DNA from: Croceivirga sp.
GTDB lineage: Bacteria > Bacteroidota > Bacteroidia > Flavobacteriales > Flavobacteriaceae
DNA length: 64,000 bases
Reading direction: 5' to 3'
Assembly (NCBI GenBank): GCA_028284665.1
Contig: JANQRG010000038.1
Span: 1 to 64,000, forward strand
Part shown: piece by piece, positions 1 to 64,000 of the stretch
How positions within the stretch are numbered: the stretch's first letter is position 1
How the letters are laid out: every line of letters begins with the position of its first letter
The notes under the pieces: generated by a model
Databases searched by the model: none
Told to the model about the DNA's origin: nothing
The model's input: the letters and a program-made list of their open reading frames with translations, nothing else
Made by a program: the position numbers and the translations under genes

Positions 1-1
1 T

Positions 2-664
2 TACCGAACCAATATCACTAAAGAATGGCGTGTTCGGGCCGGGCAACTCTATCTCTTTGATGACCGGATGGATCTAACCTCCATGCAGAACAGTGCACGC
101 ATCGAATATCGGTTCAACCGAAATTTCAGTGTAGGACTGGGCTATATCCGATCCTCAGATCCTGCAGATCCAGACCAGGCGGCAAGAAATAGAATTGACC
201 CACGGGTACGCTATCGGTTTAAGGTGGGAGACCTCAGGGTCAGCAATCAGCTTCGGACAGAATGGCATTTCCCTTCACGTAGCAAATTTGAGTACCGCCT
301 TCGTTACTCGTTGGGGCTCAGCGCAGGTGATTTTGGACTTCCTCTGGGTATAACACCTTTTATGACCAACGAACTTCATTATTACCTCAACGGCAGGCCG
401 CTAAACTATCGCGATTCTGATGGTGATATCATCGTTAGCCAATCCCCCAATGGTCTACACGCACATCGCATCCGAGTTGGTGTACGGTTTAAACCGTTTA
501 AACGGGCTAACCTTAGTTTGAGTTTTATGAGACAAACCGAATTCAACATCGGAAGTAGGTATCGGGAGATCAATGTAGTTGACCCCAGGGATGGGGATAT
601 CCTACGGGCTTTCAACAACTTTTCTGTAGTGAGTTTTAGTTTCTCCTACCGCTTCAAAATTTAA
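2..664 (+). CDS. DUF2490-like outer-membrane beta-barrel protein, 5' end cut by window
   Basis: The reading frame is open from base 2, so the N-terminus and signal peptide lie outside the window; about 220 residues are visible. The sequence is a run of short amphipathic strands rich in Arg, Tyr and Phe (VRYRF, VRFKPFKRANLSLSFM) and ends in an aromatic strand SFSYRFKI, as expected for a small outer-membrane barrel. The pattern fits the DUF2490 family of Bacteroidota; I assign it by resemblance only. It lies 26 bases upstream of the P-loop gene and is probably the first visible member of the same operon. Function unknown. Confidence 0.7.
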   Translation, partial: YRTNITKEWRVRAGQLYLFDDRMDLTSMQNSARIEYRFNRNFSVGLGYIRSSDPADPDQAARNRIDPRVRYRFKVGDLRVSNQLRTEWHFPSRSKFEYRLRYSLGLSAGDFGLPLGITPFMTNELHYYLNGRPLNYRDSDGDIIVSQSPNGLHAHRIRVGVRFKPFKRANLSLSFMRQTEFNIGSRYREINVVDPRDGDILRAFNNFSVVSFSFSYRFKI

Positions 665-690
665 GTACAAAAACCCTAAAGAATACCATA

Positions 691-1737
691 ATGAAAACAA
701 TAAAGAAAGCAAATAGCTGCAAATACGTATCCGATTTTACGATTAATCGGGATATTATCAAAACCTACAGCCCCAAGCCAGGTGATGTTGCCATTTTTGA
801 AGTGCTTGAGCTGTGGTCGCTAAATGCCATTCAGGATTTTGAGGGCAGGAACTGTTACATATTTGAAGAAGATCATATAATGCTGGCCTTTGGAAACCGT
901 TATGCCAGCAACCAATTTGAGGCCTATGTCCCGGAAGAATACCAGGAAGTCTATGACCTCGTAGGTAAAGGCGGTGTAGTCGGCAATGTGGCCTCAATGT
1001 ATTATAAGTTGGAAGACGTTGGGCCCACCAAGTTAAAATTGGTAGGTTATGCTACCAATTCAAAGGGTGAGGTAATCAACACTATTTACCATCACAAAAA
1101 AAGTACTCCGTTTCAACCCTTTGAAATACAACAGTTCAAAACAATTTTGTCTGTGGGGGCCAGTATGGACAGTGGCAAGACCACAACGGCGGCCTTTCTT
1201 TGCCGTGGTTTGAAAAATGCAGGTAACAAAGTGGCCTACATTAAACTAACGGGTACCATATTCAATAAGGATAAAATGCTGTGTTATGATTGCGGAGCCG
1301 ATTATGTGAGTGATTTTTCAGAAATGGGCTACCCTTCAACCTATCTCTGTAGTCTGGACGAGATTCTTGATATCTATGAAGGATTGCTCCAGGAGGTGGC
1401 CACTATCGACCCTGACTATGTCGTAATTGAAATTGCTGACGGCCTCTATCAACGGGAAACCCATCAATTACTAAACCATTTGCCGTTTACGAACACTTTG
1501 GATCATGTCATCCTATCTTGTAGTGATAGTTTGGCCGTTCATACGGGGATAAAACTACTGTTCCCCATTTTCGGCGAACGCTTATTTGCTTTAGGTGGAC
1601 TGTTTACCGGAAGTCCCTTGTTGGTAGAAGAAGTGGAGCAGCAGGAAACACTTCCCGTACTTACCCTTGAAAAGCTCATGGATGGACATTTATTGTGTAC
1701 GCTGTTACGCGATAAGCGCGAGAAAATGATTGTATAA
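691..1737 (+). CDS. P-loop NTPase of SIMIBI/DUF1611-like type
   Basis: This 348-residue protein has an N-terminal beta-rich region (about residues 20-145) followed by a nucleotide-binding domain. The Walker A motif GASMDSGKT is at residues 156-164, like dethiobiotin synthetase, MobB and DUF1611 proteins where a Lys/Thr pair follows a flexible loop. A second conserved-looking acidic stretch, VVIEIADG, is at about 244-251, and a CxxC (LCYDC) at 198-201 could bind metal. No signal peptide is seen, so it should be cytoplasmic. It sits between the DUF2490 gene and a small membrane protein in a compact row. The exact family is not certain and the substrate is unknown. Confidence 0.6.
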   Translation: MKTIKKANSCKYVSDFTINRDIIKTYSPKPGDVAIFEVLELWSLNAIQDFEGRNCYIFEEDHIMLAFGNRYASNQFEAYVPEEYQEVYDLVGKGGVVGNVASMYYKLEDVGPTKLKLVGYATNSKGEVINTIYHHKKSTPFQPFEIQQFKTILSVGASMDSGKTTTAAFLCRGLKNAGNKVAYIKLTGTIFNKDKMLCYDCGADYVSDFSEMGYPSTYLCSLDEILDIYEGLLQEVATIDPDYVVIEIADGLYQRETHQLLNHLPFTNTLDHVILSCSDSLAVHTGIKLLFPIFGERLFALGGLFTGSPLLVEEVEQQETLPVLTLEKLMDGHLLCTLLRDKREKMIV

Positions 1738-1758
1738 GGAATTAAAAAAACGATACCT

Positions 1759-2241
1759 ATGAATTTTTCAAAGACACAGGCCTTAGTTTTCAGTGTTGCA
1801 ATAGTGTTGGTGGTCCTTTCCCCCATCGTACAGAATTGGGCAAATAATCCAAAGGACAGTTTTCCCCTATCGTATTATCCCATGTTCGCCAAGAAGCGTA
1901 CAGAGAACTATGGCCTCTATTATGTGGTGGGGCTAGATACTTTGGGGCAACGTACCAGAATACCCTATAGATTGGCCGGAACAGGCGGATTTAACCAGGT
2001 ACGGCGCCAAATCAACAAGGCACGTAAAACAGAAGGTGGGATACCCTTTCTTCAAAAAGTGGCCCGCAACATTGCTAAGAAAGAGCCTGAACTTTACACT
2101 ACCCTCGTTGGCTTGGAATTGATTAAGGGATATTATCATCTGGAAGGATATTTTATAAAAAACGATACCCTTCCCGTACTTGAACGTAAAATAGCAACTT
2201 TTAAAATTGAAAGCGATGGACAATTTGTGGAACTCCATTAA
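1759..2241 (+). CDS. Small membrane-anchored protein preceding an HTTM protein
   Basis: A 160-residue protein with one hydrophobic segment at residues 9-26 and a soluble remainder predicted outside the cytoplasm. Just after the anchor is FPLSYYPMF, a motif type that I associate with small proteins encoded next to HTTM (vitamin K-dependent carboxylase-like) membrane proteins; this link is from memory. The end of the gene overlaps the start of the HTTM gene by 26 bases, which suggests translational coupling and a partner role. No enzymatic motif is visible. Confidence 0.6.
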   Translation: MNFSKTQALVFSVAIVLVVLSPIVQNWANNPKDSFPLSYYPMFAKKRTENYGLYYVVGLDTLGQRTRIPYRLAGTGGFNQVRRQINKARKTEGGIPFLQKVARNIAKKEPELYTTLVGLELIKGYYHLEGYFIKNDTLPVLERKIATFKIESDGQFVELH

Positions 2242-3556
2242 AAATGCCTGGTTTTTATCGATAGACCCTAAACGCCTAGCCATCATACGGATTGCAACCG
2301 GTGGTTTTTGCCTCTGGTACCTGTTATCCCGTTTTGATATGCTGCAGCGAATGGTGAAAAATACGGATACCTTTGAACCTGTTGGGCTCTTATCCTGGAT
2401 GGAACAGCCCTTAGAGATAAGCCTTTTCTGGTGGATTTCAATAGTGTTGATAGCCCTGAATATCTGCTACATCCTGGGCTGGAAGTTTAAGCTTACCGGG
2501 CCGGTCTTTGCGATTTTAGTACTGCTGTTCTTTACGTACCGAAATTCATGGTCAATGATCTACCACAACCATAATGCCCTGGTACTGCACATTTTGATCG
2601 TAGGTTTGGTGGCCTCGGCCGATGCATGGTCCATCGATGCCTGGAGTCGACGACGAAAAGGGATCCGGCAACAAAATGCGCATTGGCGGTATGGTTGGCC
2701 CATCATGCTGATATGTACCGTTACCGTAGGCTCTTATTTTTTGTCAGGTGTGGCCAAACTTGCGGGTGATCTGGCATGGGACTGGGCCAATGGCAGCGCC
2801 ATGCGTTCGCAGGTTGCCGTGGATGCTATACGAAAAACTATACTGGGGGCAGAGACTGCGTCATTGTTCAATATTGTCTACAAACACACCTGGCTTTTTC
2901 TTGGTATGGGTATTTTTACCTTTATCGTAGAGTTGGGTGCACCATTGGCGCTTTACAAAAAAAGATGGGGCAGGCTTTGGGCCTTTTTGACCTGGGGCAT
3001 GCATTGGGGCATCTTTTTTATCATGGGAATTACCTTTCGGTACCAGATGACGGGATTGATCTTCCTTCCCTTTTTTGCACCTGAAAAGTGGTTTACCAAT
3101 GCCCGCAATCAAACTGCAAATAACGCTGATGGCAATGCCGTGCTGTCTGCGGACCTGAATTCATCGCCGACCCTACTTTTCGATGGGGTCTGCAATCTCT
3201 GCAATGGCTGGGTACGTTTTGTCATGCGAAAAGAAAGAAAACCCGAATTTCGGTTTGCTTCCCTCCAGTCTGATGTCGCCAAAGAAATGTTGAATGCTTT
3301 CAACACAAAAAACAAAATGGATTCCATTGTGTTGATTGAGGACGGTATAGTATACCAAAAAAGCGAGGCGGTACTCCGGATTTTGGGAAAGCTCAAATAT
3401 CCATGGCCACTGCTTTCAGTACTTATCATTGTTCCAAGAATCCTCCGGGACGGCATTTACAATATTGTTGCACACCATCGTTATGCCTGGTTTGGAAAAC
3501 AACAATCCTGTGAATTGATGGGGCCTGCAGACAAGGTGCGGTTTATTGAATTATAA
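2216..3556 (+). CDS. HTTM (VKGC-like) membrane protein fused to a DCC thiol-disulfide domain
   Basis: The N-terminal about 300 residues hold seven or eight hydrophobic segments with the histidine-rich YHNHNA stretch and an FLSGVAKL helix, consistent with the HTTM domain found in vitamin K-dependent gamma-carboxylase. The C-terminal part starts with LLFDGVCNLCNGWV (about residues 321-334), the signature DxxCxxC of the DCC1/DUF393 family, which has a thioredoxin-like fold. ATG at 2216 is chosen; a longer TTG start at 2207 is possible. The gene overlaps its upstream neighbour by 26 bases and is followed after 4 bases by an ABC exporter. HTTM and DCC genes are often neighbours; here they are one polypeptide. 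Substrate unknown. Confidence 0.75.
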   Translation: MDNLWNSIKNAWFLSIDPKRLAIIRIATGGFCLWYLLSRFDMLQRMVKNTDTFEPVGLLSWMEQPLEISLFWWISIVLIALNICYILGWKFKLTGPVFAILVLLFFTYRNSWSMIYHNHNALVLHILIVGLVASADAWSIDAWSRRRKGIRQQNAHWRYGWPIMLICTVTVGSYFLSGVAKLAGDLAWDWANGSAMRSQVAVDAIRKTILGAETASLFNIVYKHTWLFLGMGIFTFIVELGAPLALYKKRWGRLWAFLTWGMHWGIFFIMGITFRYQMTGLIFLPFFAPEKWFTNARNQTANNADGNAVLSADLNSSPTLLFDGVCNLCNGWVRFVMRKERKPEFRFASLQSDVAKEMLNAFNTKNKMDSIVLIEDGIVYQKSEAVLRILGKLKYPWPLLSVLIIVPRILRDGIYNIVAHHRYAWFGKQQSCELMGPADKVRFIEL

Positions 3557-3560
3557 TGCT

Positions 3561-5303
3561 ATGATGATGTGGCCTTTCCAAAGAAAACAGCAATTCAAAA
3601 CCACAAAATGGGGTTTGATAGGAGACTTTATAAATTCCCATAGAATTTGGTTGGCGATTACCCTGCTGACTGGATTTGCCTATAACGTTTTTACTATTCT
3701 AATCCCCATTAGTATCGGTAAATTTTATGAATTTGCTTTTGGGTTCTCCTCCCATCGTTTGAAAGCGTTTGGATCTATTCCCTATATGGATGCCACCGAC
3801 CCTACTGGCTTTTTTATCCTCTTTTTCAGTTTAGTTGGTTTGCGGTTTGTTTTTGAATACGCCAATCGATATGGGATTGCCTTGGTAGGGGAACGATTTG
3901 CAAAATCCCTGCGGGAACGCCTTTTTGCGGCACAATTGCAGATAACCATGCCTGTTTACGATACCAAAGGCATTGGAAAATATCTCTTGCGCTTTAGTGG
4001 TGATTTGAAGAGTATTCAGAATTATGTCAAGAATGGCGTATTGCGTTTCGTACAGGACTTCGCCCTCTTGGGGATCGTGTTTCTGGTCATCGCCCAAATG
4101 GATATCACACTTGCAGGACTTATGTTAGGCTATATCCTAATATCAACCCTAATTTTATGGTTGCTCAACAAGGTATTGTACCAACAGTCTTTGGAAAGGC
4201 GCAATCGAAAATCGGGAATGCTCTCTTTTATAAATACAAGACTAAGAGCTGTGGCCAGTCTAAAGGCATTTAATAAATATACCCCTGAGAACAAAAGGTT
4301 CCGCAAACGCTCCGAACAACTGTACAGAGTTGGAAAAAAATATGCGGGAACCGTAGCTTTATTGCAGGCCGGTATCCCAGCCTTGACCTACGGTCTTTTG
4401 GGCACAATTATGGTCTATGTATTGAGCAGGCCCGCCTATGAGGGTGCTATTGGAGGTGGGTCGCTGTTGGTCATTATCCTGCTTATTTTGGCCGTACTTC
4501 CTGTACTTCGCAGGACATTGCGGGTGAGCATTGTATGGAAGCTGGGCAATATTTCGTTTGAAAAACTGATACGCATATTTGAGATGCCGAAAGAAAATGA
4601 CCTTCCTTTTGAAAAGTTATCTTTTAAAGATGCCGTCATAAAGTTCGAAAATGTGCAATTCTGCTATGATGGGACGGAAAAATCTGTCTTTGACAAGCTG
4701 AATCTTGAAATCCAGCCCAACACATCAACCCTAATTTATGGTCCTTCGGGCTGTGGAAAGTCAACCCTGATCAAACTTTTGTTGAAAACCGTCTCTCAAC
4801 ATACAGGAAAACTGAGTGTAGACGGCATTTCATACACCTCACTTTCGGAAAAAACCATCCGGAAAAACATTGCAGTGATTTCCCATGATTATCCCCTCTA
4901 CGGAAAGGATGTGTATGAGGCCTTAGTATACAGCCGAAATACGGAACGAAAGAAAAAGGCAAAAGCGTGGTTGGAGTATTTGCAGCAACATGAAAAACCC
5001 AAAGACCAATTACAATTGAGTGACCGAATCGGGGATTTGGGATGCAACCTGAACCTGGGCCAGACCAAGCTGCTCCAATACTGCCGTGCTTTACTGACCA
5101 ATAAACCGATACTCGTTATTGAGGAGCCGTTTGAATGCTTGAATCCAAAAACAGCACGGTTAATTGCAGATAAGCTAAAGGCATTACAGAATGATAGGAC
5201 CTTGATCATTTTCTCTCAATCCAAGGAACAAATTCTAAATCCAGATACGACCCTTTTTTTGGGTTCTGAACTCAATGTTTCTAAATTTTCCATTGTCTCT
5301 TAA
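3561..5303 (+). CDS. ABC exporter half-transporter with degenerate nucleotide-binding motifs
   Basis: A 580-residue protein with an N-terminal six-helix exporter domain (about residues 20-320) and a C-terminal ATPase domain. Walker A GPSGCGKST is intact near residue 394. The other motifs are eroded: the Q-loop Gln is replaced (VISHDYPLY), the signature reads LNLGQ instead of LSGGQ, Walker B is LVIEEP with Glu for Asp, and the H-loop His is Gln (IIFSQSK). Three consecutive ATG codons at 3561-3569 make the likely start; TTG at 3546 would overlap the HTTM gene. As last member of the block it may export or sense the product of the HTTM/P-loop proteins, which is inference. Confidence 0.75.
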   Translation: MMMWPFQRKQQFKTTKWGLIGDFINSHRIWLAITLLTGFAYNVFTILIPISIGKFYEFAFGFSSHRLKAFGSIPYMDATDPTGFFILFFSLVGLRFVFEYANRYGIALVGERFAKSLRERLFAAQLQITMPVYDTKGIGKYLLRFSGDLKSIQNYVKNGVLRFVQDFALLGIVFLVIAQMDITLAGLMLGYILISTLILWLLNKVLYQQSLERRNRKSGMLSFINTRLRAVASLKAFNKYTPENKRFRKRSEQLYRVGKKYAGTVALLQAGIPALTYGLLGTIMVYVLSRPAYEGAIGGGSLLVIILLILAVLPVLRRTLRVSIVWKLGNISFEKLIRIFEMPKENDLPFEKLSFKDAVIKFENVQFCYDGTEKSVFDKLNLEIQPNTSTLIYGPSGCGKSTLIKLLLKTVSQHTGKLSVDGISYTSLSEKTIRKNIAVISHDYPLYGKDVYEALVYSRNTERKKKAKAWLEYLQQHEKPKDQLQLSDRIGDLGCNLNLGQTKLLQYCRALLTNKPILVIEEPFECLNPKTARLIADKLKALQNDRTLIIFSQSKEQILNPDTTLFLGSELNVSKFSIVS

Positions 5304-5465
5304 AAAGAGCAGACGTTGAAGCTTATCTAAATGGTAGTTTTAAATGATCCCCTTAATTAGTTATGCTCTCCGATACCTTTTAAAATGGTACTGAGATCAA
5401 ATTGGTAGTACGAATTTCCACTAGCTGTAAAGTGCTGCGGATAAATTATACTTATAGCCTACTGA

Positions 5466-6203
5466 TTACAATGATTGGGTTTTCAAAACGAAGTTAATAG
5501 GGACACTGTACCCTACCTTGGCTTTCTTTCCTCGTTGTTGCCCAGGGGTCATTTCCGGTAAAGCGGAGATTATTCTTATAGCTTCTTCTTCCAAGAGACG
5601 GTCTGGCCCCCGTTTCCTGATGTTCGCTACCTTACCGTTGGCATCTATTTCGAAAGTGACGAATACCCTTCCCTTAATCCCCATCTCCAGAGCAACAGCG
5701 GGATAAACCAAATTTTCACGAATATGTTCCTGTACTTTTTGGTTAAAACATTCTCTTCTTTCTTGTTCACTTTCCAAGTCCTCACAACCCGGGAATATTG
5801 GCGCCTTTTCTATAACCGCGAACGGCACCGATATTTCTTCTTCAACTTCCTCAACCGCAACGTCTTCAACACGCACAATTGCATCTTCAATATACGTTTC
5901 CTGGCTACTTTCAGTGCTTTCGATAATGGTTTCTTCAATTTCGACCACGTCATCAACAATTTCTATGACATCCGGTGCGTTTGGCGGCGGCGGCGGCGTC
6001 TCTGCTCTAACCTGCTCAGTTTTAGGAACCTCTTCACTGAAATCTTCCGCTACCAGTACTAGTTCGGCAAATTGTTCCGGTTTTTCATAGGTTTTTATTT
6101 CGAGAAGCCTCCATGTAGTGAACAACGCTAAATTAAGACCTATCAAAAAGTATAACCCAATGTTTCTGTTTATGTCTGCTTTAGGGTACTTTTTAGGTTT
6201 CAT
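5466..6203 (-). CDS. TonB-family energy transducer
   Basis: This 245-residue protein has a short basic N-terminus, one membrane helix (about residues 15-30), a proline/acid-rich spacer containing PPPPPNAP, and a C-terminal TonB domain (about 140-245) with VYPAVALEMGIKGRVFVTFEID. It would span the periplasm and pass energy from ExbB/ExbD to TonB-dependent receptors; no exbBD is in the window. The receptor-like gene 6492-8885 on the same strand is a natural client, although a remnant of another gene lies between them. The exact paralogue cannot be told, so no symbol is given. Confidence 0.88.
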   Translation of the reverse strand: MKPKKYPKADINRNIGLYFLIGLNLALFTTWRLLEIKTYEKPEQFAELVLVAEDFSEEVPKTEQVRAETPPPPPNAPDVIEIVDDVVEIEETIIESTESSQETYIEDAIVRVEDVAVEEVEEEISVPFAVIEKAPIFPGCEDLESEQERRECFNQKVQEHIRENLVYPAVALEMGIKGRVFVTFEIDANGKVANIRKRGPDRLLEEEAIRIISALPEMTPGQQRGKKAKVGYSVPINFVLKTQSL

Positions 6204-6334
6204 GGCACTTACTTTTATGATTTACATAAAGGTATTTTAGCCCTTTTACCTATGCAATGACCCGCATCATGAACAATGACATCAAGCCACAAAATTTGCT
6301 TGCTACTATGCAATACTTCACATGCTCTTGTTGC

Positions 6335-6437
6335 GTTACCAATGCGATAAAGAGTACCCCAAAAATCGCGGCCCCATAAACCCACCAGGGAATTTCAATA
6401 CGATAGGTATAGCTTTCCAACCACCTACCCATAAAAT
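6335..6437 (-). pseudogene. 103-bp copy of the 3' region of the FtsX/MacB permease gene
   Basis: These 103 bases match 10354-10456 with three mismatches and no gap, in the same orientation. They encode the FMGRWLESYTYRIEIPWW part of the last membrane region of the permease at 10290-12710. Homology stops abruptly on both sides; the open frame runs on to a stop at 6250 with an unrelated tail. There is no start, no upstream domain and no ATPase, so this is a gene remnant. It lies just after the stop of the receptor gene. Confidence 0.85.
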
Positions 6438-6491
6438 AGTGGTTTTATGGGATTCTTCCCTTCAACCCTCATTTCATAGATATCATTCAGT

Positions 6492-8885
6492 TTATTGGGT
6501 TCTCTCATTTTCCGCCTCTCCAACTTTCTTAATCCTATAATTCGTTTTTTTGAGTTTGCCAAAATTATAGAAGGCGGAAAATCTTATATAATTCGTGTTA
6601 AACCTATTACCATAGATGATATCCGTAGTACCAGACCGATAATTACCGTCGGCTCGGATACCTTGAAAAATGTCGTTGAAATCAAGATTGCACTTTAAGG
6701 TATCTCCCCAAAACCTTTTTTCAACCCCTATATTGACTGTGGACTGGTTTTTTCGTAAATAAATCCCATCCTGTAAGTCACTTAAATACCACCCTGTTAC
6801 ATAAATGGTGCACCAATTACGAATGGTAAAGCTATTTTGGGAATAAAAATAAAAACTCGGTTCATTTTCCCTAATTTCAAAAACATCGGTGTCGTCAATT
6901 AAATCATTGTAGCTAACACTAATATTATTAATTGATTGCCACCATTTCAAGTTGATATTTCTGGTTAAGGTCGCAAAAAAGGCATGTTCCCTATCAAAAT
7001 TAATGCTTTGTAAAACGTATTCTCTTGATTCGTTTTCCAGTTGGAACGCCGCTCTGGTAATCCGATCAATAGTGTAGGTATACCCGAATTTTAGATTCCA
7101 ATCTTTGTGAGTACTCCCTATTTCAAAGCTATGTATTCTGGAAGGTTGCAAATTAGGATTTCCTCTAATAGAGGTAAACTCATCCTGATAAATAACAAAA
7201 GGATTCAAAGTTTCATAAGAAGGTCTTCGTATTCGGGAGGCATAAGTGAGGAAGGCGTTTGTGTTTCCAGATAGTTTTACATCGAAAGAAGCATTTGGAA
7301 AGACATTTAGGTAATTATCCTCTATAACCGCACCCCCATCTACACTGGTGAACAAGGTATAAGCTGTCAATTCCGTTCTGAATCCAAAACTGTAGTTTGT
7401 ATTTTCATTTAAACGTTTGCTAAAATTCAGATAAACCGCCGGTACCTTCTCATCGTATTGAAAACTATTGGAAAGATCAGTGTCTTTAATGGGTGTCCCA
7501 TCATCCTCCAAATTAAAAAAATCAGTAAACGATGTATTGTTAACATAAGAAAACTTTCCTCCCATTTCCAGGCTACTGTTCAGGTAAACCTTGGTGTAAT
7601 CTACTTGAACGCTAACGATCTGAATATCTCCCTCTCCAGCATTACTTATCCTTGAAGCGGTCTCTACTTCATCGATCGTGCTTGACTCGTTTATCCAATT
7701 ATCAAAGGCATTCTTATATGAGGCATACTGACCTCCTACAAAGAGATTGGTGCCCAAGCTATCTATTTGAGTTGAATAGTTTAGGTTCAAAATGTTTTTA
7801 CGATTCAAATCATCCATTTTCAAAACGCTATTATAGCGGCCCTCTTCAGTATCTATTATGGTATTGTCGCTAAGTTGGTCTCCTCCCATAGCTTCGTAGG
7901 CACCGCTGTACTCCACGGAAACATATGAATCATCGGAAATGTTATATTGTATTCCAAGGCTGTAGTTAGAAAAGTTATTCTGCTCGTACAACCAGTCCAA
8001 CTCTATATCAGAACTAAAAAAGTCCCCGACTTCATCCCTTGTTCGTGTTGTTGTCTTCAGCCATCTATCATTTCCAATAAGCAATCCATAGTTTGCGTTT
8101 ATTCCCCAATTACTTTTTCTAAAACTAAAATCTATGTCAGTTCTATTGTCATACCCCGCAAAAGCGCTGTAACTATAATAGTTTTTGAGCGTCCCTTTTG
8201 ACCCCTCTTCTGTATTGCGTTTGGTTTTAATGTTGATAACCACATTGCCTTCGGCATCGTATCGGGGACCCGGATTAGTAATAATTTCAATCTTGTCGAT
8301 GTTAGAGGGTGATATTGTAGACAAACGCTCATTGCTAATCTTTATCCCATTTACAAATAGGACAGCATCCCCTTTACCGAAAATGTTTATCCCGTTGTTT
8401 TCATCGACTAAAATACCTGGTGATTTGCTAAGTATTTCTTCCGCGGAGGTGCTCGTAGCTAAGGTGGTATTTGCAACTTTTACCTCAATCGAACCATCAG
8501 GCCTTTGTCTTACCAAAGGGGTTTTAGAAACCACAACTACTTCTTCTAATTCTGTTGATGCTTCTTCCACCACTATATCGCCCAAATTAATTGCTGTCTG
8601 GCCTTCAAATTCCAAGTTAATGTAGGTATCCTGAAACTCTAGAGATGTAAGTTTTAGCAAAAAACGTTTTGCATTCAGGTTTTCAAGTTCAAATTTTCCA
8701 TCAAAGAAACTAGTCCCGGCTACGATCGTGGAGTCTGTTGGGGTTAGTAGTAGCGCATTCCCAACCAAAACATCTCCATTGGAATTCACTACTTTACCTG
8801 ATATAGATGTAATGGATTGTGCGTTATTAGGTAGTGCCAAACAGAGGAGTGAAAATGCAGTCAATAGGACTGTTTTCAGTTCCAT
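6492..8885 (-). CDS. Outer-membrane beta-barrel receptor (CarboxypepD-reg, plug, OMP_b-brl_3 type)
   Basis: From ATG 8885 the product is 797 residues and begins with a signal peptide (MELKTVLLTAFSLLCLALPNN). Next come a carboxypeptidase-regulatory-like domain (ISGKVVNSNGDVLVGN), a plug-like region with ILSKSPGILVDENNGI and VLFVNGIKI, and a barrel rich in aromatic strands to the end. This is the architecture of Bacteroidota TonB-linked barrel proteins of the OMP_b-brl_3 family. It follows a membrane AraC regulator and an FtsX permease on the same strand. The ligand cannot be read from sequence. A longer start at 8939 would put 18 non-signal residues ahead of the signal peptide and is less likely. 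Confidence 0.85.
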   Translation of the reverse strand: MELKTVLLTAFSLLCLALPNNAQSITSISGKVVNSNGDVLVGNALLLTPTDSTIVAGTSFFDGKFELENLNAKRFLLKLTSLEFQDTYINLEFEGQTAINLGDIVVEEASTELEEVVVVSKTPLVRQRPDGSIEVKVANTTLATSTSAEEILSKSPGILVDENNGINIFGKGDAVLFVNGIKISNERLSTISPSNIDKIEIITNPGPRYDAEGNVVINIKTKRNTEEGSKGTLKNYYSYSAFAGYDNRTDIDFSFRKSNWGINANYGLLIGNDRWLKTTTRTRDEVGDFFSSDIELDWLYEQNNFSNYSLGIQYNISDDSYVSVEYSGAYEAMGGDQLSDNTIIDTEEGRYNSVLKMDDLNRKNILNLNYSTQIDSLGTNLFVGGQYASYKNAFDNWINESSTIDEVETASRISNAGEGDIQIVSVQVDYTKVYLNSSLEMGGKFSYVNNTSFTDFFNLEDDGTPIKDTDLSNSFQYDEKVPAVYLNFSKRLNENTNYSFGFRTELTAYTLFTSVDGGAVIEDNYLNVFPNASFDVKLSGNTNAFLTYASRIRRPSYETLNPFVIYQDEFTSIRGNPNLQPSRIHSFEIGSTHKDWNLKFGYTYTIDRITRAAFQLENESREYVLQSINFDREHAFFATLTRNINLKWWQSINNISVSYNDLIDDTDVFEIRENEPSFYFYSQNSFTIRNWCTIYVTGWYLSDLQDGIYLRKNQSTVNIGVEKRFWGDTLKCNLDFNDIFQGIRADGNYRSGTTDIIYGNRFNTNYIRFSAFYNFGKLKKTNYRIKKVGEAENERTQ

Positions 8886-9033
8886 AAATGGGTTTAATCC
8901 AAAAAGGCTTACACCATTAAACATATCCAGTTCGCCCAAATTTTTTCACAGGCAAGTTGCTATGTTAGGCTCAAAATTGGGTTATAGGATATATAATCGA
9001 AGTTCTATATTGTATTTCCGAACTCCACAGAAG

Positions 9034-10089
9034 CTATTTTGTTTGCGCTTTAAAATTTGCCGGGGTATAGCCCGTGAGCTTCTTGAAAGTCGTAAAAAAG
9101 GTGGATTTTGAATTAAAACCGCATTCGTAGCCAATGGTTTCCGCTGTGTATCGCTCATCTTGAAGTAACATGCTCTTTGCGGCGTTAATTCTATATTCAT
9201 TAATGAAACTCGAAAAGCTTTTGCCCATATTATCGTTTAATAATTGCGATAAACGCTGCGAGGGTATATGCAATTTATTTGCCACATCAGCAATTTTTAA
9301 ATTAGCATTTCTAAATAATTCTTCTTCTTTGAATAGCTCATCCAATTTTATTGAAAGGATCTCTGCTTCAGAAACATCAATTTTTTTTGATGCATACTTA
9401 ACATGACGTTCAAAGAATTCTGACGTTCTTCGGAATTTGAAAATCCAAAGGAAGAGTAAGCCATAAAAAATAAAGGAAAACGATAACGCACCCACCATAT
9501 AGGTGGTGTGTGAAGTTACAATAGGCCCAATCCAAAAAACAACAATTCCCAAAAAGAGACTTACCAGCCAGGTTGCTTCATCATTCGACTTGAACCTTTC
9601 TTCAAATACTTTCCTAAAACTTCCTTTTAGCATAATAGCTACCAGAATTAAATAGACAAACCATAGGAAGTATATCAAGGCCACTATGTACTGTGAGAGT
9701 ACAGTAGGGCCATTGACATAATTGAAGGTTGATGGATATAGCAAGCCTATAATAGGAATTGCGATAGCTGCAGGAATAACATGGAGCCACCAATAAATTT
9801 TTACGTTCTCATCGTAATTTATTGACGATCTGGCATATAAATAAAAAAAAGGTCCAATTACAGTATTCGCAGAAAACCCTATTTCAACTATTACTTCAGA
9901 GAGGCCCGAATCGAAATAAAGAAAAACCGAAGTTATGATCTTGATACCAATTGCCAATAGAAGTGCAGAAAGAAAATAATTTGCATTGAATCTATGCTTT
10001 AGGAAGAAAGCAAAATAGATACCTAAAAAAAGAGCATTGAACGCACCAAGTACTGCAAAGAAAAATAGTATTTGTATTTGAGTATCCAT
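9034..10089 (-). CDS. Membrane-bound AraC-family transcriptional regulator
   Basis: A 351-residue protein with about seven hydrophobic helices in residues 5-225 and a C-terminal AraC DNA-binding domain (about 245-350). The second helix-turn-helix is seen as TIGYECGFNSKSTFFTTFKK followed by LTGYTPANFKAQ. The 7-helix-plus-AraC design suggests that the membrane part senses a signal and the HTH acts at a nearby promoter. It lies between an FtsX/MacB permease and a barrel receptor, both on the same strand, which are the likely targets (inference). ATG at 10089 is preferred over a TTG six bases upstream. Confidence 0.85.
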   Translation of the reverse strand: MDTQIQILFFFAVLGAFNALFLGIYFAFFLKHRFNANYFLSALLLAIGIKIITSVFLYFDSGLSEVIVEIGFSANTVIGPFFYLYARSSINYDENVKIYWWLHVIPAAIAIPIIGLLYPSTFNYVNGPTVLSQYIVALIYFLWFVYLILVAIMLKGSFRKVFEERFKSNDEATWLVSLFLGIVVFWIGPIVTSHTTYMVGALSFSFIFYGLLFLWIFKFRRTSEFFERHVKYASKKIDVSEAEILSIKLDELFKEEELFRNANLKIADVANKLHIPSQRLSQLLNDNMGKSFSSFINEYRINAAKSMLLQDERYTAETIGYECGFNSKSTFFTTFKKLTGYTPANFKAQTK

Positions 10090-10289
10090 GCTCAAAATAA
10101 AGATACAAATTACAGATACGAAAGCGCTTTATTCCTTCTTCACTAAGATACTTCTTAAGATAGATCACTTCGTATTTTAAGGTTACTTGAGAAGTACTTT
10201 AGAAGAGTTAGCTGTCCCTAGAATAGAACATTTCTTTGGAATTATAGAGTTCTCGCCTTTTGGCTTTTTTAAGTACCGGATTAACAAAA

Positions 10290-12710
10290 CTATTCTACCC
10301 GTAAACTTCGTACCGGGTTCTGTCTTGCCGCCCGAATCGCTTGGAAACTCACAGTTACCAATGCGATAAAGAGTACACCAAAAATCGCGGCCCCATAAAC
10401 CCACCAGGGAATTTCAATACGATAGGTATAGCTTTCCAGCCACCTGCCCATAAAATAATTCGCAATTGGAATCGCAATTAGCCCTGACAACAATACGAGT
10501 AGCGTAAAATCCTGGGAAAGCATTTTGAACAAGCTCGAAATGGACGCCCCCAGCACTTTTCGGATACCAATTTCTTTTGTCCGTTTTTCCGCCATAAAAG
10601 TAGCCAGTCCAAAGAGGCCCAAACAACTTATTACAATTGCCAATACTGAGAATATTCCCGATAACTTACGAAGACGTTCCTCCGCAACAAATTTCTTTCC
10701 GAATGCTTCATCCACGAATTCATATTGAAAAGGAACATTTGGGGCGGTCTTTTGAAACACCTGTTCAATCCCGGTAAGGGACTCGGTTACACTTTTGGTA
10801 GGCGCTAATTTTAATGTTATCCAGTTTGTGTTGTCATAATCTATCATGTAAATGGAAGGTTTTACAGGATCAAAGGGGGATTCGCTCAATAGATTTTCAA
10901 CCACCCCTATCACCTTATGCGCCCCATCACTCCATCTTATGGTTTGTCCAACAGGGTTTTCCATACCCATGTACTCAACTGCAGCTTTGTTCAGGATATA
11001 AGCTGTAGAGTCTGTACCAAAGTCTCTGGAAAAATCCCTTCCTTCTGCCATATCCCATTCTACAGTCTTCCCATAATCATGAGAGACAAAAAAAGTAGCG
11101 ATATTGGTAAGTAAACCAGGGTCCTTACCTTCCCATTCAAATCCGCCATTGCTGTTCCACGCCTCTGTCAACGGACTGGACGATTCCGCCATTTCCACAA
11201 CCACCCCTGTATTTTTTAGCGACTCCCTGAGAAGATTGTACTTGCCTTCGTAATCTTCCGTGCTCTTCGGAATCATGATCAACTGGTCACTATCGTATCC
11301 AATGGGTCGGTCCTTGGTATGTTGGATTTGTCTATTGACAATAACCGTTCCGGTTATTAAAACTATGGCAACCGTAAATTGGACCACAACTAAAACCTTA
11401 CGGAAAAGCACTGCAGATCTTCCGGATTGCATGGTTCCCTTCAACACTTTTAGAGGACGAAAGGAAGACAGATAAAGCGACGGATAACTTCCTGCTAGAA
11501 GACTGGTAATTACAACTAACCCCAGAGCAATTAACCAAAATAAAGAATTTGATTGAGGAAAGACGATCTGTTTCCCTGCTAATTCATTGAATGCAGGCAA
11601 AAACAGTACTACGAGCGCACAGGCCATGATAAAAGCGCAAAAAGTAACCAACAACGATTCTACCATGAATTGTACAATCAATTGATCTTTGTTGGACCCC
11701 ACTGTTTTTCGGATGCCAACTTCCTTGGCCCTTTTCTGTGCCCTGGCGGTGGCAAGGTTCATAAAGTTAATACAGGCTAGTAGTAGCACAAAAATTCCTA
11801 TGATCCCAAACATCCGCACATACGCTATGGCTCCCCCAATGGACACGCCATTTTTAAAGCTACTTTTTAAGTGCCAATCTTTCATGGGATGAACAAAGAT
11901 TTCGGGATTGCTTTGTTTAGTCCCCTCTGGGACATTATTGTAAACGGCCTTCTTTATTTTTTCATTAACTGCCGCCATCGTCGACCCATTCACTATTTGT
12001 ACATAAACCTGGTAGGAATTGTTATCCCAAAGATTTCGATCTCTTGCAATTTTCACCCATTCATTGGCAGCAACATAATGGTCCCAAGGCGCAATAAAGT
12101 TTAGTTCTTTAGATTCTGATTGGAAAGCAAAAGCATCAAAAATATTCGCATTGTTGGGAAGGTCCTCAAAAACCCCTCTGACGGTAGCATATTGGTTATT
12201 GTTGATTTTTACTGCTTCCCCCATGGGATCCTTGTTTCCGAAAAGCGCTGTAGCCGTTGACTCGGAAAGAACAAGGGCGTTAGGGTCCTCAAGTGCACTT
12301 TTATCACCCCTTACCATGTTTAAAGAGAACATGCGAAGGGCGTCTTTCTCCATGAATACACCAAACTTCGTGAGATCTTTTTCTTTGGACGACAGGATAT
12401 TGTCTCCTGGAAACGAACCCATAACGACGTATTTGAAATCATCGGCATAGACGTTCCTTAGTTCATTTGCCAAGGGGTAAGGCAACGTATAACGCGTGCG
12501 GGTCTCACCATCAAACGTCTTGTTAATCAAGATCTGTCCAACGTCGTTATAATTGTCAAAGCTGGTATTGAATGTAGTCTCATCATGGACCCACAAGCCA
12601 ATAAGCATCGTTATTGTCAAGCCAATAGCTAGTCCGCCAATATTTATAAAGGAATACGTCTTATGCTTTAAAAGGTTTCGCCATGCTATTTTCAGGTAAT
12701 TACGTATCAT
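10290..12710 (-). CDS. ABC transporter permease, FtsX/MacB type
   Basis: An 806-residue protein with N-terminal helix IGLTITMLIGLWV, a large periplasmic MacB-PCD region (about 45-250), a first FtsX domain with ARAQKRAKEVGIRKTVG (about 290-420), a second periplasmic part and a second FtsX domain with EKRTKEIGIRKVLG (about 690-806). The duplicated EIGIRK elbows are the ATPase-coupling helices of this family. No ATPase or membrane-fusion gene is adjacent, so it must borrow one encoded elsewhere. Such eight-helix permeases are abundant in Bacteroidota and usually linked to lipoprotein or peptide efflux. A 103-bp copy of its 3' region lies at 6335-6437. Confidence 0.9.
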   Translation of the reverse strand: MIRNYLKIAWRNLLKHKTYSFINIGGLAIGLTITMLIGLWVHDETTFNTSFDNYNDVGQILINKTFDGETRTRYTLPYPLANELRNVYADDFKYVVMGSFPGDNILSSKEKDLTKFGVFMEKDALRMFSLNMVRGDKSALEDPNALVLSESTATALFGNKDPMGEAVKINNNQYATVRGVFEDLPNNANIFDAFAFQSESKELNFIAPWDHYVAANEWVKIARDRNLWDNNSYQVYVQIVNGSTMAAVNEKIKKAVYNNVPEGTKQSNPEIFVHPMKDWHLKSSFKNGVSIGGAIAYVRMFGIIGIFVLLLACINFMNLATARAQKRAKEVGIRKTVGSNKDQLIVQFMVESLLVTFCAFIMACALVVLFLPAFNELAGKQIVFPQSNSLFWLIALGLVVITSLLAGSYPSLYLSSFRPLKVLKGTMQSGRSAVLFRKVLVVVQFTVAIVLITGTVIVNRQIQHTKDRPIGYDSDQLIMIPKSTEDYEGKYNLLRESLKNTGVVVEMAESSSPLTEAWNSNGGFEWEGKDPGLLTNIATFFVSHDYGKTVEWDMAEGRDFSRDFGTDSTAYILNKAAVEYMGMENPVGQTIRWSDGAHKVIGVVENLLSESPFDPVKPSIYMIDYDNTNWITLKLAPTKSVTESLTGIEQVFQKTAPNVPFQYEFVDEAFGKKFVAEERLRKLSGIFSVLAIVISCLGLFGLATFMAEKRTKEIGIRKVLGASISSLFKMLSQDFTLLVLLSGLIAIPIANYFMGRWLESYTYRIEIPWWVYGAAIFGVLFIALVTVSFQAIRAARQNPVRSLRVE

Positions 12711-13056
12711 GATTCTCGTTTCTTATTTTCCGGCCGGGAGAGCCCTCTACCCGTTGTCTTCATCAACGTAGTATTCCTGGCGCTATATTCATGCCACTAT
12801 TTACAACTAAATGATAATGAATATATTAACCTTAAAAAGATATCCAAATCATTGCAGTGCTGTAAAAAAAATTGACAGAAATTGTAAAAACTATTTACAA
12901 AACAAACCAATAGCAGTACGGTATTTTGAACAATAAGGATTCGATTTTTTCTAACGCCCGTAAAAAATGTACAATGGGAAAAGCGGAAGCATGTTTAATT
13001 TTTAGTATTGCATGTGATATAGGAACAGCCTAGAATATTCCAGGCTTCCTATTTGG
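12711..13056. other. Non-coding gap between permease and cupin remnant
   Basis: AT-rich stretch that should contain the minus-strand promoter of the permease gene. I found no clean TAnnTTTG box, no RNA gene and no convincing open frame. Its right end may hold the decayed 5' end of the cupin gene, because the cupin frame is open from 13018 but has no start codon. Confidence 0.6.
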
Positions 13057-13481
13057 ATAATACGACAACGTAGCATCAAACTCAGTGAAAAAAGGAACGT
13101 CAAAAAAAGTTACTTCGGACTTAAGTTCATAGCCACAGGAACCGAAACGAACGGCAAATATTTCTTGTGCGAGACCACCATTCCTACAGGAGATACCGGA
13201 CCGCCAATTCACGCACATTCGAGGGAAAGCGAAGGGTTTTTCTAAAAAAGGGAAGAATGAAATTCAATGTGGATGGGGTTGAAATTGAGCTAAACCAAAG
13301 TGAATTTTTGAATATTGAAAAAGGAGAAAAGCATACCTGGAAAAATGATTCCGACGAAGATGCAGAACTTATAGTGACCTTCGCCCCGGCAGGAATTGAA
13401 AATATGTTTATAGCTTTAGACAGCGGTATGGACCGCATTAAGGAAATAGGCCTGAAATATGGGACAAACTTTGAATTCTAG
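13057..13481 (+). pseudogene. Cupin-domain gene with a single-base frameshift and no start codon
   Basis: The first half (to 13240) reads in one frame as a cupin motif 1 region: TGTETNGKYFLCETTIPTGD, then GPPIHAHSRESEGFF and a stop. The second half reads in the frame ending at 13481: LKKGRMKFNVDG and GEKHTWKNDSDEDAEL, which is cupin motif 2. Adding one T to the run at 13237-13241 joins them as EGFFLKKGRMKF, a perfect family continuation. No ATG precedes the first half in frame. The complete protein would be a small stress- or metabolite-related cupin of about 145 residues. It is either a recent pseudogene or a sequencing error in a homopolymer; the missing start favours decay. Confidence 0.75.
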
Positions 13482-13581
13482 TATTTGACGAAAGATTCCC
13501 TTAGCATGCCATGGAAGAAAGCATGTAATCGGTTCCTTCATATATTTCACTCCTTAATCCTTCCACAAATCGTTACGCCAA

Positions 13582-14454
13582 ATGGCCCCTTTGGAAGTTA
13601 AAAAGTACAATTTTACCAGGAGAAAGTACGGCAGGGAGTTTTTGATGGACTGCGTTTTTTTTTCGGAAGCCAAGCGAAAAGTGGTCCTAGGCCTTCCTTT
13701 TTGTTACAACTTTCACGGGATTTTCATCCAAAATACAGGCCAGGCAAAAATCGCAATTGATAATGATATTTCCCCGTTGAAGAAGGGTTCGTTTATATTC
13801 CTAAGGGCGAACCAGGTAAGAGAGTGGCTTTCAGTTACACCAGATTTCTCCGGGTATCTTTTGATCTTTGAAAATGAATTTATTGAGACCTTCTTCAATG
13901 ATCCTTTGTTCATACATCGATTTCAATTCTTTCATACCAACCAGCCGGCGATATTACATTGTGATGACCAGTTCCTGCTTGAACACGCCTCCAACTGTGA
14001 AAAAATCAGGGTAGAACTAGCCAATCTCCAAGATGACAGTCATCACTATATACGTTCTCTTTTGTACACTATCTTGATACAGATCAATAGAAGGTATATC
14101 AAAGGGTTTAACCTATCCAACGAACTCTATCAGAATAGTATCTCCTTACGATTCAGAAAGTCCTTGGAGGAAAACATAAGGGACAAACAAAGAGTAGGGG
14201 ACTATGCAGATTTGCTAAAGGTCAGCCGTAGCCAGCTCAATACGGCAATCAAAAAAACATCCGGCAAGTCGGCATCCACAATTATTCGCGAACGGTTGCT
14301 TACCGAAGTAAAACGCGATTTGTTGTACTCCAATAAGAACATCTCCGAAATAGCCTACCAATTGGGATTTTCTGACAATTCAAATTTTGTCCGTTTCTAC
14401 AAAATGCATACGGGACAAACTCCCAGTGAATTTCGCACGGGTCACTCAAAATGA
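13582..14454 (+). CDS. AraC-family transcriptional regulator
   Basis: A 290-residue soluble protein. Residues 1-170 form a cupin-like sensing region (HGIFIQNTGQAKIAIDN, KKGSFIFLRANQVREW) and residues 190-290 the AraC domain, with DYADLLKVSRSQLNTAIKK and ISEIAYQLGFSDNSNFVRFY. ATG 13582 gives a normal family length. It is transcribed toward a lipoprotein esterase and an NTF2-like gene and may control them; the spacing of 73 bases to the esterase start allows a separate promoter. Effector unknown. Confidence 0.88.
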   Translation: MAPLEVKKYNFTRRKYGREFLMDCVFFSEAKRKVVLGLPFCYNFHGIFIQNTGQAKIAIDNDISPLKKGSFIFLRANQVREWLSVTPDFSGYLLIFENEFIETFFNDPLFIHRFQFFHTNQPAILHCDDQFLLEHASNCEKIRVELANLQDDSHHYIRSLLYTILIQINRRYIKGFNLSNELYQNSISLRFRKSLEENIRDKQRVGDYADLLKVSRSQLNTAIKKTSGKSASTIIRERLLTEVKRDLLYSNKNISEIAYQLGFSDNSNFVRFYKMHTGQTPSEFRTGHSK

Positions 14455-14527
14455 CCATTTATAATCCATATTGACCATTACTGCCTTCTGTTTTACTTTT
14501 TTCTTTGTGTTAAACAAAAAGGTCTTT

Positions 14528-15472
14528 ATGAAATTCAGAATTGTTATCATTTTAGTCAGCTTTTACTTTACGCAAATAGCCTGTAAGCATACAACAAAGG
14601 ATGAGCAGGTTAGTTCTTTGGAACAAACTGAGGTGATCTCAACCAAATTTTGGGCGCATCACTACAATATGGAAATGGATGTGGCGTATGGTAATGACCC
14701 TGCCCAACGTCTTGACATCTACACCCATGGAACTTACGTCGGCGAACCAAACTGGTTTGAGCGAAGCAAAAACAAAAGACCTACTTTGGTATGGATCCAT
14801 GGCGGTGGTTGGCGATATGGTAATAAAGAAACCGACGCCTGGTTCTTTATCCATTTTTTGGAACGAGGATGGAATGTGGTGAATGTGGAATATCGTAAAG
14901 GCCTGGGAACCGCTCCGGATGCTGCGGAAGATGTTCTAACGGTTATGAAATGGATTAGTGAAAATGCCGAAGAATATCGATTGGATACCGATAAGATCGT
15001 TGTTTCGGGTGCATCGGCAGGCGGTCATTTGGCCTTGCTGGCAGGTTTGGTCAATAGTCTGCCGGAAAGCCATCCTTCCTATGTGGGAGACAAAATTCGG
15101 ATTCAAGCCATTTTGAATTGGTATGGGGCTACAGATCTCCAAAAAAAAGAGGCCTACCTGAGTGCTAATCTTCCCAATGAAAATTTTGTGTTGAATTGGG
15201 TAGGAGAGAAAGAAAAAATCCCTGAGATTTCGAGAAAGTATTCTCCCATTCACTATGTTACTGAAAACGCCCCTCCGGTGCTTACTATTCAGGGAGACCT
15301 CGATACCTTAACCTCGTACCACCAGGCCCAACTGCTTCATGAAAAACTTGAAAGCGTAGGAACTGAACATCATTTATTGACCTTAAAAGGGGGAACACAT
15401 CTCGGATTTACCGAAGAACAATTTCAATTGATCTTTAAAACAATATTTGAGTTTTTAGGAGCTAATCCATAA
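14528..15472 (+). CDS. Alpha/beta-hydrolase lipoprotein (esterase/arylformamidase-like)
   Basis: From ATG 14528 the 314-residue product has a lipoprotein signal ending FTQIAC with Cys19 as lipidation site. The oxyanion-hole motif HGGGW is at residue 91 and the nucleophile elbow GASAGG at about 161-166; the remaining triad is plausibly Asp in QGDLDTLTS and His in KGGTHLGF. This is the BD-FAE/HSL-like esterase pattern, close to bacterial carboxylesterases and formamidases. The enzyme would act outside the inner membrane, probably on an ester from plant or algal material, which is inference. It lies between an AraC regulator and an NTF2-like protein on the same strand. Confidence 0.85.
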   Translation: MKFRIVIILVSFYFTQIACKHTTKDEQVSSLEQTEVISTKFWAHHYNMEMDVAYGNDPAQRLDIYTHGTYVGEPNWFERSKNKRPTLVWIHGGGWRYGNKETDAWFFIHFLERGWNVVNVEYRKGLGTAPDAAEDVLTVMKWISENAEEYRLDTDKIVVSGASAGGHLALLAGLVNSLPESHPSYVGDKIRIQAILNWYGATDLQKKEAYLSANLPNENFVLNWVGEKEKIPEISRKYSPIHYVTENAPPVLTIQGDLDTLTSYHQAQLLHEKLESVGTEHHLLTLKGGTHLGFTEEQFQLIFKTIFEFLGANP

Positions 15473-15497
15473 AAAGTCACTATCAAAATTCGATACA

Positions 15498-16022
15498 ATG
15501 AAAAGTAATTTGATATCGGCATTCGTATTATTCTCCAGTCTGATCACAATAGCCCTGGAGGCCCAAAAAAAGGTGTCTTCTTCACCGGAAGATGTTGGAA
15601 CGCTTTCCGGAATTATAGCTGCCGCATACCATGGCATATCCGGTGAAGCAGGAACTTCCCGGCAACTGGAAAAAATGAAAACCTTATATGCATCAAATGC
15701 CATAATCTTTAAGAACACTTCAATTGAAGGAAAACCATCAAGAGAAGTCCTGACTCTGGATGAATTTTACGGCGGAATGGGAGACCTAAGGGAATCCGGA
15801 TTCTTTGAGGAAGAGATCAACCGTGAGGTTAGGATCTTTGGCAACATTGCACATGTATGGAGCACCTATCAAGTGCGGCATGATAAAAATGGCCCTATCA
15901 TCCGCAGAGGGATCAATAGCATGCAACTTCACTTTAACGAAAATCGATGGTGGATAATCTCCTGGGGTTGGGATGGGGAAAGAGATGGCAATACAATTCC
16001 TTCAACTTTTGATTCCTACTAA
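15498..16022 (+). CDS. Secreted NTF2/SnoaL-like protein
   Basis: A 174-residue protein with a signal peptide (first about 22 residues, cut after LEAQ). The mature part has a helix followed by strands such as REVRIFGNIAHVWSTYQVRH and SMQLHFNENRWWIISWGWDG, the cone-like NTF2/DUF4440 pattern. Members are often small ligand-binding or isomerase-like domains; no catalytic residues can be claimed. It starts 25 bases after the esterase lipoprotein, so the two are probably co-transcribed. Confidence 0.75.
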   Translation: MKSNLISAFVLFSSLITIALEAQKKVSSSPEDVGTLSGIIAAAYHGISGEAGTSRQLEKMKTLYASNAIIFKNTSIEGKPSREVLTLDEFYGGMGDLRESGFFEEEINREVRIFGNIAHVWSTYQVRHDKNGPIIRRGINSMQLHFNENRWWIISWGWDGERDGNTIPSTFDSY

Positions 16023-16258
16023 TTGATATATAGCCCAGAGCAGATAATAGAATGCTCCTATGTTACTAAGTTTTCATAAACAAACTTTCAGCAGAACTTC
16101 TTTGAAATACACTTTTTTAAATAGTATCCTGGAAAAATAGGTTAATTGGCTTGGTTAGCCTGTTACGTTGTCTTTTACGAACCGTTAAGATCGGAAACAA
16201 CAGATGTGTTACAATTGGTGATAGTAATCGTCTATTTTAAAGACTTAATAACTTAAAA

Positions 16259-17137
16259 ATGACAAAATTACAATTGCTTTTCCTAACCTTTTTACTATGC
16301 CTTGGGTGTAAAAAAGACCACAAGAACCTGAACACTGACGATGCCTCAGCGTTTTTTGACCTTTCTGCAACTATCAACAAAGAATTGGATTCAATACAAA
16401 TGATCAGCCAACTCATTATAGAAACGCCAGATAAGCAGCAAGACCATGATACAAACGATTCAATTACTCGAAAGATCAGTGTATACACTGAAAACATTAT
16501 CAATGCTTTAATTGAATCTCATGGAAAGACACCCACGGATACAATTCTTACCATTTTGAAAAGGCTGGACAATTCAGGATATATTCCGATCGAACTGTAC
16601 AAAAAACTAAGTCAGGAGGACTTTTCTACGGAAATAGGACAAAAAGCGCGTATAGACTATCAGAATTATGTGAAATTAAAAGAGGAAGAAACCAATAGTT
16701 TAAAACCTATCAATTTACTCGACAAAAGGCTTTCGTTACACCGCATCATTGAAAATGACACCATCATTCTCGGCGATTTGCTTCTGGAGCATAAGGGCTA
16801 TAAGGTTTTAGATTTTTGGGCTACCTGGTGTGCCCCTTGCAGATCATTCAATACGAAGTTTCAGGAACACTATAGTTTGTACAGGAATAAAGGGGTTGAA
16901 TTTTATGGTGTAGGTATTCGAATTGACAGTGATAACGAAAGGGAAAAGTTTCTAACCGCCGTTAAAAACGACAATACCCCCTGGAAGCAATTCGTCGATA
17001 TCGACAACCAGATTTATACGCTTTTTAATACCAATACGGTTCCTTATCAAGTGCTTTTAGATGAGAACAATCAAGTAATCAAAATCTTGTCCCATGATAT
17101 CAACCACGAACTTGATGAACTATTGAAAAATAAGTAA
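16259..17137 (+). CDS. TlpA-family thiol-disulfide lipoprotein
   Basis: A 292-residue protein with a lipoprotein signal ending LLCLGC (Cys17). An alpha-helical region of about 130 residues is followed by a thioredoxin-like domain starting near residue 160, with the redox site FWATWCAPC at about 187-195 and the cis-proline region NTVPYQVLLDENNQ. It should keep periplasmic cysteines reduced or take part in disulfide exchange at the membrane. It stands alone: 236 bases after the NTF2-like gene and 438 bases before the next start. Confidence 0.9.
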   Translation: MTKLQLLFLTFLLCLGCKKDHKNLNTDDASAFFDLSATINKELDSIQMISQLIIETPDKQQDHDTNDSITRKISVYTENIINALIESHGKTPTDTILTILKRLDNSGYIPIELYKKLSQEDFSTEIGQKARIDYQNYVKLKEEETNSLKPINLLDKRLSLHRIIENDTIILGDLLLEHKGYKVLDFWATWCAPCRSFNTKFQEHYSLYRNKGVEFYGVGIRIDSDNEREKFLTAVKNDNTPWKQFVDIDNQIYTLFNTNTVPYQVLLDENNQVIKILSHDINHELDELLKNK

Positions 17138-17575
17138 TTGCCAGGCAAGTCCTCATCGCAAGGACTGTTGTAGCTGTTAAAAACACTTTTGGGGAATTGG
17201 ATATCCATTTCGTTTGGCCTTCTTTTCTATAGCATTCAAAACCCCAAGCGTAAGTACCTCCCCCCAGGTACAAAAGAGTGTTAAGGATTGTCACACCTAT
17301 CGATAGAACCAGTCCTTTTAGTATACTTAATGCCTAACCATATGCAGTTTCCAGAAAATTACAGCTGTTCTAAATTCGATCTATTGTGGGCCCCATGCAA
17401 GGTCAATGCACTTCTTTATGCAAAAAAAGAAATAATTGCTCCAATGGATAGATGTTCCCAAAATATCCGTAACGCAATTTGTACAAAACCAGGTATCCCA
17501 AAACAAATTCGTTTGGAGAGAATGGAACATGGCTTTCCGAGTTATAGAAAGTTAGCATGCCAATCGTATTTCCGG
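17138..17575 (+). other. Non-coding gap upstream of the HExxH gene
   Basis: The frame of the next gene is open through much of this stretch from 17288, but the codons here give no domain, and a clear signal peptide starts at 17576. A short inverted repeat (AGTCCT...AGGACT, about 17152-17170) follows the TlpA stop but has no T-run. No RNA gene seen. Confidence 0.5.
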
Positions 17576-18586
17576 ATGAAAATAGCCGTAAGAAATACTA
17601 TCAGACTTTGTGGTGTTATAGTTTTTATAGCAATGTGTAACGTAAGCGCTCAGGAAGCACCTGAAACCAGGTATTTTAGATTTCACTCGAATTACTGGTT
17701 AAACCTGCATCACTTCCTGTATCAGAAGGCAGAAGGCGGTCAACTGCGAAAACTTCAGGAGGACGGTCTGGCATTTCCGAATATCGGAGAGGCAAAGGCC
17801 TGGAATAACCTATCCCGCTCAGATAGGAGCGTTTTGGAAGAGGCCATAGACTTTTATAAACAAAATCTCATAGACAAAACACTGCGAAGGGATTTGGGAA
17901 AAGTCAGGCTTTGGCTGAAAATACAACCCGAAAACGGGACTCTCATTGATACCACACATTCGCTTTCCCTGGCTTCTATACTGAACAGCGTTTCACCTAT
18001 TTATAAGGAACATTTCTGGAAACTTCATGACCGTTCCAATAAAAGAATTATAGACAGGCACCTTACAACCATTGGCGGCATCGAATCAACCGTTATTCCG
18101 AAGATGGAAGCGTTGTCAGCAAACAAATGGCCTAGCACTGTGATTGTTAGAGTTGATATTTGCGCTTATGCCAATTGGGCTGGTGCTTACACCAGTACCA
18201 GGCCAGAGATGAACATTGTGATTTCAAGCCTAGATCCCCTGAATGAGGGTTCTTATTTTGTTGAAACCGTTCTTCACGAAGGCACTCATCTATTATATAA
18301 ATACGGGGATAGTCCTGTAAGGGAAAGAATATTTGATATGGCAGAGGAGCTAAAGATGGATTTTCCCTCAAATCTGTGGCATGCCGTGCTCTTTTATCTC
18401 TGTGGAAAGGCCACTCAAGATGAGCTCAAAAAATCTGGTATTGATCATAAAATGATTATGGATGTTAAAAAAATATTCAGCAGATATAATACGAGTGCTT
18501 TTAGAAACACTTTAACCAACTATTACAATAGGGAGATTGACTTAGACAGGACCATTTTTGAGCTTCTCAATACTCTTAAAAAATGA
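17576..18586 (+). CDS. Secreted putative zinc metallopeptidase with HEGTH motif
   Basis: From ATG 17576 the product is 336 residues with a signal peptide (KIAVRNTIRLCGVIVFIAM, cut near VSAQ). The zinc-type motif HEGTH is at residues 234-238 inside VETVLHEGTHLLYK; a downstream glutamate-bearing helix (MAEELKMDF) could supply a third ligand as in gluzincins, but this is inference. I do not recognise the family. It would act in the periplasm or outside the cell. Upstream codons from 17288 are open but lack a signal and are left out. The next feature is a phytase remnant on the other strand. Confidence 0.65.
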   Translation: MKIAVRNTIRLCGVIVFIAMCNVSAQEAPETRYFRFHSNYWLNLHHFLYQKAEGGQLRKLQEDGLAFPNIGEAKAWNNLSRSDRSVLEEAIDFYKQNLIDKTLRRDLGKVRLWLKIQPENGTLIDTTHSLSLASILNSVSPIYKEHFWKLHDRSNKRIIDRHLTTIGGIESTVIPKMEALSANKWPSTVIVRVDICAYANWAGAYTSTRPEMNIVISSLDPLNEGSYFVETVLHEGTHLLYKYGDSPVRERIFDMAEELKMDFPSNLWHAVLFYLCGKATQDELKKSGIDHKMIMDVKKIFSRYNTSAFRNTLTNYYNREIDLDRTIFELLNTLKK

Positions 18587-18700
18587 AATATTAAAGATAC
18601 AACCCCACCTAATAATTACTGCTGAAGACACCAATTAATGCAGGGGATAACTGATGTCTCTGTCTTAAAGGAGGCCATATGTGTTGCGAATAAACCCCTT

Positions 18701-18950
18701 TTATTTCGCAATAATCTTCCCCAAATCAAAGAAATAAAAGTCCTTTTCCTCGTTCATCGCCACAAAAAGACCATTTTTAAAGGTAGCATTTAAGGGGGTG
18801 GTCACCACTTCACAACCGTCCGTACCCTGGGTACTTAAATTCACAGCTTTGATAAAGGTATTTTCTTTACGGGAGAAAATATTGAACTCCCCCAACTGTT
18901 GGTTAGAGACTGTGGTATAACCATTCCCCAGGGCTAGGGTGGATGGATTT
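18701..18950 (-). pseudogene. Fragment of a beta-propeller phytase gene (3' tail)
   Basis: About 195 bases from the stop at 18701 match the end of the phytase gene at 36967-37983 with only about nine differences; similarity becomes weak from about 18893 and ends near 18950. It encodes GEFNIFSRKENTFIKAVNL and continues to the same C-terminus (FFDLGKIIAK). The rest of the propeller is missing and there is no signal peptide, so this is a remnant. It has the same orientation as the intact gene. Confidence 0.85.
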
Positions 18951-19016
18951 CAACTTATCTTTTAGATTAGGATCGAAGCTATTATAATTTAATCGATCGC
19001 TTCAATCTAAGACGAG

Positions 19017-19277
19017 CTACTTTTTTCGAATGATTTTTCCAATTTTTTGACACAAGTTCAAATGTAATTCGAGAAAGGTATCCACATCAATTTCTATTTT
19101 TTCTAACCAATCGTTGTAATCCAAAAAAATCCCTGTATTTCCATTTAAAACTTTGTAGACCATAAAGTCGTGACATTTGGATCTAATAAGCTGCTGCTTG
19201 GAATTCATATACAAGTATTTGGCTTCTTCATTTAGGCAGAGCACATAATTTGTTTTATTCGAAATAGAAGACAACAT
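19017..19277 (-). CDS. Hypothetical 86-residue protein
   Basis: A short open frame with ATG start, balanced composition and likely helices (NEEAKYLYMNSKQQLIRSK; DVDTFLELHLNLCQKIGKII). No signal peptide, membrane segment or known motif is visible. It lies between the phytase remnant and the sensor kinase, on the opposite strand to the kinase. It could be a real small gene or chance; composition favours real. Confidence 0.4.
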   Translation of the reverse strand: MLSSISNKTNYVLCLNEEAKYLYMNSKQQLIRSKCHDFMVYKVLNGNTGIFLDYNDWLEKIEIDVDTFLELHLNLCQKIGKIIRKK

Positions 19278-19627
19278 ACGATTACTGTACTAGAGAAATG
19301 ATTTAAATGTGCTATTTTCCTACGTAATAATAGTCTTTTTCTTATTCCTGCCATTGATGCTTACCTTAAAAGGTCTTTTTGATTCCTTGAACGGTAAATC
19401 TTTTCAATAAGATGAGTTTATTACGTCGGCCTTTCTATTTTTGAATGTGCTTTTAATTTCTACTCAACATGCGATAGGCGAGTGCAAGTTTTTAATCTTG
19501 ATAAACTTCTATCTGATCCCAAGATGCCATATCTACCGTATATCTATACAATACGCTCCAAGTATTACAATTGAATACCGACCAAAAAGTGCTGTGGGTT
19601 TATTTTTAACTTAAACCCTTTGTTCAG
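19278..19627. other. AT-rich non-coding gap upstream of the sensor kinase
   Basis: About 350 bases with no supportable open frame and no RNA gene. It should hold the promoter of the sensor kinase and that of the 86-residue gene on the other strand. I could not pick a convincing -33/-7 pair. Confidence 0.5.
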
Positions 19628-22600
19628 TTGACCCAACGTTTAAATAGCTGGAACGTACAAATAAACTACACTCTTGTATTTATTTGTTTTTTCGGATTTA
19701 TGGTTGTCTACGGGCAAGAGTATACGATACGAAATGTTGAAATTAATTCTAACGGTGAATCTCATAACTACCGAAATTATTTACAAATAGATCATGAAGG
19801 GTTCCTGTGGTATTCCACGTACAGTGGTATTGTAAAAGATTTTGGAACGCACAGTACCCTCTCATCGTTTGAGGGCGAAAACAAAAAACTCTTACCCAAA
19901 TTAATCTACGGTTTTTTCATTGATAGCAAGCAAAGAGTTTGGGTTTCCGCAGACACAGGTATTTTCGTTTCTAATGACGCCTTGGGGAACAGGTTCAACA
20001 GAATTGAATTTAAGTTGGTGCTGCAGGGTTCGGAGCTACAAGCCAATTCTTTTATTGAGGGTTGTGATGGAAACATGTGGATAATCGCAGCCGATAGGGT
20101 AAATAACCTGATTTTAAAGGTAGATCCTTCCTTCTCCATTTCGAAATACAGCGTCCCAGGAATTGAATCACGATATACGGAAGACAGTTATTGGCTTAGG
20201 AATTACCTATATTTTGAGAGAATCATTGACTGCAATAAACTACTGGTTCGACAAGGACGCAAACTATTCGTTTTCGAAGAGGGGAGTACCTCCTTAATTG
20301 CAAATTTAACTGGCACCCTAAACTATGAACGAAGTAGGTACTTATATCCTGAATGGCAGTGGAATGGTGGAGATGGCCTACTTATTACGGATAATGGTGA
20401 GGTGCTACCAGAAGCAGTAAAAACGAGCTACAGCTATAATGGTGAGGTATTTAGAACATACTATAATAAGGATTGGGACATTCAAATACTCAGTCTTCCC
20501 TTTCAAGAAATGATTCCTATATCAAAAGATAGAAATCCAAACTTGAAAAAGTATGCGGATCTTTTAACTATAGATGCGTTCGGAAAAAAGATTTTACTGT
20601 TCAAAATGATTGAAGAAAATGATGAATTCCTCTTAAAAAAAGTAGAGGAAATCTCATTCTCAGACGAAATAAGTGATATCGTTATTGATACCAATGATGT
20701 CGTTCACATAAGTGGTTACGATCATATCAACAAGATAAAGTTCAATAAAAATAGTTTTACTAAAATTCTAAATAATTCTGGGAACCAAAAAGTGAATGTA
20801 CGAGGATTTTCGGAACTTAATAAGCGGGAGATACTAGTGGCCACGAATTCGGGTATTATTAAACTTAATCCCCTACCGCATGACGAGGGTTTTGAAAGTT
20901 CCTATGAAACGGAAAACATCTTTCCTTCCCTAAATTTCTTTAAGTCTATCGTCAAAACCAATGATTCAACAATGTGGGGTGCGGGCGATAGCAAGGGGCT
21001 TTGGGAAATAGACTTTTTAAAGAACAAAATTGAAGAGATTCATATTTTCCAATCACATTGGAAGTTGGCCAATTTGCAATACAATGATATTTTAAAATAT
21101 TCAGACTCTACTTTACTGCTGGCCGGGTTATTTGGTCTTCAAGAATTTAACTTTCAACGTAACGAATTTCAAGAGGTTGCCATTCCAGTTCTAGAGAATG
21201 ATAGAGAAGTTCTTATCAAGGATATTTACAAGACAGAAGAGAAGCTTTACATTGGCACAGCTGTACAAGGACTGGTCATTAAGGATTTGACCCTCAATAC
21301 CTTTTTACACCTCAATACTGATTCAGATAAGACTGGCCTAACCCTTCCCTCGAACAGGATTAACGCAATTTTTGTCGATACCGAAAAGAACCTATGGCTA
21401 GGAACTGATAAGGGTGTAGTAGTCATCGACAAGGCTTTGGACAAATTAGAGGTGATAAACGATGCCAATGGCCTTATCAATTTAAATGTCCTAGGCATTT
21501 TAGAGGATTCTTATGAAAATATGTGGTTCAGCACTCTTAACGGCCTTTACCGATACGAAAAAAGTACAAAAAGAATTACGTCCTTCTACACCGAAGATGG
21601 CCTAACCTCCAACGATTTCAATCCTGCTGCATGCTTTACATCTTCAAGCGATGGATTGTTTTTTGGGGGAGTGAATGGGTTGGTCAATTTTGATAGTATC
21701 CCAGATATCGGGCAAAACCAAAACGTCAAAATTTTCCCTACAAAGTTTGAATTTTATAATTCCGACAAAGAAAAGGAGATGGCTTTCGATAGCATTACTC
21801 AGATGCCTTATGCCTTTAGCCTACCTCATGACCATACCTCATTCTCTGTTTCTTACACGATCAACGATTGTTACAATACGGATACCAACAAATATGTTTA
21901 CCAACTAGAAGGTCTTGCCAATGATTGGGTGAATTTAGGAAATCAGACCTCACTAAAATTACTATCCATTCCTCCGGGAGATTATGTTTTAAAGATCAAA
22001 GGGTTCAATTCTTCTGGGATAGCTTCCCTCAATGAATTGAGCTACCCCATACACGTAGCCCAGGTATTTTACAAACGCCCATGGTTTATTGTGCTTGTGA
22101 TAGCAAGCGTCGTCCTAGGTATCTTGTTTTTTATTTTTAGGTATATCGCTAAGACCAGGAGGAGATATGCCTTGAATTTAGCACTTGTGGAATTGGAACG
22201 GAAGACGTTAATATCACAAATGAATCCACATTTTATTTTCAATACCTTAAATGAAATTAGAAATCGTCTGAAAAGTGGTAAAACACAAGGTTTGCACAAT
22301 TATGTCACCCTATTTTCCAAACTTACCCGACTTACTTTAGATGTCACTCGAAATGAGCGAATACAACTGTCCAGAGAACTAGATTTTATAGAAAACTTCA
22401 TTGGCCTTTACAATATTGACAACGTTCACAAAGTCTCACTCACCGTGGAATGCACAAACGAAATTTCCACGGAACATCTTGTAATTCCCCCTATGATATT
22501 ACAACCCATCATTGAGAACGCTATGGTGCACGGATTTACTGAAAAACAATCCGATAAAAAAATAGGCATACGTATTGAGAAGCTACAAACCTCCAATCAG

Positions 22601-22828
22601 TTGACCTTCCATATCCAAGACAATGGACGGGGTATTGCGGCATCCAAGGACGCAAAAACCAACACCCAGCATGTTTCGTATGCTTCCCAGATCTTGAGGG
22701 AACGATTACAACTAATGAACCGGATAAACAAAAGGGACAAGGGTTATGATATCACATTCGCTGATTTGGGAAATGGAATAGCAACCGGGTGCAAGGTAAC
22801 TGTAAAAGTTCCCTATTCTACGCTATGA
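19628..22828 (+). CDS. Propeller/Y_Y_Y sensor histidine kinase of LytS type
   Basis: A large protein of about 1066 residues. A signal-type N-terminus (LVFICFFGFMVVYGQ) leads to two-component propeller repeats, seen as NAIFVDTEKNLWLGTDKGV and NMWFSTLNGLYRY, then a Y_Y_Y domain (YQLEGLANDWVNLG), one membrane helix (about residues 817-838), and a LytS/His_kinase domain. The phosphoacceptor is His868 in NPHFIFNTLNEIRNR; the N-box is PPMILQPIIENAMVHGF and the G-box IQDNGRGI. The start is probably TTG at 19628, because an in-frame stop lies 21 bases upstream and no ATG precedes the signal peptide. It would sense a periplasmic ligand and likely phosphorylates the LytTR regulator encoded convergently at 22858. 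Confidence 0.9.
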   Translation: MTQRLNSWNVQINYTLVFICFFGFMVVYGQEYTIRNVEINSNGESHNYRNYLQIDHEGFLWYSTYSGIVKDFGTHSTLSSFEGENKKLLPKLIYGFFIDSKQRVWVSADTGIFVSNDALGNRFNRIEFKLVLQGSELQANSFIEGCDGNMWIIAADRVNNLILKVDPSFSISKYSVPGIESRYTEDSYWLRNYLYFERIIDCNKLLVRQGRKLFVFEEGSTSLIANLTGTLNYERSRYLYPEWQWNGGDGLLITDNGEVLPEAVKTSYSYNGEVFRTYYNKDWDIQILSLPFQEMIPISKDRNPNLKKYADLLTIDAFGKKILLFKMIEENDEFLLKKVEEISFSDEISDIVIDTNDVVHISGYDHINKIKFNKNSFTKILNNSGNQKVNVRGFSELNKREILVATNSGIIKLNPLPHDEGFESSYETENIFPSLNFFKSIVKTNDSTMWGAGDSKGLWEIDFLKNKIEEIHIFQSHWKLANLQYNDILKYSDSTLLLAGLFGLQEFNFQRNEFQEVAIPVLENDREVLIKDIYKTEEKLYIGTAVQGLVIKDLTLNTFLHLNTDSDKTGLTLPSNRINAIFVDTEKNLWLGTDKGVVVIDKALDKLEVINDANGLINLNVLGILEDSYENMWFSTLNGLYRYEKSTKRITSFYTEDGLTSNDFNPAACFTSSSDGLFFGGVNGLVNFDSIPDIGQNQNVKIFPTKFEFYNSDKEKEMAFDSITQMPYAFSLPHDHTSFSVSYTINDCYNTDTNKYVYQLEGLANDWVNLGNQTSLKLLSIPPGDYVLKIKGFNSSGIASLNELSYPIHVAQVFYKRPWFIVLVIASVVLGILFFIFRYIAKTRRRYALNLALVELERKTLISQMNPHFIFNTLNEIRNRLKSGKTQGLHNYVTLFSKLTRLTLDVTRNERIQLSRELDFIENFIGLYNIDNVHKVSLTVECTNEISTEHLVIPPMILQPIIENAMVHGFTEKQSDKKIGIRIEKLQTSNQLTFHIQDNGRGIAASKDAKTNTQHVSYASQILRERLQLMNRINKRDKGYDITFADLGNGIATGCKVTVKVPYSTL

Positions 22829-22857
22829 TTTATCCAAGTTAGAGTCTATTATAGTTA

Positions 22858-23586
22858 TTAGAAAAATTCCAGGAGTTTTGCTCTTTTTCTTCTGGAAACC
22901 GGTATTCGTTCTCCGGTGTCCATAACCAATGTCCCATCCGGGAAAAGCTTTTTTACCCTTCCTAAATTAATCAAATGGGATTTGTGGACCCTGAAAAAAA
23001 GAGGTTCGGTCAATAGTTTTTCAAAAAATTTGATCCCGTAAGAACTTACATGAATATTGCCATCTACCAGGTGTATCTTGGCATAGCCATCAACGCTTTC
23101 CAACCGTACAATATCGGTTACCTGCGAAAAATAGGTACAGCCCAAGGTGGGGATAGCGATTATTTTATTTTCTTGGACCTGTAGGCTCAAGTGGTTCTCA
23201 TCAGTAGTAGTGTCATCTTTTTTTCCTATTTCCATGCGCTGGATGGCCTTTGTGACGATGCTCACAAATTCTGCTTCATTAACTGGTTTCAATAAGAACC
23301 CTAAAGCAAGATGGCGGTAGGCATCTAAGGAAAACTCAGCATGTGAAGTGTAGAAGATGACTTCTGTATGGGTAGATTTTAAACGATGAAGAAGGTCAAA
23401 ACCGTTCAAGTCTGGCATTTTTACATCCAATATCAACAGATCAGGGTAGTTTTCATTAACAAACCGAAGCCCCTCTATTGCATCGCTGAAACAATCCAGG
23501 ATAGTAATCGTGTTAAAGTTCTTATGCAATAGTTCCTTGCAATATTGAATATCCGAGAGGTTATCATCTATGATTACTATTGTCAT
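22858..23586 (-). CDS. LytTR-family response regulator
   Basis: A 242-residue protein with a receiver domain (1-120) and a LytTR DNA-binding domain (about 140-242). The phosphoacceptor is Asp54 in LLILDVKMPDLNG, with the acidic pair DD7-8 and Lys in FLLKPVNEAE. The C-terminal part has FFRVHKSHLINLGRVKKLFP, typical of LytTR. It faces the LytS-type kinase with 29 bases between the stops, the natural partner although the genes are on opposite strands and so are not one operon. Confidence 0.93.
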   Translation of the reverse strand: MTIVIIDDNLSDIQYCKELLHKNFNTITILDCFSDAIEGLRFVNENYPDLLILDVKMPDLNGFDLLHRLKSTHTEVIFYTSHAEFSLDAYRHLALGFLLKPVNEAEFVSIVTKAIQRMEIGKKDDTTTDENHLSLQVQENKIIAIPTLGCTYFSQVTDIVRLESVDGYAKIHLVDGNIHVSSYGIKFFEKLLTEPLFFRVHKSHLINLGRVKKLFPDGTLVMDTGERIPVSRRKRAKLLEFF

Positions 23587-23651
23587 CTTTCTTCGTTAAA
23601 ATGAACGTACATTAACCAAATATACTACTGAAATCTAGATCTTATCCCAGG

Positions 23652-24011
23652 TCAAAACTGGGCAATATCAAAAAAAAACTTTATCTGTTCCATGTATTCC
23701 TGTTTGCTTTTTGAAACATCCATGACCTTGACTCCTTCTATTCCGGCTAGTTTTGTGTAGGTTAATTTATTGGTTGGAGCAAAAACAATGGGAATACCCA
23801 ACTTTTCCAGATGCAAGTAGTCCATAAATTCGGAATCTTCGTTAAAAACGAACATTAGGAAAAGAAACTTAATTTCGGTTTTAGGTTCTAATGCTTTCCG
23901 GATATCCGAAAGCTTTTTATAACGATGAATGTGAACAGGCACCTTTTTAAAAACATGTTTTATAGCATTGCTGAAGGGTCCTTGCTTATCATATATCAAA
24001 AAGTCTATCAT
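23652..24011 (-). CDS. Receiver-like protein without phosphoacceptor
   Basis: A 119-residue protein whose strand order looks like a response-regulator receiver: MIDFLIYDKQ (strand 1), IKFLFLMFVFN (strand 3), LGIPIVFAPT (strand 4), GVKVMDVSKSKQEYMEQI (strand 5 and helix 5). The Asp expected at the end of strand 3 is not there (FVFNED instead) and the acidic pair after strand 1 is YD. It lies 65 bases upstream of the LytTR gene on the same strand and may be co-transcribed. It could be a pseudo-receiver that modulates the kinase, which is inference. Confidence 0.5.
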   Translation of the reverse strand: MIDFLIYDKQGPFSNAIKHVFKKVPVHIHRYKKLSDIRKALEPKTEIKFLFLMFVFNEDSEFMDYLHLEKLGIPIVFAPTNKLTYTKLAGIEGVKVMDVSKSKQEYMEQIKFFFDIAQF

Positions 24012-24236
24012 TTTCTGAATTGCGAATAGTTTGGTTACAAAAACCTTATTATACTTCTTAAGAATTAGAGGGTATAATTGGGTGCTCTTGCTAAATTATC
24101 TCTGTGTTAGTAAAGGTATTTCTTACAACCGTTTCGGTCCTAAATGTATTTCACAAGTGGATTTTCTCAATTAAATATTTGATAAAATGGTATTTTGATC
24201 CATTCATCGTTTTGTTTTATTCATTGTATGGAAGAA

Positions 24237-26222
24237 TTATTTCTCTTGGCTCATTGCGGTAATAGGTTGCTTTTTGCTTAATTGAATAATGGGAAATTCT
24301 GTTCTTCTGTTTAGCTCCAATTCTTCCGCCGAACAATCTTCTTTTCCCGTACAATCGTTGATTGGTTTCCGCTTTCCATAACCTTTACGGGATAAAATTT
24401 GGCTCTTAAGAACCCCATTGGCAATGAGATAGTCATAGGTTGACTTAGCCCTGGCTTCAGACAAATTATCATTGTATGCATGGCTCCCTACCGGATCGGT
24501 ATGGGATTCCAGACGTATGATCATTTCGGGATAGGTCTCTGTCATCAATTTCACTACTTTGTCCAGCTCTCTCGCCGCATCAGGTCTAATATTGCTTTTG
24601 TCAAAATCAAAATATATTTTGTTTAGGTCCGCCAGGATCTTCAAATCCAATACGGGTTCCAGCTGAATATCTTTGAAAATCCGTTTTGTAGCTCTTGGTG
24701 TTGTTGAAGTATTGAAGTACACATGCTTATGAGGATGGGTTATTCGTACAGCCTCTATCATATAGGCGCTATGTCTATCAATAGACATTTCATATCTGCC
24801 ATTTTCATCCGTTATGACCCTATTGAGCAAATTGCCCGTTACTTGGTCATATAATGATATTTGTACGCTGTCCAATGTTTGAAGGTTTACCGCGTCTGTG
24901 ACGGTTCCTTCTAGTTCTAAAGGAGGGGTAAGGCTAAATTTGTAAATATCATCACTCCCTTTCCCCCCTTTTCTATTGGAGCTTACATAACCGTCTATAC
25001 CATTATCAAGCGCATAGTACCCAAAGTCGTCCTTTTCACTGTTCAAAGGTTTTCCCAGGTTCACCACTTCCGTTACAGCTCCATTTGCATCGGCTACCGT
25101 AGCAAAAACATCAAGTTGCCCATAACCCACATGTCCGTCAGAAGAAAAGAAAAGTTGGCCTTCGTTATTTATGTAGGGAAACATTTCATTGCCCGGGGTA
25201 TTTACAATAGGGCCCATATTTATTGGCTGCCCCACACCTCCCCTTGGGTGAATTTTACAATAATAAATGTCCGTTCCCCCATAACCTCCCGGTTTATCCG
25301 ACGCAAAATACAATAAGGTCCTGTTAGAATTTACAGATGGATGTCCATTGGAATAATGATCAGCATTGGTTTTTAATCCTCGAGTGACCTTCCACTCACC
25401 ATCAACCTTATCCGCCCTGAAGATTTTCAAATTGTTTTGTTTTTCTATGTTTCTGTCCGCTGTTCTTCTTGTAGAAAAGCTCTCCTTATCATTGAAATAA
25501 TTGCTTCGTGTAAAATAAATAATAGTATCATTCTTATAATCCGTAGAAAAGACCATAGAGCTTTCATGTAACTTGGAATTGATTTCTCCTTCAAATTTTC
25601 TCGGGACTTCGGTTGTGCTGCCTTCAGTAATTTGAAAAATATCAAGCCAGGGTTCGTCATTCCATCCATAGGTGCTTTCAGAGGATTTTTCCCTGCGACT
25701 AGAGCTAAAATAGAGTTGTCCATCGAAGATGAAAGCACCAAACTCACTATACTCAGTGTTGAAATGAACGGGTTCCAACTCATATTGTTCTTGGCTATTG
25801 AACACTACCGAGGCGAGATTTCCATCTTTTAAGAACTTTTTGACCCTTGTGTCCTTTTTATGAAGTTTTTCGTAACGTTTCAACCACTTAAATGCTTCTT
25901 TCTTCTGCCCATTACTCTTTAAAGCCATGGCATATTCAAAGTAGTAATTGGTTGGGGTCTCCGGTTCATGGATGAACTGCTCAAAATGGGGTAGTGCTTT
26001 TTCAAAATCCCTTAAGAATAAGTGACATTTGGCCAAACGTTGATGGGCATGCAGGGCATTTTTTCCATCTATCATTTTTTCGTACTCCGGAATAGCCTTG
26101 GCATAAGCAAATTTATAGAACAGTCGATCAGCTCTTTTTTGAACAATAGATTGTGCATTAAGGGACAATGCTCCACAAAGTACAAAGAGCAATAAACTAA
26201 TGGTGTTACTATACTGTTTCAT
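24237..26222 (-). CDS. OmpA-family protein with TPR and WD40-like repeats (T9SS-associated)
   Basis: A 661-residue protein with signal peptide (LLLFVLCGALSLNAQ), TPR-like helices (about 30-130), PD40/WD40-like propeller blades (DGQLYFSSSRREKSS, NRTLLYFASDKPGGYGGTD), a carboxypeptidase-regulatory-like domain (ELEGTVTDAVNLQTLDSV), and an OmpA peptidoglycan-binding domain near 540-650 (YFDFDKSNIRPDAARELDKV, HTDPVGSHAYNDNLSEARA). This is the architecture of PorE-like proteins that anchor T9SS parts to peptidoglycan. It directly follows a PorP/SprF gene (11 bases) and forms a cluster with the large surface protein. Confidence 0.9.
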   Translation of the reverse strand: MKQYSNTISLLLFVLCGALSLNAQSIVQKRADRLFYKFAYAKAIPEYEKMIDGKNALHAHQRLAKCHLFLRDFEKALPHFEQFIHEPETPTNYYFEYAMALKSNGQKKEAFKWLKRYEKLHKKDTRVKKFLKDGNLASVVFNSQEQYELEPVHFNTEYSEFGAFIFDGQLYFSSSRREKSSESTYGWNDEPWLDIFQITEGSTTEVPRKFEGEINSKLHESSMVFSTDYKNDTIIYFTRSNYFNDKESFSTRRTADRNIEKQNNLKIFRADKVDGEWKVTRGLKTNADHYSNGHPSVNSNRTLLYFASDKPGGYGGTDIYYCKIHPRGGVGQPINMGPIVNTPGNEMFPYINNEGQLFFSSDGHVGYGQLDVFATVADANGAVTEVVNLGKPLNSEKDDFGYYALDNGIDGYVSSNRKGGKGSDDIYKFSLTPPLELEGTVTDAVNLQTLDSVQISLYDQVTGNLLNRVITDENGRYEMSIDRHSAYMIEAVRITHPHKHVYFNTSTTPRATKRIFKDIQLEPVLDLKILADLNKIYFDFDKSNIRPDAARELDKVVKLMTETYPEMIIRLESHTDPVGSHAYNDNLSEARAKSTYDYLIANGVLKSQILSRKGYGKRKPINDCTGKEDCSAEELELNRRTEFPIIQLSKKQPITAMSQEK

Positions 26223-26233
26223 GGGATAAAGAT

Positions 26234-27142
26234 TTAAAAGTATCGAGGAGATTTGTAGAAACGGGTGTTTTTGCGCAGTCTTGGCTCAAAGATGAGAATG
26301 GCCTCATGTGTCCCGCCAGAATAGGGTCTAATGGTTGAAGTTGGTAAATCATAAGCGTAGCCCAATCGTAAGGTATTGGTGATTTGAAAATCAACAAAAG
26401 CCCCAAAATTGGAAGCATCATTGAACCTGTATGATGCTCCAACCCATATCTTTTCATAAAACAAAAAACTGGAGGTTATATCGTAGGTGGAAGGTGCACC
26501 GTTGGTGAACTTTGTGATGAAGGCAGGACGGAATTTAATATCCAAGGAAAAATCTAAAACAAGCCCTCCAATGGCGTAATAACTGTTCCGTTCCAATGCC
26601 TGGAACTCTCCTTCGTTCAGATCGGTGTTCAAGATTCTTGGTGAAGAAATGCCGGCGTACCACGTATTACTGCTTAAATAGACTCCGGCCCCAAAGTTGG
26701 GTTTCCAACTATTGAAATTGGCATTAAAGAAAGGATCACTGGAATCTGGGTTTTGTAACCTATAATGGGTAAACCCTGCTTTCAATCCAAAGGAGAGTTG
26801 CGTTTCCTCAGCCACAGGAACCGTGTATGAAAAATCGCCATATATATAGTTGGTATCCTCAAAGCCCAACTGATCTGATATATACGAGAGACCCAAGCCT
26901 ACCCGCTCGTTATTTAGGGGAGTATGGAAGGAAAGGGTGCTAGTTGTCGGATTCCCATCCAAACCGGCCCATTGGTTACGGTGCAATGCTGTTACATTAA
27001 TTACCTCCCGACTTCCTGCATAAGCGGGATTCACGGAAATAGTGTTGAACATGTATTGTGTGAACTGGGGCAACTGTTGCCCGGTCATAGGCACTGCAAG
27101 CAGTGCCACAATAGCTATAAATAGTTTCTGTATTGTTTTCAT
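26234..27142 (-). CDS. PorP/SprF-family type IX secretion membrane protein
   Basis: A 302-residue outer-membrane protein with a signal peptide (LFIAIVALLAVPMTGQ) and the family start QLPQFTQYMFNTISVNPAYA followed by GSREVINVTALHRNQWAGLDG. The rest alternates short barrel strands. In Bacteroidota PorP/SprF paralogues are encoded next to gliding-type T9SS cargo and help its surface attachment. Here it sits between the 1365-residue type B cargo and an OmpA-like gene, all on one strand. It is one paralogue of many, so no symbol is given. Confidence 0.95.
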   Translation of the reverse strand: MKTIQKLFIAIVALLAVPMTGQQLPQFTQYMFNTISVNPAYAGSREVINVTALHRNQWAGLDGNPTTSTLSFHTPLNNERVGLGLSYISDQLGFEDTNYIYGDFSYTVPVAEETQLSFGLKAGFTHYRLQNPDSSDPFFNANFNSWKPNFGAGVYLSSNTWYAGISSPRILNTDLNEGEFQALERNSYYAIGGLVLDFSLDIKFRPAFITKFTNGAPSTYDITSSFLFYEKIWVGASYRFNDASNFGAFVDFQITNTLRLGYAYDLPTSTIRPYSGGTHEAILIFEPRLRKNTRFYKSPRYF

Positions 27143-27219
27143 AGTTTAGTATTTCTGTCCTTGAATCGATAGTTCATTGATTTGGGGTTTGATAGTATTG
27201 CTATCTGTTGATAGCCAGA

Positions 27220-30200
27220 TTAATCCGCACCTAAATAGATAAATCCATTAATAGGTTCTATCTCTTGGTTTGGGAACGTTACGATGTAATAGTAGGTACC
27301 TGAGGGCAAGGTGTTGGAACTGCCAAAGGCGTTGTTCGGGGAAAATCCACTCCAATTGTTTCCATAATCATCCGATTCATAGACAATCTGCCCCCACCGG
27401 TTAAAAATCTGCAATCCAAAAACATAGTTACAGAATTCCCCTCCTTTGATCTTGAAGAAATCATTGATTCCATCACCATTTGCCGTGACCGTTTTGGAAA
27501 CAACAATCTCTGAGGCAGAATTGCATTCAACACAATCGGAATTAATGCGTACCACGAAGTCCACAAAGTACTTGCAAGTGCCTTCGGTAGCACTATAAGA
27601 AATTTGAGACTCCCCGATCCCAAAATCGGCAGGGTCCAAAGTGCTTCCATTTAAAGTTCCATTTCCCGATACTATTTCAAATGCGCCATTTATGTCGAAA
27701 GTAGACGGTAAATAACCGATAAGATCAATGCTGTCATCCTCAATACAAATGTCAATGGTCACCATTTCTCTATCGGGTTGAATTACCGTAATGATCTGTT
27801 GAAACAATTCAACGTTGTCACAAGCGTCGGTAACCTCCCAAAGACGTTCTACAATAAAATCATCGGTATTGGCGGATAGTATAGTCTCTTCAGTAAAATT
27901 GACCACATAGTCCCCACATCCTCCTGTAAAGACGAGATCCGGAACGGGTGGAATTTCTTCCCCACAGATCAAGGTAATTTCCGGATCAAGATCAGTCATA
28001 ATAGGCCCGGTAGGTGGAATAGTAATGACTTGGGGATGTATGCTTGAATTCCCGGAACAATCCGTAGCCGTCCAAGTTCTTGTAATGGTATAACCAATGG
28101 TGCAATTAGCATTATTGGTAGTGACCTCATCAAAGACCACTTGCACATTGGAATCACAATTATCAATAGCAGTTAGCGTGGGTGCATCTGGAATGGTTTC
28201 ATCACAGCCTATGGTAACATCATTAGGGAGCATTTCCACAAAGCTTGGTGGTATCGTATCATGAACTATGATATTTTGTGTGCACTCTAAGGAATTCAAA
28301 ACAGTGTCTTCGCCCGTATCTCGAACTCCATTGTTATTGGTGTCTTCATATTCGGTAACCGTATAGGTCCTAACAATTGTTGCTGCACTACAGCTACCCG
28401 TATCTGGACCATTTGCTGCGGTGATCTCAATGATTCCACAGGGCATATCCCCAATAGCGCCATCGGCATTGCCTAAAGCCTCAAATTCTGCCTCGGTAAG
28501 ACGTGTAGCTGAGGGAAGATCATCATAACATGCCACCGTCGTTTCGGAAAAAGTAGGACAGGTAACTTCAAAAACACAACACGCAGGCGCCACATCTGCC
28601 AGCGTAAGCGTATTACATCCATTAACATCTTGAAAATCCACACTGTAATCTGTTCCGGCAGCAATTGGTTCAGAAGTCCATATATTCCCTGTAAAAGTCC
28701 CTGGGACCCCCGTTCCATTGGCTGTAAACGGAGCGGTCCCTGATAATTCAACAGAAAGCACATACGATGTTCCTGCGGCATTACAACTCGCACTTTCCGT
28801 ACCCACAAGCATTACATCAGGTAGCACTTCAATAAAAATAGCTTCTGTGGCTGGGGGATTAGCAGGGCAGAACAAAGGCCTAAAAGAGTAGTTGGCGGTA
28901 ATGGTGGTAGAAGATGTGACCGGAACTGTAATGGGTGTTCCTGTGCCAACAGTACTTCCAGAGTCATCCGTCCAGATAATCTCAAATAGGCTTATTGGAA
29001 GATTTATGGACAACTCCACATCCCCGCCAGGGGCACAAGAGATAGGGTTGTCCGCCGTGATTACAGGCTGTAGGGGAGCGGCAATAAGATCTAGGTCAAT
29101 GTCCTGACTATCACAGGGAGTAGTGACCCGAATTACATATGCCCCTTCGGAAACATTTTGGAACAAATGGTCCGTAGTTGTTGCATCCGTTTGTGAAAAC
29201 GTTTGGACCGGATTCAATAGGTCAGTAGCATTGAAAAGCTCGTACACTATGGGAAAAGTAGGTGTCCCATCAACAACCTCTACGAGAACTATTCCCGAGG
29301 AAGTGTCGTTCAAATCACAAAAAGCTCCTGTTGCGGTCGATTGTATCTGTTCATACGGACCTATAGTTACTGGGACGGTATACTCTCGATCGGAATTGCT
29401 CAAGGTGGCAGCCGAAAAAACTTCATCATTATTATTGGACTGAAAATTTACCCCGGTGAACCGCAACAAATAATCCCCTTCAGCCAGGTTTTCGAACGAT
29501 CCGGAATACCCATTGGGTGGGAGATCGCCTTGGACAAGGCTACCCAAACCTCCGCTTCCATCATCTGTCCATATCTCAACGCCTACATTGCCGGTGAAAG
29601 GGTCTGATCTTGAAACGCCAGCTGTATTCAAGTTATATTGAATGGCGGCCGAATTACCACAGCCCGGTAATGCTAGGATATCTGGATTATAAACGGCAAA
29701 AGTGGCTACTATCTGGGTGGTTACCGATTCATTCCCACAGATATCCGTCGCTCTTATCTGATATTCCCCAGGGGGAAGGTCTCCGATTATTGACCTGTTA
29801 ACCGAAGTGGTGTATTGGATAGGAAAACTATATGTATAAGTTCCAGCAAGCGTAAAAGGATTTGCTACATCTATACTTAAAGATGGCACAAAAGGTATCG
29901 GGCTTATCTCATAAGTAGTGGCTGGTATAGGAGCGCTACTGCCATTACTGATATCCCTGTCAATCAATAAGGCTCCTGTCCCTTCAAGAATGGATGTGCT
30001 GGTCCCTACAGTTATATTATCCAAAGGGTCAGTTTCTGGGAGCGTATCAAACTCTCTGGTAATTGTATGACAATCATCTGATGCTATAATCCTGTAGCTA
30101 CCCTCCCCTGGCAAGGTATAATATTGAGAAAAACTTTGAGTGATCAATGGATTATTGCTTCCTCCTACAAGAGGCACATTGTTCCATACACCGGGAGCAA

Positions 30201-31317
30201 TTTCCTGCTCAATGGCAATGTTGTTCGTTGGGCAAAACATAAGATAGGTGTCTTCTCCAACACCTGTAACACTAATGGCATCGACTTGGTGAACAGCAGC
30301 ACAGGTATTGGGGTCAAAACTGAAAGTCCTATCAATCTGCAAAAGGTTGTCATCAATGGGTAGGGTAGTACCACTTTCTCCAAAGGTGAAACATCCGTCG
30401 TTAAACGAAAGTTCATAGTCTGCATTTTCACCTATTCCGGGAGGGTATGTGAACACCACCTCATTTGAAGTAGTCACAGCCTCTACCGTTAAGTTCTGCG
30501 GTGCCCCACCGTTGATACTTATGGTTGCATTCCCTGGGAGTTGTATGGTACTGATTCGACTTGCAGAATAAACGAAGGTTCTAAACGTCGGGTTGTAAGT
30601 GGAGCAGTTGGGGCTGCAGTTCCGTTGGAAGATCGATCTGCCATAGTCCGAAGGTAGTTCATTGTTTTCAGCGATAACCGGATTTTGGGTCAAGGAGACG
30701 CCACAGTTAGTATCCGTGACGGTAATAGTGACCGCTTCCCCACCTTCCATATTTCCAAAGGTGTTGGATGTGGTAAAAGTTGGTCCAATGGTCTGTGTTC
30801 CGAAATTGGAATTCACCTCAAAAATAAAGGGGCCCACTCCTCCGCTATCAACGGTAATGTCCAAAGACCCATCAGCTGTGGCCAAGTTGCCCGTGCTTGG
30901 ACAAGAAGGAGCACTACTTGAACTGGAAATAGTCATGGGAACATAAGACGTTGTCATGGTCACCGGGTTTCCAGAGTATTGTAGTACCGTCCCTCCATTT
31001 ACGAGTCTGATCCCATATTCCCCTGGTGCAAGGGAACTAAAAATTACAGGTCCACCGCTATCCGGGACATTGCGAATGGTTTCTAGTCCACTTGGATTGG
31101 TTAGAATGGCCTGCCATCCGGTACAGGGCGGCCCGCCTGGAAGGGTAACAACAATACTGCCATTAGAAGGACAGGTTCCAGGGGCAACGGCAACGATTAC
31201 ATTGTTGGCGTCACATTGTGCCGATGCGATGTTGGGGGCAAATGCACATAGCATTAACAACACGAGCAGATAATACGATTGAAATTCCTTTTTCATGATT
31301 GTAGTAGATTTGGTCAT
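27220..31317 (-). CDS. Large T9SS cargo surface protein with gliding-type (type B) C-terminal domain
   Basis: From ATG 31317 the product is about 1365 residues with a signal peptide (SYYLLVLLMLCAFAPNIASA). The body is a chain of Ig/SprB-like beta domains, including cysteine-rich HYR-like modules in the last third (TIPPSFVEMLPNDVTIGCDE, TATDCSGNSSIHPQVITIPP). The C-terminus is the gliding-motility-associated/type B sorting domain with TANGDGINDFFKI, IFNRWGQIVYES and LPSGTYYYIV. It should be exported by T9SS and shown on the cell surface, possibly as an adhesin. It is followed by PorP/SprF and OmpA-like genes, a typical cargo-plus-partner trio. A start at 31296 is also possible. Confidence 0.9.
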   Translation of the reverse strand: MTKSTTIMKKEFQSYYLLVLLMLCAFAPNIASAQCDANNVIVAVAPGTCPSNGSIVVTLPGGPPCTGWQAILTNPSGLETIRNVPDSGGPVIFSSLAPGEYGIRLVNGGTVLQYSGNPVTMTTSYVPMTISSSSSAPSCPSTGNLATADGSLDITVDSGGVGPFIFEVNSNFGTQTIGPTFTTSNTFGNMEGGEAVTITVTDTNCGVSLTQNPVIAENNELPSDYGRSIFQRNCSPNCSTYNPTFRTFVYSASRISTIQLPGNATISINGGAPQNLTVEAVTTSNEVVFTYPPGIGENADYELSFNDGCFTFGESGTTLPIDDNLLQIDRTFSFDPNTCAAVHQVDAISVTGVGEDTYLMFCPTNNIAIEQEIAPGVWNNVPLVGGSNNPLITQSFSQYYTLPGEGSYRIIASDDCHTITREFDTLPETDPLDNITVGTSTSILEGTGALLIDRDISNGSSAPIPATTYEISPIPFVPSLSIDVANPFTLAGTYTYSFPIQYTTSVNRSIIGDLPPGEYQIRATDICGNESVTTQIVATFAVYNPDILALPGCGNSAAIQYNLNTAGVSRSDPFTGNVGVEIWTDDGSGGLGSLVQGDLPPNGYSGSFENLAEGDYLLRFTGVNFQSNNNDEVFSAATLSNSDREYTVPVTIGPYEQIQSTATGAFCDLNDTSSGIVLVEVVDGTPTFPIVYELFNATDLLNPVQTFSQTDATTTDHLFQNVSEGAYVIRVTTPCDSQDIDLDLIAAPLQPVITADNPISCAPGGDVELSINLPISLFEIIWTDDSGSTVGTGTPITVPVTSSTTITANYSFRPLFCPANPPATEAIFIEVLPDVMLVGTESASCNAAGTSYVLSVELSGTAPFTANGTGVPGTFTGNIWTSEPIAAGTDYSVDFQDVNGCNTLTLADVAPACCVFEVTCPTFSETTVACYDDLPSATRLTEAEFEALGNADGAIGDMPCGIIEITAANGPDTGSCSAATIVRTYTVTEYEDTNNNGVRDTGEDTVLNSLECTQNIIVHDTIPPSFVEMLPNDVTIGCDETIPDAPTLTAIDNCDSNVQVVFDEVTTNNANCTIGYTITRTWTATDCSGNSSIHPQVITIPPTGPIMTDLDPEITLICGEEIPPVPDLVFTGGCGDYVVNFTEETILSANTDDFIVERLWEVTDACDNVELFQQIITVIQPDREMVTIDICIEDDSIDLIGYLPSTFDINGAFEIVSGNGTLNGSTLDPADFGIGESQISYSATEGTCKYFVDFVVRINSDCVECNSASEIVVSKTVTANGDGINDFFKIKGGEFCNYVFGLQIFNRWGQIVYESDDYGNNWSGFSPNNAFGSSNTLPSGTYYYIVTFPNQEIEPINGFIYLGAD

Positions 31318-31798
31318 TTTTACTTCTATTGGCCCACATTTTTTCCGCTTTCTGTGAAAACCAATTACCGGGAAAGTTAGGTTAGACTCCAATCGAGTGG
31401 GGTTGTATATTCAATAAAAGGCATTGATGATTTAGTAAACGGTAGTATTCAATCTGTAATAGGCATCTCTCTTTTAGGTATCTTTCTGCCAGTCAACGGA
31501 TTAAATAACCCGTACATCCGGTAAAAGTGATGTGCATATTGCGCGGTAAGTGAAAAGAATCAGGACGTTCTCAAGCTTGGGCAAGGGTAGGAATAACCGC
31601 TACAATGCTGTCACATTCTACCATCAGTTATCGGTTTACTGGCAGTAATTTACTTGGGAGTGTACCCTGCTTTAGCAAGCAATATCTACCTTTAATTGGA
31701 TGTAAACTACCTTTTAAAGAATGCAAATTCCTAGGCTCCCGTATTCAAAATAACTTTATCTACAACCTTTTTGGGTTAGCAATAGTGGATAAAATGCC
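31318..31798. other. Divergent intergenic region between surface-protein genes
   Basis: About 480 bases between the divergent T9SS cargo and DUF4347 genes, so it should hold both promoters. A 65-codon open frame inside has no family features and was not accepted. No RNA gene, repeat or strong -33/-7 pair was seen. Confidence 0.5.
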
Positions 31799-33451
31799 AT
31801 GAAAATTGGTGATGGTTTCTTTTGTTTTTGGTCGTCAGTGCATGCGACTATGTGTAAACGTTGGGGAGGTGTTCTTTTCAGTGTTTTTTTGTTGATTTCT
31901 TTTCGGACACATCCCTCAACATTTAAGTATGCAGCTGATACCGAAATTACATCGGAAAATGCGAACGTCCATATAAACGAGGACATCCCTGGTAAGGACG
32001 TTTTGACCCATTACTTAAATGCACAGGAAAGCAATGCTACCTATCACCTTTTTTCTCATGGCAGGCCCGGGGAACTTTATATCAACGGAAAATGGTTGAA
32101 TGCTTTTGAATTAGCAATTTGGCTCCAGTCTAAAGTGAATGTAAGTAAAATAACCTACATAAATATTTATGGCTGTAATTTTGGAAAAGGCGCAAAAGGC
32201 AGCAAAGCTGTAGCCCACCTTCAAAAATCCTTGGGAATCTTGGTAGCCGCCTCTGATGATATAACCGGTAAAAGTGGGGACTGGGAATTAGAGGTGGGCC
32301 AAGCCCTTACAACAATTTTAATACCCGATTATCCTTTCAATCTACAGGACAGTGATAATGACGGTATTCCAAACATAACCGATCTGGACGACGACAACGA
32401 TGGTATCTTGGATTTAGACGAATGTCCCGGCAATAGCTTTATCGTAGATGTAACAACTCCTGTCCAAGACATCCCTACAGTGGGGCAAGGTGGCACCTCT
32501 ATACAATTGATAAATCTTTCAGCAACGGGAGTGACCATTGGCACCCCAGTTATCATAGCCAATATTCGAGCCAGAGGGGATTTGAACAGTAATGCGGAAT
32601 TTTTCTCTTTAGACTTCAATTCTGGGGAATTTAATACAGGACAGGTTCAGACAGGAAATCAATGTGGTATCAATATCCCTTTTTTAGATCCATTGACCAC
32701 TCCAATAACTACATCTTTAAATGTCATTGATATTGGGTCGGGAACCCCCGGAATCCGTATAGAGGGTATAGTAACATCTTTTGCGGTTGGGGATTTTTGT
32801 TTCTCTCCCGACCGTGGTGTAGCGGTACGTTATCAATTGGACATTGATATTCCCTGTGCTGACAATGATGGGGATGGCATTGAAAATTACTTGGACCTGG
32901 ATGCCGATGGTGATGGCTGTAATGATGTATTGGAAGCCGGTTTTACCGATGATGACGGCGATGGTGTATTGGGGAATTCTCCTGTAGTTGTTGACGCCAA
33001 TGGTGTTGTTATCAGCGCTGTAGATGGGTATACTACTCCGGCAGATATCACTGGAAATGCTGTATTTGATTTTCTGGAACGGCATCCAAGAGGGATCCCC
33101 ATCATACAAATACAACCCACGGATACCAAAACCTTCGCTGGAGAAAATGCTTTTTTTATTTCAGCCTCGAGTGGTACTTTTTTTGGTGGGGAATTGCAGT
33201 GGCAACGCAGTGTAGATAATGGCATAACTTATGAAGACATATTTGATGGGGAGCAATATAGTGGTACTGATTTTGGCTTACTACGTGTTTTAGCTACCAA
33301 TGTTAGTCAAAATGGTCATCTTTTTAGACTCGCTGTATCCAGAAATGACTTTGCTTGTGGTCCTATTTTTTCAGAAGGAGCCCGTTTATCGGTGGGGCCC
33401 AGAACCGTTATCACCAATAGGCGGATCACCCTTAGAGTGAACAAAGACTAA
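31799..33451 (+). CDS. DUF4347 protein with thrombospondin type 3 calcium repeats
   Basis: A 550-residue protein with a hydrophobic signal-like stretch ([13 protein letters not shown]), a DUF4347 domain (about residues 60-175) and acid-rich calcium loops of the TSP3 type ([20 protein letters not shown] near 183; [19 protein letters not shown] near 358). Within DUF4347 a histidine (HLFSHGRPG, His87) and a cysteine (YGCNFGKG, Cys126) occupy positions reminiscent of the CHAT/caspase dyad. The C-terminus ([15 protein letters not shown]) has no type A or B T9SS sorting motif. It lies between T9SS cargo genes and should be extracellular or periplasmic. Function unknown. Confidence 0.75.
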
Positions 33452-33903
33452 GGGGTAACAGGGTAATAGCAGCCTCAAATTTGTACTCCATGGCCATGTT
33501 ACGGAAAACCAACAACATACATCCGAAAAACACAGGACCCCGTTTCATTTATCGTTTAAGAACAATCCGGATGGGACAAACGTGTTTTCATCATTCTTTA
33601 TCTCCAGTTGAGGACGATAGCTACCGATAAAAAGGCGAGCCATCCCGTTTAGTCAATTAAAGTTGCGAAAAGAAGAATAGGATGTACCATCCAAGGCTAA
33701 AAAATATATTTTGCCACTTAATCATTTTCATAAATACCTAATGCTACTTAAATGGTTATGCCTGGAAATTCGAACCTGTTTCAGAACCCTGTTGATTTTC
33801 GTAAAGTAATGGATCTCGAAACGTTGCGTCACCCCCATTTCAAAAGTATACCATAGCCTAAGAAAGGCTATACGTCTTCCAACAGGTAAACCCCCCGATA
33901 GTA
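33452..33903. other. Non-coding gap after the DUF4347 gene
   Basis: About 450 bases without a supportable gene. A short inverted repeat ATAGCC...GGCTAT at 33853-33871 lies just upstream of the 68-residue gene. The sequence AAGGGGTAACAGGGTAAT near 33450 resembles a homing-endonuclease site by chance (see rejected items). Confidence 0.5.
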
Positions 33904-34110
33904 ATGCCAGATAACAGTTTTAATTCACAGGAGTATACATCAATTCTCAATAGTTTAAAAGATGATAACTACCTGACTAGTGAGGAGAGGGATGTTTTGT
34001 TACGCGATGCACTGAACAACAATTCTGTTGTTTTGATAAACGTTTCAAGGGAAAAAGCTGAAATAGTACGAAGAGCCATTTTTGAAAAGAACAAACCAAA
34101 GCATCTATAG
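33904..34110 (+). CDS. Hypothetical 68-residue acidic/helical protein
   Basis: A small open frame from ATG 33904, with composition of a folded helical protein (LNSLKDDNYLTSEERDVLLR; REKAEIVRRAIFEKNKPK). No signal peptide or known domain. It stands alone, with 450 bases before it and 390 after it. Codon use looks similar to its neighbours, which supports a real gene, but no family is recognised. Confidence 0.45.
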   Translation: MPDNSFNSQEYTSILNSLKDDNYLTSEERDVLLRDALNNNSVVLINVSREKAEIVRRAIFEKNKPKHL

Positions 34111-34501
34111 CTGGTAGGACCTGTTTTAAAACGCAATTAAAACTACCGTAGCTACTGGTAGTACTGTTGCCCCAAAAGAAGTCAAGGCTTTCCTGGCGCT
34201 TAAAAAGAATACATGAAAAGTGGGCTAGTCAGCATCCGGCACTAACTATACGGAATGCCTTGGTGCTGCTCCGTGAAACACTCTTTACACTTTGATCGCT
34301 ATAAAATGTTCTAGACCTACACCTTTAAAAACAGCCTCTAGAGGCTCAAAAAGCACCGATTAGAGGATGAACGGTACAGTTAATACAATGGTGTGTCTCC
34401 GGAAATGAACTGTATCCTAACTTACCGAATTCACGCCCCTCATATATCTTTCCTCTTTACACCTAGCACCCATTGCTATACGTTTTAAGGCTAATTCCAT
34501 C
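34111..34501. other. Non-coding gap, possibly decayed coding sequence
   Basis: About 390 bases in which short open stretches in one frame are broken by several stops. One stretch weakly recalls the end of an IS3-type transposase, but no motif is secure. No inverted terminal repeats and no RNA gene were seen. Confidence 0.4.
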
Positions 34502-36925
34502 ATGTTATTATTTTGCAAACGTCATTTACTGCTACTAGCAATCTTCCTTGTCCCCTATTTTTTAATTTCTCAGGTAGTACTCACACACAACGTCGGAGGA
34601 TTTGCAGATCCCCAACCCTTAGGTTATTACTGCACTAGTGGAAAAATGGCAAGGGTTTTTGTCCTAGAGGATTTCGGCGTTCCCGAAAACGAAGAATTAA
34701 TTTTGAGTTCTGCGGAGTTCGCTTACAGAAGTTCGGCTGATGGCCAAATTGGCTACAATATTTACGAAATAGATGAGAATTTCCCCGCTTCCTTTGCCAA
34801 TGCCCGGTTACTTGGTTCTAGTCAGCTAATAACCATTCCCGCTACTCCTCAACCTTTTTTAGAACATTTTAATGTTATCCGGTCTAACTTCGACACCCCG
34901 GTTGTTGTTCCTGCTGGGGTAAAACGCATTTTGGTTGAGCTCTATCACCTAATTCCGGTATCGAGCACTTTTTTTCGTATGTATACCGAAGAAGAAACGG
35001 ACGTTTCTTGGTACTTCACCGGTTCATGTTCCAACGGAAACGCCTATTTCAATACCTGGACCACCTCGGATAATTTTGGGCGACCTGATGATCATTTTTA
35101 TTTAAAGGTATTTGAAGCACCCAAACCCGTACCAGATTACGAAATCAATTACGTGTCGCCCTGCTCCAATCGTACCGTAAGCTTTGAACTCACCAGCATG
35201 GATGCCATTGCATCCGTAGATTGGGATTTTGGGGATCCTGATGCTATAGCAGGTATTACCTCCTCCGAGCGTAACCCTACCCATGTTTTTTCGTCTGAAG
35301 GTACCTATACCGTTACGGCAGTAATAACATCAAGTTCGGGAGAAGAAATCAGTATTCAAACCAACATAACCGTTACGGATACGATCTCAGTATATCCCGT
35401 AGCGGATGTATATGCCTGTGAAACTATCTCCGGGACAGGTAACTCTCCCAATTTTGATACTTCCTATGTGGAATCCACAGTTCTCGGTGGACAAAGTGGA
35501 TTAGTGGTCTCGTATTTCGATGGAGCGGGAAATCCGCTCCCAAGTCCCCTTCCAAACCCTCTTAGCAATCTTGAGGTGGTTGGGAATACCGTTACGGTTA
35601 AGATAACAGATCCTAAAAATCCAGAATGCTCTAAGGCAACTACGTTTGATTTAATCGTGACCTCCTTGCCTTTAGCTTTTACCCCTGAAGCGTTGTTAGC
35701 CTGCGACAATGATGGCGACGGGATTTCAGATTATTTCGATACCTCGGGTATCACTCAACACGTTCTTGGCGATGAGACTGAGCTACAAGTCTCCTATTTT
35801 GACGGTAACATGAATCCGCTTCCTTCTCCGCTACCAAATCCATTGACAAATACGGTTCCCTATCATGAATACATTACCATACGGGTTTCAAATCAAAATG
35901 GCACTTGTTTTGCCGAAACCCAATTGGAATTGCAGACGCTTCCAGCAATCCAGATAAACACACCTTCTCATCTATTCGCCTGTGACGAAGGCAACGGGTA
36001 TGGTTACTTTGATATCGCGCTGGTCGAATCTGAACTGATTGGAAAACGAACTGATTTAACCGTTACTTTTACTGATGGTGATGGAAATCCACTCCCTACA
36101 CCATTGCCTGAGGTTTTAACCAATACTACGCCGTATAAGGAGACCATTACGGTTAGGGTTAACCACCCAAAACATCCTGATTGCTTTGAAGAAACGAGTT
36201 TTGATCTCATAGTTAATGATCCCATACAAATAGATTTACTTGACAGCTACACCCTATGTGATCCAGAATCACCCCTTATCCTATCCGTAAACCCTAACTG
36301 GTATTCCTGGGAATGGGTTTTTGAAGATGGGCAACAGCTCTCCAATACCTACCAAGCGGAACTGAGCCAGGAAGGCAATTACACCCTTTTTGTAAGCAGT
36401 TTGGAAAACAATGTCTTATGCGAAAACATGTTTTCATTTGATATAGCATTAGCGACGCCAATACGTATAGAAAAAGTAAATAGCGGAGATTGTGTTACCG
36501 AAGGTTTTATCGAAATTCTTACCTCTGGAGCTATCGAACCGGAATATTCTATTGACGGTGTGCATTACCAGGACAGTAATGTGTTCCTGGATGTTCCCGG
36601 GGGATTGTATCAGGTGTATGCAAGAGATAAGACAGGCTGCAGTTCGGATGTTAAAAACATCTTTGTCCTAGATTATCCAAGATTCTTCACACCCAATGGA
36701 GATGGTGTTAATGATGAATGGAAAATTCCTGGCCTAGAGGGCTTTCCCGATGCCTTAGTTCACATATACGATAGGTATGGGAAACTTATCAAGCAAATAG
36801 GCGCTAATGATTCAGCTTGGGATGGCACCTATAGGGGAAAACAAATGCCCTCTTCTGATTATTGGTTTTCTTTATATCTAAAGAATGGAAGAAATTGTAA
36901 AAAACACTTCGCATTAAAACGATAA
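34502..36925 (+). CDS. T9SS cargo surface protein with PKD domain, triple repeat and type B C-terminus
   Basis: An 807-residue protein with a signal peptide (LLLLAIFLVPYFLISQ), an N-terminal jelly-roll-like region, a PKD domain (SVDWDFGDPDAIAG ... NPTHVFSSEGTYTVTAVI, near 235-290), and three tandem repeats of about 90 residues marked by YFDGAGNPLPSPLPNPLSN, YFDGNMNPLPSPLPNPLTN and FTDGDGNPLPTPLPEVLTN. The C-terminus is the gliding-associated sorting domain (FTPNGDGVNDEWKI, IYDRYGKLIKQIG). It should be exported by T9SS and surface-attached. It converges on the phytase gene with 41 bases between. Confidence 0.9.
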   Translation: MLLFCKRHLLLLAIFLVPYFLISQVVLTHNVGGFADPQPLGYYCTSGKMARVFVLEDFGVPENEELILSSAEFAYRSSADGQIGYNIYEIDENFPASFANARLLGSSQLITIPATPQPFLEHFNVIRSNFDTPVVVPAGVKRILVELYHLIPVSSTFFRMYTEEETDVSWYFTGSCSNGNAYFNTWTTSDNFGRPDDHFYLKVFEAPKPVPDYEINYVSPCSNRTVSFELTSMDAIASVDWDFGDPDAIAGITSSERNPTHVFSSEGTYTVTAVITSSSGEEISIQTNITVTDTISVYPVADVYACETISGTGNSPNFDTSYVESTVLGGQSGLVVSYFDGAGNPLPSPLPNPLSNLEVVGNTVTVKITDPKNPECSKATTFDLIVTSLPLAFTPEALLACDNDGDGISDYFDTSGITQHVLGDETELQVSYFDGNMNPLPSPLPNPLTNTVPYHEYITIRVSNQNGTCFAETQLELQTLPAIQINTPSHLFACDEGNGYGYFDIALVESELIGKRTDLTVTFTDGDGNPLPTPLPEVLTNTTPYKETITVRVNHPKHPDCFEETSFDLIVNDPIQIDLLDSYTLCDPESPLILSVNPNWYSWEWVFEDGQQLSNTYQAELSQEGNYTLFVSSLENNVLCENMFSFDIALATPIRIEKVNSGDCVTEGFIEILTSGAIEPEYSIDGVHYQDSNVFLDVPGGLYQVYARDKTGCSSDVKNIFVLDYPRFFTPNGDGVNDEWKIPGLEGFPDALVHIYDRYGKLIKQIGANDSAWDGTYRGKQMPSSDYWFSLYLKNGRNCKKHFALKR

Positions 36926-36966
36926 TAATCAAACGAGCTGGCTTTATCAATGCTTAGCATCCGTTT

Positions 36967-37983
36967 TTATTTGGCAATTACCTTCCCCAAATCAAAGAAA
37001 TAAAAGTCCTTTTCTTCGTTCATCGCCACAAAAAGACCATTTTTAAAGGTAGCATTTAAGGGGGTGGTTACTACTTCACAACCGTCCGTACCCCGGGTAC
37101 TTAAATTCACCGCTTTGATAAAGGTATTGTCTTTACGGGAGAAAATATTGAACTCCCCCAACTGCTGATTGGAAACAATGATATATCCACTTCCATTGGG
37201 GTAGGTTGCTATTGCGATACCTTCAATATCTTCCAGAAAATATTTACCTCCAAAACAAGAAACCTCTTCATTCCCCTTGTAAGGCTCGGCGTAGTACTTA
37301 CGTATGCACACGCCTTCATCAGCGTAATATACATAACCCAGTGCATCATCCACCGCTATGGCTTCTATTTCCTTTTGCCCACTGAATTGCCCAAACTTCC
37401 TTACCAATTGAATTGCAACACCCAGACTGTCTGCCTTTAATTCGTACTGGTATAAATAGTCCTGAGAGGGACCCGTTTTTCGTCCTACAATGGCATAAAT
37501 ACTCCCCGTCTTAGCCGATTTATAAAGTGCTATCCCCATAGGGAGGTTATGTTCAGCACCTGTAGCATCTTCAAAAACGGGAAATCCTCCGCCATCTAAA
37601 GGTTTCATTTCCGGAACAGCGAATACTCTAATTTGTTGTCGTTCCCGCTCCGTAAAAGCCAAAATATCCACAGTGGTGGAATCATTTAATGGAAAACCAT
37701 ATTCTATGTCTACATTATTGGGGCGTTGTAGGTTTGTTATACTCTTTTCCGGAAGGATACGTCCCTCCAGGTCAAAAGCGTAAATTCCACCGTTAGTCTC
37801 CTTATCCGTACCAAAAACAATGCTTTCAGCCGGGTTGTTTGGGTTGATCCAAATGGCGGGGTCATCCGTATCGTTTGGTGTTTTTTCGGTAATAACATCC
37901 GGAGGTATTGGAGGGAGTTTACTCTTATTACAGGCAAAGAATATCACACCCAAAAGCAATGCTGCTACAGTATAGATTCGCAT
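36967..37983 (-). CDS. Beta-propeller phytase, lipoprotein
   Basis: From ATG 37983 the product is 338 residues with a lipoprotein signal (LLGVIFFAC). Phytase beta-propeller motifs are clear: DDPAIWINP, VFGTDKETNGGIYAFDLEGR, KEIEAIAVDDALGYVYYADE and EDIEGIAIA, which carry the acidic residues that bind calcium and phosphate. It should release phosphate from phytate at the cell surface. The gene follows a TonB-dependent receptor on the same strand, after a strong hairpin, as in known receptor-phytase pairs. A copy of its tail lies at 18701-18950. A TTG start nine bases upstream is possible but ATG is preferred. Confidence 0.93.
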   Translation of the reverse strand: MRIYTVAALLLGVIFFACNKSKLPPIPPDVITEKTPNDTDDPAIWINPNNPAESIVFGTDKETNGGIYAFDLEGRILPEKSITNLQRPNNVDIEYGFPLNDSTTVDILAFTERERQQIRVFAVPEMKPLDGGGFPVFEDATGAEHNLPMGIALYKSAKTGSIYAIVGRKTGPSQDYLYQYELKADSLGVAIQLVRKFGQFSGQKEIEAIAVDDALGYVYYADEGVCIRKYYAEPYKGNEEVSCFGGKYFLEDIEGIAIATYPNGSGYIIVSNQQLGEFNIFSRKDNTFIKAVNLSTRGTDGCEVVTTPLNATFKNGLFVAMNEEKDFYFFDLGKVIAK

Positions 37984-38004
37984 CGAAAACAATTTAAGTG
38001 AAGT

Positions 38005-38032
38005 CCCTATCCATTACCAGTAATGGATAGGG
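38005..38032 (-). promoter_or_regulatory. Perfect intercistronic hairpin between receptor and phytase genes
   Basis: CCCTATCCATTAC at 38005-38017 and GTAATGGATAGGG at 38020-38032 are exact reverse complements, giving a 13-bp stem on a two-base loop (practically 12 bp and four bases). No T-run follows on the minus strand, so it is unlikely to be a simple intrinsic terminator. It lies 14 bases after the receptor stop and 21 bases before the phytase start. It may protect the receptor transcript or tune the receptor:phytase ratio. Confidence 0.8.
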
Positions 38033-38046
38033 AAAAGTTGGATTAT

Positions 38047-40938
38047 TTATTGTCGTTGGAATATATCGTACTTCAGACCAAAAGTCAGCCGTAATCCATA
38101 GTACTCCGCTTGTTGCGTGCGCTCACTTACGCCCTGGAAAAAACGCAAAGGTTGGTTGGTGATGTTGTTCAGATCTGCATAGATCCTAAGCTTGTTGTTA
38201 ATGGCATAGCTGGAATTAAGATCAAGGAAGAATTGCTGATCATAGTAACGGTCTTCAAAAGCGTTCCCTCCCAATTCATCAATATAGGAGTCCGAAAAGT
38301 TGGCAGATAACCGGGCGCTAAACCGTTTCCCTGCATACCCTAAAGAGGCGTTGAACATATTCGGTGCAGTATTGGGAAGCTCCAGATCATCTTCACGCTC
38401 ATCTCCGTCTTCATTACGTATACCATTAGCATCTGATGTTAGAAAGGTATAGTTCATATAGATATTGAAATTCCGTAAAAATCCGGGTAAGAAATCCAGT
38501 TGACGTTGAAATGAAAACTCTACGCCTAGTATAGAAGCATCGTCTCCGTTTAAGGGTTGAAAGACATCAAAACCTGCTGTGCCTGGCCCAAAAGAATCAT
38601 CCGGTGCCTCGGAAATGAATGTATAGATAAAGTCGTTAATACGTTTGTAAAATACCCCTCCGGAAATAAGACCGATACTTTCAAAGTAGTGCTCGCCTAA
38701 CAGATCAAAGTTCATAGAAGTAGTAGGGTCAAGTGTGGCATTTCCAAGAATTATCTCATCATCTGCATTAACAATTTCGGCTCTGGGGATCAGGTCTTCA
38801 TAATTGGGGCGTGCCAAGGTGTTGCTCCAGGCAAAGCGTAGAATAGTTCTATCCGTCAGGTCATATTTAAAATGCACCCCAGGTAAAATATTGGTATAGG
38901 AGTTGTCTCCACTTACCTCTTCAACAATAACCTGTTCTTCAATACCATTTTCTTCGTCTTCCTCAATAAAGGTCAAGCTAAAACCGTCGGATTCCAGTTG
39001 CGTATGTTCCACCCGTACTCCCGCAAGCACACTCAATTTATCCGATAATTTCTGATTCGCCATGATATAACCCGCCCAAACGTCTTCACTGATATCGAAG
39101 TTACCCGGTAAGAACTCCTCTAAAACGGAAGTGCCGTTGTCCTCGTTGAGATCCAGTGTGCCTAACCAATCCTGATCGGGATAGAATCCAGCTGCATATT
39201 GACCTCCGGCAAGAAAATCAGTATCTGTCAAGTTTACGGTTGGGATATCTGCCATGTTAGGAAAAGCTTCCTCCAAATCATATTCAAAGAAGTTGTTGTC
39301 CCGTTCTTTGTTCTTAAATCGTCCCCGCAGACCGAATTGGAAAGTCCCATCCCCATTGCCAAAGAAGTCAGCAGGTAATTCTACGTTAAGGAAAAGATTA
39401 ATATCCTCCTCATCGGTATATTGGGTTTCATTAGTGATCTCGTCAAACTCAAAAGCACTTAGGTCATCGGTATTTGCGGGATCTTCAGCGGTCATAATCG
39501 GAAACTCCGGATCGCTATTGTCATTATTGACAATGTAGTCTGTCTTGTATTGTGCATAACGCTCATCTAAACGCTCCTCCGAAGCTTTGGCATATGACGC
39601 CATCCAATCTACTTTTACCTTACCCCATAAGTGGTCGCCGCCCAAAGTGTAGTTCTGCATTCGTTGGTCTTCCAGACGTGCATTCTGATTACGGTCGTTG
39701 TCTATCCCTCCTTTTGTTTCCCGGGCCACTTCCGCACGAAAACTGGTAGGAGTATTGTTCGTAAGTGTGAAATCGCCTTCTAGAAGTTCATCTGCATCCA
39801 AAACTTCCGTTGCAACTACAAAACGATTCTCCCGATCATCCCTCCAATTGTACATGGTCTTTAAATAAATAGAGTTATTCACGTCAAACTGATAATCCAG
39901 ATTCACGGAAAAGCTCCTTCTTACTCGTTGTATCAGGTAGGTACGCTGCTCAAAAACATCCGTATATGGATTTACGTCAATATCCTCTTCTTCCCCATCG
40001 GCATTAGTAAAAGAAAACTCATTATCCCATTCTGCTTCAATATTGTCAGAACCAAAATCGTTATCCTGAATGACGGCGGCAAGCATCCATCCAAATTTAC
40101 CATCCTTGGTACGGTCGCCTAACAAGAAGGAGGCATTCAGGTTTCTTCGGTCCGTAATAAAATTCAATCCGGACCCTAAGGTTGTGGAAAGTCGGAAACC
40201 CTGAGGAGCAGAACGTGTAACCAAATTGACCGATCCTCCCAATGCATCTCCGTCCATATCCGGGGTAACCGCCTTATTCACTTCAATAGTCTGGATCATA
40301 TCGGAAGGAATGAGGTCCATCTGGATATTCCGGTTATCCCCTTCTGCCGAGGGGATGCGACTTCCATTCAAAGTAACGGAGTTGAGTTGTGGCGAAAGTC
40401 CCCGTACAATGATATCCCGGGCCTCACCCTGGTCTACCTGCATCGTGATCCCTGGAATACGTTTTACGGCATCTCCAATATTAGCATCCGGAAATTTTCC
40501 TATTTGGTCAGTGGAAACTACGTTAGTGATGTTCAGGTTTGTACGTTGGGTGTTCAAGGCTTTGGCCTGGCCACTTAGTCCCTGAGCGGCAACTTCCACC
40601 TCATCCAACTGATAATTGGTAGGGTTCAATGCTATTGTTAAACCCGTTGTTTCCCCATCGTTTACAGCAACATCCTGTTCTACGTCACCATAGCCGATAT
40701 AGGTGATCTTTATGCTATGACTCCCTTCCGGGATGCCTACAAGGGTAAAGCGGCCGTCAAAATCTGAAATGGTCCCCTTGTTAAGGTCGGCGATGATGAT
40801 GTTGGCACCGGATACATAGATCCCGTTCTCATCGGAAATGGTTCCCGTAATGTTTCCTGTTTGTGCGTAGCTATGCAGCATCCCAAAGAAGGAGAAAAGC
40901 GTTACAACAACTACTTTTGCTAAGTAAATTGACTTCAT
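38047..40938 (-). CDS. TonB-dependent receptor, probably for phytate or its products
   Basis: From ATG 40938 the product is 963 residues with a signal peptide (AKVVVVTLFSFFGMLHSYAQ), a carboxypeptidase-regulatory-like domain (GTISDENGIYVSGANI), a plug domain (about 120-250: GDAVKRIPGITMQVDQGEA, DGDALGGSVNLVTRSAP) and a large barrel ending in LRLTFGLKYDIFQRQ. The longer open frame to 41058 would run through the promoter elements and lacks a signal start, so it is rejected. The following gene is a phytase lipoprotein and the preceding one a TPR-LuxR regulator, which points to inositol-phosphate or phosphate uptake (inference). Confidence 0.9.
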   Translation of the reverse strand: MKSIYLAKVVVVTLFSFFGMLHSYAQTGNITGTISDENGIYVSGANIIIADLNKGTISDFDGRFTLVGIPEGSHSIKITYIGYGDVEQDVAVNDGETTGLTIALNPTNYQLDEVEVAAQGLSGQAKALNTQRTNLNITNVVSTDQIGKFPDANIGDAVKRIPGITMQVDQGEARDIIVRGLSPQLNSVTLNGSRIPSAEGDNRNIQMDLIPSDMIQTIEVNKAVTPDMDGDALGGSVNLVTRSAPQGFRLSTTLGSGLNFITDRRNLNASFLLGDRTKDGKFGWMLAAVIQDNDFGSDNIEAEWDNEFSFTNADGEEEDIDVNPYTDVFEQRTYLIQRVRRSFSVNLDYQFDVNNSIYLKTMYNWRDDRENRFVVATEVLDADELLEGDFTLTNNTPTSFRAEVARETKGGIDNDRNQNARLEDQRMQNYTLGGDHLWGKVKVDWMASYAKASEERLDERYAQYKTDYIVNNDNSDPEFPIMTAEDPANTDDLSAFEFDEITNETQYTDEEDINLFLNVELPADFFGNGDGTFQFGLRGRFKNKERDNNFFEYDLEEAFPNMADIPTVNLTDTDFLAGGQYAAGFYPDQDWLGTLDLNEDNGTSVLEEFLPGNFDISEDVWAGYIMANQKLSDKLSVLAGVRVEHTQLESDGFSLTFIEEDEENGIEEQVIVEEVSGDNSYTNILPGVHFKYDLTDRTILRFAWSNTLARPNYEDLIPRAEIVNADDEIILGNATLDPTTSMNFDLLGEHYFESIGLISGGVFYKRINDFIYTFISEAPDDSFGPGTAGFDVFQPLNGDDASILGVEFSFQRQLDFLPGFLRNFNIYMNYTFLTSDANGIRNEDGDEREDDLELPNTAPNMFNASLGYAGKRFSARLSANFSDSYIDELGGNAFEDRYYDQQFFLDLNSSYAINNKLRIYADLNNITNQPLRFFQGVSERTQQAEYYGLRLTFGLKYDIFQRQ

Positions 40939-40962
40939 GGTTTTATTGAATAGGTTCTGACC

Positions 40963-40990
40963 CAAAGCTATCACTATCAATTGATTACAA
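40963..40990 (-). promoter_or_regulatory. Predicted Bacteroidota promoter of the TonB receptor-phytase operon
   Basis: On the minus strand a -7 box TAGCTTTG (40963-40970) fits TAnnTTTG exactly and is preceded after 17 bases by TTG (40988-40990), a short -33 element. The transcript would start near 40957, leaving a leader of about 20 bases before the ATG at 40938. The direct-repeat array at 41000-41054 ends nine bases upstream of the -33 element. Confidence 0.65.
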
Positions 40991-40999
40991 TTTAAAATT

Positions 41000-41054
41000 G
41001 AGGGCAACAAAAAGGAAACAAAAGTGGTATTGAGAGGAAACAATAAGGCAACAA
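41000..41054 (-). promoter_or_regulatory. Five-unit 11-bp direct-repeat array upstream of the TonB receptor gene
   Basis: Read on the minus strand, five consecutive 11-base units occur: TTGTTGCCTTA, TTGTTTCCTCT, CAATACCACTT, TTGTTTCCTTT, TTGTTGCCCTC. Four of five share TTGTTKCC exactly; the middle one has decayed. The period is one helical turn, so a tandemly bound activator would lie on one face of the DNA. Its place directly upstream of the -33 box suits activation. The 11-bp period matches the geometry of PhoB-type boxes, although the bases differ from those of E. coli. Confidence 0.75.
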
Positions 41055-41101
41055 TCACATTTTGTTTACATTGGAATAACGTTTCCTAAAATATCAAGGG
41101 C

Positions 41102-42691
41102 TTACAGGTCTACCATAAAGTTTACCAGCTCTTCTTTTTGGTCAATAGGAAGTTTTTTTCGCAGTCGGTACCGGGCCACACGAACACTATCCGGAGTTAC
41201 TCTTAAAATTGAAGCAATTTCCTTTGATGACAGGTTAAGCCGCAATAGCATTCCTAAACGCATTTCGGCCGGGGAGAGACTACTTCCCGAAAGAGCGGAC
41301 AGCTTTCTTATAAAGTCCGGATGAATCTCCTTAAAGAAGTTCATAAACTCATCCCATTCTCCCTCTTGTTGTAAATTAAAGTCGATCTCTTTGGCCAATT
41401 CTTTAATCTTGAAGCTGGCATCCATGCTACGGCGTGAAACGATGTTCTTTAAGGTTTTTGATAAGTCCAATAAGATCTTATTCTTCTGAGATAAATGAAG
41501 GCTATACCTGGACAAAGCGGCTGTTTTAAGTTGTATTTGTTGTTGCAAATTCTCTTCCTCAAAGGCTTTCCGTTCCAATTCTGCCTTTAGAATCCGTTGT
41601 TCGTATTCCTGAATTTTCAGTTTGGCTTGTCGCTTTCTACCCCGATAGGTAAAGGCTACAATTAGTATCGCCGCAACAGCAAATAAGGCTACCCAAAGTA
41701 ACTTTTGATTGGCACTACTCACCTTGTTCTGTTCCTGTAGTAGCTGTATTTGAGCTTCTTTTTTATTGGTATCATAAATGGTTTGCAACACATTGAGCTG
41801 TCTTGTGTTTTGATTTTCCAGCCATTCCCTATTGTACCGTTCTGCTTCCGATAAGTAATAATGTGCTTGTTTAAAATCACCAAGCAAGACGTAAGCCTTG
41901 GAAAGATCTTTATTCGCACTTTCCAGTTGATGGTTATCCTGTATTGCCCCCGCCACTTGCATGGCCTTGCCCGTGTAAATCAGGGCGTTGGGATAATCTC
42001 CCTGTTTGCGATATACATCGCCTAAATTGTTAAGGACGTTAGCCTCTTGCCAAATTCTCTTGCCGTGCAGGTATTCAAACGATTTTTGGAAGTAACGGAA
42101 GGCCATATCATATTCTCCCAAATCCTCATAAATACTCCCAATATTTTCATTAGCCATAGAAACCCCCGCTTTATCTCCCAATTCCTGAAAAAGCGAAAGA
42201 CTTTGTTTTTGATACTCCAGCGCCTCAGGGTACTTCCCTTGCTTTTCAAAACATGCCCCTAAAAGCCCTTTTGATACAGCCACCCCTTTTGTATTGCCTA
42301 AAAGGTTTGCTATTTCCTCACTTTCCTCAAAATATTGTTTGGCTATTTCGAATTTGCTTAAGGAAAAATGAACTTTTCCAATACAATTGTTTACGATAAC
42401 ATGAAGGGTGTCTTTCTCAAAGTGGTGAACACGTTCTAATGCCTTATTGAATTGCTCCAATGCCTCTGAATAGACCCCGGTAGTACGATAAAATTCTCCT
42501 AATTTCCAATGGCGTTGTGAAATTAAAAGGGCATTTGATCCTTTTGTAGCCTCTTCTAGTTGCCCCTTAAGCGCAAAGAATATGGAATCTGCTTTTTTAT
42601 TGGAAGTGAAGTTAGAAGGAGCGGATTGACTGGAAATACTCTCTGCCAAGAGTATGGAAAACACAAACAAGTAAATGAGTCCCTGCTTCAT
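41102..42691 (-). CDS. TPR-containing LuxR-type transcriptional regulator
   Basis: A 529-residue protein with an N-terminal signal/anchor-like stretch (LIYLFVFSILLAESIS), about six tetratricopeptide repeats (residues 50-300, for example GEYDMAFRYFQKSFEYL, GDYPNALIYTGKAMQVAG), a membrane helix near 335-350 (LLWVALFAVAAILIVAF), a coiled coil, and a C-terminal LuxR-like helix-turn-helix with LSSKEIASILRVTPDSVRVA. Sensing would occur outside and DNA binding inside the membrane. It is encoded immediately upstream of the receptor-phytase pair on the same strand and is a good candidate to bind the repeat array. Confidence 0.88.
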   Translation of the reverse strand: MKQGLIYLFVFSILLAESISSQSAPSNFTSNKKADSIFFALKGQLEEATKGSNALLISQRHWKLGEFYRTTGVYSEALEQFNKALERVHHFEKDTLHVIVNNCIGKVHFSLSKFEIAKQYFEESEEIANLLGNTKGVAVSKGLLGACFEKQGKYPEALEYQKQSLSLFQELGDKAGVSMANENIGSIYEDLGEYDMAFRYFQKSFEYLHGKRIWQEANVLNNLGDVYRKQGDYPNALIYTGKAMQVAGAIQDNHQLESANKDLSKAYVLLGDFKQAHYYLSEAERYNREWLENQNTRQLNVLQTIYDTNKKEAQIQLLQEQNKVSSANQKLLWVALFAVAAILIVAFTYRGRKRQAKLKIQEYEQRILKAELERKAFEEENLQQQIQLKTAALSRYSLHLSQKNKILLDLSKTLKNIVSRRSMDASFKIKELAKEIDFNLQQEGEWDEFMNFFKEIHPDFIRKLSALSGSSLSPAEMRLGMLLRLNLSSKEIASILRVTPDSVRVARYRLRKKLPIDQKEELVNFMVDL

Positions 42692-42765
42692 CCTTCATTA
42701 TTGTAAAGGGAAGAATAGTATTTATCATGAATAGGATATTATCAAAGGATTATTAAAACATTAAA

Positions 42766-42795
42766 AATAAAAACCCCGACCAAATATGGCCGGGG
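42766..42795 (-). terminator. Intrinsic terminator of rplU-rpmA
   Basis: On the minus strand CCCCGGCC and GGTCGGGG form an eight-pair stem (one G-T pair) over a six-base loop, followed by TTTTTATTTTT. It starts 28 bases after the rpmA stop. Confidence 0.88.
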
Positions 42796-42822
42796 CTTAT
42801 TTCTGTATTCTGGAAATGCTTG

Positions 42823-43080
42823 TTAGGCTTCCGGGACTATGGAAACGTAAGACTTTCCTCCCGATTTTTTCTCGAACTTCACTGTACCGTCTACACGAGC
42901 GTGCAAGCTGTGGTCCTTACCAGCATATACGTTCTCTCCAGGATTATGTTTAGTGCCTCGTTGGCGAACAATAATATTCCCTGCAATCGCTTTTTGGCCT
43001 CCAAAAATCTTAACGCCCAAGCGTTTCGATTCTGATTCCCTACCGTTTTTTGAACTACCTACACCCTTCTTATGTGCCAT
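42823..43080 (-). CDS. rpmA: 50S ribosomal protein bL27
   Basis: An 85-residue protein starting [20 protein letters not shown] and containing [20 protein letters not shown] and [17 protein letters not shown], the standard bL27 sequence. The N-terminus begins directly with AHKKG, without the extra cleaved peptide seen in Firmicutes, so it can reach the peptidyl-transferase centre. It is co-transcribed with rplU, 29 bases downstream of it, and followed by a clear terminator. Confidence 0.98.
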
Positions 43081-43109
43081 GATGTTATGTTTTTAGTCCT
43101 ACCTCTTAT

Positions 43110-43658
43110 TTATTTACTCAGCGCTTCAACAAGCTCTGCTTTCTTCATTGAAGAATATCCGCTAATTCCCTTGGCCTTTGCCATTTCCTTTAACTCAGCA
43201 ACTGTTTTTCCACTCAAGTCTTCCGTCCCTCTTGGAGCGGTTTCTTTAACCGGTTGGGTTGTTGCCTTGGGAGATTCTGCTTTGGGAGCTTCCTCTTTAG
43301 CGGCCGGTTTTTCTGCTTTTTTAACAGGCGCTGCTTTTTTTGCCCCTTTAGCCACAATACCCTCTACAACTATTTCAGTCAGGTATTGCCTGTGACCGTT
43401 CTTCTTTTTAAATCCTTTTCTACGTTTCTTTTTAAAGACAATTACCTTATCGCCTTTCAGATGCTTTACCACTTTGGCCTCTACAGCTGCACCATCTATG
43501 ACCGGGGCGCCAATAGTAACGTTACCGCCATCTTCCAAAAGAAGTACCTTATCAAAAACAACTTTTTTGCCTTCTTCCTGTTGCAAACGGTGTACGTACA
43601 CTTTCTGGTCTTTCGCAACTTTAAATTGCTGCCCTGCCATTTCTACAATTGCGTACAT
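43110..43658 (-). CDS. rplU: 50S ribosomal protein bL21 with C-terminal Rho-N/SAP-like extension
   Basis: Residues 1-105 are bL21 (MYAIVEMAGQQFKVAKDQKV; KKKRRKGFKKKNGHRQYLTE). The protein goes on to 182 residues: an Ala/Lys/Pro-rich linker and a small helical domain, LSGKTVAELKEMAKAKGIS then SSMKKAELVEALSK, that resembles Rho-N or SAP-type nucleic-acid binding folds. Plain bL21 is about 103 residues. The extension is known from other Bacteroidota. A strong promoter lies upstream and rpmA follows. Confidence 0.96.
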   Translation of the reverse strand: MYAIVEMAGQQFKVAKDQKVYVHRLQQEEGKKVVFDKVLLLEDGGNVTIGAPVIDGAAVEAKVVKHLKGDKVIVFKKKRRKGFKKKNGHRQYLTEIVVEGIVAKGAKKAAPVKKAEKPAAKEEAPKAESPKATTQPVKETAPRGTEDLSGKTVAELKEMAKAKGISGYSSMKKAELVEALSK

Positions 43659-43698
43659 AATGAAAAATAATTTTGAACTGCGCTTTAATTAGCGGGTG

Positions 43699-43728
43699 CA
43701 AATATACTGCTAAATCCCTTATCTACAA
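43699..43728 (-). promoter_or_regulatory. Promoter of rplU-rpmA
   Basis: On the minus strand TTG (43726-43728) is followed after 19 bases by TATATTTG (43699-43706), an exact TAnnTTTG -7 box. Transcription would begin about 33 bases upstream of the rplU ATG. This is the cleanest housekeeping promoter in the window. Confidence 0.75.
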
Positions 43729-43750
43729 GCTACTTTTGCGTTTTTGATAA

Positions 43751-44197
43751 TTATTTTTTCGGATTGTTAGAGGACTTGAAAAGCTGCATAAAGGATAAGG
43801 TGAGGACAACGGTGGTGACAATTCCCATGATAGCAACGGTAAAGAAGACAATCCCTTTAAAGTTGGTATAATCGCTTGACCATTTTTCGGAAAGTTCATT
43901 CAGGAACATAGCATTCAACTCCGTAGAATAAAAAGCGAAAAAAATCGTAAACAAGATTGTTGCTATGACACCTGTTGTAATTCCTGCCCTAAAACCACTT
44001 CCATAAGTGAACTTTGATGCTTCCCTGATTTTAGTGTATTTCAGGGTCTCATATATCCCAAAGCCCGTGATCACTCCATTGAAAAGACTAAAAAAAACAT
44101 TAGTGTGTTTGCCCAATAAGGCCAAAATCAAAAAGTAGGCAATAAGCACCGCGCTGGTGACTATTCCAAAACGAATAGGAAGTGTTAGGTTCTTCAT
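43751..44197 (-). CDS. DUF4199 membrane protein
   Basis: A 148-residue protein with four membrane helices (about 10-27, 33-50, 68-90, 118-140) and the pattern YGSGFRAGITTGVIATILF and FTVAIMGIVTTVV seen in DUF4199 proteins of Bacteroidota. The family has no known function. It is encoded upstream of the rplU promoter on the same strand and divergently from the M16 peptidase operon. Confidence 0.85.
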   Translation of the reverse strand: MKNLTLPIRFGIVTSAVLIAYFLILALLGKHTNVFFSLFNGVITGFGIYETLKYTKIREASKFTYGSGFRAGITTGVIATILFTIFFAFYSTELNAMFLNELSEKWSSDYTNFKGIVFFTVAIMGIVTTVVLTLSFMQLFKSSNNPKK

Positions 44198-44351
44198 TTT
44201 TAAATAGTTTGTATGCTTTAAGGTACAAAAAATTGAATTGTATAAATTCTTGTTAATAGCTTCTTAATTTTCTTCCTGTTACTTATTTTCGACATTCGAT
44301 AATATGCCTTTTATTGTTGATACTGATCCATATACATCTAAATCTCAAAAA

Positions 44352-45674
44352 ATGAAGAAGAATTTCTTTTCCGCAATGCTACTTTGCTTAGCTGTAAGCT
44401 TTCTTTCGGCCCAGGAAGTAGTATTTGAGGAGTATAAGCTTAGCAACGGTCTGCATGTGATCTTGCACCAAGACAATGGCGCCCCTGTAGTAACTACCTC
44501 GGTCATGTACCATGTGGGTGGCAAAGACAAGGCAGGACAACTTACAGGTTTTGCCCATTTTTTCGAACATTTATTGTTTGAAGGAACAGAAAATATCGAA
44601 AGGGGGAAATGGTTTGAGATTGTATCTTCAAATGGCGGAAAGAACAATGCCAATACTTCCCAGGACCGCACTTATTACTATGAGGTGTTCCCTTCTAACA
44701 ACCTGGAGCTTGGTCTTTGGATGGAGTCTGAAAGAATGTTACACCCCGTAATCGATCAAATTGGGGTGGATACACAACAAGAAGTAGTTAAAGAGGAAAA
44801 ACGGTCACGGTATGACAATTCCCCTTACGGCTCCTTTTTAACAGTTTTGGGAAAAAACCTGTTTGATGTACATCCCTATAAAGATCCCAATATTGGATAT
44901 ATGAAAGATATCGATGCGGCCACATTGGAAGATGTCAAGAACTACAAAAAAAAGTATTACGTGCCTAACAATGCAGTTTTAGTGGTAGCCGGAGATATTG
45001 ATATCCCTACTACCAAAAAAATGATAGAGGATTACTTTGGTCCTATCCCAAGAGGAGAAGATATTGTTAGAAACTATCCTAAGGAGCAACCAATTACTGA
45101 GCAAAGAGTAGCTACAGCTTATGATGCCAATATTCAAATCCCGGCTGTAGGATTGGCGTATAGGACACCAGGTTTTAGAGAACGCGATGCCTATGTGCTA
45201 GATATGATCTCGACCTATTTGAGTGATGGAAAAAGCTCAAAATTATATAAGAAAATGGTTGATGATCAAAAACAAGCATTACAGGTAGGCGCTTTTAATA
45301 TTGGTCAGGAAGATTACGGTATGTACCTGGTCTTTGCCTTACCTGTAGGGGAAACCGCTCTTGAAGTTCTCTTAGAAGAAATGGAAGAAGAAGTGACCAA
45401 AGTTAGGGAGGAGTTAATTTCGGAACGCGATTATCAAAAATTGCAAAATAAGTTTGAAAACGACTTTGTGAATTCCAACTCCAGTGTGGAAGGCATTGCC
45501 AATTCTCTTGCGCGTAATTATCTTCTTTACGGGGATACGACTTTGATCAATAAAGAAATTGATATTTATCGCTCCATAACACGGGAAGAGATCAAAGAGG
45601 TAGCCAATAAATACCTGAAACCCAATCAGAATGTTATCATCAATTATTTACCAGGGGAGAAAACCGAATTTTAA
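44352..45674 (+). CDS. M16-family zinc metallopeptidase, catalytic subunit
   Basis: From ATG 44352 the product is 440 residues with a signal peptide (FSAMLLCLAVSFLSAQ). The inverted zinc motif HFFEH is at residues 69-73 and the distal glutamate in EVVKEEKRSRYDN lies about 75 residues later, as in M16 peptidases. The C-terminal half lacks the Arg/Tyr substrate-binding pair (GKSSKLYKKMVDDQKQA instead). The next gene, three bases on, has the pair but no zinc site, so the two should form a periplasmic heterodimer. The start at 44304 would add 16 residues ahead of the signal peptide and is rejected. Confidence 0.93.
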   Translation: MKKNFFSAMLLCLAVSFLSAQEVVFEEYKLSNGLHVILHQDNGAPVVTTSVMYHVGGKDKAGQLTGFAHFFEHLLFEGTENIERGKWFEIVSSNGGKNNANTSQDRTYYYEVFPSNNLELGLWMESERMLHPVIDQIGVDTQQEVVKEEKRSRYDNSPYGSFLTVLGKNLFDVHPYKDPNIGYMKDIDAATLEDVKNYKKKYYVPNNAVLVVAGDIDIPTTKKMIEDYFGPIPRGEDIVRNYPKEQPITEQRVATAYDANIQIPAVGLAYRTPGFRERDAYVLDMISTYLSDGKSSKLYKKMVDDQKQALQVGAFNIGQEDYGMYLVFALPVGETALEVLLEEMEEEVTKVREELISERDYQKLQNKFENDFVNSNSSVEGIANSLARNYLLYGDTTLINKEIDIYRSITREEIKEVANKYLKPNQNVIINYLPGEKTEF

Positions 45675-45677
45675 GAA

Positions 45678-47747
45678 ATGAAAAAGTACGTAATTACCTT
45701 GGTTGTTGCTGTCTTTGCAATAACCCTGAACGCGCAGATAGACAGAGGTAAACAGCCAGAACCAGGGCCGGCACCTAAGATCAATCTGGCCGATCCCAAT
45801 ACGTTTGAAATGAACAACGGCCTGAAAGTAATGGTGGTTGAAAACAATAAACTACCTAGGGTCAGAATAGATTTAACCTTGGATAACCCTCCGGTATTAG
45901 AAGGAGAAAATGCCGGGGTCTCTAGTCTAATGGCTAGTATGTTAGGGAATGGGTCTACCAATATCCCAAAAGATGAGTTCAATGAAGAAGTAGATTTCCT
46001 AGGGGCTACTATATCTTTTGGAGCCGCAAGCGCTTCTGCCAGTTCGCTATCCAAATACTTCCCAAAAATATTGGGGTTAATGGCCGATGCCGCTATTAAT
46101 CCAAATTTTACGGAAGAAGAGTTTGAAAAAGAAAAAGCAAAACTACTTACTGGACTAAAGGCCCAGGAAAAAGATGTTTCTGCTATTGCCTCAAGGGTAC
46201 AGCTAGCATTGGGCTACGGCAAGAACAACCCCTACGGTGAGTTTATTACTGAGGAAACCGTTAACAACGTTGCGCTCACCGATGTGCTACAATTCTACCG
46301 CAAAAATTTTGTCCCCGCCAACGCGTATTTGATCATTGTGGGTGATGTAGAATTTGATACGGTTAAGGAATTGGTTACCGAAGCGTTCACACCATGGACC
46401 AGGGCAGTACCTCCAACTTTCCAATACGGTAAGCCCCAGGATGCCCAATACACTCAAATAAACTTTGTAGATGTTCCCAATGCAGTTCAATCTGAAGTAT
46501 CCGTACAGAATTTGATCGAGCTAAAAATGAAAGATGAAGATTACTTACCGGCTTTGATCGCGAACCAAATTCTAGGAGGAGGAGAAGGTCGGCTGTTTTT
46601 GAATCTTCGTGAAGACAAAGGATATACCTATGGATCCTACTCCAGTATACGTAACGATAAGTATGCCCCTGTCCGGTTTAATGCGTTTGCCCAGGTACGC
46701 AACCAGGTAACGGATAGCTCAGTAGTAGAAATCCTCAAGGAAATTGACAGAATACGTAAGGAACCCGTTTCCGAAAAAGAACTGGCGAATACCAAGGCAA
46801 AATATTCCGGCAGATTTGTAATGGCCCTTGAAAAGCCGGAAACCGTAGCCAACTATGCCTTAAATATTGAAAAAGAGGGCTTACCTAAGGATTTTTATAA
46901 GACCTATTTAGAACGAATTGACGCAATCACAATTGACCAGGTACAGCAAGCTTCGCAAAAGTACTTTTCAACGGACAACGCGCGTGTTGTGGTGGTTGGA
47001 AAAGGCAGTGAAGTACTTGAGAACCTCGAAAAGGTAACCTTCAATGACAAGACGGTTCCGGTGCTATTTTACGATAAATACGCCAACAAAACTGAGAAGC
47101 CAAATTACAATGTTGTTGTTCCCGAAGGGACCACAGCTACAACCGTACTGGAAAAATATATTGAAGCTATTGGAGGAAGAGGAGTCCTGGAAAGTGTGGA
47201 ATCCTACGCTATGATTGCCGAGGCCGAAATGCAGGGTATGAAGCTGGAACTTGAAATGAAAAAAACGTCCAAAGCGCAGTTCATGCAAGATATGAAGGTA
47301 ATGGGCAACTCCATGAGCAAGCAAGTAATTGATGGAGACAAGGGATATAGCATGATACAGGGCCAGCGGAAAGAGCTTACGGAAGAAGAGATTACCAAAG
47401 TAAAAGAAGAATCTGTTCCTTTTCCTGAACTAAATTACTTGGCCGCCGGGGGGGTTAGCCTTGAGGGTATTACTCCGGTAGGGGACAAAAAGGCATATAA
47501 GCTTAAAATTACGGAGAAGAAAACGGCATTTTATGATGTAGAGACCGGCCTGAAAATTCAAGAGGTGAATGAGGAGGAAATGCAAGGACAACAAGTACAG
47601 CAGACTTTGCAACTGGATGATTACCGGGAAGTTTCCGGAGTGAAATTTCCATTTAAGCTTTCCCAGACCGTGGGACCCCAGAACTTTGAATTTATCGTAA
47701 AGGAAATTAAAGTAAATGAGGGAGTGACTCCGGCTGATTTTGAATAA
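45678..47747 (+). CDS. M16-family non-catalytic subunit with LolA-like C-terminal domain
   Basis: A 689-residue protein with a signal peptide (VITLVVAVFAITLNAQ). The two M16 domains span about residues 35-455. The zinc motif is absent (GVSSLMASMLGNG at the expected place), but GEGRLFLNLREDKGYTYG near 300 keeps the Arg and Tyr that bind substrate in partner subunits. An extra 200-residue C-terminal part (LEKYIEAIGGRGVLESVESY; QTLQLDDYREVSGVKFPFK) resembles LolA/lipoprotein-sorting-type folds. It is co-translated with the catalytic subunit and closed by a terminator. Confidence 0.9.
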   Translation: MKKYVITLVVAVFAITLNAQIDRGKQPEPGPAPKINLADPNTFEMNNGLKVMVVENNKLPRVRIDLTLDNPPVLEGENAGVSSLMASMLGNGSTNIPKDEFNEEVDFLGATISFGAASASASSLSKYFPKILGLMADAAINPNFTEEEFEKEKAKLLTGLKAQEKDVSAIASRVQLALGYGKNNPYGEFITEETVNNVALTDVLQFYRKNFVPANAYLIIVGDVEFDTVKELVTEAFTPWTRAVPPTFQYGKPQDAQYTQINFVDVPNAVQSEVSVQNLIELKMKDEDYLPALIANQILGGGEGRLFLNLREDKGYTYGSYSSIRNDKYAPVRFNAFAQVRNQVTDSSVVEILKEIDRIRKEPVSEKELANTKAKYSGRFVMALEKPETVANYALNIEKEGLPKDFYKTYLERIDAITIDQVQQASQKYFSTDNARVVVVGKGSEVLENLEKVTFNDKTVPVLFYDKYANKTEKPNYNVVVPEGTTATTVLEKYIEAIGGRGVLESVESYAMIAEAEMQGMKLELEMKKTSKAQFMQDMKVMGNSMSKQVIDGDKGYSMIQGQRKELTEEEITKVKEESVPFPELNYLAAGGVSLEGITPVGDKKAYKLKITEKKTAFYDVETGLKIQEVNEEEMQGQQVQQTLQLDDYREVSGVKFPFKLSQTVGPQNFEFIVKEIKVNEGVTPADFE

Positions 47748-47770
47748 TTGAGCAAAAAATCATTTGAGCA

Positions 47771-47800
47771 AAAGGCACTCCTATGAGTGCCTTTTATATT
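47771..47800 (+). terminator. Intrinsic terminator of the M16 peptidase operon
   Basis: AAAGGCACTC (47771-47780) and GAGTGCCTTT (47785-47794) form a ten-pair stem over the loop CTAT, followed by TTATATTTTT. It lies 24 bases after the stop of the second M16 gene. It ends 23 bases before the ATG of the following lipoprotein gene, which excludes a start at 47787 for that gene. Confidence 0.9.
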
Positions 47801-47822
47801 TTTGTGGAGAAACTATAGTTAC

Positions 47823-48242
47823 ATGAAAAAATATTATCTAATTCTGCTTTCACTAACAGTCACTTTGGCATGCAAAACCGAAAAGAAAAGTCCGGACGAA
47901 CCCAGCCAGATGGAACAGGTGATGGCCATTCACGATGAAGTAATGCCTAAAATGGGGAAGCTTGGAAAACTAGTTGCGGAACTGAAACAAAAAGTAGACA
48001 CTACTGAGCAGGGTCAAAACTATGAGGCCGCCATGAAAGACCTCCAAGCAGCGCACGAATCCATGATGGACTGGATGCAAGGTTTTGGAGAACGATTTAA
48101 CTCTGATGAGATATTGAATGGCAAGGCACTGACCTCGCAAAAACAAGAGTGGCTTAACGAAGAGGAGGATAAGGTGAAAGCACTACGGTTACAGATCAAT
48201 TCCAGCATTGAAAACGCTGAAGAGTTATTGACGAACGAATAG
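47823..48242 (+). CDS. Small helical lipoprotein, unknown function
   Basis: From ATG 47823 the product is 139 residues with a lipoprotein signal (YYLILLSLTVTLAC, lipidated Cys). The mature part is charged and almost entirely helical (EQVMAIHDEVMPKMGKLGKL; SQKQEWLNEEEDKVKALRLQ), typical of small coiled-coil lipoproteins of Bacteroidota that cover the viral A-type inclusion-like annotation. It lies just after the M16 terminator and converges on gldD. Confidence 0.8.
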   Translation: MKKYYLILLSLTVTLACKTEKKSPDEPSQMEQVMAIHDEVMPKMGKLGKLVAELKQKVDTTEQGQNYEAAMKDLQAAHESMMDWMQGFGERFNSDEILNGKALTSQKQEWLNEEEDKVKALRLQINSSIENAEELLTNE

Positions 48243-48289
48243 CTCAGCTTTGGGTTAGATCAAGACCTCCTTATACCCTTATAAAGTGC

Positions 48290-48838
48290 CTATTTCCATT
48301 CCAGACTCTCCATTATCTGGCGAATGTCCTGTTGTAAATAGATGGCGGCGGGGTAGATGGAATCATAGTTGGGCTTGGCGTAGAAATAGAGCGATCCTGT
48401 CAAAAAGTGGTCAGTGCTATCCGTCACATAGAACTGGGATTGGGAGGCGGCATTTCCTGTAATCTCGTAGAACATCCCATACACCTTATCAGCTGGATTA
48501 ACAAAGGGTTGCTCAATAATGTTATCGGCCTTTACTACATGCTCATAAGAGAGTTTTTGGGCATCCGTGAGCAGTGTATTCAAATCTTCATCTACCGGCT
48601 TATACGTGAGGTAAATTGCTGCATTCATTGCAGGATAATCCAGCACCATGCCGCAGTCCTTCTCCAGATTTGATACTGCAATTACATTTTTGTCAAAATC
48701 GTACGGACATGGACTTGAATGGTTACCATACTCTTGCTCCGTGAACTCCAGCGCTAGCATACCCTTCGGTTTTGGCAAAACACTTTCTCCACATGCTGCC
48801 AAAAACACCACAAACAGTAAAACAACCCTATATTTCAT
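48290..48838 (-). CDS. gldD: Gliding motility lipoprotein GldD
   Basis: A 182-residue lipoprotein (VVLLFVVFLAAC) with the GldD family sequence KPKGMLALEFTEQEYG, CPYDFDKN and DCGMVLDYPAMNAAIYLTYK. GldD is required for gliding and for T9SS function in Flavobacterium. It overlaps the end of gldE by 11 bases and is read after it, the standard gldE-gldD order. Confidence 0.96.
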   Translation of the reverse strand: MKYRVVLLFVVFLAACGESVLPKPKGMLALEFTEQEYGNHSSPCPYDFDKNVIAVSNLEKDCGMVLDYPAMNAAIYLTYKPVDEDLNTLLTDAQKLSYEHVVKADNIIEQPFVNPADKVYGMFYEITGNAASQSQFYVTDSTDHFLTGSLYFYAKPNYDSIYPAAIYLQQDIRQIMESLEWK

Positions 48839-50162
48839 TTGGCAAACTTACTTTTATCTGTTTTAACCGCTTTTTGTCTAAGCCTTCAACTGTGAATTCA
48901 AAATTGTCAAACTGTATTTTCTCCCCCCTTTTTGGAAAACTTCCGGAAATCTCCAACACAAAACCTGCAACGGTTTCAGATTCGCCTTTTTGTTGTTCAA
49001 ACTGCTCCTGATGTTCTTCGGGCAATCGGATCACCTTATAAAAGTCCTTTAAATTGGTTTTTCCTTCAAAAACATAGGTGGAATCATCCAATTTGGAATA
49101 GATCAAATCCTCATCATCAAACTCATCACTGATGTCTCCAACAATTTCCTCAATGATATCCTCCAAAGTTACTACCCCGGAGGTTCCTCCGTATTCATCC
49201 ACCACAATCGCCATATGATTTTTCTGCTCCTGGAATTCTAATAAGAGGTCATCAAGCTTTTTATTCTCAGGAACAAAGTAGGGTTCACGGATCAATGACA
49301 TCCAATTAAACGACTTCCGTTCCAGGTAGGGTAACAGGTCTTTGACATAAAGCACACCCAGTACGTTGTCCATGTTATCTGAAAAAACCGGGATCCTGGA
49401 ATATCCATTTTTCGTAATCTCTTCAAGTACTTCGGAAAATTTCATCTCTTCATTCAACGCAAAGATATCCAGCCTGGGACGCATTACTTGTTTGGTGTCG
49501 GTGTTTCCGAAGGTGACGATCCCCTGTAATATTTTCTGCTCTTCTTTGGTAGTATCGCCTTCTGAGGTAAGCTCCAATGCTTGTGATAAATGTCCCACAC
49601 TCAAATTGGACTTTTGTTTGCCCAGTTTCTCTTGCAGAAATAAGGTAGCCGATCGCATTGGGCCACTAAGGGGGGTAAAAATAGTATCCAGAAAGTTCAA
49701 AGGGACCGACATAAAATGTGCAAAGGCCACCCGGTTCCTGTTAGCGTATATTTTTGGCAAGATCTCACCAAACATCAAAATGAGAAAAGTGGCAACGATT
49801 ACCTCTAAGAGGAATCGTACTGAAATAACTTCAAACAGCACCTGATCTACCGCTTCAAAGAGAGTATTCCCCATATCGCTAAACAACAGTACAATACCAA
49901 TGTTAATAGTGTTGTTTGCCACCAATATGGTGGCGAGCAACTTCTTTGGCTTAGTGAGCAATTTTACGATAAGGTTCCCTCTTTTCGTATTTTCTTCCTC
50001 AATGGCGTTTACTTCTGTTTGCGAAAGTCCGAAAAGTGCGACTTCTGCGCCCGAGATCAATGCGGAGAAAGATAGCAGGAGTAATAATATCGCAAGGTTT
50101 AGGACAAAAACTCCATTAAATCCGCCTAAAAGCAATACCAGACTATGGGGCTCCGGGTCCAA
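48828..50162 (-). CDS. gldE: Gliding motility-associated protein GldE (CNNM/CorC type)
   Basis: A 444-residue protein with a DUF21/CNNM membrane domain (about 20-200), a CBS pair (about 215-335: MRPRLDIFALNEEMKFSEVL, VVDEYGGTSGVVTLEDIIEE) and a CorC/HlyC C-terminal domain (355-440). GldE supports GldD function. The start is TTG at 50162 (MDPEPHSLV), which fits the family N-terminus; no ATG is near. It is read between ssb and gldD on the same strand. Confidence 0.95.
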   Translation of the reverse strand: MDPEPHSLVLLLGGFNGVFVLNLAILLLLLSFSALISGAEVALFGLSQTEVNAIEEENTKRGNLIVKLLTKPKKLLATILVANNTINIGIVLLFSDMGNTLFEAVDQVLFEVISVRFLLEVIVATFLILMFGEILPKIYANRNRVAFAHFMSVPLNFLDTIFTPLSGPMRSATLFLQEKLGKQKSNLSVGHLSQALELTSEGDTTKEEQKILQGIVTFGNTDTKQVMRPRLDIFALNEEMKFSEVLEEITKNGYSRIPVFSDNMDNVLGVLYVKDLLPYLERKSFNWMSLIREPYFVPENKKLDDLLLEFQEQKNHMAIVVDEYGGTSGVVTLEDIIEEIVGDISDEFDDEDLIYSKLDDSTYVFEGKTNLKDFYKVIRLPEEHQEQFEQQKGESETVAGFVLEISGSFPKRGEKIQFDNFEFTVEGLDKKRLKQIKVSLPNEI

Positions 50163-50187
50163 TTAGTAAGGTTGTGTTAATCGTTGG

Positions 50188-50643
50188 TTAAAAAGGTAAA
50201 TCATCATCTTCCTCCACCTGGACCGGGTTCCCCGAACCCGAAGAGGAGGGCTGTTCCTCATGCTGTTGTTGCCCTGCAGGTCCCGTGGGGCTAATTACAC
50301 CTTCACTTTTATTAGAAAGGAAAGTGAAATCTTGAACATGTACTTCTGTAGTATAACGCATATTTCCGTCCTCTCCCTGCCATTGCCTGTTCTTTAAACG
50401 GCCTTCTACGTAGATCTTATCTCCTTTACTGAGGTATTTCTCACAAATTTCAGCGGCTTTATTGCGCACAACTATATTATGCCAATCCGTGTTGGTCACC
50501 TTTTCTCCTGTTTGCTTATTGGTATAGGTCTCATTTGTGGCCAGAGGAAACCTGCCTATGCATCCTCCACCTTCAAAATAATGCACTTTAACTTCATCTC
50601 CCAAGTGCCCAATTAACATTACCTTGTTTACTGTTCCGCTCAT
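50188..50643 (-). CDS. ssb: Single-stranded DNA-binding protein
   Basis: A 151-residue protein with an OB fold in residues 1-110 (MSGTVNKVMLIGHLGDEVKV; KGDKIYVEGRLKNRQWQ), a Gly/Ser/Gln-rich linker and the acidic tip EEDDDLPF that binds partner proteins. It protects single-stranded DNA during replication and repair. It follows mutY by 22 bases and precedes gldE by 25 bases. Confidence 0.97.
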   Translation of the reverse strand: MSGTVNKVMLIGHLGDEVKVHYFEGGGCIGRFPLATNETYTNKQTGEKVTNTDWHNIVVRNKAAEICEKYLSKGDKIYVEGRLKNRQWQGEDGNMRYTTEVHVQDFTFLSNKSEGVISPTGPAGQQQHEEQPSSSGSGNPVQVEEDDDLPF

Positions 50644-50665
50644 AAAAATATATTAGGCAAAAATA

Positions 50666-51703
50666 CTAAATTTTAATACTCTTAATAACGTCCGCTATTA
50701 AAACGGGAACCGGAAGTTGATTTACTTCCGGCCATGGAATTGCGCCCTCTAAACTTGATTCTGTTTTAACCATCCAAAACCGGGTATGCAGGTGTTGATG
50801 TGATAATTTATGAATGATTGGATGCTCATTTAAGGGGAGCATTGCATCGACTTTAATAGTATCCCAGCCTTTTTTCACTTTTTCACGAATAAAGTCAGCA
50901 GGCATTTCCTTGTCTGTTTCTATTAACGGAAATTGATAGAGTCCTTTCCAAATACCTTTCCCCTGACGTTGTTCCATAAGAGTATTGTTATTGTCATCCA
51001 TAAATAGAATGTAATTAAAATGCCTGGTCTTGATTTTTGTCTTTTTACCCTTTATCGGGAGTTCATGTACTCTATTCTGTGCAAGGGCGGCACAGCTCTC
51101 CTGGAGCGGGCATAGTAGACAATATGGCTTCTTGGGAGCACATTGTACTGCTCCAAATTCCATTATCCCCTGGTTGTAATCCCGAATATTATCCTTGTCC
51201 ATCACGTCCCGCGCCAGTTCCTTAAAATATTTTATCCCCTGACCGGAATCTATAGGGTATTCTACCCCGAAGTATCGGGATAATACGCGATACACATTAC
51301 CGTCCACTACCGGTTGTGGCTCATTAAAACAAATAGAGGCAATGGCACTAGCGGTATAATCACCTACCCCTTTTAATTTCAAAAGCGCTTTATACGTGGT
51401 AGGAAAATGGCCATTATATTCTTCCGTTATGACCTTTGCCGTTGTGTGCATGTTCCTTGCACGGCTATAATAACCAAGCCCTTGCCATAACTTAAGGATT
51501 TGTTCTTCCGATGCGGCAGCCATATCTTGAACAGTTGGATAAGCATTGACAAACTTTTCGTAATAGGGCAATCCCTGAACCACCCGAGTCTGTTGCAAAA
51601 TAACTTCAGAGAGCCATATCTTGTAGGGTTCCCGTGTTTTGCGCCAGGGTAATTCTCTTTTATGCATTGAATACCAATCCAATATAATCTGAGAAAAAAT
51701 CAT
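50666..51703 (-). CDS. mutY: A/G-specific adenine glycosylase
   Basis: A 345-residue enzyme with the helix-hairpin-helix (LKLKGVGDYTASAIASICF), catalytic Asp in PVVDGNVYRVLSRYFG and Glu in WLSEVILQQTRV. The 4Fe-4S loop has Cys-x6-Cys-x2-Cys-x5-Cys (CAPKKPYCLLCPLQESC). The C-terminal part is a NUDIX-like domain that recognises 8-oxoguanine. It removes adenine opposite 8-oxoG. First gene of the mutY-ssb-gldE-gldD row. Confidence 0.97.
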   Translation of the reverse strand: MIFSQIILDWYSMHKRELPWRKTREPYKIWLSEVILQQTRVVQGLPYYEKFVNAYPTVQDMAAASEEQILKLWQGLGYYSRARNMHTTAKVITEEYNGHFPTTYKALLKLKGVGDYTASAIASICFNEPQPVVDGNVYRVLSRYFGVEYPIDSGQGIKYFKELARDVMDKDNIRDYNQGIMEFGAVQCAPKKPYCLLCPLQESCAALAQNRVHELPIKGKKTKIKTRHFNYILFMDDNNNTLMEQRQGKGIWKGLYQFPLIETDKEMPADFIREKVKKGWDTIKVDAMLPLNEHPIIHKLSHQHLHTRFWMVKTESSLEGAIPWPEVNQLPVPVLIADVIKSIKI

Positions 51704-51775
51704 GTGAGAAAAATACTATTTACGTTTTATGGGAGTTTATATCCTTAAATTTTAGGGCATTATACAAAACATTTA

Positions 51776-51783
51776 TATATTTG
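51776..51783 (+). promoter_or_regulatory. -7 promoter box of the HU gene
   Basis: TATATTTG fits TAnnTTTG exactly and lies 33 bases upstream of the HU ATG. The -33 region is only a T-rich stretch (TTTT near 51750), so the upstream half is weak. The leader is A-rich. Confidence 0.6.
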
Positions 51784-51816
51784 CAAGCCTAAAAAAAACC
51801 AATTTATTTTTACGAA

Positions 51817-52107
51817 ATGACGAAAGCAGATATTGTATCTAGAATCTCGGAAAAACTGGGGATCGAAAAAGGAGACGTACAAGCGACGGTGGAATCATTT
51901 ATGGAGGAGGTAAAGAACTCCTTAGAGAATGGAGATAATGTTTATTTAAGAGGTTTTGGAAGCTTTATCATCAAAACAAGAGCGGAAAAAACAGGAAGAA
52001 ACATTTCTAAGAACACAACCATAAAAATTCCTGCACATAACATTCCGGCATTTAAGCCTGCAAAGGTCTTTGTTGAGGGAGTTAAAAGTAACGTTCAGGT
52101 TAAATAA
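51817..52107 (+). CDS. HU/IHF-family DNA-binding protein
   Basis: A 96-residue nucleoid protein with helices at the N-terminus (MTKADIVSRISEKLGIEKGD) and the beta-arm region NVYLRGFGSFIIKTRAEKTG followed by INKNTTIKIPAHNIPAFKPA-like sequence (here NISKNTTIKIPAHNIPAF). It bends and compacts DNA. It is divergent from mutY and followed by a 29-residue basic protein gene and RNase G, a conserved order in Flavobacteriia. Confidence 0.96.
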   Translation: MTKADIVSRISEKLGIEKGDVQATVESFMEEVKNSLENGDNVYLRGFGSFIIKTRAEKTGRNISKNTTIKIPAHNIPAFKPAKVFVEGVKSNVQVK

Positions 52108-52134
52108 TCTACTAGCAACAAAAATTATCGCCCT

Positions 52135-52224
52135 ATGCCGAGTGGTAAAAAGAGAAAAAGACATAAGGTGGCCACCCACAAGCGAAAAAAACGCAGAAGG
52201 GCCAACCGACACAAGAAGAAGTAG
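52135..52224 (+). CDS. 29-residue highly basic protein
   Basis: ATG 52135 to TAG 52224 encodes MPSGKKRKRHKVATHKRKKR followed by RRANRHKKK. Twenty of 29 residues are Lys, Arg or His, and there is no acidic residue. I recall near-identical short proteins in other Flavobacteriia, which supports a real gene, but cannot check here. Such composition fits an RNA- or ribosome-binding peptide. It starts 27 bases after the HU stop, and its stop codon lies within the stem of a terminator. Confidence 0.75.
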   Translation: MPSGKKRKRHKVATHKRKKRRRANRHKKK

Positions 52225-52245
52225 TCGCGCAAGACTACTTTTTTA
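52221..52245 (+). terminator. Intrinsic terminator after the HU/basic-protein genes
   Basis: GTAGTC (52221-52226) and GACTAC (52233-52238) pair over the loop GCGCAA and are followed by a run of T. The stem includes the stop codon of the 29-residue gene. It closes the HU transcript before RNase G. Confidence 0.75.
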
Positions 52246-52252
52246 TTTTCCA

Positions 52253-52264
52253 CGTTCTTTGACA
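52253..52264 (+). promoter_or_regulatory. boxA-like element in the RNase G leader
   Basis: CGTTCTTTGACA matches nine of twelve positions of the E. coli rRNA boxA (TGCTCTTTAACA). The same GTTCTTTGACA type is familiar from rRNA leaders of Bacteroidota. It lies eight bases after the terminator T-run and about 100 bases before RNase G. Its TTTG could instead be a -33 box, with a poor TAAGTAAT about 20 bases downstream. Confidence 0.4.
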
Positions 52265-52366
52265 TTATTGGTAACAATTCCTAAGTAATAACGATTATAA
52301 TAATCAGATATATAAAGATTGTGTAATCGGTTGCATACCAATGCAACCACAAAATTGACAGATGTG

Positions 52367-53911
52367 AATACAGAATTAATTGTACGATCTAGTTCTGAAG
52401 CCGTCGATTTTGCCTTATTAAAAAATGGAAAATTAATTGAATTACACAAAGAAGAAGATGACAACAGTTTTGCAGTTGGAGACATATTTCTTGCCAAGAT
52501 TAGAAAACCTGTAACCGGTTTAAACGCCGCTTTTGTTAATGTGGGGTATGAAAAAGATGCTTTTTTGCATTACCACGATCTTGGGCCACAGCTTTCCACT
52601 CTTCTTAAATTTGTTAAACAAGCGCGAACTGGAAGATTAAAAGATTTCTCGCTTAAGAATTTTCCATTTGAAAAAGATATTGATAAGAATGGCAGCATTA
52701 ACGATGTTATAAAAGCCAATCAATCCATTTTAGTGCAAATTGTTAAGGAGCCCATTTCCACCAAAGGACCTCGAATTAGTTCGGAGCTCTCTTTGGCTGG
52801 GCGTTATTTGGTTATGGTTCCTTTCTCCGACAGGGTTTCCGTTTCTCAGAAAATCGGAAGTAGAGAAGAGAAAGACCGACTAAAACGACTGGTAACCAGC
52901 ATAAAACCTAAAGGTTTTGGTGTTATCATCCGCACTGTAGCTGAAGGCAAAAAAGTAGCTGAACTAGATAGAGACCTTCAAAACCTGCTCAACAAATGGA
53001 CTTCTATGTGTAAGTCATTGAACCGAGCAGGCCATCCTACCAAAGTTCTAATAGAGTTAAACAGGGCCTCTTCAATTTTACGCGATGTTTTTAATGATTC
53101 TTTTACCGGAATACATGTTGATGACGAATCACTTTTTGACAACATCAAAGATTATTTAAGTGAAATCGCTCCGGAAAAAGAGTCTATTGTGAAATTGTAT
53201 AAGGGCGCCGCCCCCATCTTTGAAAAATACGGTATAGAACGACAGATTAAAACGTCGTTTGGCAGAACCGCCTCTATGAGTCGGGGCGCGTATTTGGTCA
53301 TAGAACATACGGAAGCCTTACATGTAATTGACGTGAATAGCGGCAACCGTTCCAATAAAGCCAAAAATCAGGAAGATACCGCTTTAGAGGTAAATCTATT
53401 GGCAGCGAGTGAAATCGCACGACAGCTTCGCTTACGAGATATGGGAGGCATTATTGTAGTAGATTTCATAGACATGACCAAGGGGGAGCATCGAAGAAAA
53501 CTCTTCGACCACTTAAGGGAAGAAATGAAAGATGACCGGGCCAAACACAAGATCTTACCTCCCAGTAAGTTTGGTTTGGTTCAAATTACAAGGCAACGCG
53601 TTCGACCTGAAATGAAAATCAAGACGAGCGAAGTAGATCCCAGTGGTAATGGTGCTGAAGTAGAGGCTCCAATAGTACTCATTGAGAAGATCAATGTAGA
53701 TTTGGAACGTATTTTAAAAGGGCCAAATAAAGGGAAACAAATAGTACTTAACATACATCCTTTTATTGCCGCCTACCTTACAAAGGGGATTTCCTCTATA
53801 CGTATGAAATGGTTTATGGAGCATAAAAAGTGGGTTAAAATTCAGCCCCGTGATGCTTATACCTATTTGGAATATCGCTTTAAGGATGAAAACGGAAAGG
53901 TTTTAAAGTAA
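52367..53911 (+). CDS. rng: Ribonuclease E/G family protein
   Basis: From GTG 52367 the product is about 514 residues: an S1-like RNA-binding domain (VGDIFLAKIRKPVTGLNAAF), an RNase H-like/5' sensor region and a DNase I-like catalytic domain with the metal-binding aspartates in VIDVNSGNRSNK and GGIIVVDFIDM. The zinc-link CPxC motif found in E. coli RNase E/G is not present; RPEMKIKTSEVDPSGNG stands in its place. It should process rRNA precursors and degrade mRNA. TTG at 52355 or 52319 are alternative starts. A strong terminator follows. Confidence 0.93.
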   Translation, partial: NTELIVRSSSEAVDFALLKNGKLIELHKEEDDNSFAVGDIFLAKIRKPVTGLNAAFVNVGYEKDAFLHYHDLGPQLSTLLKFVKQARTGRLKDFSLKNFPFEKDIDKNGSINDVIKANQSILVQIVKEPISTKGPRISSELSLAGRYLVMVPFSDRVSVSQKIGSREEKDRLKRLVTSIKPKGFGVIIRTVAEGKKVAELDRDLQNLLNKWTSMCKSLNRAGHPTKVLIELNRASSILRDVFNDSFTGIHVDDESLFDNIKDYLSEIAPEKESIVKLYKGAAPIFEKYGIERQIKTSFGRTASMSRGAYLVIEHTEALHVIDVNSGNRSNKAKNQEDTALEVNLLAASEIARQLRLRDMGGIIVVDFIDMTKGEHRRKLFDHLREEMKDDRAKHKILPPSKFGLVQITRQRVRPEMKIKTSEVDPSGNGAEVEAPIVLIEKINVDLERILKGPNKGKQIVLNIHPFIAAYLTKGISSIRMKWFMEHKKWVKIQPRDAYTYLEYRFKDENGKVLK

Positions 53912-53942
53912 AAGGCAACCCCGGTCGGGGTTGCCTTTTTTT
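53911..53942 (+). terminator. Intrinsic terminator of rng
   Basis: AAAGGCAACCCC (53911-53922) and GGGGTTGCCTTT (53927-53938) form a 12-pair stem over the loop GGTC, followed by a T-run. It overlaps the last base of the stop codon. It also shows that the following gene starts at 53961, not at 53931. Confidence 0.95.
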
Positions 53943-53960
53943 GTTTTAATACTTTTGAGC

Positions 53961-54440
53961 ATGCCCTCATTTCAAAGTTACACTCTACCCGAGGCCACAA
54001 AAAAGATGGAACGCTATTGTGCGTATCAAGAACGTTGTCATCAGGAAGTACTCGGAAAATTGCAACAGATGCGGATGATCCCGGAAGCTATTGATCATAT
54101 TATGGCCCATCTTATTCAGAACGACTTTTTAAACGAGCAGCGTTTTGCCGACAACTTTGTAAGTGGAAAGTTCAGAATAAAAAAATGGGGGCGCAACCGG
54201 ATCCAGAGAGAATTGCAACAACGTGATATTTCCCAATTTGCCATAAACAGTGCCCTTAAAGCCATACAGGAAGAAGAATACCTTGGTGTTTTTAGTGAAT
54301 TAGCCGGAAAAAGATGGCAGCAATTGAAGGATGACGATCTTCAAAAAAAGAAACGCAAACTAATGGGTTACTTACTCTACCGAGGTTGGGAAAGCAGCCT
54401 GATATATCCAAAAATTGAGGAATTATCGGGGAAAGTTTAG
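53961..54440 (+). CDS. recX: RecX-family regulatory protein
   Basis: From ATG 53961 the product is 159 residues made of three-helix RecX repeats: ATKKMERYCAYQERCHQEVL, LIQNDFLNEQRFADNFVSGK and FRIKKWGRNRIQRELQQRDI. RecX restrains RecA filaments. recA is not in the window. The gene ends two bases before the stop of the convergent JmjC-like gene. Confidence 0.9.
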   Translation: MPSFQSYTLPEATKKMERYCAYQERCHQEVLGKLQQMRMIPEAIDHIMAHLIQNDFLNEQRFADNFVSGKFRIKKWGRNRIQRELQQRDISQFAINSALKAIQEEEYLGVFSELAGKRWQQLKDDDLQKKKRKLMGYLLYRGWESSLIYPKIEELSGKV

Positions 54441-54441
54441 G

Positions 54442-55317
54442 TTACCGTGGCGGGTCTGCAAATTGAAGATTCGTTCGTACAAGCGCCTGTTCATTTTTCC
54501 AGTCTATCCATTCCTGCCCCTTACGTCTGCGCATGAAGTTGTCAAAATGACGCATGAAAAAAATATTATATACTGCTTTTGCCAGATTCTTCGGTTTTCG
54601 GGCTACTGCCCTTAGACTCATCGAAAACCCAGGAGATAGATACTTCATGTGGTGCCAGTAGCCTTCGGGAATGTAGAGTACATTTCCATGTTCTAAATGG
54701 GCAATATGTCCCCTGGCATTCTTTAAGGCAGGCCATTTCTTCAAATCAGGCGCTGCAAAATCAATATCTTCCCTGGTGATTAGTGAATGCGGGACCTTGT
54801 AGAGAAACTTGGTTTCCGACTGGGCAAAAAGAATACATTGTTTTTTCCCTTCAAAGTGAAAATGGAAAATATTAGCCAAATCAATATCGTAGTGCATAAA
54901 GGTATGGCTATTTGCCCCTCCGAAAAAGAGCATGGGAAGTCCTTTCATCAATCGTATTCCAAAATCTGGAAACTTAAAGTCCTTTTGTAAAATAGGGACT
55001 TCTTTCATCACATTCCACAAAAAGATGCGGTACTTGGTAGGTTTACTTTTCAGCAAATCAATATAATCCGCCATTTTCATTCGGGCATGGGGTTCATTAA
55101 ATCCCTCGTCATGCTTTACGGGCCGATCATCGTATAGCGGCACTTCTTTGGTGCCTGCAACCTCCTTAATGTAGTCAAAATTCCACTTGCGGTACGCCGG
55201 CCAGTCTTCGATGAAATTCTCAATAACAACCGGTTGTTGCGGCCTAAAGTAATCCCTTAGGAACTCCCGCTTGGTAATGGTTTTGACTCGTGGAATTTGT
55301 TGAAGGTTAAGTTCCAA
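54442..55317 (-). CDS. Cupin-like JmjC-type protein (Cupin_8)
   Basis: A 291-residue soluble protein starting VKTITKREFLRDYFRPQQPV and VIENFIEDWPAYRKWNFDYI, the typical N-terminus of Cupin_8 proteins. The iron triad is probably His and Asp in FMHYDIDLAN and a distal His in VLYIPEGYWHHM. Family members are 2-oxoglutarate/Fe-dependent hydroxylases acting on proteins or small molecules; the substrate is unknown here. It is convergent with recX and separated from the biotin operon by 72 bases. Confidence 0.88.
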   Translation of the reverse strand: MELNLQQIPRVKTITKREFLRDYFRPQQPVVIENFIEDWPAYRKWNFDYIKEVAGTKEVPLYDDRPVKHDEGFNEPHARMKMADYIDLLKSKPTKYRIFLWNVMKEVPILQKDFKFPDFGIRLMKGLPMLFFGGANSHTFMHYDIDLANIFHFHFEGKKQCILFAQSETKFLYKVPHSLITREDIDFAAPDLKKWPALKNARGHIAHLEHGNVLYIPEGYWHHMKYLSPGFSMSLRAVARKPKNLAKAVYNIFFMRHFDNFMRRRKGQEWIDWKNEQALVRTNLQFADPPR

Positions 55318-55389
55318 AATAGCGTATTTTGAAACGGCTAAATTAGTAAAAGCTTTTTAATAGGGGGACCAGGCCTGTATTTTGCCTAT

Positions 55390-56475
55390 CTAATTCGCCC
55401 TTTTTCTTGCCTTTTCATTTCGTTCAATGCTGTGCTTTGGCCTCGACCATTTCGGTTTTTCACCCTGAGCGGCCAAGGTAGAATCCTCTGCTTCAACAGT
55501 CTCCGGTTGTGGATGTTTTTCAAAGGCTTTTTGGGTGTTAAGACCCAGGACCTCAAAGAGTCTCATATCCTCGTTTACATCCGGATTAGGTGTAGTCAGC
55601 AATTTGTCCCCGGCAAAAATTGAATTTGCTCCGGCATAAAAGCACAATGCCTGGCCTTCCGGACGCATTGCAGTTCTACCTGCGGACAGCCTCACCTGAG
55701 TTTTGGGCATTACAATACGGGTAGTTGCCACCATCCGTATCATTTCCCAGATCTCCACTGGTTTTTCGTCTTCCATAGGGGTGCCTTCAACCGCCACCAA
55801 GGCGTTAATAGGCACGGATTCCGGTTGGGGGTGTAAATTGGAAAGCGTGACCAGCATCCCAGCCCGATCCTCCACGGCTTCACCCATACCAATAATACCA
55901 CCACTACAAACGGTAACATTGGTTTTCCGAACGTTGTCTATGGTTTGCAGTCGATCTTCATATCCCCTTGTGGAGATCACTTCTTTATAGTATTCTTCGG
56001 AAGTATCTAAGTTATGATTGTAGGCGTATAAACCCGCTTCTGCCAGTCTTTTTGCCTGATTCTCCGTAACCATTCCCAGGGTGCAACATACCTCCATATC
56101 CAGTTTATTGATGGTGCGGACCATTTCCAACACCTGCTCAAACTCTGGACCGTCCTTTACATTTCTCCAGGCTGCTCCCATACACACCCTGGAACTTCCG
56201 GAAGCTTTGGCTCGAAGTGCCTGGGCTTTTACCTGCTGTACGGACATAAGATCATTTCCTTCGATGTCCGTATGGTATCTTGCCGCCTGAGGGCAATACC
56301 CGCAGTCTTCCGGGCAACCTCCTGTTTTTATGGATAGCAGAGTTGATACCTGGACGGTATTGGGATCGTGGTATTCACGATGTATTGTTGCCGCCTCATG
56401 GAGTAAACTCATTAGCGGTGTGTTGTAAATCTTTAGGACTTCCTCTTTGGTCCAATTATATCTAATACGACTCAT
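55390..56475 (-). CDS. bioB: Biotin synthase
   Basis: A 361-residue radical-SAM enzyme with the cluster motif Cys54-x3-Cys58-x2-Cys61 (GGCPEDCGYCPQ) and family segments YYKEVISTRGYEDRLQTID, SGGIIGMGEAVEDRAGM and RLSAGRTAMRPEGQALCFYA. It inserts sulfur into dethiobiotin. The last about 45 residues form a charged tail (PKWSRPKHSIERNEKARKR) common in Bacteroidota. It is the final gene of the biotin operon, 32 bases after the ketosynthase. Confidence 0.97.
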   Translation of the reverse strand: MSRIRYNWTKEEVLKIYNTPLMSLLHEAATIHREYHDPNTVQVSTLLSIKTGGCPEDCGYCPQAARYHTDIEGNDLMSVQQVKAQALRAKASGSSRVCMGAAWRNVKDGPEFEQVLEMVRTINKLDMEVCCTLGMVTENQAKRLAEAGLYAYNHNLDTSEEYYKEVISTRGYEDRLQTIDNVRKTNVTVCSGGIIGMGEAVEDRAGMLVTLSNLHPQPESVPINALVAVEGTPMEDEKPVEIWEMIRMVATTRIVMPKTQVRLSAGRTAMRPEGQALCFYAGANSIFAGDKLLTTPNPDVNEDMRLFEVLGLNTQKAFEKHPQPETVEAEDSTLAAQGEKPKWSRPKHSIERNEKARKRAN

Positions 56476-56507
56476 AAATCAAAAATAGAAAAATCTAAAG
56501 TTACCCT

Positions 56508-57698
56508 TTAATGATATTTGACAGATTTTAGAATACTTTTTTTTGATAGTAAAAGAGAAACTGCATTTCCCCCAAATCCCACGGCATTGACCAAAATATT
56601 ACGAATTTGTTTAGGGGGTTCCTGAGTTGAGAAAGGGTTTACAATGGTTTCCTGATGTTGCAATTGTGCAATTGCCAGTTCTATACTCAACATCCCGGAA
56701 GCCCCAAAAGTGTGCCCTAATTTCCATTTATTGTTGGTCAAATACGGGATCCTCTTTCCAAATACCTTTTCTATCGCTTTCAATTCGGAAGCATCCCCTT
56801 TTAGCGTACCTGGGGAATGTGTAATTACACTATCCACCTGTTCTGAAGACAATCTTCCAAGTGCCATTTTCATGGAATCCTGGAAGCACCTGGCATCCGA
56901 AGAGATGGAAACATTGTGTTGTAAAGCTTCCGTGGCATATCCTATTCCCAGAATTGTTGCCAACGCATTTTTCCGATTCCCGGATTCCAGACAAGCTACC
57001 GCCGACCCTTCTCCCAAAACCATAGTATTTCGGGTGTTTGTCATATCCATAGCCCGACAAGGATATTTGCTATCCGGATCCGAAGGAGAATATAATTTTA
57101 GGGCTTGCATTTGCGCTATAGTGAATGGTGTAAGCGGGGCTTCACTCCCTCCCACTAAAAACTTGTCCGAAAGTCCACTCTGCAACCAGGCTATGCCGTT
57201 TAAAACCGCCTGTAGTGCGGTGGAACAGGTGATGGAGTGTGAAATAATCGGTCCCTTATTTTGTAAATCATGTGCCACCCATGAGGAAATATTCCCCAAA
57301 GTTGTGGTGGGAGAGGTAAGTGTAGCGGTTTTGCCTTTTTCAATAAATTCTGCGTGATACTTTTCAAAAAGCGAAGTAGCGCCTCTTGAAGAGCCAATGT
57401 TGATACCAAAATTGGCTCCGTCGCTCCAACCAGCTTGCTGTACTGCTTTTCTTGATGCATAGAGGGCATATAAAACGGAATTGTCCAAATTGTTGTATTT
57501 CACATTGGAATTCCGTAATTCATGAATTGCTGTCTTTTCGGTATTTGGCAGTTCTCCCACCCAAACCTCATTTGCTCCGAAATCCCGATAGGTCAAAAAG
57601 TGATTGGGGTCTTTATATGTTTCTAGCACAGCACCACTTTCAGCACCCAATGCTGATACGGACGAAAGCGCAGTTATGGCAATAGGTTTTTCAAGCAT
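56508..57698 (-). CDS. FabF-like beta-ketoacyl synthase in the biotin operon
   Basis: A 396-residue thiolase-fold enzyme with the full Cys-His-His set: Cys in SITCSTALQAVLNG, His in VITHSPGTLKGDASE, and Lys/His in NNKWKLGHTFGASG. It is therefore a decarboxylating condensing enzyme rather than an inactive homologue. It starts two bases after bioA and is followed by bioB. Since no bioC, bioH, bioG, bioW, bioI or bioZ gene is nearby, it may make or extend the pimeloyl chain for BioF, which is inference. Primary fatty-acid FabF genes usually sit in fab clusters, not here. Confidence 0.88.
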   Translation of the reverse strand: MLEKPIAITALSSVSALGAESGAVLETYKDPNHFLTYRDFGANEVWVGELPNTEKTAIHELRNSNVKYNNLDNSVLYALYASRKAVQQAGWSDGANFGINIGSSRGATSLFEKYHAEFIEKGKTATLTSPTTTLGNISSWVAHDLQNKGPIISHSITCSTALQAVLNGIAWLQSGLSDKFLVGGSEAPLTPFTIAQMQALKLYSPSDPDSKYPCRAMDMTNTRNTMVLGEGSAVACLESGNRKNALATILGIGYATEALQHNVSISSDARCFQDSMKMALGRLSSEQVDSVITHSPGTLKGDASELKAIEKVFGKRIPYLTNNKWKLGHTFGASGMLSIELAIAQLQHQETIVNPFSTQEPPKQIRNILVNAVGFGGNAVSLLLSKKSILKSVKYH

Positions 57699-57700
57699 AA

Positions 57701-58966
57701 CTAAACAATATCCAATGCTTTTTCTATGATATCATAGATTTGCTGTAGTTCTTCTTCACCAATCACATAAGGTGGAATGGTATATATGGTATTCCCCAGA
57801 GGTCTAAGGTTTACCCCGTGATCCATAAAAAAACGGTACAAGGTATCCCGTAAATTACCGTACCGATGTGCTTTGATATTTAAATCTACAGCGAGAATGA
57901 CCCCCTTGCACCGAGCATCACTCACTTTTTCATGTTGGTCAATTTTTTCTACAAATCTTTTATGGTGCTCCGCGATGTTCTTCCTTTTTTCAAGGATCTC
58001 CGTTGAATTGAGTAAATCCAGCCCTGCAATAGCCGAAGCACATCCCAGAGGATGCGCACTAAAGGTGTGCGCATGAAAGAAACCTTTGGTAACTTCATTG
58101 CTTAGAAAAGCGTCAAAGACCTTTTGCGAACAACTGGTGATACTCAACGGAAACATGCCAGCGGTCAAGGCTTTGCCCAGGCATAAAATATCCGGGGGAT
58201 TGGTTAAATGATCGGAGGCGAAGTTTTTTCCCGTTTTTCCAAAACCGGTCATGATCTCGTCCGCAATACAAAGCACTGCTGCGTCCTGACATTTTTTGAT
58301 GAGCAGATCCAATTCTTTTGCCCCGTGGAATTTCATTCCAGCAGCACCCTGGACCAGGGGTTCAAAAATGAAGGCCGCACAGGAATTGTTTTGCAGCACC
58401 GTATCCAATTGATCCAAAACGTCATCCAGGTTGTCATGGTTGGGTACAGGAATGCGTTCCACTTTGAGCAAAAAATCTTCAAAAGGTCCATTATAGGAAG
58501 ATATTCCCGAAGCACTCATAGCACCAAAAGTGTCCCCATGAAATCCATCTTCAAGGGCAATTAAAGTATCCCTCTTTTCTCCCTGATTATGATAGTATTG
58601 CAATGCCATTTTTATAGCTGCTTCCACAGCTGTAGAACCATTATCATTGAAAAAGATCTTGGCCTGATTTTCGGGAAGAATTTCTATCAACTTCTCGGAT
58701 AATTCAACCGCTGGGGCATGGGTGAACCCACTAAACATTACGAAATCCAGCGTTTGCATTTGCTTTGTCACAGCAGCAGTAATCTTTTCGTTACCGTGAC
58801 CGTACATGCTGGTGTACCATGATGAAATACCATCTATATAGCGTTTCCCGCTTTCATCGTAAAAAAAGACGCCTTCGGCCTTTACAATCGGTAAAGTTTC
58901 CGGATAAAGTTGGTGTTGGGTCAGCGGATGCCAAATATGTTTTTGATCCCTACTTCTTAAGCTCAA
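57701..58966 (-). CDS. bioA: Adenosylmethionine-8-amino-7-oxononanoate aminotransferase
   Basis: A 421-residue PLP enzyme with the BioA start RDQKHIWHPLTQHQLYPETL, the substrate region ISSWYTSMYGHGNEKI, FFNDNGSTAVEAAIKMALQY, and IADEIMTGFGKTGKNFA with the PLP lysine in CLGKALTAGMFPLS. It converts KAPA to DAPA. The apparent start is TTG at 58966; no ATG fits the family N-terminus. It lies between GT90 and the ketosynthase. Confidence 0.96.
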   Translation of the reverse strand: MSLRSRDQKHIWHPLTQHQLYPETLPIVKAEGVFFYDESGKRYIDGISSWYTSMYGHGNEKITAAVTKQMQTLDFVMFSGFTHAPAVELSEKLIEILPENQAKIFFNDNGSTAVEAAIKMALQYYHNQGEKRDTLIALEDGFHGDTFGAMSASGISSYNGPFEDFLLKVERIPVPNHDNLDDVLDQLDTVLQNNSCAAFIFEPLVQGAAGMKFHGAKELDLLIKKCQDAAVLCIADEIMTGFGKTGKNFASDHLTNPPDILCLGKALTAGMFPLSITSCSQKVFDAFLSNEVTKGFFHAHTFSAHPLGCASAIAGLDLLNSTEILEKRKNIAEHHKRFVEKIDQHEKVSDARCKGVILAVDLNIKAHRYGNLRDTLYRFFMDHGVNLRPLGNTIYTIPPYVIGEEELQQIYDIIEKALDIV

Positions 58967-59023
58967 AGTATAATATTAAGGGGCAAAAATAAGCTTTAGT
59001 GTCCAGATTTCCTTCTCTTATTG

Positions 59024-59992
59024 CTATTGAGGATAATGTGGTGTCCCTTGTCCGCTTTTTGAGAAAAACTTATCCAAAACCAACAGACACAATGCTTGTT
59101 CTAATCTGGAATCTCTGAACTTTCGTACGTGTTCATTTGCATTTCCAATAATCTCCAAAGCTTCAGCTTCATGGTTTAAGTAATACGTCAGTCGTTCCTC
59201 CAGGTCACTGTAGTCGTCTTTAATGGCTACGTAATGAACGTTAGGTTTTAGTGTACCTTCCATAAACCAGGTTTCGTACTTTGGAGGTGGCATTACCGCC
59301 AGCGAATTGGAAGACATTACCCATTTAAGGTTACTGGCAACATCATTGCCTTCCTGACACAGGATAAATTTGTATTGTAAATGTTCATTGATGGATATCT
59401 TTTTTTTGAGCCATTGGTCATGGGCAGTACCGCGATTTATTTGCCCCAGATCACAGAGGGGATGGTCAAAATACATTCGATAAAACTGCCTACGATGTTC
59501 TTGTTTTACGTTAGACCGGCCAATCAATAGGTTTTTCTTTTTGTGATATGGAATCCTATCGTTGGTAAACGTGAAGTGCCGAATCCTGTTGAATTTAAAG
59601 AGAACGGCATTGGTAGTATTTCCGGAAATTGGCCTGCTTTTTACCAAGGTAGGCTTTTCAGGAACCTCGGTAACATCTCCAAATTTGTAGTTGATACGAT
59701 ACTCTTGCGGAAAATACCGGGTGTACGCGATCAAATCAAAATAGTAGGCCTTATTCTTTTTTGGAATGGATAGGTCTAAAATTGCAGTTTCCTCTTGAAT
59801 TTCAAAAGGCTTGTGGATAGTGTTATAATAGCGCAATCGTTGCTGTACAACCTCAGAATCCAGTTTTTGAAGGTGCTTAAGTCCCGTTTCCAGTCTTCTT
59901 CGCAATCCTAGTCGCTTTAACAGTTCATAACGAGCGCCACTTAAATAAAAAAAGAACTTGATATTTTTATGGGTCCAGGGGTTTCTAAGCAC
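59024..59992 (-). CDS. Glycosyltransferase family 90 (CAP10-like) protein
   Basis: A 322-residue protein with FDLIAYTRYFPQEYRI, KKNLLIGRSNVKQEHRRQFY and a C-terminal donor-binding-like region YKFILCQEGNDVASNLKWVM with MPPPKYETWFMEG, which matches the CAP10/GT90 pattern. Related proteins add sugars to lipopolysaccharide or capsule. No signal peptide is seen. It is a passenger inside the biotin operon (20 bases after bioD, 57 before bioA). The start appears to be GTG. A role in biotin synthesis is not expected. Confidence 0.8.
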   Translation of the reverse strand: MLRNPWTHKNIKFFFYLSGARYELLKRLGLRRRLETGLKHLQKLDSEVVQQRLRYYNTIHKPFEIQEETAILDLSIPKKNKAYYFDLIAYTRYFPQEYRINYKFGDVTEVPEKPTLVKSRPISGNTTNAVLFKFNRIRHFTFTNDRIPYHKKKNLLIGRSNVKQEHRRQFYRMYFDHPLCDLGQINRGTAHDQWLKKKISINEHLQYKFILCQEGNDVASNLKWVMSSNSLAVMPPPKYETWFMEGTLKPNVHYVAIKDDYSDLEERLTYYLNHEAEALEIIGNANEHVRKFRDSRLEQALCLLVLDKFFSKSGQGTPHYPQ

Positions 59993-60012
59993 GGGAACGG
60001 ATTATTGGACGC

Positions 60013-60630
60013 TTACTCAAACGACAGCAAATTGGGGGAAATCTGCTCAGCATATCTGAGTATGATCTCCTTGTTGAAAACGGGTTCTTCTTTAATCCTT
60101 CCCAACATGGGAATTCCTGTTTTTTTGAGAATAATGGCCTCAGTTGTAGGATGTGGGTCTCCGCTGAAAACAACCGCTGTTTTAAATCCCCGCTCTAACA
60201 ATGCGTTGATCGTTAAAAGGGAGTGATTGATACTTCCCAGGTAGTGTCGGGATACCACAACCACCAAGTGGTTGGGTTGGATCAAATCGAAGATGGTATC
60301 GGTATCATTCAAAGGCACCAACAAGCCTCCCGCCCCCTCAATCACAAGATGATTTGTGGTCTCTGGTTCCTTTATGTTCCCCATTTTGATTTCGACGCCA
60401 TCAATGGCTGCAGAAGCATGAGGACTCATAGGAGTATGCAAGGCATAACTGTTCTCATGAAATACCGTCTTATCATTAGAAATCAACTCGCGCACCTTAT
60501 CGCTATCGGAATAGTCCAAATCTCCGGATTGTACCGGTTTCCAGTAATCTGCTTTTAAAGCTTCCACCAAAATAGCGGAGACAATGGTCTTTCCAACCTC
60601 TGTAGAAATTCCAGTAACAAAAATTTTCAC
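60013..60630 (-). CDS. bioD: Dethiobiotin synthetase
   Basis: A 205-residue P-loop enzyme starting MKIFVTGISTEVGKTIVSA with Walker A at residues 7-15, WKPVQSGDLDYSDSDKV, and LVIEGAGGLLVPLNDTDTIF. It closes the ureido ring of dethiobiotin using ATP and CO2. The start is GTG, overlapping the stop of the DUF2007 gene by four bases (GTGA), so translation is coupled. Confidence 0.96.
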   Translation of the reverse strand: MKIFVTGISTEVGKTIVSAILVEALKADYWKPVQSGDLDYSDSDKVRELISNDKTVFHENSYALHTPMSPHASAAIDGVEIKMGNIKEPETTNHLVIEGAGGLLVPLNDTDTIFDLIQPNHLVVVVSRHYLGSINHSLLTINALLERGFKTAVVFSGDPHPTTEAIILKKTGIPMLGRIKEEPVFNKEIILRYAEQISPNLLSFE

Positions 60631-61013
60631 CTGTTTGCTCGTGTTAAAAAATTACAGTTATGGCATTTGTACTTCTTTGGTTCTAAAAATGGAAACAATT
60701 TGTACAATACTGTTTTTCTTGCGTAATATACTTCGCTTTTTTGTGCTCCACAGATGGGGCAAACAATCAGATTTCCTTCATCGTCCGTTGCATAATTTCT
60801 AATCTCATTGTAAATCCCTTTGGCTATCTCCTCATCTTCCTTATGCACTAACAGCTTTATGCCTCCCAGGGCATTGCTGGCGAAGGGCTCCACACTAATG
60901 GTATTATCATCTTTTAAGCGGGTTTCGATTCCTTCGGATTCCAATTTTCCTTTTATAACCTGAACATCTGCCAGAAACTCAAAACTCCCTAAAATAATCC
61001 AATCCTTACCCAT
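60627..61013 (-). CDS. DUF2007 protein with zinc-ribbon C-terminus
   Basis: A 128-residue protein. Residues 1-75 resemble DUF2007, a signal-transducing PII-like small domain (FEFLADVQVIKGKLESEGIE; GGIKLLVHKEDEEIAKGIY). Residues 85-125 hold two CxxC pairs (VCPICGAQKS and YKCHNCNFL) that should bind zinc. It overlaps bioF at its start by eight bases and bioD at its end by four, so it is made in step with both. Its function in the operon is unknown. Confidence 0.8.
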   Translation of the reverse strand: MGKDWIILGSFEFLADVQVIKGKLESEGIETRLKDDNTISVEPFASNALGGIKLLVHKEDEEIAKGIYNEIRNYATDDEGNLIVCPICGAQKSEVYYARKTVLYKLFPFLEPKKYKCHNCNFLTRANR

Positions 61014-62157
61014 CCTTAGCTTTTGATATTACATGAAGCAACTGATCCATATCACTCTGGAGGTTATAGGCATGAAGACATAGGCGCAAGCGTTCTTTTC
61101 CTTCAGGCACTGTTGGCGATAAAATAGGTTTTGCATCATAGCCAGTTGCACGTAAATTCTGTGCACAGCGCTTAACCTGTTCAGCCCCAGGGATAATGGC
61201 AATTTGTATTGCTGAATCACTTTTTAAAAACATCTCCCGAAGTTTTAATTTCTCGATCCGGGAGTTAAAATAATCAATGTTCTCCAATAATCGTTCCTGT
61301 GATTTGATCCCCTCAGGGCTTTGTAGGTGCTCATAAGCCATTAAAATTGTAGCTACAGCATGTGGTGAAAGGCCTGTTGTATAGATCAAACTATTAGAGA
61401 AATTGATGAGATAGTTTTTTAAAGAAGTGCTCCCCAATATCGCTGCACCATGACTTCCTAATGCTTTCCCAAAAGTAATGACACTTGCAAAAACCTGATG
61501 TTGTCCCCCAATTTTAGGCACTAACCCTTTACCAAAAACACCAATGGCGTGTGCTTCATCAACGATAAGATGAAGACTATGCCGGTTACAGAACCTTATG
61601 AGTTCCCGGATATCCGGAGAGTCTCCATCCATGGAAAAGACACTTTCAGTAACCACATATATCTCAAGGTTCTTCAAAGTATTACGGATCCTTTTGATAC
61701 GATTTTGGAGATCCTCCAGATCATTGTGCCTGTACTTATACGCCTTGGCATTTCCCATTCGGATTCCATCCCGAATGCTTGCGTGTACCAATTCATCGTA
61801 TAACACAACATCTCCACGCTGGGGTACCGATGAAAACAGCCCTATATTGGCATCATAGCCCGAATTAAATACTACCGCATCTTCATACCCATGGTATTTC
61901 GCTAAAAACTGTTCTAATTGGTGATATAAGGGATGATTCCCTGAAAGTAGTCTGGATCCGGTTGCTCCATTTTTGAAAAATGGCTTGTTACCAAGAAAGG
62001 AGTTGACCCGATCCCGCAAACCGACATCACTGGCAAAGCCCAGATAGTCGTTGGAGGAAAAGTCCACTAAGTCGTTCCGGACAGGCAATATCCTAAGGTT
62101 GTTCTTTGCCTCTCGCGTTTCAATTCTTTCAACCAATTTTTTAGGGAACTTGGACAT
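61006..62157 (-). CDS. bioF: 8-amino-7-oxononanoate synthase
   Basis: A 383-residue alpha-oxoamine synthase with FSSNDYLGFASD, NGATGSRLLSGNHPLYHQLE, VDEAHAIGVFGK and the PLP lysine Lys231 in SVITFGKALGSHGAAILGS. It condenses pimeloyl thioester with alanine to make KAPA. It is the first gene of the operon and is divergent from the GNAT gene with only 26 bases between the starts. A perfect -7-like TACTTTTG box lies at 62162-62169 on its strand. Confidence 0.92.
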   Translation of the reverse strand: MSKFPKKLVERIETREAKNNLRILPVRNDLVDFSSNDYLGFASDVGLRDRVNSFLGNKPFFKNGATGSRLLSGNHPLYHQLEQFLAKYHGYEDAVVFNSGYDANIGLFSSVPQRGDVVLYDELVHASIRDGIRMGNAKAYKYRHNDLEDLQNRIKRIRNTLKNLEIYVVTESVFSMDGDSPDIRELIRFCNRHSLHLIVDEAHAIGVFGKGLVPKIGGQHQVFASVITFGKALGSHGAAILGSTSLKNYLINFSNSLIYTTGLSPHAVATILMAYEHLQSPEGIKSQERLLENIDYFNSRIEKLKLREMFLKSDSAIQIAIIPGAEQVKRCAQNLRATGYDAKPILSPTVPEGKERLRLCLHAYNLQSDMDQLLHVISKAKDG

Positions 62158-62183
62158 GCTTCAAAAGTACTATCTTTAAACAA

Positions 62184-62714
62184 ATGATACGTTATATACA
62201 AGCTTCCAGCGATTGGGAACTGAAGCAAATTCTTGCGCTTCAACAACAGAATCTTCCCAAGCACCTTACTGAAGAAGAACTGGATTCTCAAGGCTTTTTG
62301 ACCATCGAACACACACTCGAGCTGCTTAAGGAAATGAATGCAATATTTCCTCATACCCTGGCTATGGATAGCGAAGAATTGGTAGGGTATGCACTATCCA
62401 TGTCTCCAAAATCCGGTGATAGCATTGAACTCCTTCGTCCCTTGTTTTCCCAAATTGAAACACTCCTTGGAGGCACAGAGGACTATATGGTCATGGGACA
62501 GATTTGCATCGCCAAATCCCATAGAGGTAAAGGTATTTTCCGAAGTCTATATCACAAAATGCAAGAATTCCTGCCGGATAATTACGGTAAAATAATAACA
62601 GAAGTTGACACCCGAAATACCAGGTCGCTTCAAGCACATAAAGCTATCGGTTTTCGTGAACTGAAACGATATCCCAAAGCAGGAAGAGAATGGTCGTTGA
62701 TCGTTCTGCCATAA
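62184..62714 (+). CDS. GNAT-family N-acetyltransferase
   Basis: A 176-residue protein with the acetyl-CoA loop in QICIAKSHRGKGIFRSLYHK and the C-terminal ITEVDTRNTRSLQAHKAIGF and REL segments characteristic of GNAT enzymes. The acceptor is unknown. It starts 26 bases from bioF in the opposite direction, and converges on atpC. Confidence 0.88.
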   Translation: MIRYIQASSDWELKQILALQQQNLPKHLTEEELDSQGFLTIEHTLELLKEMNAIFPHTLAMDSEELVGYALSMSPKSGDSIELLRPLFSQIETLLGGTEDYMVMGQICIAKSHRGKGIFRSLYHKMQEFLPDNYGKIITEVDTRNTRSLQAHKAIGFRELKRYPKAGREWSLIVLP

Positions 62715-62719
62715 AACTG

Positions 62720-62745
62720 AAAAAGCCCACCAAATTTTGATGGGC
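62720..62745 (-). terminator. Intrinsic terminator of the atp genes
   Basis: On the minus strand GCCCATCAAAATTTGGTGGGC forms a hairpin with one mismatch and is followed by TTTTT. It begins 30 bases after the atpC stop. No T-run exists on the plus strand, so it mainly serves the atp transcript. Confidence 0.8.
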
Positions 62746-62775
62746 CCTATTATGATGTATTTGTACAATCTTTAC

Positions 62776-63054
62776 TTAGTCAGCAAGTACGATCACTTTG
62801 TTATCCTTCATCTCAACCGTTCCGCTACTGATCGCCAGGACCGTATCTCCGTTGGAACTCCTGGTAAACTTATTCTGAAATTCCTCCTCGATCTTTATAT
62901 CGCCCTGCACTTTTACTTTTCCTTCTTGAAGAAGGGATACTACAGGAGCGTGATTCTGTAACATTTGAAACTCACCGTTAACACCAGGTACAGTTACTGC
63001 TGTAACTTCTCCTGCAAATAAGGTGGCTTCCGGGGATACAATTTCTAAATACAT
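62776..63054 (-). CDS. atpC: ATP synthase F1 epsilon subunit, short form
   Basis: A 92-residue protein beginning MYLEIVSPEATLFAGEVTAV and containing PGVNGEFQMLQNHAPVVSLL, the N-terminal beta-sandwich of epsilon. It ends after this domain: the C-terminal helical hairpin of the E. coli protein (about 135-140 residues) is absent, as is usual in Bacteroidota. It follows atpD by 83 bases. Confidence 0.95.
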   Translation of the reverse strand: MYLEIVSPEATLFAGEVTAVTVPGVNGEFQMLQNHAPVVSLLQEGKVKVQGDIKIEEEFQNKFTRSSNGDTVLAISSGTVEMKDNKVIVLAD

Positions 63055-63137
63055 ATTTTAAAATCTCAAATTACAACTACCAAATCCTAACTTGAATTTT
63101 GATCTTTGGCTTTTGGAATTTACCAGGCCTTAGGGTA

Positions 63138-64000
<863 letters not shown>

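Follow-up and report, generated by a model that had tools for sequence, protein, structure and literature searches.

Genes and repeats at the locus

Three genes lie on the minus strand of the window (the whole 64,000-nucleotide stretch of DNA that was analysed): one encoding a 529-aa TPR-HTH regulator (41102..42691), one encoding a TonB-dependent receptor of the TIGR01782 type (38047..40938) and, as the next gene downstream of the receptor, one encoding a phytase-family protein (PF02333; 36967..37992) with a lipobox-like N-terminus. A repeat array is located in the 163-bp intergenic region that leads from the regulator gene to the receptor gene. The regulator is the proposed binder of this array, and the receptor gene is its proposed target.

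The regulator carries a TPR domain, one hydrophobic (transmembrane) segment at residues 326-352, a long helix and a C-terminal NarL/LuxR-type HTH. AlphaFold modelled a single helix from residue 273 to residue 419 (mean pLDDT 83.9, pTM 0.56). By hydropathy, an internal hydrophobic segment followed by K/R was found in 35/35 aligned regulators, with two overlapping calls in one row. A signal-peptide-like N-terminal segment exceeded the hydropathy threshold in 6 of the 35 rows, many rows being cut at the N-terminus, and no N-terminal hydrophobic segment above the threshold was detected in the regulator of the window. Hydropathy and the model together suggest the topology of the protein, in which the TPRs would be located in the periplasm. 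The Pfam scan of the regulator returned TPR-type and other helical-repeat matches, DUF6377, Sigma70_r4_2 and GerE, and no kinase, receiver, AraC, ATPase or autoinducer domain match. The C-terminal HTH is of the GerE/NarL type: its profile matched EL222 and NarL (E 4e-4 to 5e-4) as well as VraR, the top-ranked Foldseek matches of its model were response-regulator or LuxR-type HTH proteins (probability up to 1.00, E at least 0.04), and Pfam GerE scored 19.4 bits, under the cut-off of 23.5.

The array itself can be read directly. From 41054 to 41000, the minus strand is TTGTTGCCTTA TTGTTTCCTCT CAATACCACTT TTGTTTCCTTT TTGTTGCCCTC, that is, five 11-bp registers (41000..41054, hereafter ladder B), of which units 1, 2, 4 and 5 match TTGTTKCC and unit 3 does not, forming a one-unit spacer. 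When the 163-bp intergenic region was shuffled 20,000 times (first-order Markov), four in-register units never appeared (0/20,000), and at least three matching units in register appeared in 27 shuffles. When the 64-kb window was cut into 163-bp windows, the 4-unit score was reached in 3 of 1,558 of them (2 on the plus strand and 1 on the minus strand). The 11-bp repeat array described in the preliminary description, with four TTGTTKCC units and a deviating third, is thereby confirmed as real. The promoter geometry given there was also found in the window, with a TTG at 40990-40988 followed, after 17 bases, by TAGCTTTG at 40970-40963 (40963..40970, minus strand), which is a Bacteroidota -7 box (TAnnTTTG). 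The genome-wide search for the paired word that had been suggested at the same time was conducted by exact matching in the assembly (51 contigs, 4,589,486 bases, 97% complete), and TTGTTKCC-N3-TTGTTKCC gave 2 matches, both inside the array.

The array and the regulator gene in orthologous loci

We studied how the array is distributed relative to the regulator gene. In 299 genomes of the family, the regulator was detected in 31 (weakest E 1.4e-113, threshold 1e-55) and the receptor in 61 (E<=1e-200). A phytase match, weak in some cases, follows the receptor in 57/61 of these stretches. TGTTGC was present no more than 300 bp upstream of the receptor in 31/31 loci of this even sample with an adjacent regulator gene and in 0/30 without. 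The same held for 127 distinct promoters derived from 148 loci: read on the strand of the receptor, the array occurred in all 79 with the regulator and in none of the 48 without, 5 of the latter carrying the reverse complement GCAACA. For Flavobacterium, where 63 of 199 genomes have the receptor, 34 loci were read, and the array was found in 4/4 with the regulator and 0/30 without; one of these genus loci, L389, carries neither. The array was thus kept upstream of orthologous receptors wherever the regulator gene adjoins, a point on which the preliminary description had staked its proposal.

Mapped onto a tree of 61 receptor sequences, the two traits changed 11 times each, and the changes were joint in 9/9 supported independent pairs (p=0.0039); gain and loss are not distinguished by the receptor tree. 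No orthologue of the regulator (E<=1e-40) was detected in any of the 26 array-less genomes searched, one of which holds a 30%-identical paralogue, and none was found away from the receptor, 31/31 being adjacent. Being neighbours, the regulator gene and the array could be gained or lost jointly by plain linkage; however, linkage would leave unexplained the conserved ladder and the words that paralogous regulators have of their own. Some array-bearing genera encode regulators that are only about 40% identical to that of the window. The recognition helix is nearly invariant across orthologues, and covariation between protein and word is uninformative there.

To define the conserved part of the promoter, we aligned 82 loci, comprising the listed matches, the window locus and the genus loci L009 and L010. 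The phytase scan had given at least 80 loci among the matches listed, from which L111 was dropped as it has no receptor match; the five genus loci L004-L008, three of which duplicate loci of the set, were excluded from the alignment. The TPR-HTH gene lies just upstream of the receptor in 55 of the 82 loci and is missing in 27. The alignment of the 55 regulator-bearing intergenic regions has hardly any gaps between the array and the TAnnTTTG box, which is conserved in these orthologous promoters, and the footprint covers about 90 bp, its phased part extending about 37 bp further upstream than the array. Counted from the first TGTTGC, the ladder B offsets kept in orthologues are 0, 11, 33 and 44, with TGT in 54, 26, 23 and 48 of 54 promoters, respectively; an off-phase TGT occurs at +8 in 22/54. 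The third unit, which the preliminary description called decayed, indeed deviates in the window, but it does so in the orthologues as well, and it is better described as a poorly conserved spacer of one unit in length. The -33 TTG of that description is present in the window and is not conserved in orthologues (T in 38/51 at the first of offsets 63-65, then mixed).

The additional upstream part forms an outer ladder (ladder A, 41055..41092, minus strand) of weaker 11-bp phased TGTWA/GTTA units at offsets -39, -28, -17 and -6, shifted by 6 bp, about half a turn, relative to ladder B. In the window, TGTAA at 41070, TGTGA at 41059 and GTTA at 41080 belong to it, and the outermost unit is unrecognisable. 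Among 51 non-redundant promoters, in which TGTTGC is invariant, T is also invariant at -37, -26 and -15 and present in 50/51 at -4. TGT was found in 17, 12, 50 and 32 of 54 promoters at -39, -28, -17 and -6, so that the units at -28 (12/54) and -39 (17/54) are often present but not a general feature. Autocorrelation of the promoter profile was highest at lag 11 (0.106; permuted columns gave -0.001, sd 0.019), with lags 22 and 33 next. In ladder B taken separately, lag 11 reached 0.095, which does not exceed the permuted maximum of 0.106, and the strongest lags were 44 and 33.

The distance from TGTTGC to the TAnnTTTG box is near-constant, amounting to 83 bp in 65, 82 bp in 13 and 72 bp in 1 of the 79 distinct promoters. 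In the 72-bp outlier, locus L080, exactly 11 bp are missing in the spacer; the only large spacing indel is 11 bp and therefore one helical turn. With its array one 11-bp turn closer to the box, L080 represents a natural test of helical phasing.

We also inspected the promoters that lack the regulator gene. The 11-bp direct repeat TTAA-N7-TTAA was present in 12/22 regulator-less promoters of closer relatives (1.05 in shuffles) and in 0/31 promoters with the regulator; in L178, L179, L189, L190, L218-L220 and others, it lies about 59-84 bp upstream of the receptor. It is possible that this repeat is a Pho-type box. The longer form CTTAAAA-N4-CTTAA was not enriched over its reversed control across 7 genomes (23 vs 38 matches in total), no TTAA-N7-TTAA was found at the PhoX loci L241 and L242, and the PstS model TIGR00975 gave no match in 10 genomes. 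In three Maribacter genomes (G014, G015 and G016), one of the 2-4 CTTAAAA-N4-CTTAA matches is the receptor promoter, and at the Maribacter loci L255 and L263 another match lies near a gene that appeared PhoH-like by eye. A further block, ATCATAACA-N5-TTAATTTTTT, is shared by several regulator-less Flavobacterium promoters, where it is located upstream of the receptor (L367, L370, L371, L373, L374 and L389-L392). It would be plausible for the genes of receptor and phytase to have switched between regulation by Pho and regulation by a local protein.

A candidate operator and competing explanations

We consider it likely that the array serves as operator for the TPR-HTH regulator whose gene lies directly upstream of it; this protein would act as a membrane-anchored activator of the receptor and phytase genes. 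The preliminary description had named this TPR-LuxR neighbour as the alternative to PhoB, and the co-occurrence of array and gene (79/79 and 0/48), together with the joint change in 9/9 pairs, speaks for it; the neighbour, rather than PhoB, is likely to be the binder. Its comparison of the layout with an activator site was likewise borne out, as the array is helically phased, stands upstream of the promoter and is kept at orthologous receptors.

In the proposed mechanism, the regulator would be a one-component protein anchored in the inner membrane, with a periplasmic TPR sensor, one transmembrane helix that continues as a coiled coil, and an HTH of the NarL/LuxR type in the cytoplasm. The identity of the neighbouring genes suggests phytate, a phytate product or the state of the receptor as the cue. 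Upon this cue, the HTH units would align head-to-tail on the same side of the double helix, with each 11-bp unit taking one of them, so that ladder B is occupied as two pairs around one empty turn and ladder A provides weaker contacts. The complex, lying just upstream of the promoter, would then recruit RNA polymerase for transcription of the receptor and phytase genes, which would be transcribed together, from a promoter that keeps the TAnnTTTG box and has no conserved -33 element. Activator-dependent promoters often lack a conserved -33 element, and this feature and the position of the array suggest activation.

Among the competing explanations, the one with the largest share, although still rather unlikely, is that the array is bound by the TPR-HTH protein, which would act chiefly as a repressor or control its own gene as well. 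The array lies between the stop codon of the regulator and the receptor gene, and the sequence does not reveal whether its binder activates or represses. Against this explanation, the array stands upstream of the -33/-7 region at a near-fixed, helically phased distance, does not overlap the -7 box and lies 3′ of the regulator gene, and the promoter lacks the conserved -33 element discussed above. It is improbable that another, global protein binds the array and that the TPR-HTH gene is merely linked to it. Adjacency would permit co-inheritance without function, but no further exact copy of the paired word occurs in the genome, as would be expected of a global site, none of the receptor promoters examined that lack the TPR-HTH gene carries the array, and paralogous regulators have arrays of their own.

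The reading as a Bacteroidota Pho box bound by PhoB, which the preliminary description had considered possible, retains a very small probability. It could appeal to the 11-bp period, to the phytase target and to the corresponding F. johnsoniae genes, since the part of PMC8115612 that concerns them reports that the phytase and receptor genes Fjoh_1367 and Fjoh_1368 rise on phosphate depletion. Nevertheless, exact matching in 4.59 Mb found the array to be the sole genomic site of the paired word, and the array is missing in regulator-less receptor promoters (0/30 in the family sample, 0/48 distinct promoters and 0/30 in Flavobacterium), which often carry another repeat instead; as a Pho box, the array was rejected. 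A neutral short tandem repeat has next to no chance of being the explanation: slippage can create repeats of such a unit length, but TGTTGC stands in 79/79 distinct regulator-positive promoters, including those of genera with about 40%-identical regulators, at near-constant spacing, and this candidate is already refuted by conservation. The TPR-HTH regulator thus remains the favoured binder.

We then compared the proposed operator with known systems. MalT of Enterobacteria combines TPRs with a LuxR-type HTH and binds a direct-repeat array as an oligomer, and it is cytoplasmic and has an ATPase domain. The regulator of the window resembles MalT in its TPR plus LuxR-type HTH and in the direct-repeat array; it differs in its hydrophobic segment and in having no ATPase match, and TPR_MalT scored 29.9 bits against a cut-off of 45. 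Members of the NarL/FixJ/LuxR superfamily usually bind an inverted dimer site. The HTH sequence and fold are of this superfamily, whereas the regulator has no receiver or autoinducer domain match and the array is head-to-tail at 11 bp.

Two Bacteroidota classes are also related in part. For SusR-like regulators of Bacteroides, the site predictions in Ravcheev et al. 2013 (PMC3878776) give same-face direct repeats with two sites 67 or 77 bp apart, in contrast to the 11-bp ladder of the window. As described there, these are membrane proteins with a periplasmic sensor and a C-terminal HTH, often encoded beside an outer-membrane receptor operon. The regulator studied here has the C-terminal HTH and the internal hydrophobic segment, and its TPR sensor may be periplasmic. 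It reached only 40 bits against the 480 cut-off of the SusR model (NCBIfam NF058541), with its N-terminal part only, and its target is a TIGR01782-type receptor plus phytase instead of SusC/SusD. HTCS hybrid two-component regulators likewise sit in the membrane and control TonB receptor operons locally, through predicted direct-repeat sites spaced by about 21 bp (PMC3878776), but they have an AraC-type HTH and kinase and receiver domains, to which the regulator of the window has no matches. The predicted SusR-like repeats 67/77 bp apart are the nearest precedent, and the SusR-like and HTCS site predictions of PMC3878776 do not describe an 11-bp ladder. Searches of open-licence PubMed Central papers listed nothing recognisable as a description of such regulators using an 11-bp repeat code, and excerpts of PMC10434189 contained nothing bearing on it.

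If the proposal is correct, a likely dedicated regulator could be named for phytate/organic-phosphate uptake in Flavobacteriaceae, whose genes are usually ascribed to PhoB. The promoters would also point to natural switching of one gene set, with a regulator in the membrane and encoded nearby on one side and a different kind of control on the other.

Repeats beside related regulators

We further studied whether regulators of the same HTH family have repeats of their own. The paralogue set comprised 41 stretches from the matches listed and from the own genome, which together with the window hold 47 proteins of this HTH family; of five paralogues scanned, three have TPRs and two have Y_Y_Y/Reg_prop (beta-propeller type) matches. 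A windowed autocorrelation score was too blunt for the paralogue flanks, in which matches span 7-8 bases, and exact k-mer pairs were counted instead in 400-bp flanks at distances of 8-60. Exact 8-mer repeats at 11 bp were found in 13/26 genus clusters, compared with a mean of 0.81 clusters at other distances (maximum 4, at 22 and 33) and of 0.60 in shuffles (maximum 4). After merging tandem genes and similar HTHs, 6/8 groups had a repeat at 11 bp (other distances 0.73, maximum 4; shuffles 0.63, maximum 2). As a control, 827 ORFs of loci L033-L112, which include the regulators at those loci, had 7-mer repeats at 11 bp in 4.7% and at other distances in 4.1% on average. The array of the window, whose adjacent units differ at one base, is outside these paralogue counts.

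The statistic was devised after examples from the genus had been seen, and the only independent set consists of 31 regulators encoded in 11 genomes outside the family, analysed with unchanged flank and repeat settings. Here, 7/31 regulators had an 8-mer repeat at 11 bp (other distances 0.67 on average, maximum 4; shuffles 0.43, maximum 3), 9/31 a 7-mer repeat (shuffles 1.39, maximum 6) and 11/31 a 6-mer repeat (shuffles 3.56, maximum 9). In the flanks of the remaining 24/31 distant regulators, an exact 8-mer repeat at 11 bp was missing, and given this number the code must be degenerate, lie elsewhere or fall short of being universal.

The repeated words share a core. Among cluster-distance cases with a 7-mer repeat, TGT or ACA in one word was present in 21/22 at 11 bp versus 56/193 at other distances. 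The words of five paralogues are TTGTAACCC, TATGGACAA, TGTACCCC, ACTACATCA and ACCTCAACA, and one paralogue locus of the own genome, L237, repeats the 2+1+2 layout of the window (TTGTAACCCAT TTGTAACCCTT CGGTGGTGGTG GCGTAACCCAT TTGTAACCAGC). These observations suggest, as the simplest account, that the 11-bp ladder is the binding mode of the regulator's HTH family. With somewhat less confidence than for the operator itself, we favour the view that membrane-anchored one-component regulators of Bacteroidota, forming one large family with a common HTH type and either TPR or beta-propeller sensors, may share a head-to-tail DNA code at exactly 11 bp (multiples allowed). Each unit would combine a TGT core with 3-4 bases specific to the regulator, and the repeats would stand next to the regulator gene, with sensors and words diversifying and the spacing fixed. 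An orphan class of membrane regulators in Bacteroidota would thereby gain a DNA code that can be tested and, since relatives have their own words at equal spacing, the targets and specificities of many little-studied orphan regulators might be readable from sequence.

Several loci with such repeats were noted individually. At L237 (4293-4465), the TTGTAACCC-like units of the TPR-HTH paralogue stand beside a gene with weak PEMT/DUF1295 matches. Around tandem TPR-HTH genes at L232, in the own genome, and at L268 and L271, TATGGACAA / CATGGACAA pairs occur at 11 bp. Two further loci of the own genome encode Y_Y_Y/Reg_prop regulators of the same HTH family: the one at L235 has TTACCTCAACA pairs, and the one at L234 precedes a SusC/TonB-receptor-like gene and has TACATCAC pairs at 11 bp.
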